This document shows, piece by piece, positions 1 through 64,000 of a stretch of 64,000 nt of DNA. Positions within the stretch are counted from its first letter, which is position 1. Each line of letters begins with the position of its first letter. The notes beneath the pieces are model-generated. The model was not told where the DNA came from. It did not search any database and saw only the letters and a program-made list of their open reading frames with translations. The DNA is taken from contig CP047043.1 of the NCBI GenBank assembly GCA_020541285.1, positions 1,178,001-1,242,000 on the forward strand, in the 5' to 3' direction. The stretch comes from Candidatus Gillettellia adelgis. Its GTDB lineage: Bacteria > Pseudomonadota > Gammaproteobacteria > Enterobacterales > Enterobacteriaceae. The translations under genes and the position numbers were made by a program.

Positions 1-340
1 TGTAAATGCGCAATGAGAAACTAAAATTTTGATAATTGCCAATGTATTATGGTCAAAAAAGATATACTGACAAGTGTATAACATAATGTGCCGGCCGACA
101 TATACTCTTATTTTAGAGGTCTAGAAAATTACAAATAATAACGATAGATTTATTCGGACCTAACCTGAAAAATTAGGTAAGCTAATCAACATCGATAAAG
201 CCTTACATGCACAAAGCCTATAAACTATAGAGAGTTTATAGAATACACAAGAATTCCTAAATATTAGTAGAATAAGCTTTCAAAGCAGAAATAGAACACA
301 GCAATATAGTAAACCCTTACCGCAGTATATCGAGCATCAT
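1..340. other. non-coding flank, nothing recognised
   Basis: AT-rich sequence downstream of mrcB with no convincing reading frame, RNA or terminator. In E. coli the gene after mrcB is fhuA; no trace of it can be read here. Confidence 0.6.
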
Positions 341-2845
341 TTATGAACCAAATATGTCTTGTATCCAGTCAGTAATCTTTCTGCTATCTTCTTGGTCATT
401 TTCAACATTCTGATTATGCTCTTGTATAGTTATTTTGCTAGACTGACACAAACCCTCTGGTTTTTCAATCCAAACAGGTATAGTGCGTAAATTACTACCA
501 TCACTGTCGCATATAAAGTTTCCTGACACATCAATCATCATTGGATTAATATTCTCAGGCGGTTGTAGTATCAATGGCAATGGCGTTTGATTTTCTAGAT
601 AACGACGGTATAAAGTCAGAGCACCATTAGCGCCTGTTAATTTAGTAGAGCCATTATTATCACGCCCCACCCAAGTGATCACAACTTCTTTACCATCAAT
701 ACCAACAAACCAACTATCGCGCAAATCATTAGTAGTGCCAGTCTTTGCTGCTAAATTATAGCGCGAAAACTGCAGCGATAAAGAACGGGAGGTTCCATAG
801 ATTACACCTTGCTGCATCGCATATAATGTTAAGTACGCTGCTTGTGCTGGCACCATAGATTCTGCTTGAGGAAAACTATGATATAATACCACTCCTTCAT
901 CAGTCATGACTGAACGCACTGCGGATAGTGTCGCGCGTTTGCCACCACCAGCAATAGTCTGATACTCCTGCGCTACTTCCATTGGTGTCAAACCTATCGC
1001 CCCTAACAACATTGAAGGTACTAAGTTGATTCCTGTGCTTGGAACACCTAACAACCTTAAGGTAGCACCAATTTGAGGTAAGCCTACAGATAAACCAAGG
1101 TTGACCGTAGGCACGTTCAATGAATCAGCTAGCGCATCAACTAGTAACACTTGTTTCCGGAACTTATGATCATAATTATTTGGCTGCCAAATAACACCAT
1201 GCGACTGCTGTAAAAGCAACGGCTCATCTATCAGCCAAGTATTAAGACGATACTTATCCGGCTCAGATAGCGCAGCTAAATATGTTGGAGGTTTAGCTAA
1301 CGAACCGACTAGACGCCGCGCCTGCACCGCGCGATTAAATCCAGCAAACTGCGGGTTAGCACCACCTACTACGGCTCTAATTTCACCACTTAAGCGATCG
1401 ACAATAACCATTGCCGCCTCCAAATCCTTCATGTAGCAGGAAGAACGTAGAGCTGCTATACCGAATAACACTGCTTTTTCCGCTGCATCTTGCGATACTG
1501 GGTCTAATGTGGTAAATATTTTCATGCCAGACAAGTTATTAACTTGATTGCCTAGTTTATCTTGCAACTCCTGACGCACTATCTGCATAAATGCAGGTTG
1601 CGGCGTAATAAATCCACCTTTTGGTTGTATGTTTAATGGATATTGACGTAGTATATTATATCGATTAACACAAATAATATTTTTTTTAAGCAAAAGTTTA
1701 AGTACTAAATTACGGCGCTCTAATGCCACGGAGGGATGGCGCCAAGGATTATAAAATGAAGCACCTTTAACCATACCTACCAGCAATGCTTGCTGATCAA
1801 GATTTAGCTCAGCTACCGGACGACCAAAGTAATATAAGCTAGCTAGTGGGAACCCACGAATTTGATCGTTACCACTCTGACCAAGGTACACTTCATTCAA
1901 ATACAGTTCAAGAATACGATCTTTACTATAACGATAGTCCATTAACAATGCCATATAGGCTTCATTAACCTTGCGCCATAGTGAACGCTCGTTGGTCAGA
2001 AATAGGTTTTTTACTAGTTGCTGTGTTAAAGTACTGCCGCCCTGTACTGCACGGCCGGCAGTTAAATTCACGAGCACTGCACGACATATAGAGTAAGGAC
2101 GTATCCCGTCATGTTCATAAAAATGACGATCTTCAGTAAGAATCAGTGTATTAACTAATAAAGCAGGAAAGCCGGTACGTGGAATAAATAACCGCTGCTC
2201 ACCATTTGATGATTGCAGTATGGTAATTAGACGAGGATCGAGGCGGAAGTAGCCAAAGTTACGCTGATTTTCCATATTTTTAATTTTCGATAAACGGTGA
2301 CTCTGAAAATTCATGCAAGCATAGATCTGCTCTTCTTTTCCGTCAGGAAAATTAAACGGGCGACGCAATATGTAAATTTTATTTGCCTGCACAGTAAACT
2401 CTCCGGGACGGGTAATACGAGTGACCCGTCGATACTGTATACTTTCTAGTACCTTGATCATCTCCTGTTTGCTGTATGGCATGCCTGGCTCTAAATTAAT
2501 CATACGACTGTACACTACTGCTGGAAGCTGCCAGACTTTGCCGTCGATTCGTTTGCGAATTTGGGAATCTAAATACATACCATATGCCACTAGTAGTGTG
2601 ACGATTAGTAACATCCCTTTTAGAATCACACTACACCATGCGCGTTTCTTATACGATAGCATTACATTTACCTGACGTGGCATAAGTGCTTTTTCCGGTT
2701 GACCGACTTTGTCGTTAAAAAGATCAAGGTCTTTGCAACGATCTCGGTAAGAACTTCTTGAATGACGCGATGTGGTGCGTTTTATGTGTTTTTCTGTACG
2801 TTCCATAGGCTTTCTGTCATTCTCGGAAATAACGATTGCCCTCAT
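341..2845 (-). CDS. mrcB: penicillin-binding protein 1B (bifunctional transglycosylase/transpeptidase)
   Basis: Class A PBP that polymerises lipid II into glycan strands and cross-links the peptides at the inner membrane. The 834-residue product is close to E. coli PBP1b (844). It has a basic cytoplasmic tail, one membrane segment at about residues 72-91, a UB2H region at about 100-200 (the LpoB-binding domain in E. coli), and a glycosyltransferase domain with [10 protein letters not shown] (catalytic Glu238) and [12 protein letters not shown] (269-280). The transpeptidase domain has SLAK (Ser515, Lys518), SLN (575-577) and KTGTT (701-705). All catalytic motifs are intact, so the protein should be active. 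The start fits the E. coli N-terminus (ENDRKP against GNDREP). The C-terminal tail lacks E. coli's Gln/Pro-rich stretch but keeps a WIQDIFGS end. In E. coli, hrpB, thpR and sfsA lie between mrcB and dksA; here that interval has decayed. Confidence 0.97.
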
Positions 2846-4139
2846 AGAATGACGATAGTATTATCCCATATACTATAAGCTATATATAAATAATCTTTGT
2901 CGTTCACGTTAGTGATATACTAATGCAAGTAGCCCTAGGGATTATTTCGGCTCATGCTTACAGTGCAATTAGCTCTGCTTTTAACATATGAGCTTGTTAG
3001 TGATCAATCTATGAATCACTCTACTATTGTCTGCCGGTAACTTATATTACGATTGATCTCTCTGGTCAATCTCACTAAAAATTGATCAATAATTTTTATA
3101 AATTTATAAACAGTCAAAACACAGCGATACCACTAATTATCTGTTAGCTTGTTGTTCTAATAACATTAATTTTCGTGCAGCTATCTATTATATAGATTTT
3201 CATGCAATTTATAGGAAATAAGTTGTCAGTAAGTCTTCTGTATAATAAGAACTATATTCTATCTATAGAATAAGAGTATTATACTTAATATTACAACGGA
3301 ATTATATTAGAGTAACCGCTCATTGCTCTGTCGTTATTGACATTAATACCTTTTAGTTCTCAGATAATTTTATAACGATCAAACCATTTCTCATACTTAC
3401 AAATATTATGGATCACGCTATATGCTTTCTTAAAATGCGTACTGTCAGATTAATTGCTAATAACTTTCAGTATTTTCGTACACAGTCATTAAGATTATTT
3501 TCGCATGAAACACACAGATTTTCATCATAACTACTATTCTTAGTAGATAGTTTAATACAAAATTATTCTACAGATAATGATGATTATTTGTAAACAATGC
3601 AATAATCGCATTGATGTAGTGGAGGCTTAAGAGTCAGCATATCAGTACGACTATGCTATGAATAATTAGGAAAAATTAAGCAATATTAGTTAACCAATAA
3701 AGTTAGGACCAGATGAGTACTATGCATACAGAGATTTTATAATTTAGTAAAATTAAAAGAAAAAATAACGTGAGTATTAGTACAATGCAAAATGCACAAT
3801 AAAGAATTTTATTCTTATTACCTTTTGATACAATCTGCTATAAGACATGTTGATACATCACATAAATATATAATATCAAAATTGCTTAATAGAATATATA
3901 CGTTAAGATTAGAAGTTGTTTATATGGGACAAGTGTCATATAATCGTATATTTGATGTAATGAGTTACTGTTTCGTTTAAAATAACCTGATACAAAATGT
4001 AATAACTATTAATATATCGTAAAATTCGCATTTATTAAGAATCTTCTGGATAATGAGATTATATCATTGATCCTCTGTTTTTTTATTTATAGTGTGGATT
4101 TTTATCAAAACTAAAAAGTACGTATTTATTATATTGTAG
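2846..4139. other. gene desert between mrcB and the sfsA relic
   Basis: No supported gene. By E. coli synteny this interval once held hrpB and thpR (about 3 kb together), so most of that DNA has been deleted and the rest is unreadable. A 62-codon ORF at 3792-3980 has no recognisable family and looks like chance in AT-rich DNA. Confidence 0.6.
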
Positions 4140-5080
4140 CAACCAACAATTAAAAGAAATTATAAAGGTTGTGGAATGGTTAATCGCAAATGTTTTTTTA
4201 GTATTTACGATGGCTCTTTAAACCTTACACGTCACACTTGTTCCCAAGCCAATATAATATTGGAAAAAACAGATATATAATCTTGTAATAGAATACGTAA
4301 TGCTCAAATAACTACTGTATTCCTAATTTCGAATTCACTGAACACTTTGAATAGCTAATCATTTGAGATAGTAAGGCCTGACTTTAGCAATGTGCTATCT
4401 TGTAATATTTAAGGATATAACTACTATTACAAGATGCCTGGTTAACAATCTAGATACTTAATCTTTTATTTAATACACTCCTATAACAGCCCAGAGTACT
4501 AGAGGTAACTCTATTAGTAATCATAGTTGAGTCTACATTATAATAATATATGTTTACTCAATCATCATGATTCTATCATGAGTGGGGTGGCCAATAAAAT
4601 TAGTAACTCATCGATGCCAGGTAAGTGCTAGATTCCATGTTACTTATATGACAACAAAATTAACAAGTGCCTGAAAATTCTGAATCTTCTGAACCATTCA
4701 GATGCAGTTACATAACTAACAGATCCAATATAACGACTTTACTGCTATACAAACACATGTAATTCGAACGACTTGTCAGTAGTGCTAACTCAATAGGCTT
4801 ATAAAATTTTATCTAAGTAATATTATTATGAATAAGATTGGTGCTAGCAATGCACTCGCTGCTAATAAACTGGGCGTCTAAAAAACTTGCTAGTGATAAC
4901 ATTCTATAATGATAAGGGAGATCTTATGCCTCTGAAAATACTAGCAGATACCATGATATTTCATATAACGTAACCTTCAAACGATCAGGTAAAATATAAC
5001 ATCATAGCTCAATTAATGATTATTTAGATTCTTAATATTAAAACCAACATTAATAACAACCTATATAGGCTATACAAAAG
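4140..5080 (+). pseudogene. sfsA: relic of sfsA (sugar fermentation stimulation protein)
   Basis: Scattered similarity to E. coli SfsA runs in the expected order across several frames. Near the start, DGSLNLTRHTCSQAN (about 4210-4255) resembles the DGRELTLHCPNTGAM segment. Near 4910-4965, GDLMPLKILADTMIF resembles RELMSVAAEGQRAVIFF. Near 5005-5050, AQLM followed after a stop by ILNIKTNI resembles AQLL then ILAYKAEL. Stops and frameshifts interrupt all of it. Position supports the call: sfsA lies directly upstream of dksA on the same strand in E. coli. The similarity is weak, so this is inference from order plus fragments; boundaries are approximate. Confidence 0.5.
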
Positions 5081-5236
5081 ACAAACTGGCCATCATGCGT
5101 TATATCAAATAACAATATAGCTCATCAAAGTGCGCTAGTTTAGTGAGGATTACATATTAAGTCATTATGATAATAGCTCTATAAAGAACCAAGAAATACT
5201 GGTATTACCTAGCCACGATAATATAGGAGAAGCAAC

Positions 5237-5689
5237 ATGCAAGACACAGAAAATCGCAAAACCTCTTCCTTGAGTATTCTTGCTATTGCAGGGGTAGAGC
5301 CATATCAAGCAAAACCATCTGAAGAATACATGAATACCGCTCAGTTATCGCACTTCAAGTGTATTCTTGAAGCATGGCGTAATCAGCTTAAAGACGAAGT
5401 AGAACGTACCATGTCATATATGCGAGATGCAGCAGTCAATTTTCCAGACCCAGTAGATCGTGCTGTACAGGAAGAAGAATTCAGTCTCGCGCTGCGTAAC
5501 CGTGACCGCGAACGTACACTAATTAAAAAAATCGAAAAAACACTAAAAAAAATAGAAGAAGATTTTGGCTACTGCAAAACCTGCAGAGTAGAAATCGGTA
5601 TTCGTCGCCTTGAAGCACGTCCTACTGCTGATCTATGTATCGACTGTAAAACTTTAGCGGAAATCCGTGCAAAGCAGATGGCTGGCTAA
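5237..5689 (+). CDS. dksA: RNA polymerase-binding transcription factor DksA
   Basis: Binds the RNA polymerase secondary channel and, with ppGpp, resets promoter kinetics (represses rRNA, activates amino-acid promoters). The 150-residue product is one shorter than E. coli DksA (151). The coiled-coil tip sequence PDPVDRA, with its two key Asp residues, is intact, as is the zinc finger CKTC...CIDC (four Cys). The extreme C-terminus (KQMAG) matches E. coli. A GGAG ribosome-binding site lies at 5227-5230 with suitable spacing. The single missing residue is in the helix just before the zinc finger, where E. coli reads VEDEDF and this gene IEEDF, right after a run of A tracts (A7, A6, A8 between about 5524 and 5552). 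Retention of a global stress regulator is notable in such a reduced genome. Confidence 0.98.
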
Positions 5690-6090
5690 TCAAGCCATTA
5701 TAGTCTAAAGAATTTAAATTAACGAAATGAGTACTACATCGATCAACTGCGCATTTACATAGATAGAGCTATTATTCTAAACAGCAGGCTATACACGAAG
5801 CATACGGTGTTTGAATTTTAGCACTTATACACAATGTACTCGAAGCAGCAGGAAGGAAGCACGATAATCTTGCGTGCTAATATTTTTGAAGACATTTGAC
5901 TATATCGGCAGTATATTAAGCATATATTAAATTTAATGAACAAGGTAAAATCAGTAATATATGGAGCTAACTTAGTAATTAATTTACTACAATCACGACT
6001 GCACGTTAAATAATATCAAGTATCTCATGCAAACGAGACGATAAAAGTTATTTTAACACAATTTATATAATAAGAGACATGTTAAGAGCA
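5690..6090. other. intergenic, nothing recognised
   Basis: About 400 bp between the converging ends of dksA and ygdQ. A short ATGGCT/AGCCAT inverted repeat overlaps the dksA stop (about 5680-5700), but there is no T tract, so it is not called a terminator. Confidence 0.55.
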
Positions 6091-6795
6091 CTATTCTTTG
6101 TTAGTGCGCACCATATTAAGAATTTCAACCACTATTGAAAAGAACATAGCGAAATACATGTAACCTTTTGGTGCATGCACTGTAAGACTTTCTAGTATTA
6201 ACGTACTACCTACCAGTATTAAAAACGCTAGCGCCAAAACTTTAACCGATTTATGCCGATTAACAAACTCACTAATTGCGCGTGCCGCATACATCATAAT
6301 GCTAATAGCAGTCATCACTGCAGCCATCATGATCAATACGTTGTCGGAGAGTCCTACTGCAGTAATTACAGAGTCTAAACTAAAAATAACATCTAACAAT
6401 ATAATTTGAATAATACTTCCAAAAAAGCTATACGCCTGCGTATGCTTTTCTTCGTGTGAATTTTTTATAGTATAATAGATTTCTTTGCTAACTTTCCAGA
6501 TCAAGAAAAGTCCACCAAATAGTAATATTAAATCCCGAATAGAAACGCTATGAGCCATGATCTTGAATAACGGATGTGTCAGCCGAATGACCCAAGTAAT
6601 CGAACCTAGCAACAACAAACGCGCTAACATAGCAAGAGTCAGACCTAGGCGCTGTGCCTTATGCTGTTGTGTTTTCGGTAGCTTCTCTACGATCAAAGAA
6701 AGAAAAATAATATTATCAAGACCCAAAATAATTTCAAGCATAATTAACATACTAAAAGTTAACCAAGCATTGGGGTCTATAAACATTTTATACAT
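6091..6795 (-). CDS. ygdQ: TerC-family inner-membrane protein YgdQ
   Basis: Integral membrane protein of the TerC/YgdQ family (234 residues; E. coli YgdQ is about 237). The family is linked to metal-ion handling; the E. coli protein's exact substrate is not settled. Visible features are about seven hydrophobic segments, the family signatures LEIILGLDNIIFLSL (about residues 20-34) with its acidic residue in the membrane, and LDVIFSLDSVITAVGLSDN (about 134-152), plus a conserved KGYMYFAMFFSIVVE segment near the C-terminus. The start is placed at the ATG of MYKMFIDPNAW, matching the spacing of E. coli's N-terminus. The E. coli neighbours mutH and tas are absent, so synteny with dksA is a rearrangement. 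Confidence 0.93.
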   Translation of the reverse strand: MYKMFIDPNAWLTFSMLIMLEIILGLDNIIFLSLIVEKLPKTQQHKAQRLGLTLAMLARLLLLGSITWVIRLTHPLFKIMAHSVSIRDLILLFGGLFLIWKVSKEIYYTIKNSHEEKHTQAYSFFGSIIQIILLDVIFSLDSVITAVGLSDNVLIMMAAVMTAISIMMYAARAISEFVNRHKSVKVLALAFLILVGSTLILESLTVHAPKGYMYFAMFFSIVVEILNMVRTNKE

Positions 6796-9700
6796 TGCCT
6801 ACACACTTTAAGAAAAATACAGTAAATTATTAGAATTAATGATCATTATCTCGACAGAAAAAACTAACTAATTGCTGTAATGAGAACGTTAGATTTTATC
6901 TTAGGATATGCACACTATTGTAGTCAGTTAAAAACAAGTATAAGGATTAATCATGTAAGCGCCTGAAGAATACGTGAAATATCACGTACTACTTAGGTAA
7001 AATATGATAAATAACAGGGTATCATGAATGAGTGCTGAGATTAAACAATATCTTAATAACGATATGTCAATGAAACTCTACTTAAAATAAAAGCTTTTAA
7101 CTAACATTACCGTTCATTAAACGCATTCACCAATAGCCTGAGTTGATAATTTTTTCTTTTCTGCTATATACTAGAACTGTATTGCTTTACTAAAACGCAT
7201 AATCTTATGTTTTAAGTAAGTACAAAACATTAGAACTTTTAGTTCTTCTTGCATTGAAATATAAAATTTCCTTCTTTACAGCGACTAAATGATATAGCGA
7301 CGGTGATCTAATTTAAAAATATATCTATAGATCGGTCTACCCGATTTTAAGAAATCTCAGTATTCTCACTAACTTATAACAATCACTATTAAACATGTAA
7401 CGCATTTATTTATGGTAAGTAAAGATAAAATAAAGGTGATAATGGTTTCTCAAGATTCATTAAAATATAAACGTAATAAGTTTCTAGTTTTACGCTAATT
7501 TCATAGTACTTATATTAAGATGTCTGTCAATAATGCCGACAACATACTCTCATAATCTATTCATTCAACCTTTATTGCACTGCCTACCTTTAGGAATAAG
7601 ACATTCTACAAACATTATTTAGTTACTGAACCTATGCTTGATAAAAACCTAAATACTCTTAAAAATTATTTTTCGCTTTTTAGTAAAGAGCATTATAAAG
7701 ATATAGTTCTATAACTTATAGCCTATTGCTTTATATGAAACCAAATGATCTTTACACTTATAAAGTGTAATCTACAGAAAGCTGTTAATAGAGTATTTAA
7801 TATGTCGTACATTAATCAGAGCAACACTTGATAAACACATTGATGCATTATAAGGATCAGTTACATTGATCTTTGAAGTGCGGTTAAATAAATATAATTA
7901 TTACATGATCATAAATCATATGTTTATTACTACTAAAACAACATTTTTAATAAATTCCGAGATAATTTAAGAAAAGATTTAATGTGACTCAGAATGTATA
8001 TGTTATCTTTATGAGAAATAATGTTGAATGCAACCTCTTGATTTTTATAAAACTGTTTGTTATTATACCTTATCGGTTCAAATAAAAATGATTGTTTAAG
8101 AGACAATTAAGAATAAGTGTTTTAATCTCTATAGAAAATCAAGCTAAAACTTTTTAATACTTACAATATGCCTAAACTATTTTACGATTAATCATGATAA
8201 ATATACTTTATACGACTTTACCAATCTATTATTACATACGTGAATACATTGTGTATTAAATAAACAGTTAAGTATTTAGAAGTATTTCTGAATAAAACCT
8301 AATTAGGTTATATCATCATATGATGCATTACTGAAAAAATTGATAAGTCATGGTTATCGGTTACATCCTTTAAATATCATGGGCTCACTGTCTCGCAACA
8401 GTTTTAGATCCAAAAACTATTAAGTTTATTATGTAAACATACTAAGAAATTATAAGAAATATTCGTTATAGCCTATAAAATTAAAATAAACAAAAACAAG
8501 ACTATTATGTTATTTGGTTGTATTTATCTAAGATACGCACAAAAGATATCTACCTGCAATTATCTATAGAAAATCTCTAAGATAGAAGCAATGAAAACTA
8601 ATATTTTAAATAGAGTCATAACGCTTAACCGACATATATAGCCACTACGATGACTTGTAGTTTTAAGTACAATAACTGTTTATATTGTTCTAAAACCATG
8701 TGATATTACATTTATTTTATTAACTTAATATTTTATAAAATAATTATATTAATTATATTAATTATATATGTAGGTAGGTACACATATTTTTTGTTGATTT
8801 CAGTGAGATTTTTACGTCGGCCATTAGTAATTAAAAAATTTTATCCTCTAATCTTTAGCCTGTAACTTAGCGCAGTCGTAGAGCAAGCGAATGCTCGATT
8901 CATTAATTTTTTTGTGGCGTTTTCTAGAAGATGTTCATATTATACGTAAAGGAATTCATTAGCATATAAAACATACTGCCATACTTAGGCATTCACTATA
9001 ATAAAGATTACACGCACAGATCACTAGCTAACTATCTCTTTTAAGATCAGTATGAATACAATGTTAAAAGGTAAACATATTATTGGTTGATTCTATTTTA
9101 GCTATTTTTAACCGATATCTCACTATATCTTAGCTTATTTCTTATATCCAAACAAATCATTAGAAATAATGAGCTTGTTGTCCTTCATTATCTAGTGCAG
9201 TTTTATAAACTTTTACGCGCATTTCTTACACTAATGCGCTGTATTTGTACAATACACTAGATAGATTGCTTCATCTGCAACTTTTATCAGCATCAATCTT
9301 TTTGCATTCAACATCGTGTGTGAGTGATTTTATATCATATTCCGTCTACTTTTGCTCATGACATTTGTCTTTAATATCAAATATTACTTGATATCTTAAT
9401 AAGTGACATGTTCGATATTATGCACCACATACTTATCAAAGACCCTTCTTTTCACACTTTAACTGACTATGGCTCCATCGCCCTCTGATATTCTAAGATA
9501 CATCCATCATTTCTGTAGAAATAAATGTTAAGTAATCACATAAAAGATTAAAAGATCAGGGGCTAGAAAACACTTTTATTAATTAAAAGTTTATTATGAA
9601 CGTTTGCAATAAAGGAGTGTAGATCCTAAATTGTCAGATAATAACTTTAGATTATACTATTAAAAATAAAGCTTTCTTATAAAATATCAGCATGAATAAA

Positions 9701-10676
9701 TAATCATCAAGATGTATCATAATAATGCTTTTAATGTCACAGAGTTTACAAAACTCATCAAACAACCTTCAGCAAAACATTATTATGTTGCGCTGCTAAC
9801 TATAATGTTTGTGACCATAACATAGCTTGCTAATACTATGTTAGCACTTTATAAACCACTGCATTATAATTTATAGTGTTGCATAACTACTGATGGTAAG
9901 CAGTATAGCAATATCATGAAGTGATTCATCTGGATGTTCAGTGTTTCAGGATATCTTCTGTATCCATTCCCAGAATTTTAAATCGTCATAACTCACTAAA
10001 TGTCTTATATATTGTATGATATTTATACACCTAATCACTGATCTTCCGCCATCAGATGGCTATCATTGTATCCATAAATACTTTAATATTAAGAATAGTA
10101 ATATCGCAACAAATCGATTATAAACCACTTTAAAGAGTATTTATTTAGCATAGCAAAACTACACTCTAAAAAACAAAATTCATTAACTGCTACTATGTAT
10201 ATCCGTAGTACTTGAAATAAAAATTAGCTAACATTAATGCAATCTGTAGCGTGATAAGCATAAAATAAATAACAATCAGTAAGTTACATTATCGATTATA
10301 ATGCTATCTATTTTTACTTTTTAAAACAGCCTATAACAATAAACTGCAATACTTTACTCATTGACCTGTATAATTACACAGTACGAAACTGTTAAATTGC
10401 TATAATCAAACGTACGCAATCTTATGTTAATAGCATTATTATGCTTGATGCCCATTGCCGAAGATACTAAATATTTTTAAAACTACATAAACATATAAAA
10501 TATCATGTATCTATAGGGTGCTCCTGATGATTATTTATCTTAAAGTTACGCTAATATAACTCGATAACGTATAATAAACTTGCTAACGCAGTTTACAATT
10601 AAAGATTAAAGCGATTTTTCTTCGGCGACTCATTGGGATAACACAATATATTTTAACCTCTTATTTTGGAGAACAC
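6796..10676. other. 3.9 kb gene desert
   Basis: No reading frame, RNA gene or relic could be supported on either strand. Base composition is strongly AT-rich and stops are dense in all frames. It contains a short tandem repeat at 8741-8767 and a possible worn tRNA fragment near 8868-8905, listed separately. It most likely represents several genes eroded beyond recognition. Confidence 0.6.
8741..8767. repeat. three perfect tandem copies of a 9-mer
   Basis: The unit TAATTATAT occurs three times head to tail, followed shortly by TAGGTAGGTA. It is a simple AT-rich microrepeat in the desert, probably from polymerase slippage. Confidence 0.8.
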
Positions 10677-12533
10677 ATGCGCGCATTTAGGCAATATTTT
10701 AGTGGCATATTTAGAGTGACTTGGCGTCTTCTACATTTTATTAGGGGTGTGATCCTTAATGCATTCCTGGTGTTACTAATCTTGATTGGAGGAAAAATTT
10801 ATCTATATTTTCAAAACTTAAGCATCCAAACAACGCCAAAATTCGGCGCACTTCTAGTCGATTTAAGCGGAGTCGTAGTTGATCAACCCTCTATAAATAA
10901 TAAAGTACGACAATGGGGGTCTGCACTTTTGAACGCCCCTAAACACCAAATACAAGAAAATTCATTATTCAAATTGGTGCATAGCATACGTCAAGCCCAA
11001 GAAGATCCAAGTATTACTGGTATGGTATTGCAGTTACACAACTTTGCTGGTACCGACCAACCGTCACTGCACTATATCGGCAAAGCACTACGTGCATTCC
11101 GAAACAGCGGAAAACCTATCCTAGCTATTGGCGATAATTACAGCCAAGCACAGTACTACCTAGCGAGTTACGCCAATAAGATTTACTTATCACCACAGGG
11201 TGCAGTCAACCTAGTAGGTTTTTCTAGCAAAAATTTATATTATAAATCGTTACTGGAGACATTTAAAGTTACTCCGCATATTTTTCGCGTAGGAACCTAT
11301 AAATCGGCGGTTGAGCCGCTGATCCGCGATAGTATGTCACTAGCTGCGCGTGAAGCGAATAGCCACTGGATTAACGGGTTATGGAAAAATTACTTAGACA
11401 CTATAGCGGATAATTGTCATCGTACTCCCCAACAACTATTCCCTGCATCTGATAAACTACTCAGTAGATTTCAGGCGGTAGATGGAGATACTGCACGTTA
11501 TGCATTAGATAATAATCTGGTAGATGAATTGGCATCACGCACAACCATTGAACATCAACTAATAAAAAGTTTTGGGTGGAATAAACAAACAAATAACTTC
11601 AACGCTATTAGCATTTATGACTACCAACCACAACATATCGAGCATCAAGGCGGCGAAATTGCTGTAGTATTTGCTAATGGTACTATTATAGATGGAGATC
11701 AACTGTCTGGTACTATAGGCAGCGATACTATCGCCGCAGAACTACGTCAAGTGCGTTTAAACCCAAAAATCAAAGCGTTAATATTCCGTATTAACAGCCC
11801 AGGCGGTAGCGTTAGTGCATCTGAAGTAATTCGTGCTGAACTAGCTGAAGTGCGCGCTTCCGGTAAACCAGTAGTAGTGTCAATGGGTGGCATGGCAGCT
11901 TCTGGCGGCTACTGGATATCAACGCCAGCTGACTATATTATCGCAAGCCCAAGCACTCTCACTGGCTCTATCGGCATTTTTGGTGTTATCAATACTTACG
12001 AGAGAACACTAGACAGTATTGGCGTGCATTCTGACGGTATAGCAACCTCACCATTAGCTGAGGTGACAATAGCCGCAGCACTACCTAAAGTCGTCTCACA
12101 AAGAATGCAACTAACTATTGAACATGATTACAATAATTTTATCAATCTGGTAGCTAAGGCGCGTAACATGGTACCTCAAAAAGTACGTGACGTTGCTCAG
12201 GGACGCGTTTGGTTAGGTAGCGATGCTAAGGATAAAGGGTTAGTTGATGAATTGGGTGACTTTGATGACGCCGTAAAGAAAGCTGCAGAACTAGCTAAAC
12301 TACAGCAGTGGCACCTAAATTGGTGTATCAATACCTCCACGTGGACCGATATAGTGCTTAGTAATTTGTGCGAATTAATTCATATTATGATCCCAATCAA
12401 TATTCACTCGATACTACCAGATCCATTAGCATCTATGGCATTCACCATACAGACACAGATAAGATCACTGAATATCCTTGACGACCCACAGAATTGCTAT
12501 GCATTCTGTTTAACCTGTGGAGAAGTTCAGTAA
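10677..12533 (+). CDS. sppA: signal peptide peptidase / protease IV
   Basis: Membrane-bound serine protease that degrades cleaved signal peptides. The product has exactly the E. coli length (618). It has an N-terminal membrane anchor at about residues 24-46 and two tandem S49 domains. The Ser-Lys dyad is present: Lys209 in RVGTYKSAVEP in the first domain and Ser409 in GGMAASGGYW in the second. The NSPGGS motif (373-378) is also present. A TTGGAG ribosome-binding site precedes the ATG. It is followed 86 bp later by ansA on the same strand, the same pair as in E. coli, so the two may be co-transcribed. No sign of decay. Confidence 0.97.
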   Translation: MRAFRQYFSGIFRVTWRLLHFIRGVILNAFLVLLILIGGKIYLYFQNLSIQTTPKFGALLVDLSGVVVDQPSINNKVRQWGSALLNAPKHQIQENSLFKLVHSIRQAQEDPSITGMVLQLHNFAGTDQPSLHYIGKALRAFRNSGKPILAIGDNYSQAQYYLASYANKIYLSPQGAVNLVGFSSKNLYYKSLLETFKVTPHIFRVGTYKSAVEPLIRDSMSLAAREANSHWINGLWKNYLDTIADNCHRTPQQLFPASDKLLSRFQAVDGDTARYALDNNLVDELASRTTIEHQLIKSFGWNKQTNNFNAISIYDYQPQHIEHQGGEIAVVFANGTIIDGDQLSGTIGSDTIAAELRQVRLNPKIKALIFRINSPGGSVSASEVIRAELAEVRASGKPVVVSMGGMAASGGYWISTPADYIIASPSTLTGSIGIFGVINTYERTLDSIGVHSDGIATSPLAEVTIAAALPKVVSQRMQLTIEHDYNNFINLVAKARNMVPQKVRDVAQGRVWLGSDAKDKGLVDELGDFDDAVKKAAELAKLQQWHLNWCINTSTWTDIVLSNLCELIHIMIPINIHSILPDPLASMAFTIQTQIRSLNILDDPQNCYAFCLTCGEVQ

Positions 12534-12619
12534 TAAATACGAATATAATCTGCTAAACATCAAAAAGATTTATAGGCACTACCTCTGTCATCTAACTCAC
12601 ACTGATCGCGGTTAAAATT

Positions 12620-13645
12620 ATGACCATAAAAAAGAAATCTATTTATGTTGCCTATACTGGCGGCACTATTGGCATGCAACGTTCTATTCATGGTTATGTA
12701 CCTAGTAGTGGCTATTTGCAAGAGCAACTTGCACTGATATCAGATTTTCAACGCCCGGAAATACCAGATTTCACTATCCGTGAATATGTGCCATTAATTG
12801 ACTCGTCTAACATAACACCTCACGATTGGCAACATATTGCTTATGACATTAAAAAAAATTATGATCACTATGATGGCTTTGTTGTGTTACATGGTACTGA
12901 CACCATGGCTTTTACTGCTTCAGCGCTATCATTCATGCTAGAAAACCTAACTAAACCGGTAATTATAACCGGTGCGCAGATCCCGCTATCAGAGCTACGC
13001 TCTGACGGTCCAATTAATATACTTAATGCCCTCTATCTAGCGGCAAATCATCCAATACATGAAGTGTGCTTGTTCTTCAATAACAAACTATTCCGTGGTA
13101 ATCGTACTACTAAATCCAATGCCTATGCTTTTAATGCATTCTCGTCCCCTAATTTTCCGCCACTACTGGAAACCGAGATATACGTGCGGCATCACAACAT
13201 CGTCACTAACCCCCCACGCTATAATGACAATTTAAATATACACATTATTACACCGCAGCCGATTGGCATAATAACTATTGTCCCAGGCATTTCAAGCACA
13301 ATAGTACGAGCTTTTATTCTACAACCTGTTAAAGCATTGATCTTACGTTCTTACGGTATAGGAAATGCACCGCAAAAAGATGATCTTATTAATGAATTTC
13401 ATTATGCATCTAAATGCGGTATTATAATAGTTAACCTAACACAGTGTATGTTTGGTACAGTCAATATGAACACGTACGCTACCGGAAATGCATTAGCTCA
13501 TGCAGGTGTGATTAGCGGATTCGATATGACAATAGAAGCTACTTTAGCCAAACTTTATTATTTATTAAGTCAGTCGCTGACGCCAGAGCAAATGCGGCAC
13601 CAAATGCAGCAAAATTTACGTGGCGAACTGAGTGTTAGAAATTAA
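12620..13645 (+). CDS. ansA: cytoplasmic L-asparaginase I
   Basis: Hydrolyses L-asparagine to aspartate and ammonia in the cytoplasm. The 341-residue product compares with 338 in E. coli. The first catalytic motif YTGGTIGM (residues 12-19) and the second, HGTDTMAFTASAL (about 90-102) with the TDT catalytic triplet, are intact. It lies 86 bp after sppA as in E. coli; the next E. coli gene, pncA, cannot be found. There is no obvious Shine-Dalgarno before the ATG, which may mean coupling to sppA. The 3' end overlaps a 22-bp tandem duplication that includes the stop codon. Confidence 0.95.
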   Translation: MTIKKKSIYVAYTGGTIGMQRSIHGYVPSSGYLQEQLALISDFQRPEIPDFTIREYVPLIDSSNITPHDWQHIAYDIKKNYDHYDGFVVLHGTDTMAFTASALSFMLENLTKPVIITGAQIPLSELRSDGPINILNALYLAANHPIHEVCLFFNNKLFRGNRTTKSNAYAFNAFSSPNFPPLLETEIYVRHHNIVTNPPRYNDNLNIHIITPQPIGIITIVPGISSTIVRAFILQPVKALILRSYGIGNAPQKDDLINEFHYASKCGIIIVNLTQCMFGTVNMNTYATGNALAHAGVISGFDMTIEATLAKLYYLLSQSLTPEQMRHQMQQNLRGELSVRN

Positions 13646-13670
13646 TATACTGAGTGTTAGAAGTTAATAT
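13627..13670. repeat. 22-bp tandem duplication across the ansA stop codon
   Basis: Two adjacent 22-bp units beginning ACTGAGTGTTAGAA, at 13627-13648 and 13649-13670, differ at one base. The first unit contains the last sense codons and the TAA of ansA; the second is a silent copy just outside the gene. It points to a recent local duplication. Confidence 0.9.
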
Positions 13671-14833
13671 ATAGGCATTATAATGTATATTTTTTAATTT
13701 TGTATGATAAAATAAGATCATATATCAAATAATCGGTTAAAAAAATGTTTGTATTATAACATTGATCAGAATATCGCTGGGCACATAACTCACTCAAAAA
13801 AAATCACTACCTTAATATACCATGACAATACAAGCGACAAATAATAGCGATACATTAAACACAACTCAATACATCGTATAATACCATGTGCACTAAAATA
13901 TAGTTGTGTTCTCCTAGAAAAAATTTCTACGATGTCTTAAAACTATCGACAATCTAAGAACACATGCACCTGATTCTTATTATTAAATATTTATGACCAA
14001 TATATTACACATTGTCGCTATCTCTGTTCCCTGTATCATGCCCCTTACATGGTGGCTACAATTAGTATACTAGTAGTGTATGCTCTTCTCTTACTACATA
14101 TGACAGTTAACATAGATTGCATCAGAGTAAAAAGTTTTATTTAAAAATCCCTATAAGATTTGTATAAATAAAAAACACCTCGAATGACACAAATTATCCT
14201 CAACACTTGTATAGTGAAGCACTTAGTGCTTAAATTAAGCGTTGAGAAAAATATAATATTCGACAAAATTTACTTACCGATTCGAATAACCTGCGTTATG
14301 TATTATACAAAGCTATGGATTGATATTTTCAATATCTGCTCTATATCAGTAAATAATGCTATATTATTTAGCATATTATTCATTGACGAGTTTTATGGCA
14401 TTGACGATAAGACATTAATATTATTAGTTTTATAATGATACACGATATTACCTACTAACTACGTTGCGTTATCTTTCTAAAACACCAAAAATAGAATATT
14501 TGCCTAACGAAATAAAATACTCAATAACAGTAAAAACTGTATAGCACTTTACTTTTAGTTTATAACTAAAATAGTGAACGTAGTCAGTATAGTTAAAAAG
14601 ATCAATAATAATTAGATTTAGATATAGTAGATTATTATTAAGAGGAATTATTATGTAGTAAGGCGTATGCTATCGTAAGTAGCAGGTGTTTACTGAACTA
14701 TATTATTAGTATATCGATACTAATATAATAGTTAATATTTAACATCAGGCAAGTCATGCTTGTTCACAGAAAGAAATATTACCATGCATGATGGCATTCT
14801 TATAGGATTAATTTTACTCGGGAGTCTTTAAAC
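13671..14833. other. intergenic, nothing recognised
   Basis: About 1.2 kb with no supported gene. An 83-codon ORF at 14184-14435 has no recognisable family or ribosome-binding site and is judged random. Confidence 0.55.
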
Positions 14834-16030
14834 GTGCAAGGGAATAAAACATCTCACTTCAGTTTAATGCTAATTCTTGGCTTACTTTCTATGCTTATGC
14901 CTCTAGCTATTGACATGTATTTGCCTAGTATGCCAATGATGGCTGTACAGTTTGGTGTTGCATTACGCCATGTGCAAATGACGGTCAGTTCCTATATGCT
15001 TGGTTTCGCTTGTGGACAATTATTTTATGGGCCGCTATCAGATAATATTGGTCGTAAGCCAGTAATACTGTGGGGTACGCTAATCTTTTCGATAACTAGT
15101 TTTTTGTGTGCTATGGCGCAAGACATCAATCTATTAATCGGATTACGCTTATTGCATGGCTTAACGGGCGCCTCTACAAGTGTAGTAATTAACGCCTTAA
15201 TACGCGATATATTTACTAAAGACAATTTTTCGCGTAAGATGTCATTTATAACTTTAGTAATGACTATCGCACCATTGTTAGCACCGATGATCGGAAATGC
15301 CTTGCTACTTTGGCTTAAGTGGCCAGCTATTTTTATAATTATTGGTACTACAGCACTGATAAGCTCATTATTGGTGTTATTTTTTATTAAGGAAACGCTC
15401 CCAAAAGAACGGCGAAAAAAATTTCAGCTGTACACCACCCTGGGAAACTTTACCGAACTATTGCAACATAAGTCTGTACCAAGTTATATGTTAGCCAGTG
15501 CTTTCTCGTTTGCTGGTATGTTCGCGTTCCTGAGCGCCGGGCCTTTTGTTTATATCGAACTCAATCACATTTCGCCAGAATACTTTAGCTATTATTGTGC
15601 GTTCAATATTGTCTTCCTTTGTATCATGACGTTCCTTAATAGTTATAATGTAAAACGAGTAGGAGTAGCCAGTATGTTTTACGTGGGGCTGTTGATACAA
15701 TTAATTATGGCGCTATGTCTGGTAGCAATCAGTGTGGTTGGTTTAGGATTTTGGGCATTAGTGATAGGAATAGCTGTATACTTGGGTTGTATCGCAATGA
15801 TTACCTCTAATTCCATGGCAATCATCCTACATGATTTTCCGCATATCGCTGGTACTGCTTCTTCACTAGCCGGGACATTACGTTGTAGCATTGGTGCACT
15901 TATAAGTGCAGTGTTAGCGATAGTTCCAAGTCATAGTGTGTGGCCAATGATTGTTTCTATGATTGTGTGTAGTATTTTAGCAATATTATTGTGTGTACAT
16001 GCTAGTCAGCAGAAACACTATACTGCTTAA
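14834..16030 (+). CDS. bcr: Bcr/CflA-family MFS drug-efflux transporter
   Basis: Inner-membrane proton antiporter of the major facilitator superfamily (DHA1). In E. coli Bcr confers bicyclomycin and sulfonamide resistance and can export small peptides and cysteine. The 398 residues (E. coli 396) form about 12 membrane segments. The motif-A region between TM2 and TM3 is GPLSDNIGRKPV (about residues 66-77). The segments SVVINALIRDIF and FSFAGMFAFLSAGPFVYIE match Bcr closely. Translation begins at a GTG with GGAG at 14821-14824. In a host-restricted cell a metabolite-export role is at least as likely as drug resistance; this is inference. Confidence 0.93.
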   Translation: MQGNKTSHFSLMLILGLLSMLMPLAIDMYLPSMPMMAVQFGVALRHVQMTVSSYMLGFACGQLFYGPLSDNIGRKPVILWGTLIFSITSFLCAMAQDINLLIGLRLLHGLTGASTSVVINALIRDIFTKDNFSRKMSFITLVMTIAPLLAPMIGNALLLWLKWPAIFIIIGTTALISSLLVLFFIKETLPKERRKKFQLYTTLGNFTELLQHKSVPSYMLASAFSFAGMFAFLSAGPFVYIELNHISPEYFSYYCAFNIVFLCIMTFLNSYNVKRVGVASMFYVGLLIQLIMALCLVAISVVGLGFWALVIGIAVYLGCIAMITSNSMAIILHDFPHIAGTASSLAGTLRCSIGALISAVLAIVPSHSVWPMIVSMIVCSILAILLCVHASQQKHYTA

Positions 16031-18014
16031 TTCGTATTCCATCCAGATGGATCCATGTCTGCAGGATTGTCGACACAATGTATTTAGTAGTGTATTATTC
16101 CACCAGAAATACATCACTGATGCACTATACCTAGTGCATACTATTCTAAAATATGAATACGTTAGCTTTTATATACATCGCCTCTTAACATGAGAGTTAA
16201 GGATTAATCAGCTTAATTTGAAGGTTCAAACTATAACTCAATGCAAGAGTTGTTTAAAATAGCTCACGCATAATTAGTTGCTTGCTATATTTTTTGTAAC
16301 TTATAATGTATAAGCTATTAATAAATGTTCGCTACATGAAGAATGTCGTACAATAAAACCTAAAAAAATTCGCAAAATAGCATACAAGAAACAACAGAAA
16401 AGTTATCATGATTTTTTTGCATAATAAAATAATATATGAATATTGTAGGGTCAGCAAATCGTCACTCTTTATCAGTCGTTTTGCTTTTATTCATTAGAAA
16501 TATTTAATTTTATTACAGCAAATGTTGTATACGAAGCCATTTAACTATGCATCGTATATTACTTTTAAAATATTATTATTTCTTCAGGTGCATCGACCTT
16601 AAAGTTTTCATAGTTTTTTAAATATATAATTAATAAAGACCACTATTTCATAGGCTAAATCACCGATTCTAACACACTGATGCTCAGTGTATTGATAACT
16701 ATATACTAAATTTCCGCACAGCAATGTAACACAAACCATGCATTTTTAAATATAAAGAGAAGATTATATCTATTGGTGTAACGTAGCAATGATAGCATCA
16801 TTGTGTGTTATTAAAGCAAGATAGGTGTGTCATTTATAAACTGCTACTCATTATCCTAATACACTTTTCTAAAATAGCGACCCTAATTTATTTAGTATGA
16901 AATCTTCACTATAAACATGAAAACTTAGAGCGTTATAGTAACTCGTGATATTTGTATAATAGTTGTTAGGTCTTGATAACCTAATCAAGCATCTAGTCTG
17001 TATTCTCCGTCAGACTAGAGCATTACTTAATAATCTATTGTCTGAGTTGTTAGTATTACATGGTTACTGATCATGAGATATTATCCAATAACCGTATAGC
17101 ATCTATGGCATATTCATTGGTAGAAGACATTGCTGCTGACCTTACGATATTGCACTAAACATTCTTTTCAAAACACCTGCTTCACCATTTAATACAATGC
17201 TATAGTTAAAACTGAGTATAAGAAGGTTGCTATTACCGATTCTATTGTTCAAAAAATGAAGTAATCATCGCTAAATTAGGCTAACACTCATTCTGTTAAA
17301 TATTATTAGAATTATCTCATTCAATCTAATGTCATGGTATAACTATGCACTAAATATTAAGGAGGCCCAGTCTTGCAATATCTTCATTTACTGCGTATCT
17401 ATATTTGCAGCGTTGCAGTACCACATTAGAAATTGTCGATCATATCATTAATTATTCAGTTAGCTTGTATTATATCATAGACACGCTAATATAAATTCAA
17501 ATAATTTACATGCTTTTGTCGATAGAATAGTGATTACTAATATGTTCAATGCATTATTAAATTAATAATAACGTCAGCAATATTCACATGATTATCCTAA
17601 CGTAATATTAGCATCAAATCTTACTATATATTATATATAGTATAATCATATTTCTAGCTATAATGCGCTTCTCGCATGAATTTTAAACGTCATTCAGTAA
17701 TCCTGATAGCAAAACACTAAAATTTTTTAAAGTTTAATTTTCTATAGTAACACACCATATGCTCTAACTCATAAATTGATAAATAATCTGTGATTAAAGG
17801 TAATGTAAAGCCTTGTGACTTTTCGACTCTTTAAAATCAATCTTGTTTACCCTAACGAATGATAATACTCTTTTCGTACTATCTACCAGACACATCACTA
17901 TATGATTTTGATGGGTTCACTGTAAAGGTTACACTCTGTTGCTCATCTATAAAATCTATCAATGCAATAATTAGAACCCAACGCGAGCATAACCTGTAGT
18001 ATGTTACTACGGCA
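16031..18014. other. 2.0 kb gene desert between bcr and gpsA
   Basis: Nothing could be supported. In E. coli cysE follows gpsA, so the part next to gpsA may once have held cysE, but no CysE motif can be read. Short AT palindromes occur, for example 9-bp arms near 17626-17646, of a kind expected by chance in such AT-rich DNA. Confidence 0.55.
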
Positions 18015-19034
18015 TTATATACTACGTCTTTCATCTTTCCTAGTACGTCCTAATAAGCTTAATGCTGCTGAATAAGCATTTTTATTATGAAATAATACCT
18101 GATAAATTTGTTCAGTAATCGGCATTTCAATACCGTAACGTTTTGCCAGTGTCAAGACCTCTTGAGTATTGAGATAACCTTCAACGACCTGTCCAATAGT
18201 ATCCTGTGCTTCCTTTACATTCTTACCTTGACCCAGCATAATTCCAAATCGACGATTACGAGATTGATTATCTGTGCAAGATAAGACGAGATCACCTAAC
18301 CCCGCCATACCTATGAATGTTGATGAATCAGCGCCAAGAGCAGAGCCTAAGCGACTGATTTCCGCGATACCCCGAGTAATTAAAGCGGTACGCGTATTAG
18401 CGCCAAAACCCATGCCATCAGACATTCCTGCGCCAATGGCAATCACATTTTTCACTGCGCCTCCCACCTGCACCCCAATAAAATCAGGATTACTATACAC
18501 GCGAAAACTTTTTCCACAATGCAATAGATCTTGCAGATCTTTGGAAAACTGTATATCGGTGGCCGCTAATGCAATTGCTGTTGGCATCCCTGCAGCCAAC
18601 TCTTTAGCGAACGTTGGTCCAGAAATCACTGCTAATGGAATATTGTTACCTAATACCTCACGGGCCACATCCTGCAATAACCTACCTGTGTTTGCTTCTA
18701 ACCCTTTAGTCGCCCAAACAATGCGTGCATTTAAGCGCAAATATGGTTTTAATTGTCGCAGCACATCACCAAATACATGACTTGGCACAACTATCAGTAC
18801 ATCACGGCTCATTTTTAATACACGTGATAAATCAGCTTCAAGTAATAATGACTTAGGAAAAGGCACATTTGGCAAAAAATTCCGATTACAACGATGTTCC
18901 TGCAACTCTTGAATATGCATAGGATTATGTCCCCAAAGCGCAACAAGATGGCCATTGCGTGCTAGCATAATAGCTAATGCAGTTCCATATGAACCCGCAC
19001 CAATTACAGTTATTGCAGTATTAATGATATTCAT
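18015..19034 (-). CDS. gpsA: NAD(P)-dependent glycerol-3-phosphate dehydrogenase
   Basis: Reduces dihydroxyacetone phosphate to sn-glycerol 3-phosphate, the backbone for phospholipid synthesis. The length (339) equals that of E. coli GpsA. The Rossmann glycine motif GAGSYG is at residues 12-17. The catalytic lysine is Lys195 in [14 protein letters not shown], followed by the GLGDLVLSC segment. The E. coli neighbours secB (upstream) and cysE (downstream) are not recognisable, leaving it alone between deserts. Its presence implies that the cell still makes its own glycerophospholipids, or at least the precursor. Confidence 0.97.
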
Positions 19035-20889
19035 CAGGCATCCTAATTATGGGGAAGCGGTATTACCTAGCGCCTACTGTGACATATGCTGAATGAAAGT
19101 ACATCGGAATTAACTAATGCTAAACTTATTCAGAGGAAAGTGCTATGAAGAACTAGCACGTTATAGTATACTGCTATATAGAAAAAATACATAGACAGTA
19201 TTACCTATACCCAAGTAATCAGCTACTTAGCTGATTTAATATTTGTTGGGAAGAAGATGCTTACCGATTGTATTTGCATAAAATAAGACTTTTGTGAAAC
19301 ATATGGTGAGAGTTTTACATAGTACTACATCACATAAATCCTAAGCTAATCTCAATAATAGTATCTCGCTCAAGATTGACTATCATCTACTTTTTCTAAT
19401 AAAAAACTAACAACAAACTCTACACCTCACGAACATTACCTTGATATATATTGTTATTTTATAGATCCTTTCCTTGTTTTATATTCTTAAAAGTAAGATA
19501 CCCTTAATAAAACCTCCGTGTTAATATTTGATAAAGTCGTAATGCCTACGTAAAATCTGGAGTATAGTATTACCAGTATGCCATGAATACGCATTGACTA
19601 TACCGTGCAAGTTCGCAAAAATCAGAACACCTAATGTTATTCTAAAATACTTATACTAATGTGTGGTTATGGTGCGCCAGAACAACATTGCATACTAGCA
19701 GTATGTAATGCATCGCACAAAGTGCATTAGCTTTTAAGATAAATTACATCAATAAACCAAAATAATTATATCCATTCACAATCATAATAGCTGTATTATA
19801 CAGGTACCGGTGCTCATAGCACATTCCGTGCCTCGTTATAATTTTTAGCTTAATGATAATACTTTTACAGAAAACAATATCTACATTGCTAATATTATTA
19901 TGCTCTAATTATCTAGATAGATAATGCTAACGCGAACTACAGTACTATCCCAACCATCTAGCTTGTTTGTAGAAATCATATAATAATTAACAACCTCTAA
20001 TACACTATATGGCTTCATACCATAGGATCAATTAAAAGTAACAAACATGCATTTCTTAAGTCATGTTAATGTGCTATACGTGATAATAATCATTATTAGT
20101 TTCATTATTTTATGCTGTATATTGTTTAAAAAAAACCAATCAAATAGAATCAATGATCTACGTTTTACTAACAACATAGTTGCATAGAAGTCATTAAGAC
20201 ACTATTTTTTGTTTCGACGACATATTTAGATTATTAAATATTTATTAATATATTATAAGTTGTAAAGTAAACTATGGTTTTTATAAATAACAAATCTTCG
20301 TTTCTTAGCTCCACTATGTATTGACTATACATTAATATCTACCTGACTTTCTTTGATAAACAAACGTATACGTTGTATCGATTACCTGACTGACAATGAC
20401 AATGTACTATACCATTCTCATCGATACAAATAAGATCTTAAAATCAGACATTTAAAAGCCCTATAATCATAAGTTATCTGATATATTAAATATGCTATAT
20501 AGCGGTACTATGGCGATGCAATAAATACAATAAGTCATGATAAGTATATAACGGAATTAAACTTATAAGTATAATAATTAGATTCATATTAAATCAAATA
20601 GAATTACCACCCTGTTAGAATGCTTCAGTACAAGTATAAGTATTAGATTCATAATCGTTGAAAAACGATGATATATCACAGAATAAACGCATATTATAAG
20701 TTTAATAATATGAGTTATAAGACCAAGGCAATATAACATATCCTTAGGATCTTATACTGATATTTAATTAATGTGCGAAAAAGAATTACTGATATAAAAT
20801 CTGTCGTCTAACTAATATCACTATATATAATCTGCATATTTATTATGATATAATATATATTATATCTTATTGTAACAGGTAAAATCTTT
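19035..20889. other. 1.9 kb gene desert
   Basis: No gene, RNA or readable relic. secB would be expected just upstream of gpsA by E. coli order but is not detectable. Confidence 0.55.
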
Positions 20890-22464
<1,575 letters not shown>

Positions 22465-23877
22465 TAACTTATTCAAAAAAAATAACAACGTTTACAGTAT
22501 CTGACGCTATTTGATTCTATAAATTACTCAGTGATTTAATGAACTTATAAAATACACGTAAGCGCTAATCGCTTTTCTTCGTATACTTTGTAAGTACTTA
22601 ATGAAATTCTTAGTACTTTAGTCTACATGTTTAGGCTACTGTGGTAGCTATAGTCTTTGCATGTGATACATATGACACTGCGTCTGAGTAGATTATAGTC
22701 AGCATGTAAAGACAGTTGTCTCATAGCTTAAATACTTATGTTTATTATAAATAACAGCTAGTTTTATGAGTGCTCAACGAAAGCAATTAAAATTGCTACT
22801 CATCAATACACCAGTAGATATACTTGGTGCTATCACACTAAAATTATAGCATTATATTCCGCATCATCTGGACGATGACATAAATCACGCATTCATATGT
22901 ATTAAAAAAGCACACAAACAAAACAAAAGTTGTGATACTAATACGATATCTTTATCGCTTTATTAATAATAAATCAACCTGATACCAATATGTAAGTTGA
23001 TAGTTATTTACTATCTATGCATTGATGTGACTCTAAAATTAGATAGTGCTCTTACCGCAGTATAAGAGGTAGTAACATAAATTTTAATGCATAAATTTGT
23101 TATTAGTATACCTATGCTAAATGACATTAAAACTAATACCTTCTAGTGTATAAATGAATCACCATGACGTATTTTATAGAAACTTTATCATTTAGATAAT
23201 CTTTTACTAAAGTATTCAAACAGCTACACTACTACATAGTTTACTATGTAAAGTTTTATTAAATACATAGCCTGTGTATGCAGCGCATTCTATATATCGA
23301 AGTTTTATCATTAATAAACAGATAACATCGTTGCCTCAAACTTCTTGCAAATTTTTACAGACTTTTATGCATACTTATTATGCTTCCAGACTATATTTAT
23401 GAAATATAAATAGATATTTAACATAAATCCAACGATATAATTTAAGTACTAAATCATATCCGAAAAGAATAACAGACACGCCATGATTTATACCGGCACT
23501 TAATATTATTCATAAATAATAAACAGAAAATTGTCTGTACGATATGTATACGGTCTACAGACTATAATAAGTATAGATAAAAACTAAAATCTTATTTTAA
23601 GAATTTTAATTCTCTATAACTTAGCATTACATTAACATTACGAGATATAGACGTTTTATATAAATGTAGAGAGCAATGAATTTATGCAGGGTTTAAAGCT
23701 GCATAATCTAACACAATGTTTACATACCAATCTTTCCTGATCGTAATGTTATCAGTAATGCGTTGTAATATTGTCTACCCCTCCTCCCGGCAGAAAACTC
23801 AATATTTATCGTTATAATATAAGGCTATTTAATAATAACTCTGCATCGCGGATGATTAACAGTGTTGTATTACCAGG
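22465..23877. other. 1.4 kb gene desert
   Basis: Nothing supported. The only deviation is a short GC-richer patch near 23778-23795 (CCCCTCCTCCCGG) of unknown meaning. Confidence 0.55.
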
Positions 23878-24750
23878 TTAACCATGCAACACTGCTTTTA
23901 CAGTATTGCCAATATTAGCGAGGTTACGCACGATTGTAACCCCTGCAGATTCTAGTGCAGCAAATTTGCTATCTGCACTACCTTTACCACGAAAAATAAT
24001 CGCACCAGCGTGCCCCATACGCTTTTCTTTAGGCGCTGTAATACCCGAAATATAGGCGACCACTGGCTTAGTAATGTACTCTGTGATATAGATAGCAGCC
24101 TCTTCTTCGGCACTACCACCAATTTCACCGATCATTAAAATGATATCAGTCTGCAAATCTTTTTGGAATAACTTCAAGATATCAATAAAATTAGAGCCGG
24201 GAATAGAGTCACCACCAATACCTACACAGGTAGACTGACCTAGACCAGAATGAGTAATTTGTTGTACTGCTTCATAGGTTAAAGTGCCGGAACGGGAAAT
24301 AATACCTACTTTACCTGGTCGATAGATATGACCTGGCATAATTCCTATTTTACATTCATCAGGGGTTATCACACCAGGGCAATTTGGGCCAATCATACGT
24401 ACACAAGCTTCATTTAACTTAATTTTCACCATTAACATATCGAGCGCTGGAATACCCTCAGTAACGGTAATGATTAATTTTATGCCGCCATATATCGCTT
24501 CTAGAATAGCGTCTTTACAAAACGGAGCAGGAACGTACAGTACTGTTACGGTTGCACCAGTAACTGTAACAGCTTCACGTAAGGTGTTAAACACCGGCAA
24601 CCCAAGATGCTGACTGCCACCTTTTCCGGGGGTCACACCCCCGACGATTTTAGTGCCATAAGCGATAGCTTGTCTGGAATGAAAAGTCCCCTGCCTTCCA
24701 GTGAAGCCTTGGCACACTACCTTAGTATTCTTATCGATTAAAATCGACAT
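23878..24750 (-). CDS. sucD: succinyl-CoA synthetase, alpha subunit
   Basis: With SucC, interconverts succinate + CoA + NTP and succinyl-CoA + NDP + Pi. The start is placed at 24750 ([10 protein letters not shown]), identical to E. coli; an upstream ATG would add 14 unrelated residues. This gives 290 residues (E. coli 289). The CoA-binding N-terminal [11 protein letters not shown], the PNCPGVITP and SRSGTLTYE segments, and the phospho-His motif RMGHAGAII are all intact. It overlaps the end of sucC by 20 bp. It is the last gene of the suc operon. Because sucA and sucB upstream are ruined, the enzyme probably runs in the succinyl-CoA-forming direction for DAP/lysine (and perhaps methionine) synthesis; this is inference. 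Confidence 0.96.
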
Positions 24751-25918
24751 TGTTTTTCTCTCTTGCTGCTGACACAACTTGTTGAACTGCACTATCTAGG
24801 CTAGTTGTAGTAATAATTGGTAAGCGATATTTTATTAATTTTTGAGTACCTAGCGTGGCATTGTTACCATCTAAACGTACTATTACTGGAATTTTCACAT
24901 CTACTACAGACAACGCATTAATAATACCGCTAGCAACTAAATCACAACGTACAATACCACCGAAAATATATACTAATATCACCTTCACAGTGTCGTCGGA
25001 CAAGATAATTTTAAACGCCTCCGTAATACGCTCTTTGGTTGCACTACCGCCTACATCTAGAAAATTAGCTACTTTACCGCCATATGATTCAATGATATCC
25101 ATTATACCCATTGCTAAGCCGGCGCCGTTAACCATACAACCAATGTTACCATCAAGCGCCACGTAACGTAAATCCCACTGTGCTGCACGGGACTCACGTT
25201 CATCCTCTTGAGACAGGTCACGCATTTTACGGAGTTCGGGTTGACGGAACAAGGCATTACTATCAGCACTGAGTCTGCCATCTAGACATACAAGGTCGCC
25301 CTTCTGAGTAACCACGAGTGGGTTAATTTCAGCCATCGCTAGATCACACTCTAAAAAAAGCCTTGCCAATCCCATGAAAATCATAGCGAATTTGTTGATT
25401 TGCTGCCCATGTAACCCTAATCGAAACGCTAGTTCACGGCCTTGATAAGGCTGAGGGCCAACTAAAGGATCAAGAGTGATTTTATATATCAGTTCAGGAG
25501 CATGTTGGGCTATTTTTTCTATCTCTATACCTCCTTCAGTAGAAGCTATAAACACTACTCGACAAGAACCCGTATCAACTACGGCACCCAAGTATAATTC
25601 TTTTTCAATATCAATGCGTTTTTCTATTAAAATTGTATGAACCAGTTGACCAAGTGCATCAGTCTGACTGGTTACCAGGCGTTGTCCTAACCAGGCTGCT
25701 ACAAAAGCATCAATCTCTTTTTTATTATATAACACTCTCACACCACCAGCCTTACCTCTTCCGCCAGCATGGACCTGACATTTACCCACCCACGGACCAC
25801 AGCCGATTTTAGATATAGCGGATTCTATTTCACTGGGCGTAGTACAAGCATACCCAGTACTTGCCGGTAAGCCGTACCTGACAAACAACTTTTTTGCTTG
25901 ATATTCATGTAAATTCAT
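24731..25918 (-). CDS. sucC: succinyl-CoA synthetase, beta subunit
   Basis: Nucleotide-binding subunit of succinyl-CoA synthetase. 395 residues against 388 in E. coli. The ATP-grasp domain has [14 protein letters not shown] with Lys46, the Mg ligands in EINPLVV and LDGRLSAD are present, and the CoA-ligase part carries [12 protein letters not shown] and IFGGIVRCD. The start MNLHEYQAK is identical to E. coli. The C-terminus runs past the usual end (QQVVSAA) by about 7-9 extra residues (EKNNVDFNR) into the start of sucD, indicating that the ancestral stop was lost and a new one inside sucD is used. No internal damage is visible. Confidence 0.96.
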
Positions 25919-25969
25919 CGATTATATCCATTGAATTGGAAAAATTCATTTAGATCAATAATAAAAAGC

Positions 25970-27332
25970 GCGTAATATTAGTAACGTAATGCAGAATACA
26001 GGAACGCTATTATGCCAATTATATCTGAAGTTTTATCTCTCACTGATCGACTTGTATCTCTAATGTATATATTCCACAAATACTGTAATCTCACCTATTA
26101 TATTCATCGTGATGGGCTTATTAGGAATAATATATATCTAACAGTAAAACCACTGAATCTTTTGAAATATCTTTAACCGTTATAAAGTAACTCATGGGCT
26201 TTTTTATTAATTAACTGATAGTCATAAGATAATGCTAAGTACATCATCGGCTGGATGATGCGCTCACTGCTGACTATAATCAGGAGATCTTTAATGACAC
26301 ATATGCCTAAATAGTACTTGTATGGTAAATTAATGAATCAACAGACGTTAATACATGGAAAATGTTGCTATTAGTAATCGTAAAACTATCACCAGTTAAT
26401 TGTGTTATAGTGAATTTTCCAGTGCAACCTTACACGCGCCACTCCTAGACTTTACTTGCTATATTGAGCATACTTATGGTGTTTATATTATCTAGTACTG
26501 GTGCACTAAGTCACGCGGAGTAGATATCGCAATGCTAATGTCAAAATATTTTGATAAACCACATCCGAATCTTCGAATAATCTATTTTTATTTTTGGATA
26601 TAACGTTACTGCCACAACCATTTACTTAACATAAAAATATCAAGCCTATCCGCATACTATGACGCTCCTTAAAAATTCGCCGTACTTTTTCAAAGATCTA
26701 TACTCGTCTACATGTGAATTATATAAAAGTTGTTGATATAGCAGTGCTATTCTTTGTTTTCAAGAAGTACTCAACCATACGTTTAGAAGATGCGTCATGT
26801 GGAATACATTCCGTGGAAATTGCGCATAGTTAACTTCGATTCGCCTTTACAAATCAGCTAATGAATTGGTGTCTTCATCTCAAAATACCTGATAAGTTTA
26901 CACGAGTGATACCGCTACCTATACTATCATCTTTGATAATACTGGCATCAAGATTGTATTTAGCAAGCAAGAAAACACTAGGCTCAGTGTGTCATGACCG
27001 ACTATTCCTAATCTGGTGGTGACATACTGTGTTAAAGTAGTTTTTAAGTGACCAGTTTTCTTGCACTTCAAGTTATCAGAGAGATAGATCTGATACATGC
27101 GATTAAAAATCTGTTTATAGGGCATAATAGCGCCGGCATTCTTCTAATAACGTGTTAAGAGCGCCTGCTATAGTGAATGATACTTCTATTTCTACCTTAT
27201 TATTTTCTATATCCACATCCACCCAGACGTCATCACGCTGAATACTATCATCTAGTTTGAGGTTATACGGTTACTGTCATATCAATCACTGCTTAAGGAG
27301 AAGCGGCATAAATATATCCATGCTATTCGTTT
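25970..27332 (-). pseudogene. sucB: decayed dihydrolipoyl succinyltransferase (E2 of 2-oxoglutarate dehydrogenase)
   Basis: A relic directly upstream of sucC, as in E. coli. Ordered remnants, reading down the minus strand: MDIFMP (about 27325), lipoyl-domain text DDSIQRDDVWVDVDIENNKVE (about 27160-27260; E. coli GDAVVRDEVLVEIETDKVVLE), LSLVFSCLLNTILMPVLSK (about 26930-26990; E. coli LSPAIRRLLAEHNLDASAIK, the subunit-binding domain), FHMTHLLNVW (VPMTRLRKRV), KNSTAISTTF (about 26715-26760; KNSTAMLTTF) and KERHSMRIGL (EKRHGIRLGF). Frameshifts and stops lie between and within them. The lipoylated DKV motif has become NNK. It cannot make an active E2. Confidence 0.93.
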
Positions 27333-27384
27333 TACTATCCTTGACTATCGTTACTCTTTATTTTTGTTAAGTACATCAACATTA

Positions 27385-29975
27385 ATGAACGTTCATCGCT
27401 GAATTTACAAAAATTTTCTCTTGCTGTTTACAAAAAGACATACGCCCAACTTTAAGAGCGAAAAACGTAGGGCGTCCTATAGCGTAAGAATCTCCGAATA
27501 GCATTACTTGCATATCCGTTGCATTGACTATAATGCTAAGCCCCTGGTTTAGTGGATTTTCTGAATACTAAACAACCATTATAAACATGCACATGTTTCT
27601 CCGATAGCACATGGGTTTTTTAGGTATGGGAGCGGATGAAGTTGCTCGATACAAATTATCGAGACACTTTTACTTATTCTAAGAATGTTGTTAACACAAG
27701 CTATGATACACCTTGCTAACGCAAAGCGCTACATATTGAACCCCTTTTAGTTCTCGATCCTCCACTTCGCCAATAGTGATCACGCCAGTCACCGTCGGTT
27801 AATTCTTTGTGGTAAAGACACTACAAATGAACGACGTACAAGAGAATTGACTAACATTGCTACTAACAGGCGTTGAATGCCACTCCTGGTCTCTCGATAT
27901 AGAGTATGATACATTTTCTCTAAAGTAAATAAAATACATATCTGCATATTCTTTTTATATAAAATTGAAAATAATACTCTAAATCTTCTTCAGGATGCTC
28001 TAACCTTTCCCCCTACATCACCGTAAGTCAATAGTTATTGTAAAGCCACACATGAACTCCCATTTTATTCAGAAAAACCAATGCATCGATCTACAACACT
28101 TATTTGCCATTAAAAAATCACCGAACTGTGCTGCCTGAATCGTCAAACTGCGTAGTGCAGCGATGACATAACCGTGCTTAAATGCTCACACAAATTCTGG
28201 GATAGTACCGACTTTTAAATATTAAATCTACCTTTATTGCCGTGAAGAGTTTTAGAAAACATGCAGATCATTCCATTTTCTAGTTATACACAATCGCATG
28301 ATGGCAACCAGGTACCACGGCTACATCTTCGCCAGATATACGCCTGGAATCACTATATTAGATCCAGTGATATAAGATAAGGGTTTCAGCAGACACTTTA
28401 ATCAAATAATTTTGACTAGTGCCATCCTGCATGATCGCTATAGATGTTTTTTCTACCAGTGATTGTATGTCAATTATTTCAGTATATTTCCAATATGATG
28501 CATCAACGCTTGTAAGTATTGCGTATCGATGCTATTTAGTTGTTATTTTATGCCAATCACAGTGAAAAGATAGCCATGACGTAACAGTCTGCAGATTTTT
28601 CGGGCGCCATTTTTAGTTATACGACCCCATGATCATATACATTACAGTACATATTAGTGATTTTTATAGCACCTTCGAAACTATCTACTTTGTTTGGTTA
28701 AAATGTTAACGTATATTTTATACGACGTTAAATATATTGTAATTTTGATGTATCACGGACTGCGTAACATGTAAACCTGTGGGATTCGAGGTAGAGCAAC
28801 CAACGTCTTACTAACAATAATAGCAATGTATTACCCCACCTGATAACTGTGAATATACAACATGTTCATCGTTTCTTACACGACACCCTGACCGATAATA
28901 CCCGCATTACTATGAAGAGTCATTGGAAAGATTGTATAACTCTGGATATCATCTAGATGACCAGATTGAGCACATGCTACACTCCAAAAATACCAGGATG
29001 ATAATTTTCCACTGCAAACAAGAACGCACTCACGTTTAAGTGAATAATCTTATTCTTAGTTTTATATCGAATTAAAAACCCTCATAGTACTTCATGTTAC
29101 TAGTGAGGAAACATTTCTCGCGCTTACTAACAAATTCATCGAATAAGTCCAACGGCTTTTTACTCGATACATTAATCAACACATTCAAACCAACATGATA
29201 AGAAATGGTAAGCACCACTTTCACGCACTCCATACTTACTCGCATCACATCTTCTTCCTTTGAAAATAGATGCTTATGTTTCACCACCGGATAATGAGAG
29301 ATGTCTGCACTATAAAACTGAACATTTAATAGTATGTACAATCTTTCACGACAACTATTTTAGGAAAGAAAACTTCTTATCGCAGGTAAAGCTAGCAGTC
29401 TATACCACTGATGCAATACATTGATGAAGCCAGAATTTTCTTTAATATTAGTAAGATACATATGCTCAGTACTAACTTGACTACAATTAATTCTCTGTAG
29501 TACGATATATAGATCATCTAGATTTACAGTTATCTTTTTTATGATAAAACAATCTATATAAAAGGTTTCCTAACGATCGATTGTTAGTGAAATCATGATC
29601 GCCCAAGCAAGGTCAATTACCTTCTTCGAACGTTACAAGCCAGAAAGGACTACCAGTATTTTTGTGACCATAAAAATCGGATGATATGGATAATCTTTAA
29701 TGCATGACTTTATTTGGCACATGCTGCAAGAGCTGTAACAGTAATGCTATAAAGCCTAACTTCTTTCCGTGATATACAGAATCGATTCTGTATTTTTTAA
29801 ATATAACTGATCATACCTATGTCCTATAGGTAATCATTAAAATAAATAACAGCTATCTTCAAAAACAGTAGAAGCAGTTAAAAGATTTTTATGAATTTAC
29901 TTTGTATAAGTGTAATTCGCTACCGATAGATAGAAGACATTCGGGGTAAGCCTTCATTATATTTTCCTTTATCAT
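27385..29975 (-). pseudogene. sucA: decayed 2-oxoglutarate dehydrogenase E1
   Basis: A long relic upstream of sucB, as in E. coli. Landmarks, reading down the minus strand: MKAYPECLLSIGSE near 29930-29957 (E. coli LKAWLDSSYLSGANQ), VSTEHMYLTNIKE (about 29450-29490; IGAEYMHITSTEE), LNVLINVSSKKPLDLFDEF (about 29110-29180; nearly identical to E. coli), IGQGVV, stop at 28876-28878, ETMNM (E. coli TGQGVVQETLNM), LVEKTSIAIMQDGT, ISGEDV (about 28340), AALRSLTIQAAQFGDF (about 28110-28160; AEPRTLTIWEAQFGDF), IEQLHPLPY and KPGA (about 27540-27660). It is about 2.6 kb against 2.8 kb in E. coli. Multiple frameshifts and stops make it non-functional. Confidence 0.95.
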
Positions 29976-30419
29976 ATTTCCTTATCATGACTACTTAAAC
30001 TGTAGCACCTACAGTTTCTCTATAGTTAATATAGACTATTATGAGATTTATAGCATAATAGTTGCAATTAACGTAATAAATATCGTGTGCTACATACGAT
30101 TGTGCGGCTTATCTAAGCGGTACGAAATAAATAATATTTATCATTGTAAAGTTTTATTTTTATAAAATAATTCTAAAGTTTATGGAATATACTAGTCTGT
30201 ATAACACCGTATAATTATACATCATTTTATCGGTATTCTTGTTGTTAATATATAATATTTCACGAATAGTGACCGCTGCGTCTGAGTAATTCGGCATACA
30301 TTGTTTAATTCATTTAGCTTCACACTACATTTTACTTATCAAACGTCTAATATCACTATAGTGTTTTATGATATAATTTATTTATAGTAACTAACCACCC
30401 TAAGTAAATCAGTAATATC

Positions 30420-30520
30420 CCGCCCGGCATGATTTATAATGCTCTCCGCACACTCCAAAAATACTTTACTATTTCACATAACTAGCGCTTTAGCGGCTAC
30501 TGATCTTTATTCATGTTTCT
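30420..30520 (-). pseudogene. sdhB: possible fragment of sdhB (succinate dehydrogenase iron-sulfur subunit)
   Basis: On the minus strand, KDQ, stop, PLKR, stop, LCE, then GVCG at 30446-30456 recall the E. coli SdhB stretch KDPSLSFRRSCREGVCG around its 2Fe-2S cysteines. sdhB lies immediately upstream of sucA in E. coli, which is the location seen here. The match is short and interrupted, so the call leans on synteny. Confidence 0.3.
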
Positions 30521-33459
30521 CTTTATATAATAGATGTGCACATTATAATAAATGTGCACATCTAAGAGTATTATGTAGATAATATAAGAGTTATTTAGTC
30601 GCCATATCATATAAATACTCAAAGAGTATCACTAAAACTTCTAGACCATTCACAGCGCATTTAAAATTCGCATTCACTCTAGTGGTAAACATCACACTAG
30701 ATCACTAATATATGGACAAACAAGTTTAATGCCACTACGCAAAATACGTACTTACTTTTAAGATATAAGTAACTATGCCAAGCTAAGTTTAATCTGACTC
30801 TAGGAACGGGCAATAACTGTCAGGAATATTAAAAGTTACAACACGTTCATTGTCTCTAAGTGTATGTTAGAAAATTTTCGCAGAATATCTAAAATTGCCT
30901 CCACTATAATTACCTGAACACCCGATGATTTTTCTGTACCTTTATTACTTCGAATAAAATATAAAACTCTTAAGGGAAACAGAACGATACAATAGCATAA
31001 AGACTTTTAGTAAAGTACTCTGAATAACACGCATAGTATACGATTTATCACCGTAAAATGTTCTTAGAAGTAACTATTTACTATGAATGCTAAAATTTAG
31101 TGCGAAATATAATCAAGTATTGCGTGTGGAATGTATTGACTAGAAAAAATTACAGTCAGTTAAATAATAAAAATATAATAGCCTTTAAAAAACTTACATT
31201 TTCTGCTGACAAACATTATGATCATTGCTTTATGCATATAATTTTAATTAAAATTTATCTTCATCCTTTTAAATTTTAATGCAGCAGTCAATATTTTTTC
31301 ATAAAATCCTCTATATGAGCCTTACTTGAAGTAATTGGGAGGTAGAATATGCAGTTTTTAAATATAACAGAATTATATTCTCGAACGTATTATTATACAG
31401 ATTATAAATAGCACGTTATAGAAGCTTTACTTTTACTATTATTTCACTTGAAATATCACTTAACTGTATAATCGCTGCGTCATGAAGTTACTCGTTATAA
31501 TATATGATATTCGCATAACTATTACGTTTATTTTTACACTATGCTATATCAATAACATTCACAACATCTGTTAATTGACTTAGCTATATCATAGTTAATA
31601 TGATGTATATTTAACATAAATTAAATATAGCATCGATGTGCTATGGTGTGAAAATACTTGTTCTCATGCATTTGTTTATGAACCCTATTGTCTTTATAAG
31701 ACTGACTAATAATACCGTACGCTCAGGTACACTTAATTCACTTGAGTCGACATGCTTGAGTACTAAACATACTATTAATTTTGTTGGATAATTACCTTTA
31801 TAAAGAATTATCGTCACTGCTTACATGATCGAATAAATTGTTCTAGTTACGATAAAACGTAACACGATCGTGACTATTGCACATATCAAATGCATTGCTC
31901 AGTACGTTACTTTGCACTACTTAAATGCACTGTACTTAATCTATTGATCGCATATATATTTTCTGTGAATTTTACCGTATTACCTTTTCCCCGAGAGAAA
32001 TCTCACTATATGTCAGTGTTGTTTTTATATCATATAAACATAATCAAGAGCAGACTAAATCCATTATTCTTTTACTGCATTTCATGGGCTGCCATATATT
32101 TCAATTGCGCTGTCGTACTGTATGAATATAATGCATGAGACGATTGTTATTACTTCAGTGATTGCAAGTCAGTTATTATAATATAGCTACTTTGTCATAT
32201 TTAGTATAATCTAATAGATAGACGATTGTTAGTGTATTCACTTAACAATCACTTTCGTAGTTAAGACGAGAATTGTCAGATAATGATTAAATGCTATAGT
32301 TTATACTATACTTAGATAGTCAACAGAACGATGTATATTAAAATTTAATTTGCTATTATTGAAATATGCACTGATATTTTGATATATACAAAGCATATAA
32401 AAGCAAAGATTTTAATTAATCATGCCAAAGTTACACCTCTTAGTAAATAAGAAGAATAGCGTTGTTGATTTTACATGCTTGCTTATCGCATCATTTAAAA
32501 CACAAGAGATCGAACTTTGCTTTCTATTGATCAAAAATTTTAACTGTCATTATAACGACATACAGCTTGATTCTTAAAAGGAATGGCGTTAATTATGATG
32601 AGGATAAAGCACAGGGTTTGCGCTATATAACATACTTTAAATTAACAGTAAAAATGCAAGAACCAATTATTCTGTAAGTCATTTACACATCATGCTTACT
32701 GGAATATCAGTAAACCGGGGAGTTCAATACATTAATACGTGTCAATTGTACTAACTACTGACTGTAATTAGTAGGAAGTCAAGAATATACAAATTCCAAT
32801 ATGACCGGAGTATATCACACAAACATATAAACTCTCTGATATCAACATTCTTTAAGTTCTTTATTTGACAGCCTTCATACGATAATCTCACTGTTCTATT
32901 ATTATATAGACTGAAAGCTTATCCCATAAACTATTTTATTGTTCTTTTAGATTTAATAGTACTGACAATATTTACTGACTATATGTAGGATGTGGTTAAT
33001 TTATATTATTCTGTTCGAGAAGAGCATAAATAAGTACACCTATTACGATAAACTCTGAAGATGCAGAGATAAGTTTTTCAGATTTATAATCGATAATATA
33101 ACATACTATCATATTTAGAAAGATGGTATTTATTGAACCGGCTGATATGTACAGAAAATTTATAGTATCATAAATAGGCTTCCAAATAATGCACCCATTG
33201 CACTATAAATAGCATATATCTAGCTGTGTTTACTTACCCTCGTTACTTACTCATGTAAGCGTTTAAAAATTCATGCATCTCATTTTAAACTTCAGCCTAA
33301 AATCCAGAACACGCGCTGTTTTAGTTAACTCCAGACCAATGGTTGCTTTATTGAGATTTTATTAAAACTAAAAGCACAACGCAGACGCATATTGTGTCTG
33401 TTACTTTTACATCATACAGTAGATTTTATAAAAATTCCGCACCTATAAGGAGCGTTAAT
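30521..33459. other. 2.9 kb gene desert upstream of the mla operon
   Basis: No supported gene. By E. coli order the part next to sucA would have held sdhCDAB. An 82-codon ORF at 31890-32138 on the plus strand is hydrophobic but unlike any family I recognise and is judged random. The one clear structure is the hairpin at 30531-30564. No clear promoter for mlaF could be picked out. Confidence 0.55.
30531..30564. repeat. perfect 14-bp inverted repeat (hairpin)
   Basis: Arms TAGATGTGCACATT (30531-30544) and its exact reverse complement (30551-30564) flank a 6-base loop. Each arm includes the self-complementary TGTGCACA. No T run follows on the plus strand, and on the minus strand only a weak mixed A/T stretch follows. 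It could be a protein-binding palindrome or an old terminator. Confidence 0.85.
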
Positions 33460-34275
33460 ATGCACCACCAGATAAAGAGTTTAGTTGACGTCCATGACAT
33501 GAGTTTCTCACGTGGTGATCGACTAATATTCAAAGAAGTTAACCTGACGATTTCTTATCATAAAATAACAGCAATTATGGGACCGTCAGGTATTGGTAAA
33601 ACTACGCTACTTCGCCTGATTGGTGGCCAACTGATACCGGATCGGGGAGCAATCTGGTTTGATGGTGTTAACATTCCCGCACTATCCCGCCATCAATTAT
33701 ATAATACGCGAAAAAAAATGAGTATGCTATTTCAAACAAGCGCACTATTTACTGATTTAACAATCTTTGAAAATGTCGCCTTTCCATTACGAGCGCATAG
33801 TCAGCTACCAGAGCCTCTTTTACGCAGTACGGTACTAATGAAGTTAGAGACAGTCGGATTACGTGGTGCAGCTGCATTAATGCCTAATGAATTATCTGGT
33901 GGAATGGCACGGCGTGCTGCGCTAGCAAGAGCAATTGCGCTAGATCCGCAATTAATAATGTTCGATGAACCTTTTATCGGTCAAGATCCGATTACCATGG
34001 GCGTCCTGGTAAAATTAATTGACGCACTGAACTATATTCTAGGTATTACTTGTATCATAGTATCGCATGATGTGCCAGAGGTGTTAAGTATCGCCGACTA
34101 CGCTTATATCATCGCTGATCATGGAGTCATCGCTCAAGGCACGACACAGCAACTCCATCAGAATCCTGATAAACGCGTACGTCAGTTCTTGGATGGGATT
34201 GCCGATGGTCCGGTACCATTTCATTATCCAGCTGGAGACTATCAATCCGAGCTTTTAGGTTTAGGGAGTAACTAA
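33460..34275 (+). CDS. mlaF: Mla phospholipid transport ATPase MlaF
   Basis: ABC ATPase of the inner-membrane MlaFEDB complex that moves phospholipids to or from the outer membrane and keeps its asymmetry. The start is set at 33460: AAGGAG sits at 33447-33452 and the N-terminus [13 protein letters not shown] then aligns with E. coli; upstream codons would add 22 unrelated residues. It has 271 residues (E. coli 269). Walker [10 protein letters not shown], signature LSGGMARR, Walker B LIMFDEP and the H-loop VSHDVPEV are intact, and the C-terminal [12 protein letters not shown] tail that packs on MlaB is kept. It is the first gene of mlaFEDCB-ibaG-murA, with a 4-bp gap to mlaE. Confidence 0.97.
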
Positions 34276-34279
34276 ATTC

Positions 34280-35062
34280 ATGTTATTAAAGGTATTAGTC
34301 TCATTAGGACGAAGGGGCACCGATATTAGTGCCAGCTTTGGACGTGCTGGGCTAATGTTATTTAATGCTCTTATTGTTCAACCAGAGGCGCGCAAACAGT
34401 GGCCACTGTTATTAAAGCAACTATACAATATCGGTGCACAATCATTGCTTATTATTATAATTTCTGGCTTATTTATCGGTATGGTGTTAGGACTGCAAGG
34501 TTATATCGTTCTGATAACTTATAGTGCTGAAGCTAGTCTAGGTATGATGGTGGCATTATCATTACTACGTGAGCTAGGACCAGTAGTGACCGCATTACTG
34601 TTTGCTGGACGCGCTGGCTCAGCACTGACTGCAGAAATCGGAATGATGAAGGCAACCGAACAAATTTCTAGCCTCGAGATGATGGCCATAGATCCTTTAC
34701 GATATATCGTAGCACCGCGTTTTTGGGCGGGTTTAATTAGTATGCCACTATTGACAATGATCTTTATTGCACTGGGTATTTGGGGTAGTGCTATTGTGGG
34801 AATAGACTGGAAAAGTATTAATAGTGGTTTCTTTTGGTCAGCCATGCAAAGTACTGTGGTATGGAAAAAAGATGTCCTTAACTGCCTAATTAAAAGCATA
34901 GTATTTGCTATTAACATCACTTGGATTGCTATCTTTAATGGGTATGATGCTGTACCAACCTCTATTGGAATTAGTCAGGCAACTACCAACACCGTGGTAT
35001 ATTCATCATTAGCGGTATTGGGATTAGATTTTGTAATGACAGCACTGATGTTTGGGAATTGA
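34280..35062 (+). CDS. mlaE: Mla complex permease MlaE
   Basis: Integral membrane permease of the MlaFEDB complex. Length 260, equal to E. coli MlaE. Signature segments [14 protein letters not shown] (about residues 61-74), [28 protein letters not shown] (the family coupling-helix region, about 93-120) and the C-terminal [19 protein letters not shown] are nearly identical to E. coli. It starts 4 bp after mlaF and stops 4 bp before mlaD, so translation is probably coupled. Confidence 0.97.
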
Positions 35063-35066
35063 TTCA

Positions 35067-35597
35067 ATGCAAACAAAGAAAAGTGAAATCTGGGTCGGGG
35101 CATTTATGTTAATTTCGCTATGTTCCACAATCTTTATCTGCTTACAGGCAGCGAATATTAAGTGGATAAGTAATAAACCAACGTACCGTATCTATGCGAC
35201 TTTTGATAATATCGGTGAACTAAAAGTACAGTCGCCTGTAAAAATCGGAGGAGTAGTCATTGGCCGCATATCCGAGATTGAGCTTGATATCAAAACTTAT
35301 ACACCGCGAGTAACACTAGAAATTCAGGGAAAATATAATAAAATCCCAGATACTAGCTCTTTGTCGATTCGCACCGCTGGTTTATTAGGAGAACAGTATT
35401 TAGCATTTAATTTAGGTTTTGAAGACCCTATGATAGGTACTACCCTACTGAAAAACGGCGAAACTGTGCAGGACACTAAGTCAGCCATAGTTCTAGAAGA
35501 CCTGATAGGCCAACTTCTCTATAAAAGCAGTTGTACTCAGCGCAGTGATTTGACTACTAATACAGCAACGCCCCCACTTATGTCAACTAGTCCTTAA
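35067..35597 (+). CDS. mlaD: Mla complex MCE-domain protein MlaD
   Basis: Membrane-anchored MCE protein whose hexameric ring forms the periplasmic lipid tunnel above MlaE. The ATG at 35067 gives [11 protein letters not shown], matching E. coli; 176 residues against 183. There is one N-terminal membrane helix (about residues 9-27), an MCE domain (about 38-115; [23 protein letters not shown]) and the hydrophobic pore-loop region [11 protein letters not shown]. The low-complexity C-terminal tail is shortened relative to E. coli. It is operonic with mlaE and mlaC. Confidence 0.96.
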
Positions 35598-35611
35598 ATA
35601 AGGAATCTGAT

Positions 35612-36241
35612 ATGTTTAAATTTTTATCAATAGTAGCATTACTAATGATTATGCCGCTAGCCAAAGCAATTGATCAAGCTAATCCATACAATCTTATGCA
35701 AGATGCAACCAAAAAAACCTTTAATCGACTTAAAACTGAACAAATAAAAATTCAGCAAAACCCTAACTATTTGAGTACTATTGTACATCAGGAGCTTATG
35801 CCGTTTGTTCACGTTAAATATATTGGAGCATTAGTGCTAGGTCGCTATTATAAAGAAACAACATTGGAAGAACGTGAAATGTATTTCACCGCCTTACAAA
35901 CTTATCTAGAAAAAGCTTATGGTCAAGCAATCGCAATGTACTATGGACAAAATTATCTGATTTCTCCTGAAAGACCCCTGGGCAATGCTAATATTGTAAC
36001 AATCCGCGTAATTATTATTAATAATAACGGTCGCCCACCCGCACGTCTAGATTTTCAATGGCGTAAAAATACAAAAACCGGTTATTGGCAAGCATATGAC
36101 ATGATCGCTGAAGGTGTGAGTATGATTACTAGTAAGCAAAACGAGTGGGCTGCGACATTAAGAACTCAAGGTGTTAGTGGTTTAACTAAACAGTTACAAA
36201 CCGCTGCGGCTCAGCTAATTATTTTAGATAAACATAATTGA
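35612..36241 (+). CDS. mlaC: periplasmic phospholipid-binding protein MlaC
   Basis: Soluble shuttle that carries phospholipid between the outer-membrane MlaA complex and MlaFEDB. 209 residues (E. coli 211). It has a signal peptide with hydrophobic core [15 protein letters not shown] and probable cleavage after residue 22 or so. The domain signature LVLGRYYK...[18 protein letters not shown] and the near-identical [12 protein letters not shown] segment support the call. The TGA stop shares its final A with the ATG of mlaB, a typical coupling arrangement. Confidence 0.96.
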
Positions 36242-36561
36242 TGTCAACAGCACTTATCTATGAATCGCAGTCAAAAAAATTAATCCTACGCGGCGTGTTA
36301 GACAGGGACACACTCTTGCCGTTATGGCGGCAAAGAGACAAATTATTAGTAAATAAAACTGAAATTAATGTAACACACTTAAAAGAAGTGGATCCCGCCG
36401 GATTAGCATGTTTAATTCATCTACGTGCATATCAATACCAGCAAGGTGTTGAGTTAAAAATTTCCGGTACTAGCAGTCGACTAAAAAAACTGATGGCATT
36501 GTATAATCTTACTACAATTATGCTTGGTGATGCTGGTACACAACACATTTCCCTGTTATAA
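36241..36561 (+). CDS. mlaB: Mla complex STAS-domain protein MlaB
   Basis: Cytoplasmic STAS protein that binds MlaF and is needed for assembly and activity of the transporter in E. coli. The ATG at 36241 overlaps the mlaC stop; a TTG one codon earlier is less likely. 106 residues against 97. LDRDTLLPLW (20-29) and VDPAGLACLIHL (50-61) align with E. coli LDQDVLLPLW and VDTGGLALLLHL. The conserved Thr52 of E. coli MlaB is Pro52 here (codon 36394-36396) and the next Gly is Ala. The C-terminus is longer by about 9 residues. The reading frame is open and operonic, so it is probably expressed, but the altered STAS loop is striking. Confidence 0.9.
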   Translation: MSTALIYESQSKKLILRGVLDRDTLLPLWRQRDKLLVNKTEINVTHLKEVDPAGLACLIHLRAYQYQQGVELKISGTSSRLKKLMALYNLTTIMLGDAGTQHISLL

Positions 36562-36796
36562 TATAATATAATTTATACTAACCAAAATTTAAAAGAAGTT
36601 TTAAACAAATATAAATAACATATGAATACATACAATCCTTATACCATCTTAGATAGCCAGGTAATTTAGTTTTTAAGCATGCAGACAAACTAAAGATCAG
36701 TAGAAAATAGACTCCAGACAGTATCAGAATACGCTAATCAAATGTACGTTTCCTTTAATTTGCTGTATGCTTAGTATAATTTTAGAATTAAAAACT

Positions 36797-37051
36797 ATGA
36801 CGAATAATGATATAAGAAATATACTTATGCAAGCATTAGCGCTTGATGAAGTACATATCACAAGTGAAAATAATCACTTTCAAATAATTGCAGTAGGTGA
36901 AATGTTTGCTGCTATGAGTCGCGTTAAAAAACAACAAACAGTTTATGCACCCCTGATGGAATATATTACAGATAACCACATTCATGCTGTCTCAATTAAA
37001 GCATATACCCCAAAAGAATGGCAGAAAGACAAAAAACTTAACGGATTTTAA
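36797..37051 (+). CDS. ibaG: BolA-family protein IbaG
   Basis: Small BolA-like protein (84 residues, same as E. coli IbaG/YrbA), implicated in acid stress and, with monothiol glutaredoxin, in iron-sulfur handling. The start at 36797 ([14 protein letters not shown]) matches E. coli; the first ATG of the frame would add 10 residues. The core [25 protein letters not shown] and the C-terminal [12 protein letters not shown]...KLNGF are strongly conserved. It lies 235 bp after mlaB and 54 bp before murA. Confidence 0.95.
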
Positions 37052-37105
37052 GGTGTTTTACCTTTGTAAAAAAATCGATATCTAGTTAGACCATAGAGAC
37101 TATAA

Positions 37106-38356
<1,251 letters not shown>

Positions 38357-38363
38357 AGTATAC

Positions 38364-38411
38364 AACCACACTTCAGATAACACTCTTAATAGTTATTAAA
38401 CTATTGTGGTT
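38364..38411. terminator. possible bidirectional terminator between murA and parC
   Basis: In the 86-bp convergent gap, AACCACA (38364-38370) pairs with TGTGGTT (38405-38411), and an inner 6-bp stem, AATAGT (38388-38393) with ACTATT (38400-38405), lies inside; the inner and outer stems share one base. It is placed where a shared terminator is needed, but the flanking T runs are short. Confidence 0.4.
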
Positions 38412-38442
38412 TATTGAATATGTATTATCCCTTCATACTAAG

Positions 38443-40716
38443 TTATCGTGTGTTATCTATTATAGATAACGGTGGCAATGTATTTATATTAATATAATCA
38501 ACATGTTGCAAATAACGTGGAAGTTGTGTACCTTTTTGGCCACGCTCACCGCGAAATTTTTTGAGTTCTTCCGGTTTTAACGTTAGCTTTCGTTTGCCTC
38601 TATATAAAGTAATAGACATTTGCGATGATAAAACAAATAACCACAACACCTTATCGTTTTTGGTTACCTCCTTCACCGATGAAATAGATATAATCTTCTT
38701 ACCCTTGCCTTTTGATATTTGTGGAAGATCTGTAATTGGGAACATTAACATACGCCCAGCTGCAGTAATTGATAATAGCATATTATGCACACTATCGATT
38801 TTTATGGGTGGTAGTACCTTAGCGTAGTCCGGTAAAGTAATTACCGTTTTACCAGCACGATTACGCGATACTAAATCATTAAAAATGCAAATAAACCCAT
38901 AGCCAGCATCAGAAGACACTAATATTCTCTGATCATCGTGCGCCATTAAAACTTGTTCGATTATAGCGCCAGGCGGTAACATCAACTTACTACTAAGTAG
39001 TTCATATTGTCCGCGCCCCCAAGGTAGCGTTACTGGATCAAGCGCATAGCTACGCCCAGTAGAGTCTATAAATACTATCCACTGATTGCTCTTACCATGA
39101 GCTGCACTATAAAAGCTATCACCACTTTTATAATGCAACTCACCTAATTCTATGTCGTGCCCTTTTATAATACGTACCCAACCCATCCTTGATAGCACAA
39201 CAGTCACCGATTCAGGCGGTAAAACATCATACTTATTCATCGCGTGAGCTGCTTTTCGCTCAAAAAGAGGTGATTGGCGATCGTCGCCATAGGCATATGC
39301 AGCAGATTGGATCTCTTTTTTAAGTAGGGCATTTAATTGGAGATTAGAGGCTAACAGTGCTTGTAGTTGATCTCGCTCTTTCGCTAAAGCATCCTGCTGA
39401 GTGCGCATTTTAGATTCTTCTAAATTAGCTAAATGTCGCAGTTTCATATCTAGAATCGCTTCCGTTTGAGCTTTAGATAGACTGAAACTCTTCATTAATA
39501 GTGATGTAGGTTCATCCTCAATACGGATAATATGAATTACCTGATTAAGCTTGAAGAAAGCGACTAATAAACCTTCAAGCAAATGCAGAGATTGTATGAC
39601 TTTCTCAAGACGATCGTTAATTCGGCGACGCACTGTATCACGTCGGTAGGTAAGCCATTCAGTTAAAATTTCTACTAACCCTTTTACTTTTGGACGACTA
39701 TCTAAACCAATCATGTTCATATTAACGCGATAGCTACGCTCTAAATCTGTAATAGCAAATAAATGATTCATTACTTGCTCTATATCCATGCAACTTGCAT
39801 GCAATACAATAACTAGACGTGTTAAATTTTTGTGATCTGATTCATCACGAAAATCCTTGACCATCGGCAGTTTTTTGGCGCGCATCTGATTAGCCATTTG
39901 CTCCAGGAGTTTTGCTCCGGAAACCTGGTATGGCAATGCAGTGATCACTACATTATTATCTTCCTTTTTCCAAATTGCGCGCATGCGCACTGAACCACGA
40001 CCATACTGATAAATTTTATGTATTTCATGACGCAAAGAGATAATCTCAGCTTTAGTAGGAAAATCTGGCCCTTGGATAAAGACGAGCAAATCTTCAAGCG
40101 AAGATTCCGGATTATCAATTAGTGCAACTATAGCGGCGGCTATTTCATGTACGTTGTGTGATGGGATATCAGTTGTCATACCAACAGCGATTCCAGTAGT
40201 GCCATTAAGCAAAATATTCGGTAAACATGCTGGTAATATCTTTGGTTCCTGGAGAGTCCCGTCAAAATTTGGTATCCAGTCGACGGTGCCATGACGCAAC
40301 TCAGATAGCAGGACATCTGCATATTTAGATAATCGAGATTCAGTATAACGCATAGCGGCAAAAGATTTAGGATCATCTGGTGCTCCCCAGTTTCCTTGAC
40401 CATCCACTAGTGGATAGCGATATGAAAATGGCTGTGCCATTAACACCATAGCTTCATAGCATGAACTGTCGCCATGCGGATGGTATTTACCCAGTACATC
40501 ACCTATAGTACGGGCAGATTTTTTAAATTTAGCGCGATTATTTAGCTCTAACTGAGACATAGCGTAAATAATACGGCGTTGTACAGGTTTTAACCCATCA
40601 CCAATACATGGCAATGCTCGATCCATGATCACATACATAGAATAATGTAGATAAGCATTTTCAGTAAATGAGTGTAGTGGTAAACGCTCTATATCATCAT
40701 GCGTTAGATCACTCAT
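38443..40716 (-). CDS. parC: DNA topoisomerase IV subunit A
   Basis: Breaks and rejoins DNA to unlink daughter chromosomes, with ParE. 757 residues (E. coli 752). The N-terminal winged-helix domain carries the active-site Tyr124 in [10 protein letters not shown] (E. coli Tyr120), preceded by the quinolone-region text [14 protein letters not shown]. The C-terminal beta-pinwheel has repeated motifs such as SKGKGKKII and RGERGQKGT (about 690-745). It starts with ATG after an AAGGA at proper spacing. It lies 309 bp downstream of parE on the same strand; in E. coli other genes separate the two. Confidence 0.97.
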
Positions 40717-41025
40717 TATTTTAATATCCTTAAAGCATACTATGATAAAATTTCTTCGGACAACATTAGAGTCATTTTGCTAAATATAATAACCTTTTAA
40801 AATGTCGCCCTATATAGGCAGTATAGTAGTAACTATAAGCTAAGAGTTAAAATTTAATGATTAATTATACTTTTTCTTGTTAAGATTTTATTCAGAAAAT
40901 ACTTTTAAATATTTTTCTAAAATCTTATCCTTCTTCGACCAGCAATCATAATACCTTGAGAATAAATTTTATCATTACATTTTGATTGCTTAGATACTAT
41001 AAGAACAATAACATGTCGGAATTGC
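40717..41025. other. parE-parC spacer, nothing recognised
   Basis: 309 bp of AT-rich sequence. No gene is recognisable; E. coli has several genes in this interval, so it is probably the residue of deletions. Confidence 0.55.
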
Positions 41026-42921
41026 TTAAGTAGGAAATTCAGCTATATGTCCTTTATTGTTTAACCAATGACGGCGATCGTCTGTTCGCTTCTTGGCGAA
41101 TAACATATCCATTATTGCAAGTGTTTGCAATAAATTTCCAGTATTCATTGTTAATTGAACTAAACGGCGTGTATGTGGATTGAGTGTAGTTTCTCGTAAT
41201 TGATCTGGATTCATCTCACCTAGTCCTTTGAACCGCTGGACGTTTACTTTTCTTTTCTTATATTTAAGTTTTTCTAATAGATGTATTTTTTCTTGTTCGT
41301 CTAAAACATAGTACACCTCTTTACCAAGATCAATACGATATAGCGGAGGCATCGCCACATGCACATATCCACCTTTTACTAACACACTAAAGTGACGCAC
41401 GAACAACGCACAAAGTAGTGCGGCAATATGCAAACCATCTGAATCTGCATCCGCTAACATACAGATTTTACCATAGCGCAATGCGCTAAGATCTGCGTTA
41501 TTTGGATGAATACCTATCGCTACAGAAATATCATATACTTCTCGAGAGGCTAATACTTCATCAGCCGACACTTCCCACGTGTTAAGGATCTTGCCTTTTA
41601 GCGGCATGATTGCTTGGTATTCACGGTCTCTTGCCTGTTTAGCAGATCCACCGGCCGAGTCCCCTTCCACCAAAAAGAGTTCAGTTATGTTGCGATCCTG
41701 TGAGGTACAATCCGCTAGTTTACCTGGCAAAGCTGGTCCACTGATTGATTTTTTGCGCACTATCTTCTTAGTCTTACGCAGACGACACTGGGCGCTGCAG
41801 ATTGCTAATGCAGCTAATTTTTCTGCCATATGAACATTCTGGTTAAGCCATAAGATAAAGGCGTTTTTCACTATGCTCGCAACAAAGGCCGTACACTTAT
41901 ATGAGGCTAGTCGCTTTTTAGTTTGTCCAACAAACTGTGGGTCCTGCAATTTTACTGATAAAACATAAGCACAGCGATCCCAAACATCCTCAGCTGATAA
42001 CTTTATATTACGTGGTAAGATATTACGAGATTCGCAAAACATACACATTGCATGCCATAGACCTTGGCGTAACCCATTGACATGCGTTCCACCCTGCATA
42101 GTAGGAATGAGATTAACATAACTTTCAGTCAGTAGATCACCGGAGTCCGGCAGCCACAGGACTGCCCAGTCAACTGCTTCTTTTTCGCTAGTAGATTTAC
42201 CAATAAACGGTACTTCAGGTAAAGTCGTAAAACCTTTCATTGATTCCATCAAATAATCAAGCAAGCCACTTCGGTAATACCAGCGATACTCGATACTGTG
42301 CACTTTATCAATAAAGAAAATTTCAAGTCCTTCGCACAATACTGCTTTTGCTTTTAGCAAATGACTTAAATTCGATACTGAGAAATACGGACTATCAAAA
42401 AACTGCTCGTTAGGCCAAAAATGAACGCTCGTTCCGGTATTGCGTTTGCTACAAGTACCGGTCACTTTTAAATCCTGCACCTTATTGCCATTTTCAAAGG
42501 CAATCCCGTAAATGTTGCCATGACGCTTGACTTGCACTTCAACCCGCTTAGATAAAGCATTAACTACTGAGATTCCCACTCCATGTAAGCCACCAGAGAA
42601 CTGGTAATTTTTATTCGAAAATTTACCGCCAGCATGTAGGCGGCATAAAATTAATTCAATTGCTGGTATTCCTTCTTCTAGATGAATATCTACCGGAATA
42701 CCTCGGCCGTTATCAATCACTTCTAGCGACTGATCAGTATATAAAATCACATCGATACGTTTAGCATATTTAGCTAAAGCTTCATCAATACTGTTATCTA
42801 TCACTTCTTGGCCAAGATTATTTGGGTTCGTTGTATCCGTATACATACCGGGACGACGGCGCACGGGTTCTAGACCGCTGAGCACTTCAATAGCATCAGC
42901 ATTATAACTAATTTGAGTCAT
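41026..42921 (-). CDS. parE: DNA topoisomerase IV subunit B
   Basis: ATPase subunit of topoisomerase IV. 631 residues (E. coli 630). GHKL motifs: EVIDNSIDEAL (about 39-49), DNGRGIP (about 71-77) and GGLHGVGISVVN (about 110-121). TOPRIM motifs: LVEGDSAGGSAKQARDR and ADADSDGLHI. The C-terminal VQRFKGLGEMNPDQLRETTL is intact. The presence of GDSAGGSAKQ rather than the GyrB form supports ParE. It is probably transcribed with parC. Confidence 0.97.
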   Translation of the reverse strand: MTQISYNADAIEVLSGLEPVRRRPGMYTDTTNPNNLGQEVIDNSIDEALAKYAKRIDVILYTDQSLEVIDNGRGIPVDIHLEEGIPAIELILCRLHAGGKFSNKNYQFSGGLHGVGISVVNALSKRVEVQVKRHGNIYGIAFENGNKVQDLKVTGTCSKRNTGTSVHFWPNEQFFDSPYFSVSNLSHLLKAKAVLCEGLEIFFIDKVHSIEYRWYYRSGLLDYLMESMKGFTTLPEVPFIGKSTSEKEAVDWAVLWLPDSGDLLTESYVNLIPTMQGGTHVNGLRQGLWHAMCMFCESRNILPRNIKLSAEDVWDRCAYVLSVKLQDPQFVGQTKKRLASYKCTAFVASIVKNAFILWLNQNVHMAEKLAALAICSAQCRLRKTKKIVRKKSISGPALPGKLADCTSQDRNITELFLVEGDSAGGSAKQARDREYQAIMPLKGKILNTWEVSADEVLASREVYDISVAIGIHPNNADLSALRYGKICMLADADSDGLHIAALLCALFVRHFSVLVKGGYVHVAMPPLYRIDLGKEVYYVLDEQEKIHLLEKLKYKKRKVNVQRFKGLGEMNPDQLRETTLNPHTRRLVQLTMNTGNLLQTLAIMDMLFAKKRTDDRRHWLNNKGHIAEFPT

Positions 42922-44805
42922 CGTTAATTATTTTATAGTTCTTAAAAGATAGCGGAATCATCCGATTAGGATGACTGTTTTTCTGCATTTTACAAAGTAT
43001 TACATTTTAAATTCAATATGTAGTCTCATCACTTATTTAATTAGCTCTGAGAAGAGTCGTAGGCTTTTGCTATTCGAGAATTGAAATCAATCATTCTACT
43101 ATGCATCTTTTTGAATTAATATTTATTAAGTTATAAGTTATAAAAGGTTTTATATAAAACAGTATGCCTAAGACTAATAAAGAAAAATTTTACCAATTTT
43201 TACTATTTATTTAGAAAATCAAGTTCTATCGCACATTTGTTATAGTATTTATATTGCATCCAGTTATTCAAAACGATGTGTCTGTATCAGCGCTACAGTA
43301 TCGATATAATATAACGTTAACATGTATTATAAGTTAACTTTTCGATCTCTATATGTATTCAGATAATACAAGGTTGACTAAAGCAACTATATCGGTAAAT
43401 TAATAATTACGATAGGCAGTAAACTTAGATGATTAAAACTAAACAATATAGTAGCCGCTTAATAGCGTACTAATTGCGCTATACATTCTCTCTTTACCCT
43501 GCTTTTTTACTAAAACGAGTCATTTAAAAATAACTTTTCTTATACGGCACATCAATAACTCTTATGTATAGAATTTACATGTTGAATAGAAATAGGTTAT
43601 AATAAAATATACTGATATATTGACACTATCATTAGAGAAGTACAACCGTAAGCAATATGATTCTCATAAAGAATCGAATACATTATGCATGTTAGTCGTT
43701 TTAGAAAAAGTCTTTGAATCATAAAATCTTATCTTAAATAACAAAAACACTGTCAGGCTTTTCATGACCGCTGAATAGATGATTTTCTTAGGATGATATA
43801 TTAGTAGATACAAACATTTGATTATAGAATCCAATGTTTTAAGTGCTAGTGCAATCTTCATGTTAAATATACCTTGTGGTGTATCGAAATCAAGAAAATC
43901 AGACAAAGTATGTCACTCGTATCACTATACGCCACATTCTATGGGTGTATATTAATCACAAACTTTATGACATCAGCAGGATAATATCCTATATTATATA
44001 TATGTTGTTTAATAAAATCTAATGAAACTTATGATAATATCAGCTACTTAACTGTGCTAAAAATATCACATCTATTATACTTATACTACACACGTCAATT
44101 ATAGTATTATTAAGCGAACCTAATAATAACTCGCTAATGATACTTCAGTACTAGATGATGCTTTATCAAAACTAACATATAGACATTAATAAGCTCACAT
44201 CTAAATCTTTTTAACTCTTAAGAAATCTTCATGTAGGTTATACAAGTCTTATCTAGTCAAGTTTCTGCTATCTAGATAAATAACTTCCTGATTTATCAGG
44301 CGATAATACTATAATTGCTCACTTATATATTAGTGAGCATAGTGATACTCCGCAATCTTATCAAATAATTAAGCGACGTACAACTTTGTTAGCATTACAC
44401 ACGTTCAATATCAAACATATCAGTTCAATTATTTTTATAAATCGTTACATAAAGGAATTCATATTAGTTGACTGCTGCAGTTAAAAATGTATGTAGTAAA
44501 TCCATCTTAATATTCTTAATCATCATGTTGTATTTTCAAATTGCTACCTACTATGCTATAGCAATTTATTAGATTGCTATACTTACCATCACTACTCTGA
44601 AAATATTAAATCCTACGCTTAGCTAATGGTTCTTAGGATATTGCTTCATTGGCATTATATCTATAAACTTTAGCTTTATTTTTAAAACAATATTAAACGC
44701 ACCAATAGAACCGACAGACGCGTATACTATATTCGCTCTCATAACGACGAGCTACATGAATCTTCGTGAGTTACTCATGGTAGTTACTACTTAATAAGGA
44801 GCTTT
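42922..44805. other. 1.9 kb gene desert
   Basis: Nothing supported. By E. coli order yqiA and cpdA would lie upstream of parE; no trace is readable. An 80-codon ORF at 43664-43906 (minus strand) looks random. Confidence 0.55.
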
Positions 44806-45060
44806 ATGGGTAAAAAAGATGAATTAATTCAGACACATCCGCTTGTTGGTTGGGAGATCAGTACTATTGATGTTTACGACGCTATGATGATACGCCTTCA
44901 TTACTTATCTTCACTAGATCAAGCACTCGAAGAAGCTCAAGTAGACAGAACACTTTGGCTTACTACAGATGTCGCGCGTCAATTAATAAACATTTTAGAA
45001 GCTGGGATTGCAAAAATCCAGTCTACTGCGTATCAAGCCCACATTATAAGTAAGCACTAA
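44806..45060 (+). CDS. bssS: biofilm regulator BssS
   Basis: Small cytoplasmic protein of unknown mechanism; in E. coli bssS affects biofilm formation and signal-related gene expression. The length (84) equals that of E. coli BssS. The blocks IQTHPLVGWEISTIDVYDAMM and LWLTTDVARQLINILEAGIAKI are highly conserved; the middle (SSLDQALEEAQ) is variable. A strong AAGGAG ribosome-binding site lies about 7 bp before the ATG and an excellent hairpin terminator follows. Its clean expression signals in the middle of a desert suggest real selection, which is odd for a gene usually tied to biofilm behaviour. Confidence 0.95.
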   Translation: MGKKDELIQTHPLVGWEISTIDVYDAMMIRLHYLSSLDQALEEAQVDRTLWLTTDVARQLINILEAGIAKIQSTAYQAHIISKH

Positions 45061-45078
45061 TTTACACAATGAAAACCC

Positions 45079-45108
45079 AAAGCACCGTTAGTATCTCGGT
45101 GCTTTCTT
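45079..45108 (+). terminator. rho-independent terminator of bssS
   Basis: A 9-bp perfect stem, AAAGCACCG (45079-45087) with CGGTGCTTT (45097-45105), has a 9-base loop and a TTTCTT tail, 18 bp after the bssS stop. It is the clearest terminator in the window. Confidence 0.88.
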
Positions 45109-48100
45109 AATGCTGTATAGCAGTTGTACGATTATAATTACGATGTTATAAGCATCCGATAAGTAATATATTATAAAAGAGAATAGGTATGTAAACTATA
45201 AGTTAATTGAGTAGTCATTGACATAGTAAACATTATGAAACACCTTTTATTCACGAGATTTTTAAAAAACGTCAAATATTTATTAAAAAATTCAAGAACA
45301 CTGCTATTTTTCTTTTTTCTATTTTTTGATCTTGATATTGCAGTAAATGAGATACATATGGTAAATTATGCCATGGCTGTCGATGTCACTGTTTATTATA
45401 ACTATTTACACATACTTAAAATCACCTCTTATAATACTGTGTATTTATCAATAAATTGCATATATCCTATATGGTTGCTAAAACTATTCTTTAGATAACT
45501 CGAAAGCACTGTGCCTGCGTAACATGTTTATATAACTATCAAGACTCTCTTTTAATTTTTCATTTATTATTATCTAAATACTCGATAGTATCTTAATGTA
45601 TGGTTTTGTATATAAAACTAAAAATGAGATGTTACCTTAAATACTGTATTTCAAGAGTTAGTAGAAAGTTTTGTGTACATACACTCTTCTATAACAATAT
45701 TCTTATATACAAGAGAAATTTTAGTGATATCTTCTTTCTATATCAAGAACCATAGAATAATCATTCATAGAATCTCTAATGAACGTTAATTATTTTAAAT
45801 AATTACGAATATATGCACGTACTGCGCATTATTCGAATCATTAAAGTGTTATAAATAGCAGGATGCTATACATGACATGTTAAACAACCATCATATTAAT
45901 GATATATTAGTATTATGACTTCAATAAACAAAAAATCTTTTTTATTGGCGTGAGAGGTATATAGCCGTGATAAGACTCTTGAATCCAAAAAAATAAATAA
46001 TAAATTTCAACCCTTATAAAAATTTTTTTGCAACTGTTAATACTTGATACAATCCCTGTATTTGCAGTTACCTGGCACGCTACACGAAAAGTCTTTCACT
46101 AAAATTTTGCACGAAGCATTAAAATACTGAAATCATATGCTATCGCATATGTTAAAAATAAAAAACAATCTATTATAATGTTGTTCAGTCAATACACCGT
46201 GTCTTTAGCAGAGATAAATAGACAGGAGGCTAGTCATGCTGGTACGCGCATGAAGCAGAAACAACTTTTATCTCTATACGCATTAATTCTTAATACTTAT
46301 TTATTTACCTGCGAAATGCTATCACATACAGATACATATGTATAAATTGGCGCTTATAGTTATACTATAAGCTAAACAAGCAATTTATTATAAATGCTCC
46401 ACCAAAAGTGTGCAAAGCTCACAATCATCATCATACAAATAGTTACACCTTGCAATTTTTAAGACTCTAAACGAAATAACTACGTTTTAGAGTTCCAAAA
46501 AACGTTACTACTAGACGTTTTATGTTATATTATAGCAATTTAACTAATAAATGTAGACATTGACTCTTTTAACTATCTCCATACATCGAGAAACTTTACT
46601 GTAAGATAAAGTTTTATTCACTTGTTTGCTTATATAAAAATTACCAGAAAACTACTTTTTTTACCATATTATATTGCTATATTACTCTTCTCTCGCAGCA
46701 ATCTGTTTTTCATATAAAATATCCTGGTGCCTCAAGTAGTCTTAAAAAATCTTTAAGTGCTTATAAGCATCATGATTACACGCAATCTGTACACGATCTA
46801 TTTTTGAAAAATATATCACTCAAAAAAGATTACTATAATATTAAGATACATACTCATTATAATACAAACTATCATATGTACTATATTCATAAAATTGAAC
46901 TTTTTGATGATACGGATTATAAAGCAACAAAATAAATAACGAATATCGAGTTCTTTTGAAGAACATATATGCTATATCATAGTGGAAGCGTAAAAATAAA
47001 AGTGTGAATCCCCGCAACATTCCTTGAATAGATGACTGAGTGAACAACAAAACTAACGCATTTGCAATTAGAAGTATAAATGCTATTTAGTTAAATATTT
47101 ATATTACAGCTAAGGATCCAAGAATCCTCTGGTTTAGTTTGTGTTACATCTATCTTGTAAATATTTAAATGGATTGAATATCAAAGATTCTTTAATCACT
47201 GTAGACATCGCATGAATAGATTACATCTCTAAATCCATCGGTTATCTAACTGTTTGTATAGTTAAAAAATAATATTAGTGATAAAGATCCACTGTTCCAC
47301 TGTATTCACGCATATGATCAATCTAGCTTGACAATACGAATAATCAACTATTCACACTCATGTGTTATAAAAAACTTACCACCTATAAAGCTAGTTTTAG
47401 CTATATACTTGTAAGTTGACAAACGAATAAAATTTCTAACAATAATATTTATTTCTCTGTATTTATATTGTCAGTTAATGCCTAGTCACGCAACTTTTCA
47501 TAAAGTATGTACTAATCAACGGACTAGCTTAACACTATAAAGATGCACGATAACACATATAGCGCTTTTAGTACAAACATAATCATCGTTAATATTGTGA
47601 TCACTTAAGCTACTTTTTAGTAGCATAAGTTAACAACTAGTATAGCCATTGCTATTATACTTTTATTCGTAAACAATTGATTCATAAAAACAGCTACAAA
47701 AACACTTCATAAAATAACATCTAATTGTAGAGTGTTTACTATAACATTCATGAATAACCTAAGCGTAGTTAACCAAGGTTGCTCGGGGAGATTCGAACTA
47801 AGAACAAGAATCGTGCATCACTGCTAATATAGCGTTCATACCATCGTATTATTGCCATTCTTAAAATCAGTACTGGTTTTGCCTACATAAACAATAAAGT
47901 TATTATGGCGTTAACAATATCAGAATCGGCTTGTCATTACAAGAATGATTAACTAATTAGCAATAATTAACTGCTCGTTAACTATATAAGGCAACAATTA
48001 TGTTATGTAAACTGCAGATACAACCTGATTGCTATTTTTAATTGTTATTACTAATTTTTTTTAAATACCCGTGTCTTTCCTGAAAATACTGTAGACACGT

Positions 48101-48111
48101 ATGGATACGTT
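45109..48111. other. 3.0 kb gene desert before ytfL
   Basis: No supported gene. An 87-codon ORF at 45235-45498 is rich in Leu, Phe and Tyr with a run of T and is judged random; a 69-codon ORF at 46841-47050 likewise. A possible tRNA relic lies near 47778-47815 (separate entry). Confidence 0.55.
47778..47815 (-). pseudogene. possible decayed tRNA 3' end
   Basis: Read on the minus strand, a TTCGAAT T-loop is followed by CTCCCCGAGCAACC, the pattern of a T-arm plus acceptor 3' strand; the end resembles an initiator tRNA-Met tail (CCCCCGCAACCA). The T-stem pairs at only two positions and no D or anticodon arm can be folded, so if it is a tRNA it is dead. Confidence 0.35.
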
Positions 48112-49437
48112 ATGTTAAATGATATTCTGTTAATCTGTTTATTAATCGTGGTCAGTGCATTTTTCTCGCTGTCTGAAATATCTCTAGCGGCATCACGTAA
48201 GATTAAATTACAATCAATGGTAGATGAAGGAAATGTTAATGCGACTAGAGTTCTAAAACTACAAGAAACACCAGGGCTCTTCTTTACTGTAGTGCAAATT
48301 GGTCTAAATTCTGTAGCCATACTTGGCGGAATTATTAGCGATGCGAGCTTTTCTCCGTACTTTGAACGCCTTTTTTCTGGATTACTATCACCAGAACTAG
48401 CAAAACAAGTTAGCTTTATCTGTTCTTTTGTACTAGTAACGAGCTTATTTATTTTATTTGCAGATTTGACCCCAAAGCGCATCGGTATGATCGAACCAGA
48501 AATTGTCGCCGTACGAATTATTAACCCAATGCGCTTATCGATTGTGGTTTTTAGTCCCTTCGTTTGGTTTTTTAACGGAATAACTAACTGCATCTTCCGA
48601 TTATTTAAACTACCGATGGTGCGTAAAGATGATATTACCGCCGATGATATCTGCGCAGTCGTCGAAGCTGGCGCATTAGCAGGTGTGCTGCGCAAACAGG
48701 AACACGAACTAATTGAAAACGTCTTTGAGCTAGAATCACGTACAGTGCCATCTTCTATGACTTCACGAGAAAGCGTAGTATATTTTGATTTACATGAAAG
48801 TGAAGCGAGCATTATTAAAAAGGTCTCAACTAATCCACATTCTAAGTTTCTTGTATGTAATGGCCATATTGATCAAGTGATCGGTTATGTCGAGTCTAAA
48901 GATCTGTTAAACTGCGTCTTAAGAAATCAACGATTAACATTAAGCAGCGATATGCAGATACGTTCTGCAATAATTTTACCAGACACTCTAACATTGTCGG
49001 AAGCGCTCGAAAGTTTTAAAACCGCCAAAGAAAACTTTGCTGTAATACTTAACGAATATGCGTTAGTTGTCGGCATTATCACACTGAGCGATGTAATGAC
49101 AACGCTAATGGGGGATTTAATCGGGCAAGGCCAAGAAGAACAGATTGTAGCACGCGATGAACATTCATGGTTGATTGAGGGCGGTACGCCGATTGAAGAT
49201 GTAATGCATGTACTAAATATCGAAGCGTTTCCACAAGCAGAAAACTATGAAACCATTGGTGGTTTCATGATGTATATGCTACGAAAGATCCCCAGACGCA
49301 CCGAATTTATTAAATATGCCAGCTACAAATTTGAAGTATTAGATATTGTTAATTACAAAATTAATCAATTACTAGTGACACCTCTGAGCAACAATTTAAT
49401 CGCAACATTATCTGAGGATACTCGCGCATCGCAATAA
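48112..49437 (+). CDS. ytfL: CNNM/CorC-type membrane protein YtfL (PaeA)
   Basis: Inner-membrane protein with a DUF21 (CNNM) domain, a CBS pair and a CorC_HlyC domain; E. coli YtfL/PaeA is implicated in polyamine (cadaverine, putrescine) export. 441 residues (E. coli 447). The DUF21 region at about 1-190 carries SEISLAASRKIKLQ and LFADLTPKRIGMI. The CBS region at about 205-335 has TLSEALESF and IITLSDVMTTLMGDL. The CorC domain, at about 350-425, contains WLIEGGTPIEDVM. The E. coli C-terminal tail is shortened. ytfL and ppa are also close in E. coli, so this block is ancestral with the genes between lost. Confidence 0.95.
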   Translation: MLNDILLICLLIVVSAFFSLSEISLAASRKIKLQSMVDEGNVNATRVLKLQETPGLFFTVVQIGLNSVAILGGIISDASFSPYFERLFSGLLSPELAKQVSFICSFVLVTSLFILFADLTPKRIGMIEPEIVAVRIINPMRLSIVVFSPFVWFFNGITNCIFRLFKLPMVRKDDITADDICAVVEAGALAGVLRKQEHELIENVFELESRTVPSSMTSRESVVYFDLHESEASIIKKVSTNPHSKFLVCNGHIDQVIGYVESKDLLNCVLRNQRLTLSSDMQIRSAIILPDTLTLSEALESFKTAKENFAVILNEYALVVGIITLSDVMTTLMGDLIGQGQEEQIVARDEHSWLIEGGTPIEDVMHVLNIEAFPQAENYETIGGFMMYMLRKIPRRTEFIKYASYKFEVLDIVNYKINQLLVTPLSNNLIATLSEDTRASQ

Positions 49438-50684
49438 CTGCATGACTGTTATAATAAACTATTAATAAGGATAAAATACCGCTTTATGACTGCGAAAAGA
49501 CCTTAACGATTTTGTTTAGGATAACCATTCTGACTCACAGTTCACTGATAACCGAATATTAGATTTATTCGGTGATTACTTGCTATGCATTTTAAATATT
49601 ATGCGCTTCTATTTCTCATTCGAATGTATCTTTTCCTTAATACATACATAACTACAACATGAATGTTAATACATGCAATGAACTCTCAGATTGATAGTAA
49701 GATAATATGAGTGCCCCACTCTTTGCACTGAGCACTTGAATTTTAAGTTATCTCTTTTACTTTTTCAGACGTCATGATTAGAGAGCATCATATTCATTAG
49801 TGTGCTGCACGTCCAGCATACTTATTACACTTAGGTAGATATAATCTATGTTAATTTTTATTATTAAGGCTGTTTCTTGACTAGCATACCGTCACATTAA
49901 ATAGGCATTCATTATAGAAGTTTAATACTTTTAATAAATAAAATCTTCTAATTATTCTCAACTATCTTTTGTAACATTATAGATTACTTGAAAATGTCCT
50001 TATACTTACTTAATGCATTTGTGCAACAAACTAGACAATTTATCTATATACAAAACATTATCACTCGTCTATTAATTTATATCTAGAAAGGTATAGTGGC
50101 TATCCTAATATCCATCAATTTGCTAAAATGGTTTATACAATTAGCCAATATTCTCTGCCAGATACTTGATAAATTCTATAGTTTATAAGCTAATAAAATA
50201 GTTTGCTACTAATTTTAGGATACCTATACCTCTAAATAGGTAATGACTTATACGCTGATATATAAAAAATCTTATGTAGGCAAAATACCTGAATCATGAT
50301 ACATGATATTAGAGAGTTTTAACAAAAAACTAGAAGAAGACCTGCTATGTAATCATATACTCACTCATCTAAGGTGCCCCAATAGCCACAGATTAGGTTC
50401 TCTCTTTTACCTAACAGTGCATAAAATTTTATTGTTAAAATAGTAAGTACCAAAAAATAATCAATTATTTTCAATACATACGAGCCTTTACTTATTTTTT
50501 CCAATATTAGATAAGTAGTGATAAGTCGGTAAATAGCTTACAATACGATCAGTACAACAATTACGCAGCATCAACACTTTACCTCATCCTTAAGATTTTC
50601 TTAGTCTTAATAATTTTGATTTGTAAGTCATTAAATCCATAAGGAAAAACTGAATATACAACTTACAATATAATAAGCATAAAA
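49438..50684. other. 1.25 kb gene desert between ytfL and ppa
   Basis: In E. coli msrA, tamA, tamB, ytfP and others lie in this interval. Nothing of them can be read; most of the DNA has gone. Confidence 0.55.
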
Positions 50685-51215
50685 TTACTGTTTCATAGCA
50701 CGTTCAAAAGCAGTAACGATTTCAGTTTTAGCTACAGTAACGTCTGCCCAACCTTCTACTTTGACCCATTTTTCTGTGTCTAAATCCTTGTAATGCTCAA
50801 AAAAATGAACAATTTTAGCACGCAATAGTTCTGACAAATCACTTACATCCTTAATATTATGGTATTCCTTGGTCAGCGTACTATGTGGCACAGCAATCAA
50901 TTTAGCATCCTTACCGGCTTCATCCATCATCTGCAGTAAACCAACTGGACGACAACGGATTACTGTACCTCGTTGCAACGGATATGGCGTCGGCACAAGT
51001 ACATCAACTGGGTCACCATCTAAAGAAAGCGTCTGATTTATATAACCATAATTGCATGGATAGAACATTGCCGTAGACATAAAACGGTCAACAAACAGTA
51101 CGCCAGTATCCTTATCGATTTCATATTTAATCGGATCAGCATGAGCTGGAATTTCAATGATAACATAAATGTCTTCCGGTAAATCTCTGCCAGCTGGAAT
51201 TAAAGTTAAACTCAT
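50685..51215 (-). CDS. ppa: inorganic pyrophosphatase
   Basis: Hydrolyses pyrophosphate, driving biosynthetic reactions. The start at 51215 ([17 protein letters not shown]) matches E. coli and gives exactly 176 residues; the frame is open upstream for 68 codons, but those are unrelated. An AAGGA precedes this ATG. The active-site signature [12 protein letters not shown] (family I, Asp triad) is intact, as are [12 protein letters not shown] and the FFEHYKDL segment. Confidence 0.98.
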
Positions 51216-51297
51216 ATCAGTTATCCTTAATCTTATCGAAAAAGCAAAAGCAACGATTATTCCTGTATTTGCAAGGAATAAAGATAAACACATAGAA

Positions 51298-51618
51298 TCA
51301 GGAAAATGTAATACTCTTACCGACCTGCATACTAACTGCCTTACTGAGCACACAATAAAAAGACTGATCAGTACGATCACACAGCCACCTACCTTCACAA
51401 TAATTGAAGTGATAACCATTCATGTTGGTAGCCAACCATATTTGATGGCGTGCTTCTTGGCTGTTTATGATAATTTTTCTTCCGTTTTTAACACTTATCG
51501 TCATTGTACTACCATGAGTTTCATAATCAATATCCACATTACCAGAGAAATTATCTAGAGTCTCTTCAATATTAAGTATTAACTGGTCAACTAAATGATA
51601 AAACTTTCGATTGTTCAT
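51298..51618 (-). CDS. cyaY: frataxin-like iron-sulfur assembly protein CyaY
   Basis: Bacterial frataxin; regulates iron-sulfur cluster assembly on IscS/IscU. The ATG at 51618 ([13 protein letters not shown]) gives 106 residues, equal to E. coli; a TTG two codons earlier is less likely. Conserved core: [17 protein letters not shown] and [15 protein letters not shown]. The N-terminal helix is less acidic than in E. coli (asparagines replace several Asp/Glu), which could weaken iron binding. It lies divergent to lptM and dapF, as in E. coli. Confidence 0.95.
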
Positions 51619-51696
51619 GCTCAATGCCTATTGATTTTTATGATTTACCTGCGATTATAGAGAGATTAGTTGTATAAACTATAGGCATTAATATCA

Positions 51697-51810
51697 ATGC
51701 ACACACTAACACGCTATATACTCCTAGCAGTGCTACTCGCTGATCTCTCTGGTTGTGGCCTGAAAGGCCCATTGTACTTTCCTGCTGACAATCCTATTAG
51801 TGCAAACTAG
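51697..51810 (+). CDS. lptM: minimal LptM (YifL) lipoprotein
   Basis: A 37-codon gene. It encodes a lipoprotein signal peptide (MHTLTRYILLAVLLADLSGC; lipobox LSGC, lipidated Cys20) followed by GLKGPLYFPADNPISAN. E. coli LptM (67 residues) also matures to CGLKGPLYFP; that part binds the LptDE translocon and promotes correct LptD disulfides, while the rest is dispensable-looking linker. Here only the core remains. Position is exactly that of E. coli: between divergent cyaY and dapF. No strong Shine-Dalgarno is visible. Confidence 0.85.
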   Translation: MHTLTRYILLAVLLADLSGCGLKGPLYFPADNPISAN

Positions 51811-51947
51811 AAATATCTCTTATTTTAACGGGCTTAAAATATAAAAATACTCATTGTTAAGAAAAACAATCAATAAACGATTGGAATCTACCTAGATGCT
51901 ATTAACCTATGTCAGCAGTATGCCATGATAGATGGTGGAGTTATAAG

Positions 51948-52772
51948 ATGCAATTTTCTAAAATGCACGGCCTTGGAAACGACTTTATGCTGGTTGATGC
52001 TGTGACGCAACATGTCCATTTTTCACCTCAATTAATCCGTAAATTATCTGATCGGCACCGGGGAATAGGCTTTGATCAATTACTGGTCATCGAGCCACCT
52101 TCCGATCCTAAAGTAGATTTTCACTATCGCATCTTTAATGCGGATGGCAGTGAAGTGACCCAGTGTGGCAACGGCGCCCGCTGTTTTGCACGTTTTGTAT
52201 ACCTCAAAGGGTTGACTAATAAGCGTGAGATCCGAATCAGCACCCAGAATAAATGCATGGTGCTCAACCTTAATAGCAACGATCAAGTGTCTGTTAATAT
52301 GGGGGAACCTAATTTTGATCCACAGGCAGTGCCATTCCGTGCGACACAAGCCAAAAAGATTTATATCATTCGTGCTAGAGAACATGCTGTACTATGTAGC
52401 GTAGTATCAATGGGCAACCCACATTGTATTGTGCAAGTAGATGACATACACACCCCTAAAGTATTACTGCTTGGACCCCTATTAGAAAAGCATGAACGTT
52501 TTCCTGAAAAAGCTAACGTTGGCTTCGTACAAGTGGTCAGTCACGAACATATCAAGCTGCGCGTCTATGAACGTGGTCGCGGTGAAACAAAATCGTGTGG
52601 AAGCGGTGCTTGTGCAGCGGTAGCAGTTGGTATTCATCAGAAACTATTATCTGAATCAGTGCGTGTAGAATTACCGGGTGGTAGTTTACATATCCATTGG
52701 AAAGGGCCAGGTAACTCGCTGTTTATGAAGGGTCCAGCAACTCATATTTATGATGGATTTATTCAGTTATAA
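51948..52772 (+). CDS. dapF: diaminopimelate epimerase
   Basis: Converts LL-DAP to meso-DAP for peptidoglycan and lysine. The ATG at 51948 ([13 protein letters not shown]), preceded by GGTGGAG, gives 274 residues as in E. coli; the longer frame starting at 51909 is not supported. The two catalytic cysteines are Cys73 (CGNGARCF) and Cys217 (CGSGACAA). It follows lptM by 137 bp. The pathway needs succinyl-CoA at the DapD step, which links it to retention of sucCD. Confidence 0.97.
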
Positions 52773-53454
52773 AAAATATAGCAGGGAAGAATATCATCAC
52801 ACATTGCAATGAGTGATGATATTGTCATGTAGTTTCTTCTAAAAGAAGATATTTATTTTTGAAGATACGTAAAATTAAATAACTGTGTACTCCTTCTCCG
52901 ATATACAATTATGTATCTCTAGTAATGTAACACCAATGTATTGAGAACATCCAAAAACTCTTAGTAGAGGTCATTACCTCTATTAAGATTGTCAACCAAA
53001 ATCTACAAACTTTATTAAGTTGTCTTATTATCATTAATGACTTACAGAACATGATACAGTGTTTTAGTGCAGCATACGCAACTTTAAATATTCCGGTTTT
53101 ATGATAGCTGACTTATTTATTTTTATAACATTATCGCACTATTTTATTTCACATACGTGACTCCAATAAGAGTGATATGCTCAGTATGAATGATTAAGCA
53201 TGTAAGTCATGCTCAAGATTTCTTTAGTTATGAGATAGATATAAGTATCTGCATCTATTACTGATAAGATCAACAAGAAAGTACAGTAATCTTGCTAATG
53301 CTTGATGATCTAAATACATGAGCTATATTAGTATTTACTAACATCAATATCGGCAATTTTCTATTAATCATCATAGATAATAATAGATTAATTAACACAT
53401 ATACTATGCATAGTACTTGAAAAGAAAGAATCAAACGTATGAACTCACTTACAA
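52773..53454. other. intergenic between dapF and the xerC relic
   Basis: No supported gene. E. coli has yigA here; nothing like it is readable. Confidence 0.5.
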
Positions 53455-54297
53455 TGAGTTCGAAACAACCCGTCAATACTTTATTCAGTATTTACACCGA
53501 AATACTCAACTTAGAGCCACTAACCACTCTCCATTCGTATTACCTAAAGAGGTAAATGTGCCTCGCGAAACATATAAATAGCAGAAATTAGACGGTAATA
53601 TAGCATATTGCAGTCGTGGAGATAATCTATTATCATTCATAAGCATAGTGCTAAGTTTTCATGTCTCACAAGTTTTCTGGAGCAGTTGGTTAACTAGTCT
53701 GTACTATATAACACCCTCTAACAAACACCCTTATATCTAAAAAGATGTTAGTATCTTTTAAAATATTCATATTAATCAAGCACATTGATTACTACATGTT
53801 CATGTTAATAATGCAATGATTATGCACAATCACTCTACATTCAAAGATAATATGAATAATAGTATAATGATTGTTCACTATTACAAAGTAAGTGTTTACT
53901 ATATTAGTATAACGGTGATCAAGTTTTCTCTGATAAGTATTATACTTATAAGCCCAAGGTTTTACGGGTCGATAGAAACCCTCCCTAATCATCATACTAA
54001 ATTAGTATATACATACTGTTCAGGATAGAGAAAGATGCCATCTTCCGCATAACTAAAAGATTAAAATTTTGGCATAACATATAAACACACCTGTTTATTA
54101 GGACGTCAATATCTATATTTATCTAAAAACCGCGAGTTTAATGAATTATTTATATACTAAAATCTAAGCAACACCAATTATCAGCATATGTTTTTATCCA
54201 GATAACCTGACTAGCAGCAAGATTTACACTTAATGTCATTCTTAATGTTCGGAAAAATATGCGATGTCATCCATCCGTAAACTCAACAAGGAAATCG
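53455..54297 (+). pseudogene. xerC: decayed tyrosine recombinase XerC
   Basis: The relic lies where E. coli has xerC, between dapF and yigB and running into the yigB start. The N-terminal part reads LFSIYTEILNLEPLTTLHSYYLKR (split here: LFSIYTEILNLE, PLTTLHSYYLKR; E. coli [22 protein letters not shown]). Near the C-terminus EFNELFIY, stop (54158-54160), NLSNTN matches VQELLGHANLSTTQ, followed after a gap by DVIHP, stop (54278-54280), matching DAAHPRAKRGK. The GHA segment next to the catalytic residues is destroyed. The middle is not readable. Not functional. Confidence 0.8.
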
Positions 54298-54299
54298 TG

Positions 54300-55016
54300 A
54301 TGTATTACTACCGTTCTCTTCGCCCGCTAGCAGCTCTAACCTTTGATTTAGATGACACACTTTATGACAATCACCCGGTCATTAGAAAAACCGAGCAGAA
54401 AGCAGTAGCTTTTTTACAAAAATATCATCCTAGACTAATTAACTTCCAAGTGGCAGATTTATACCGTTTACGTCGGAAACTACGTAAAAAAGAGCCAGAG
54501 ATTTATCACGATGTCACGAGGTGGAGATGGCGTGCTATCCATCTGGCACTTAGCCAGCATGGTCTATGCAATACTGCATCTACTATAGGTGCGAATCACA
54601 CAATGCAACATTTCGCACTGTGGAGAAGCCAAATCGAGGTGCCATCGGAGACGCATACTACTCTCGCAGCCCTAAGGGAACGCTATCCACTAGCGGCAAT
54701 CACAAATGGCAATGCCGACATATCTTTATGTGGATTAGCCGATTACTTTCAATTCGTGCTTCGTGCCGGTCTAGATGGTCGTGCTAAACCTTATCAGGAC
54801 ATGTACCAGTTAGCTAGTCAGCGTCTTGGCGTTGTAGCTGGGAAAATTCTCCATGTAGGTGATAATCTGAATACTGATATCGCTGGTGCATTACATTCGG
54901 GTTTTCAAGCCTGCTGGATTAATGAAGATCATCGTTGTTTTATACAAACCGTCCAACCCCACTTATTGCCGCATATTGTAATTCCACGGTTAGAATCACT
55001 AGTAACATTACTATAA
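54300..55016 (+). CDS. yigB: HAD-family phosphatase YigB
   Basis: HAD hydrolase; E. coli YigB acts as an FMN/5-amino-6-ribitylamino-uracil phosphate phosphatase in riboflavin metabolism. The ATG at 54300 (MYYYRSLRPLAALTFDLDDTLYDN), preceded by AAGGA, gives 238 residues as in E. coli; the frame continues 12 codons upstream without support. HAD motifs: I FDLDDTLYDN with nucleophile Asp (about residue 17), II ITNGN, III RAKPYQDMY (Lys), IV HVGDNLNTDIAGA. It precedes uvrD by 79 bp, as in E. coli. Confidence 0.95.
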   Translation: MYYYRSLRPLAALTFDLDDTLYDNHPVIRKTEQKAVAFLQKYHPRLINFQVADLYRLRRKLRKKEPEIYHDVTRWRWRAIHLALSQHGLCNTASTIGANHTMQHFALWRSQIEVPSETHTTLAALRERYPLAAITNGNADISLCGLADYFQFVLRAGLDGRAKPYQDMYQLASQRLGVVAGKILHVGDNLNTDIAGALHSGFQACWINEDHRCFIQTVQPHLLPHIVIPRLESLVTLL

Positions 55017-55095
55017 TTCTTCATTATAAACACATACATATTCTAATATAGACTTATCTCTTAGAGACTTCTTTAACTAATACTCATTAGCGCCT

Positions 55096-57258
55096 ATGGA
55101 CACTGCCAATATATTCAACAATCTAAATGAAAAACAACGTCAAGCTGTTACAGCACCGCTCTGTAATTTATCAGTTATAGCCGGCGCAGGCAGTGGAAAA
55201 ACTAGGGTACTAGTACATCGCATTGCCTGGCTATTGTCCGTAGAGCATTGTCCAGCATCTTCAATCATGGCGGTGACTTTTACTAACAAAGCTTCAGAGG
55301 AAATGCGTCATCGTATTGAATGTTTAAGCGGTGATCAACTGAGTGACATGTGGATCGGTACCTTCCATGGTCTAGCACATCGCTTGCTACGTGCACATTA
55401 TATAGAAGCTAATTTACCGAAGGATTTTCAGATTTTAGATAGCACAGATCAACTACGTCTAATAAAACGTATAATTAACTTTTTGAATATTAATGAAATG
55501 CAATTAACATCGCGGCAGGCTATATGGTACATTAATAAAATAAAAGATGAAAATTTTCGCTCGCAACACATTAAGTGTTCTAATAACCCAATCGACGTCG
55601 TTTGGCGGCGTATTTATCAAGCGTATCAAGAGATTTGTGATCGTTCAGGACTAGTTGACTTCACCGAATTATTGCTGCGCGCTCACGCGCTTTGGTTGAA
55701 TAAACCTCATATTCTTCATGATTATCGCAAGCGATTTACCAATATTCTAGTTGATGAGTTCCAAGATATTAATAATATCCAATATGCTTGGATCCATCTA
55801 CTTGCCGATAACAATAGCAATGTAATGATCGTTGGCGATGATGACCAATCAATCTATAGCTGGCGTGGCGCACAAATTAAAAATATGCGACGTTTTCTAC
55901 AAGACTTTCCTAGTGCAAAAACCATCCGTCTAGAACAAAACTATCGCTCGACCAGCAACATCCTGAAAGCGGCTAACACACTTATCGCTTACAATGATGA
56001 ACGTATAGAAAAAAATCTATGGACAGATAGGGACCAAGGTAAGCCCATTTTAATCTACTGTGCTGACAATGAGCTTAATGAGGCATGGTTCGTGGTTAAC
56101 CGTATCAAAATTTGGAGGGATAATGGTGGTACATTAAACGACTGCGCAATTCTTTATCGCAATAACACCCAATCTAGAGTGCTAGAAGAAATGTTGTTAC
56201 AATCTAATATGTCATACCATATTTACGGTGGTCATCGATTCTTTGAGCGCCAGGAAATTAAAGATGTTATGGCTTACTTGCGTTTAATATCTAATTGCAA
56301 TGACGATACAGCTTTTGAGCGGATAATTAATATCCCAACACGTGGTATTGGCAGACAAACCCTTGACATAATACGTAAAACAGCACGCAATAATAAGCTC
56401 ACAATGTGGCAAGCAACACAACAGCTTCTGCACAAAAAAACACTCGATGTCCGTGCAATCTCTACCCTACAACGCTTTATTACATTAATAAATTCATTGA
56501 CGTCTGACATTATAAACATGCCACTTCATATCCAAACTAAACATGTAATTCACAAATCTGGATTATTTTTAATGTATCAACAAAAAAAAGATAAAAATAG
56601 CCAAGCCTATCTTGAAAACCTAGAAGAACTAGTGACAGCGACGCAGCAATATAATCATCAAAATAACAATCACAATTTAACGCCGATGCAAGCATTTTTA
56701 TCGCACGCAGCATTGGAAGCGAGCAATAACCAAGCTAGCATCTATCAGGACACGGTAAAATTAATGACTTTACACTCATCTAAGGGATTAGAGTTTCCGT
56801 CGGTATTTATCGTGGGTATGGAAGAAGGCATGTTCCCTAACCAAATGTTATGTAGTAACAGCGACCAGTTAGAGGAAGAGCGTCGCCTAGCCTATGTAGG
56901 TATAACACGTGCAATGCAGCAGTTAACGCTGACTTACACTAAAATGCGCCATCTTTACGGTATCGAAGTCTGTCACAGACCTTCTCGCTTTATTAAGGAA
57001 TTACCAAAAAGTTGCATAAAAGAAATACCTCTGCACACTAACCTGTCACATCGAATCGATCATTATCATACCAATATATCTATAAATGATAACTATACCG
57101 GCTACAAACACGGCCAACGCGTAAAACACTCTAAATTTGGTGAAGGTATCATCATAAAACTAGAAGGTCACGGCAAGCATAGCCGCTTGAAAATTGCTTT
57201 TCCAATATACGGGGTGAAATGGTTTGTAGTCGCGCATACCTGCCTAAAAATACTATAA
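55096..57258 (+). CDS. uvrD: DNA helicase II UvrD
   Basis: 3'-5' SF1 helicase for nucleotide-excision and mismatch repair. 720 residues, as in E. coli. Walker A GAGSGKTRVLVHR (motif I, about 29-41), motif II VDEFQDINNIQ, motif III GDDDQSIYSWRG, motif IV LEQNYRST, motif V TLHSSKGLEFPSVFIVGMEEGMFP, motif VI EERRLAYVGITRA. The C-terminal tudor-like region with GYKHGQRVKHSKFGEGIIIKLEG is intact. An A8 tract near 56582 is a possible slippage site. mutH, a partner gene adjacent to ygdQ in E. coli, is not seen next to ygdQ here. Confidence 0.98.
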   Translation: MDTANIFNNLNEKQRQAVTAPLCNLSVIAGAGSGKTRVLVHRIAWLLSVEHCPASSIMAVTFTNKASEEMRHRIECLSGDQLSDMWIGTFHGLAHRLLRAHYIEANLPKDFQILDSTDQLRLIKRIINFLNINEMQLTSRQAIWYINKIKDENFRSQHIKCSNNPIDVVWRRIYQAYQEICDRSGLVDFTELLLRAHALWLNKPHILHDYRKRFTNILVDEFQDINNIQYAWIHLLADNNSNVMIVGDDDQSIYSWRGAQIKNMRRFLQDFPSAKTIRLEQNYRSTSNILKAANTLIAYNDERIEKNLWTDRDQGKPILIYCADNELNEAWFVVNRIKIWRDNGGTLNDCAILYRNNTQSRVLEEMLLQSNMSYHIYGGHRFFERQEIKDVMAYLRLISNCNDDTAFERIINIPTRGIGRQTLDIIRKTARNNKLTMWQATQQLLHKKTLDVRAISTLQRFITLINSLTSDIINMPLHIQTKHVIHKSGLFLMYQQKKDKNSQAYLENLEELVTATQQYNHQNNNHNLTPMQAFLSHAALEASNNQASIYQDTVKLMTLHSSKGLEFPSVFIVGMEEGMFPNQMLCSNSDQLEEERRLAYVGITRAMQQLTLTYTKMRHLYGIEVCHRPSRFIKELPKSCIKEIPLHTNLSHRIDHYHTNISINDNYTGYKHGQRVKHSKFGEGIIIKLEGHGKHSRLKIAFPIYGVKWFVVAHTCLKIL

Positions 57259-57644
57259 GGCCATAATAACGAACACTTTAAGTTAACCTATATAACTAAA
57301 ATCAGGAACATTAGATCTTAACTACCAAAGTACATCGAATGTACTCTTAGCTACAGTATTTGAGATGTTTGCCTCACTAAAGACACGTTTTATTAAACCT
57401 TAAAGTTAATCTTACTGAATTTATAGAATTCACAAAAATCTAACGTATATACAGCTTAAGATATTTTTTAATTATTTAAAGAATATATAACTAGAATCTA
57501 TTAAAATCATGCGTGATTATCTTGACTTCTATTTTAATATCCTATGCACATATCAAAAAACAACAACATTTTAATATGTAATACCATGAATCTAGAATCA
57601 TAAAATTATCATACATGATCAATATTTAACCATTCTGTTTAAAA
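57259..57644. other. intergenic between uvrD and tRNA-Arg
   Basis: About 390 bp. E. coli has corA after uvrD; none is readable. A weak AACCATT/AATGGTT inverted repeat at about 57628-57649 overlaps the tRNA 3' end and lacks a T tract. Confidence 0.5.
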
Positions 57645-57721
57645 TGGTACGCCCTATAGGATTTGAACCTATGACCTACAGCTTAGAAGGCTGTGGCTCT
57701 ATCCAACTGAGCTAAGGGCGC
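57645..57721 (-). tRNA. argU: tRNA-Arg(UCU), decodes AGA/AGG
   Basis: A 77-nt tRNA with encoded CCA. The acceptor stem has seven pairs (GCGCCCT with AGGGCGT, the first a G-U type pair). The D arm TAGCTCAGTTGGATAGAGC, anticodon loop CTTCTAA with TCT, and T-loop TTCAAAT are canonical. In E. coli argU lies near folD and cysS, as here. In this AT-rich genome AGA should be a common arginine codon, so the tRNA is likely essential. Confidence 0.97.
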
Positions 57722-57747
57722 ACTAAATTTTTAAGTCTCTTAAATAA

Positions 57748-57775
57748 ATTATACGATCAATATTTATTGAGTCAA
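57748..57775 (-). promoter_or_regulatory. sigma70 promoter of tRNA-Arg
   Basis: On the minus strand, -35 TTGACT (57775-57770) and a perfect -10 TATAAT (57753-57748) are separated by 16 bp. Transcription would start near 57741, leaving about a 20-nt 5' leader for RNase P. It is the best-formed promoter I can see in the window. Confidence 0.85.
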
Positions 57776-58025
57776 TGTCTTTTAATAGCGTTATTATTAT
57801 AGACAGTATGATGGCTAATTTATAAACTCATCCGTACGTTATCATATAAACGCTACTATGCAATTTAGATAGCAAGTAAGTGCGCGTATAGTTAATAACA
57901 GAAAAAACAGATTATATTATTGATAAAATACATCATTTATAATAAAAAATTAGTGAATAATAGTATATTTATCTTTTAAATGAATAGCATTATTCTTACT
58001 TCTTAAATGATGGGTATTATCACTA

Positions 58026-58895
58026 ATGACAGCAACAATTCTTAACGGCACAAGCATTGCACAGCAAGTGAAAAATAAAGTGGCTGAGCAAATCAAAAAA
58101 CGCTTGTTAACTGGTAAACGCGCTCCAGGTCTGGCGGTAGTACTAGTTGGTAAAAATCCAGCCTCACAGATTTACGTTGCTAGTAAACATCACGCCTGCA
58201 ATGAAGCAGGCGTGATTTCTCGTACCTACAATTTACCTGCCACCACTAGTGAACCTGAACTACTAGCATTAATTGATCAATTAAATACTGATTTAGAAAT
58301 TGATGGCATTCTATTACAATTGCCTCTACCCGCTAGTCTTAATACTATAAAAGTATTAGAACGCATCCATCCAAAAAAAGATATTGATGGTTTTCATCCT
58401 TATAATATTGGCCGTCTATGTCAACGCATACCTACACTACGGCCATGTACCTCACAGGGTGTGATCACTCTACTCGAGCGTTATAACATTGATACTTATG
58501 GCCTCAATGCTTTGGTAGTTGGTGCTTCTAACATTGTTGGCCTACCGATGAGTATGGAGTTACTATTAGCCGGTTGTACCACTACGATTACCCATCGATT
58601 CACCAAGAATTTATGTTATCATGTTAAAAGCACTGATCTTCTAATTGTAGCAGTCGGTAAGCCAGGTTTTATTCCTGGTCACTGGATCAAACCAGGCGCT
58701 ATTGTCATAGATGTTGGGATAAATCGTCTAGAAAATGGAAAAGTAGTGGGTGATATAGATTTTCTCACTGCCAGAAAACGTGCCTCTTACATCACACCGG
58801 TGCCAGGCGGTGTTGGACCAATGACTGTTGCTATGCTCCTACAGAATACTCTTCAAGCTTGCATAGGGGCATCAAAATTAGAGTATTCATTCTAA
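58026..58895 (+). CDS. folD: methylenetetrahydrofolate dehydrogenase/cyclohydrolase
   Basis: Bifunctional enzyme interconverting 5,10-methylene-THF and 10-formyl-THF, supplying C1 units for purines and formyl-Met. 289 residues (E. coli 288). Active-site Tyr50 and Lys54 (SQIYVASK), [10 protein letters not shown] with Asp121, and the [19 protein letters not shown]-binding turn are intact. It ends with [14 protein letters not shown], the family C-terminal signature. Confidence 0.97.
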
Positions 58896-59157
58896 ATAAG
58901 GACAGCAGAGATGTTAGTACAGGTGATTACTGGAGTGTTACTCTGTATCATCCATGATAGTATTAAGACATATGCATAAGAAAGCTTGAAAATAACATAC
59001 CCTAACCATAGAACCTGTAAAGATACAAGTCAAGCTCTCACCCTAAAAGCTATAAAATTAGTTCCAACAAATTGGTCGCATTACATAGGAATAGACTAAT
59101 AGTTAAAACATACCAAAAATCACTAAAGATCATTGACTGTTCACAAGCCAATTCGTT
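58896..59157. other. intergenic between folD and the left repeat arm
   Basis: No gene seen. A 63-codon ORF at 59133-59324 overlaps the repeat arm and is not conserved in the other arm. Confidence 0.5.
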
Positions 59158-59697
59158 TTTTATCTAAATTCTACTCATCAGCAGAAACAATAATAACGCT
59201 AGGACTCTTAATTACAGACACTATGATTAAAAAGTATAATTGCATAAAATCTATCTCATTTTATAGAAGCGAGTACTTCAGTTGCACTACTAAAACTGTT
59301 TATATTCATACATTTATATATTAGTTATTAATAGCATTAAATCATAACTCAGATGAGATAACATGCAAACAATTAGAACTCCGATGGGTATTTGTACATC
59401 TTAAATTATAATGTATATACACCATTATTAAGACTAATTAACGAATAAATATTCATTGAATCTCTTGTTTATAACATTATCGCTAATGATGACACTCTTA
59501 GGTATAAGAGGATTGTTTATTCTTCTAGGTTAATAAGCATGACAGTGTAAAGACATGGTTAAAGTTAACAAAACTACAAAGGAGCATATTAAAGAAATTA
59601 CCCTATTCATTCATCGTGTGCCTGTATAACATACAAAAAGCATCACATATAACGACATGCTTTTCGAAAAATGTAGATTATAACAAGCAGAATAACC
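59158..59697 (+). repeat. left arm of a ~540 bp inverted repeat flanking cysS
   Basis: The arm is repeated in inverse orientation at 61970-62507. The core at 59301-59468 is identical over 168 bp to 62195-62362. From about 59281 to 59630 there are about 8 mismatches plus a 2-base indel (about 98% identity); toward both ends identity falls to roughly 80-85% with small indels. The content is non-coding as far as I can tell; a short frame starting MVKVNKTTKEHIKEITLF lies in both arms but is cut short in this one. Confidence 0.95.
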
Positions 59698-60168
59698 GTA
59701 TCTATATAAACACTATAGATGTCCTGCAATTAAATAGTATAATTAAAAGGATTAATGTTAATGCCTCGATGCTACAGTATATACCCCTAAGTTAAGATGG
59801 TATCTATTAAATGTTATAGTGAACCGTTTAGTTATTAAACACTGAACTATATAGTAGATAATATCTATAGTTGACCTAAATTGGTGTTTTATCAGTATCC
59901 TCATGATTGTAGAATATTTTTTATGAACATCAAGTATGTTAGATAGTTATATGTATAAAGCTAAGTTAGCAATCGCGATATGACAGGTAATGGATATAAA
60001 ATATCTGTATTGTCACATCTGTTTATAATTACCTTCATTATTTTACAAGATAGGTAAGTAAACGTGCATTATCTTACGCTGAAGCTGACTACCAGTTGAA
60101 TTCACTAACTAAAGTTTATTGCACCCTTATTGCTCTTTGTATTGTCATTTGGACTATGGAATGCCTCA
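59698..60168. other. spacer between left arm and cysS
   Basis: About 470 bp. ppiB is divergent to cysS here in E. coli; no trace is readable. Nothing else recognised. Confidence 0.5.
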
Positions 60169-61554
60169 ATGCTAAAGATTTTTAATACCTTCAGTCGTAA
60201 AAAAGAAGAGTTTAAATCCATTAATCTAAAAGAAGTTGGTATGTATGTGTGTGGAGTAACTCTTTACGATTTATGCCATATTGGTCATGCACGTACCTTT
60301 GTCGCCTTTGATGTAGTAGCACGTTATTTACGTTATTTAGGTTATACCCTTTATTATGTCCGTAACGTTACTGATATCGATGATAAAATTATCCAACGTG
60401 CAGCAGAAAATTTTGAAACTTACAATCAACTAACCGAACGTATGTTGGCGGAAATGCATGTTGATTTTGATGCTTTGTTAATTGAACGCCCGGATAAAGA
60501 ACCACGAGCTACTCAACATATTGCTGAAATCATTGAAATCATTAAGCGCTTAATACATCGTAAGCATGCCTATATAGCTAGCAATGCTGATGTGATGTTC
60601 TCTGTTAGCAGCGATCCAAAATACGGTATTCTATCAAGACAAGCGTTAAAGGCACTGCAACCTGGTGCACGCATTAAGATTAAAAATGTTAAGCATAATC
60701 CAATGGATTTTGTGTTGTGGAAAATATCAAAACCAGGTGATCCAAGTTGGAAATCACCCTGGGGAATGGGTCGTCCTGGTTGGCATATCGAATGTTCTGC
60801 CATGAATAGTAAAGCACTAGGTAGCTGCTTTGATATTCATGGTGGTGGTTCGGATTTAATCTTCCCACATCATGAGAATGAGATTGCTCAATCTAGTTGT
60901 GTATATGAAAATAGTTACGTTAATTACTGGATGCACTCTGGCATGGTAATGATAAATAAAGAAAAAATATCTAAATCTCTAGATAACTTTTTTACTATTC
61001 GCAATATACTAAGCAATCATGATGCTGAAACAGTCCGTTACTTTTTAATGTCCAGTCATTATCGTAGCCAGCTAAATTATAGCGAAGCTAACTTAAATCA
61101 GGCACGTAATGGGCTGGAAAGGTTGTATACTGCTTTACGTGGTACAGATTTTTCTGCTATTCCGGTTAAAGGAAGTAGTTTTGAAGCACGCTTCCGTGAA
61201 GCGATGGACGATGATTTTAATACTCCAGAGGCTTACTCAGAATTATTTAAACTGGCGCATGAAATCAATCGCCTTAAACATAAAGATAAAGTGGCGGCCA
61301 ACCGAATGGCGGCAGTAATGCGTAACTTAGCAAAGGTCTTGGGCCTGTTACAACAACCACCGGAACAGTTCCTGAAAAATAAAGTACGAGTTAATGGTAT
61401 TGAAAAAATAAAAATTGAAGCGTTAATTAAACAGCGTGATAAAGCACGAGCATCAAAAGAGTGGATTTTAGCAGATGCTGCACGTGACCAACTAATAGAG
61501 ATGAATATTCTTCTTGAAGATGGGCCGCAAGGTACCACTTGGCGTTTCAAGTAA
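60169..61554 (+). CDS. cysS: cysteinyl-tRNA synthetase
   Basis: Charges tRNA-Cys. The ATG at 60169 ([15 protein letters not shown]) gives 461 residues, exactly E. coli's length; the frame is open 13 codons upstream but unrelated. HIGH is at 37-40. The zinc ligands Cys28, Cys209, His234 and Glu238 are all present. The KMSKS loop is KISKS (266-270). The C-terminal anticodon-binding helices and GPQGTTWR end are intact. The gene sits inside a 2.3 kb unique segment bounded by long inverted repeats, so its orientation could switch by recombination. In E. coli cysS and folD are also near each other. Confidence 0.97.
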
Positions 61555-61969
61555 TTTAAGTAGGTATATAATCATTGATACTATCGATATTTATCAAGAT
61601 AGAAACTGGTCTTGCTTGCAGTGATTTTTATTATTTTTACTTATCTGTGTTACTAACTAACGTAAAATTTTCGAGAGTCGCAAACTAAATCTTTCATTTT
61701 ATTACTGTATCCCAGGAGCAGTGTACTAAAGCATTCCAATTAAATTATCGCTTTATTACAATCATTGAGACCCAATTGGTATCATTAGTAAGTGTGCGTA
61801 TATTAAGAAAATCAAGAAAAGTTACGCAATATCTTAATTGTTATATTTTTAATTAAATACGTGTTTTCATTCTGGTAAAATAAGCGATATTTTATAATTG
61901 AATGGTTTATTCGGCAGGAGCACCATGCTAGGTGCAGCATGCAATTTTAATACATCAGTCTTTATCCAT
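61555..61969. other. spacer between cysS and right arm
   Basis: About 415 bp with no recognisable gene or clear terminator. Confidence 0.5.
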
Positions 61970-62507
61970 TATTTTGCTTTCTATAATCTATATTTTTCGA
62001 AACGTATCTCGTTATGTGTGATTTTCTTTTGTATGTTACAGGCATACGATGAATGAACAGGGTAATTTCTTTAATATGCTCCTTTGTAGTTTTGTTAACT
62101 TTAACCATGTCTTTTCACTGTCATGCTTATTAACCTAGAAGAACAAACAATGCTCTTATACCTAAGAGTGTCATCATTAGCGATGATGTTATAGACAAGA
62201 GATTCAATGAATATTTATTCGTTAATTAGTCTTAATAATGGTGTATATACATTATAATTTAAGATGTACAAATACCCATCGGAGTTCTAATTGTTTGCAT
62301 GTTATCTCATCTGAGTTATGATTTAATGCTATTAATAACTAATATATAAATGTATGAATATACACAGTTTTAGTAGTGCAACTGTGAAGTACTCGCTCCT
62401 ATAAAATGCTATGATTTTATGAAATTATACTTTCTCTAATCACAGTGTCTGTAATTAAGAGTCCTAGTATCATTATTTGACTACTGACGAGTGGAATTTT
62501 AGTCAAG
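61970..62507 (-). repeat. right arm of the inverted repeat flanking cysS
   Basis: Reverse complement of 59158-59697, with the perfectly identical 168-bp core at 62195-62362. On the minus strand the shared frame starting MVKVNKTTKEHIKEITLF stays open here for about 49 codons, whereas the left-arm copy stops after about 24. I do not recognise the product and cannot say it is a gene. Confidence 0.95.
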
Positions 62508-62806
62508 AAATAACATTTGTATATAAAAGCATCCGCAATGATAACCAGTATATCCCCGTAATGTTTGAATGTCTAAAAACATATAAATAGACTGGTTAAT
62601 TAATCGAAACTAATTTAAAAAAAATCTTTTACTTTCGTTGATGAATTAAACGTTAAGCGTAATATTTATGCATGCTTTTGCAGTTATCTTGACAAGTAAT
62701 GATAGCGAATAAAAGTTAATACATATAACTTTTCAAATAAAGTGGTTTAAATGAGTATTATTACTATTACAAAAGCGATTACTCTAACCTAGGCTTAACG
62801 TAAATA
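62508..62806. other. intergenic between right arm and fre
   Basis: About 300 bp of AT-rich sequence with no gene or clear terminator. Confidence 0.5.
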
Positions 62807-63508
62807 TTAGACAAATGAAAAAGCATCACCGAAGACATGTGCCTCTTGCGCACCACGTTCAGCACAAAAATGTTTACGAAAGATTTTTGCCATTTCGAAA
62901 CGACCAGCAATATAAATATCATGCTCTGCTAGCGTGCAAAAATCCTGTAAGACAGCACTCAGCACAGTACCACGACGGCCATACCACTGATCTGTTGGTC
63001 GCTCAACAACCGAGTTCACCTGTAAATTTGGGTATTTTTTCGATAGCATTTCTAGTTCATTTTGATCGTACAGATTCTTCACTTCTCTTCCACCCCAATA
63101 CATTGAGATATAGCGATCAGGCTGTTTCTCTAGCGCTGCCAATAAAATTGAACGTACGTAAGAAAAACCCGTCCCTACGGCTATGAGCAAAAGAGGACGG
63201 CATCCTGCTTCACGCAACCAAGCGTTACCATACGGCATATCAATAGTAATGGTCTGTGATTTTAAAATAAGCTCTATCACCGCTATAGCATAGATATTGA
63301 GTTCCGATGCACTAATATGTAACTCAATATACTCCTGTTGAGATGGTGTCGATGCCAAAGAAAATGGGCGCTTGTCATATGGATCCATCACCACCATTAA
63401 ATATTGTCCAGCCTTAAATGAACATGGCATTTCAGGTGCTAAACGAACGCGATATACGATATCGGTAATAGCTTCCACTAAAGTCACATTACACTTCAAT
63501 ATTGCCAT
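62807..63508 (-). CDS. fre: NAD(P)H-flavin reductase
   Basis: Reduces free flavins with NAD(P)H; the reduced flavin serves ferric iron reduction and ribonucleotide reductase activation, among others. Length 233, as in E. coli. The flavin-binding RPFS motif is at 47-50, GQYLMVV precedes it, and the pyridine-nucleotide segment reads AVGTGFSY (110-117) where E. coli has AGGTGFSY, a Gly-to-Val change at 111. [11 protein letters not shown] and FGDAFSFV close the protein. The partner gene ubiD upstream is decayed. Confidence 0.96.
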
Positions 63509-63559
63509 GCGTTACCTCATTTCAGTGATCTACAGTTCGCTGGTATCCACCTAACATTA

Positions 63560-64000
63560 CAGTATTAGTTGTGGTCACTAAAAAATTTTAAGCGCATCCT
63601 AGATTTTATAATTTTTACCTGTACTTTTCATCTATCTAGATTAGATACCCTACTTTCTCTGAGTTTCACGAAGCCATCTGTTAAAAATATCAAGCCCTAT
63701 CTTGCACCTAATTTAGCAACTGGTGAAGCAAAATCTAGATAGTCCATTGATGTATGTTTTACCAAAAGATATCTTTTTGGTAGATTTATGCGAATTATCA
63801 ATACTCATATTACATAACTCCAATCACGCGCGTTGATATTACATCATCACAGATTATGATGAGATTAGTATATGTCAATTGATAAAAGAATAACCACATG
63901 CCATTAGCACTCGCTTGGCATAACCAGAATACTGTTTATAGTTACTACGATACCGCGATACTAACACCCCGTAAAGGAAAAATAAAAACAACAATTTCTG
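63560..64000 (-). pseudogene. ubiD: decayed 3-octaprenyl-4-hydroxybenzoate decarboxylase, C-terminal part, cut by window edge
   Basis: Directly upstream of fre, as in E. coli. Reading the minus strand: YTNLIIICDDVISTR (about 63815-63865; E. coli YTKFVIVCDDDVNAR), DYLDFASPVAKLGAR then stop (about 63690-63745; E. coli DYLDFASPVAGLGSK), and WLRETQRK, stop at 63650-63652, GI (E. coli WPGETQREWGRPI). The Trp codon of EWG has become an amber stop, and frame changes separate the blocks. The rest lies beyond the window. Confidence 0.9.

Follow-up and report, generated by a model that had tools for sequence, protein, structure and literature searches.

The window, 64,000 bases of the forward strand (bases 1178001-1242000 of the 1,413,209-base single-contig genome of Candidatus Gillettellia adelgis, contig G000:C1 below), holds an intact cysS gene enclosed by two long arms that are reverse complements of each other, with folD on one side and fre on the other. 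In window coordinates the features are as follows.

58026..58895, + strand: folD, left neighbour of cysS, 1.3 kb from it, and the reference for the orientation test
59166..59695, + strand: left arm, non-coding, from the inverted-repeat alignment
59301..59468, + strand: perfect core of the left arm, 168 bp, the longest identical run, read off the arm alignment
59696..61968, no strand: spacer, 2,273 bp, probably reversed with respect to the ancestral arrangement
60166..61554, + strand: cysS, cysteine--tRNA ligase, intact (TIGR00435, E 8.7e-178), flipped relative to folD
61969..62499, - strand: right arm, non-coding, reverse complement of the left arm at 92.3% identity
62195..62362, - strand: perfect core of the right arm, 168 bp, the longest identical run, read off the arm alignment
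62807..63508, - strand: fre, NAD(P)H-flavin reductase, next to cysS on the right here and not a neighbour of cysS in E. coli

The genome has a GC content of 34% (464-kb sample), and open reading frames of at least 100 amino acids make up 40.5% of it (864-kb sample). From its size, its coding density and its relatives we infer that it is a decaying, host-bound genome of the same family as these relatives, presumably that of a symbiont.

The two arms align over 535 columns with 38 difference events; the alignment score is 858, and the best of 20 shuffles reached 36. The first-pass annotation had placed the arms at 59158-59697 and 61970-62507; the repeat is real, and its ends are refined here to 59166-59695 and 61969-62499. 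The 2.3 kb segment with cysS that it saw between them is the 2,273-bp spacer with its TIGR00435 match, and the perfect core of 168 bp that it described is confirmed in the arm alignment. It had also given the identity as about 98% over some 350 bp, falling to about 80-85% at the edges; the unevenness stands, but the values change to 96% over a central ungapped block of 361 nt and 82-96% in the edge blocks. When 38 events are scattered at random over 535 columns, an identical run of at least 168 arises in only 1 of 20,000 permutations. This uneven divergence means either that the middle of an older duplication was re-homogenised, as the annotation had proposed, or that the middle is under constraint. 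The latter is unlikely because the arms contain no open reading frame of at least 60 amino acids apart from a TTG-start frame of 63 amino acids (59133-59324), which overlaps the outer left arm and was given no weight, because the Rfam scan of the region gave no match even at E 5, and because the fold of the left core region is unremarkable (z -0.54). A functional RNA in the arms was rejected on the same Rfam and fold results.

The arms do not look like a mobile element either. A search of the whole genome for further copies, which the annotation had suggested, found no third copy of the arm (next-best match 35.6 bits), and among 40 genomes searched, this one included, three others gave matches, all of at most 41.9 bits and at most about 46 bases. 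The left arm matched nothing in phage and plasmid collections, and its six read-through frames matched no Pfam family, in agreement with the annotation's remark that no insertion-sequence features are seen. An insertion sequence, phage or other mobile origin was rejected on these grounds and on the fact that the arms differ between pairs (see below), although the arms may be a mobile remnant decayed past recognition by such searches. A site-specific invertible element of the phase-variation type would have short recognition repeats and an invertase next to them; the arms here are 530 bp long, and no invertase was recognised by eye among window open reading frames of at least 100 amino acids.

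The genes cysS and folD are convergent in all 49 relative loci that hold both, whereas in the window they are co-directional and still adjacent. The orientation set consists of 109 relative loci with cysS, taken from two collections in which species may recur; 60 have no folD in the fetched stretch and are uninformative, and the 49 convergent loci are made up of 37 counted by script and 12 read from the other side, which are convergent by their coordinates. Since cysS is flipped relative to all 49, an inversion happened at least once, and the segment inversion suggested by the first-pass annotation gains support as an evolutionary event; its further idea was that both orientations may coexist in the population. 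The simplest account would be that the segment with cysS turned around where it stands. Synteny breaks beside the right arm (62500-62806), where fre takes the place that ppiB and lpxH have in E. coli. Searches beside cysS with E. coli protein queries, meant to place the ends of the inversion, found no remnant of ppiB, lpxH, ybcI or ybcJ above chance. These ends may lie within the arms, and we suppose that the flip of cysS took place by way of them.

The inverted-repeat structure is not specific to cysS, as it recurs in at least nine more places in the genome. A self-comparison of 864 kb (61% of the genome, in 41 stretches joined into 20 segments) returned 34 pairs at E 1e-4. If a local pair is defined by a length of at least 120 bp and a spacer of 200-3000 bp, these include 10 local inverted and 0 local direct pairs, the rest being mostly short palindromes and short weak matches. 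The nine further inverted pairs lie at the following positions of G000:C1.

225715-229010
253960-256482
457777-459091
532926-534656
667759-669491
795369-799144
857322-860149
1276572-1280163
1321345-1323381

The ten pairs range in aligned length from 159 to 1018 bp, with identities of 72.6, 76.1, 81.9, 89.5, 92.3, 94.3, 98.0, 99.1, 99.2 and 100% and spacers of 541, 967, 1275, 1549, 1559, 1616, 1721, 2206, 2273 and 2397 bp. Markov resampling of the sample, done five times, produced 1, 0, 0, 0 and 0 hits, all types counted. The sole local direct repeat listed is an 88-bp tandem, and the longest distant match (138 bp, 70%, 55 kb apart) falls in a long open reading frame (window 38443-40716) and is followed by one of 81 bp. 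Arms of different pairs show no mutual match at the threshold of the self-comparison. Open reading frames of at least 100 amino acids overlap none of the 20 arms, where the chance that a random stretch of the same length escapes such an overlap is 0.36 to 0.53. In seven of the nine pairs that have any difference, the longest stretch of identity is greater than a random scatter of the differences would give (p < 0.02); in the other two, both diverged, the differences are not clustered (p 0.95 and 0.26), and the tenth pair (596 bp) is without any difference. Identity rises with arm length (Spearman 0.71, p 0.02), and there is a weak trend toward lower identity with longer spacers (Spearman -0.56, p 0.09). 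Exact 16-mers are not inverted-only: for spacers of 500-1000, 1000-2000 and 2000-3000 bp there are 2, 5 and 3 inverted and 0, 1 and 3 direct occurrences, but these counts are small, and are blurred in distance by the outer pieces of long arms, and they were not used as evidence.

Seven of the nine further pairs enclose one recognised gene or RNA gene. The recognised protein genes in spacers, that of the window included, are cysS, asd, ansP, tmaR, ribF and ygfZ; one spacer holds the 4.5S RNA gene, one holds a gene without an NCBIfam match that we take to be a polysaccharide deacetylase, and two of the ten hold no recognised gene. Among the four genes whose orientation relative to neighbours could be judged, only cysS is flipped. 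Both asd, judged with a neighbour that we take to be yhgN, and ribF, judged with rpsT and ileS, keep the orientation that they have beside these neighbours in E. coli, and ygfZ, compared with a partial prfB match at a distance of 5-6 kb, is not flipped either. The idea that an inversion with staggered breaks lies behind every repeat was dropped because these three genes keep their orientation. The gap between ribF and ileS is about 1 kb of non-coding DNA (L155 14339-15373, which is G000:C1 534339-535373) compared with 42 bp in E. coli, indicating that non-coding DNA was probably gained there.

The first-pass annotation had read the homogenised middle as a sign of active homologous recombination, and in the usual sense of that term this is not borne out, as recA, ruvC, ruvB and mutS were not found. 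No match to recA was obtained in the genome with TIGR02012 or PF00154, each of which is positive in 14 of 14 controls, and a search reading through stops detected no remnant. Nor was there a match in the genome to ruvC (model positive in 8 of 14 controls, E. coli included), to mutS (11 of 14, E. coli included) or to sbcC, whose model hits all 14 controls and exceeds its cut-off in one; ruvB gave five weak matches, all below the cut-off. Within the 61% sample, recC (partial query), recO, recR, recF, recJ, mutL, ruvA, sbcD, polA and xerD went unseen; the sample does contain a partial recG-like match, which may belong to another helicase. Conversion that depends on RecA calls for RecA and for RuvB and RuvC, none of which was recovered. 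With recA, ruvC, ruvB, mutS and sbcC not found, ordinary homologous recombination is unsupported, and it is probably not the mechanism. Of the 40 genomes, 8, this one included, lack a recA match. An intact recB and a recD, the latter seen in the 61% sample, are kept at G000:C1 1382203-1387550 in spite of recA not being found. The genome, in which sbcC was not found, also contains near-perfect spacer-less palindromes of 50-82 bp at G000:C1 27564-27615, 715564-715645, 1391428-1391477 and 1393920-1393996.

We hypothesize that template switching independent of RecA homogenises nearby inverted arms and sometimes flips the spacer between them, and we consider this probable, if only by a little. The arms would be two inverted copies of drifting non-coding DNA, complementary to each other on any single strand. 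Where a fork stalls or a single-stranded gap is left, newly made DNA in one arm could pair with its partner arm, whether that of the same strand or that of the sister strand, copy it and then return, a course that would require neither RecA nor Holliday-junction enzymes. Such copying would overwrite one arm by the other, most strongly in the middle, where a tract can both start and end inside the homology, and would leave the edges diverged. A switch in one arm followed by a return through the other would flip the spacer, here with cysS. Direct repeats, not being complementary on one strand, would not be kept alike by template switching, and the need for a partner within reach would limit spacers to about 0.5-2.4 kb. 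SbcCD cuts hairpins, and the loss of SbcCD and MutS may make the intermediates tolerable.

The identity of the arms is clustered in tracts (seven of nine pairs at p < 0.02, the cysS pair at 1 in 20,000) and the nearby copies are inverted only (10 versus 0 in 61% of the genome), both of which are as template switching predicts. The dimensions of the cysS repeat count against it, since arms of 530 bp and a spacer of 2.3 kb are far from the template-switch cases described in PMC8604942. Also against it are the single flip among the four judged genes, the two pairs without clustering, the weakness of the trend with spacer length and, in other genomes described below, the 4,145-bp spacer in G008 and the counts in G007 and G021. 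The template-switch step itself, the origin of the duplications and a process that still operates are what we infer from this pattern.

The strongest alternative is that RecA recombination, acting before a recent loss of recA, made both the homogenisation and the inversions, and that the direct repeats were deleted, leaving a survivor bias toward inverted ones. Recombination deletes between direct repeats, so that such deletion is to be expected from general knowledge, and the absence of direct repeats may reflect deletion rather than a lack of homogenisation. Lopez-Madrigal et al. (PMC4479817) argue that traces of concerted evolution may persist after the genes for recombination are gone. However, RecA would also have kept distant inverted copies alike, and in the sample there is nothing above 81 bp beyond 2.4 kb except the single 138-bp match at 70%; in addition, no recA remnant was detected, and a genome of another genus (G008, described below) is likewise without a recA match. 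We judge this history unlikely, if by no means negligible.

Plain divergence offers a simpler route. Inverted duplications of various ages, produced by template switching or by tandem inversion duplication, could have diverged with no homogenisation at all, and the spread of identities from 100% to 72%, the 596-bp pair without differences and the DNA probably gained between ribF and ileS would all fit such a mixture. Uniform divergence is rejected, however, by the clustering seen in seven of the nine pairs, by the 1 in 20,000 of the cysS pair, and by a pair around a tusE-like gene in G008 whose clustering was equalled in 0 of 20,000 permutations, and we consider it distinctly improbable that duplication and drift are the whole story. 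Selection on a functional element, keeping both copies of a core alike, would explain high identity amid drifting DNA, but it would have to do so with no long open reading frame, no Rfam match at E 5 and a fold z of -0.54, in arms that are unlike each other from pair to pair and around spacers of which 2 of 10 hold no recognised gene; we give this very little credence. Assembly or amplification artefacts, such as chimeras with inverted ends, are similarly hard to believe in, for although three of the ten pairs are at least 99% identical and by sequence alone indistinguishable from artefacts, the cysS arms are separated by 38 difference events and lie between unlike flanks, divergence in the six other pairs under 99% is 2-27%, and another genome shows the same structure.

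Several known systems resemble parts of the template-switching account. Two papers describe Portiera aleyrodidarum, a whitefly symbiont without recA, as carrying repeats in long intergenic regions that are said to be kept by gene conversion, together with structural polymorphism (PMC4285135, PMC7821994). The likeness is that several intergenic repeat pairs are kept alike in a genome lacking recA, as is found here. The difference is that in Portiera from Singhiella simplex both kinds of repeat occur, 23 direct and 17 inverted (PMC7821994), whereas the long local pairs here are inverted only (61% of the genome sampled). In Tremblaya, whose genome is poor in recombination genes, a segment between inverted repeats is reported in both orientations (PMC4285135), and a nested partner is proposed as the supplier of recombination proteins (PMC4479817); that case concerns one locus, and ours at least ten. 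In yeast, template switching at short inverted repeats is reported to lead to arm homogenisation and spacer inversion in PMC8604942, which describes quasi-palindrome correction where the arms are short and the spacers only a few bases long, in contrast to the arms of about 160-1018 bp and spacers of 0.5-2.4 kb found here. The introduction of that paper calls the homogenisation of long inverted repeats well studied, and homogenisation as such is therefore not new. Long inverted repeats are actively maintained in Caenorhabditis as well, where the inverted structure is kept while the sequence drifts (PMC1803023); this is a likeness to the present set, although Caenorhabditis is a eukaryote and its repeats involve paralogous gene pairs, unlike our non-coding arms. 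Our literature search, with most subscription papers outside its reach, found no report of a local, inverted-only set in a bacterial genome. It is this local, inverted-only repeat set that is the new part; repeat instability itself is of a known kind.

We also put forward a broader proposal, more tentatively and with somewhat less than even confidence. In decaying genomes that have lost RecA, MutS and SbcCD, template switching at forks may become the main form of recombination, one that gives rise to local inverted repeats around single genes, keeps their arms alike and eventually loses them, flips some of those genes and adds non-coding DNA. Its signature, a landscape of local repeats that are inverted only, would then be readable in more lineages than one. 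The loss of RecA was long taken to have frozen reduced symbiont genomes, a view that a review questions (PMC4285135). If the proposal is true, a set of local, inverted-only repeats with homogenised cores shows recombination continuing by another route, flips of single genes are explained, and such genomes offer a natural view of replication template switching without its usual guards. The signature is countable, as inverted versus direct and local versus distant pairs, and can thus be tested over many genomes.

Counts from other genomes agree with a link to the loss of recA without proving one. The first 400 kb of G008, which belongs to another genus and has no recA match, gave three inverted and no direct pairs, all weak (53-95 bits), where six resampled copies of these 400 kb gave none. 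An excess of inverted over direct pairs was predicted beforehand for a fresh 400 kb of the same genome, which yielded one strong inverted and no direct pair, for a total of 4 versus 0 in 800 kb; one event is a small test. This pair (G008:C1 610009-613028, L250) aligns over 923 columns at 80.6% identity, with a spacer of 1193 bp that encloses a tusE-like gene scoring above the cut-off of TIGR03342 and below that of the TusE model. Its middle is 91-95% identical and its edges 66-79%, and the clustering of its 173 events is that matched in 0 of 20,000 permutations. A weaker inverted match in G008 has a spacer of 4,145 bp. A 190-bp imperfect palindrome (G008:C1 609818-610007) lies just outside the tusE pair.

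Two compact genomes without a recA match, G007 and G021 (200 kb each), had no local inverted pairs, and G021 had five weak direct ones. G015, also without a recA match and with a GC content of 20%, gave 51 inverted and 40 direct pairs within 20 kb and 6 and 10 within 3 kb; it was rejected as a comparison, being too AT-rich to be informative. In G013, which has recA, 400 kb contained no local pair by the definition used above (at least 120 bp, spacer 200-3000 bp) in either orientation, although it is a weak control, being 73% coding by the same measure. Below 120 bp, one direct pair (105 bp) and one inverted pair (82 bp) are present in it. The same genome carries a tandem array with a 75-bp period at G013:C1 513888-514219, whose units are about 97-99% alike.
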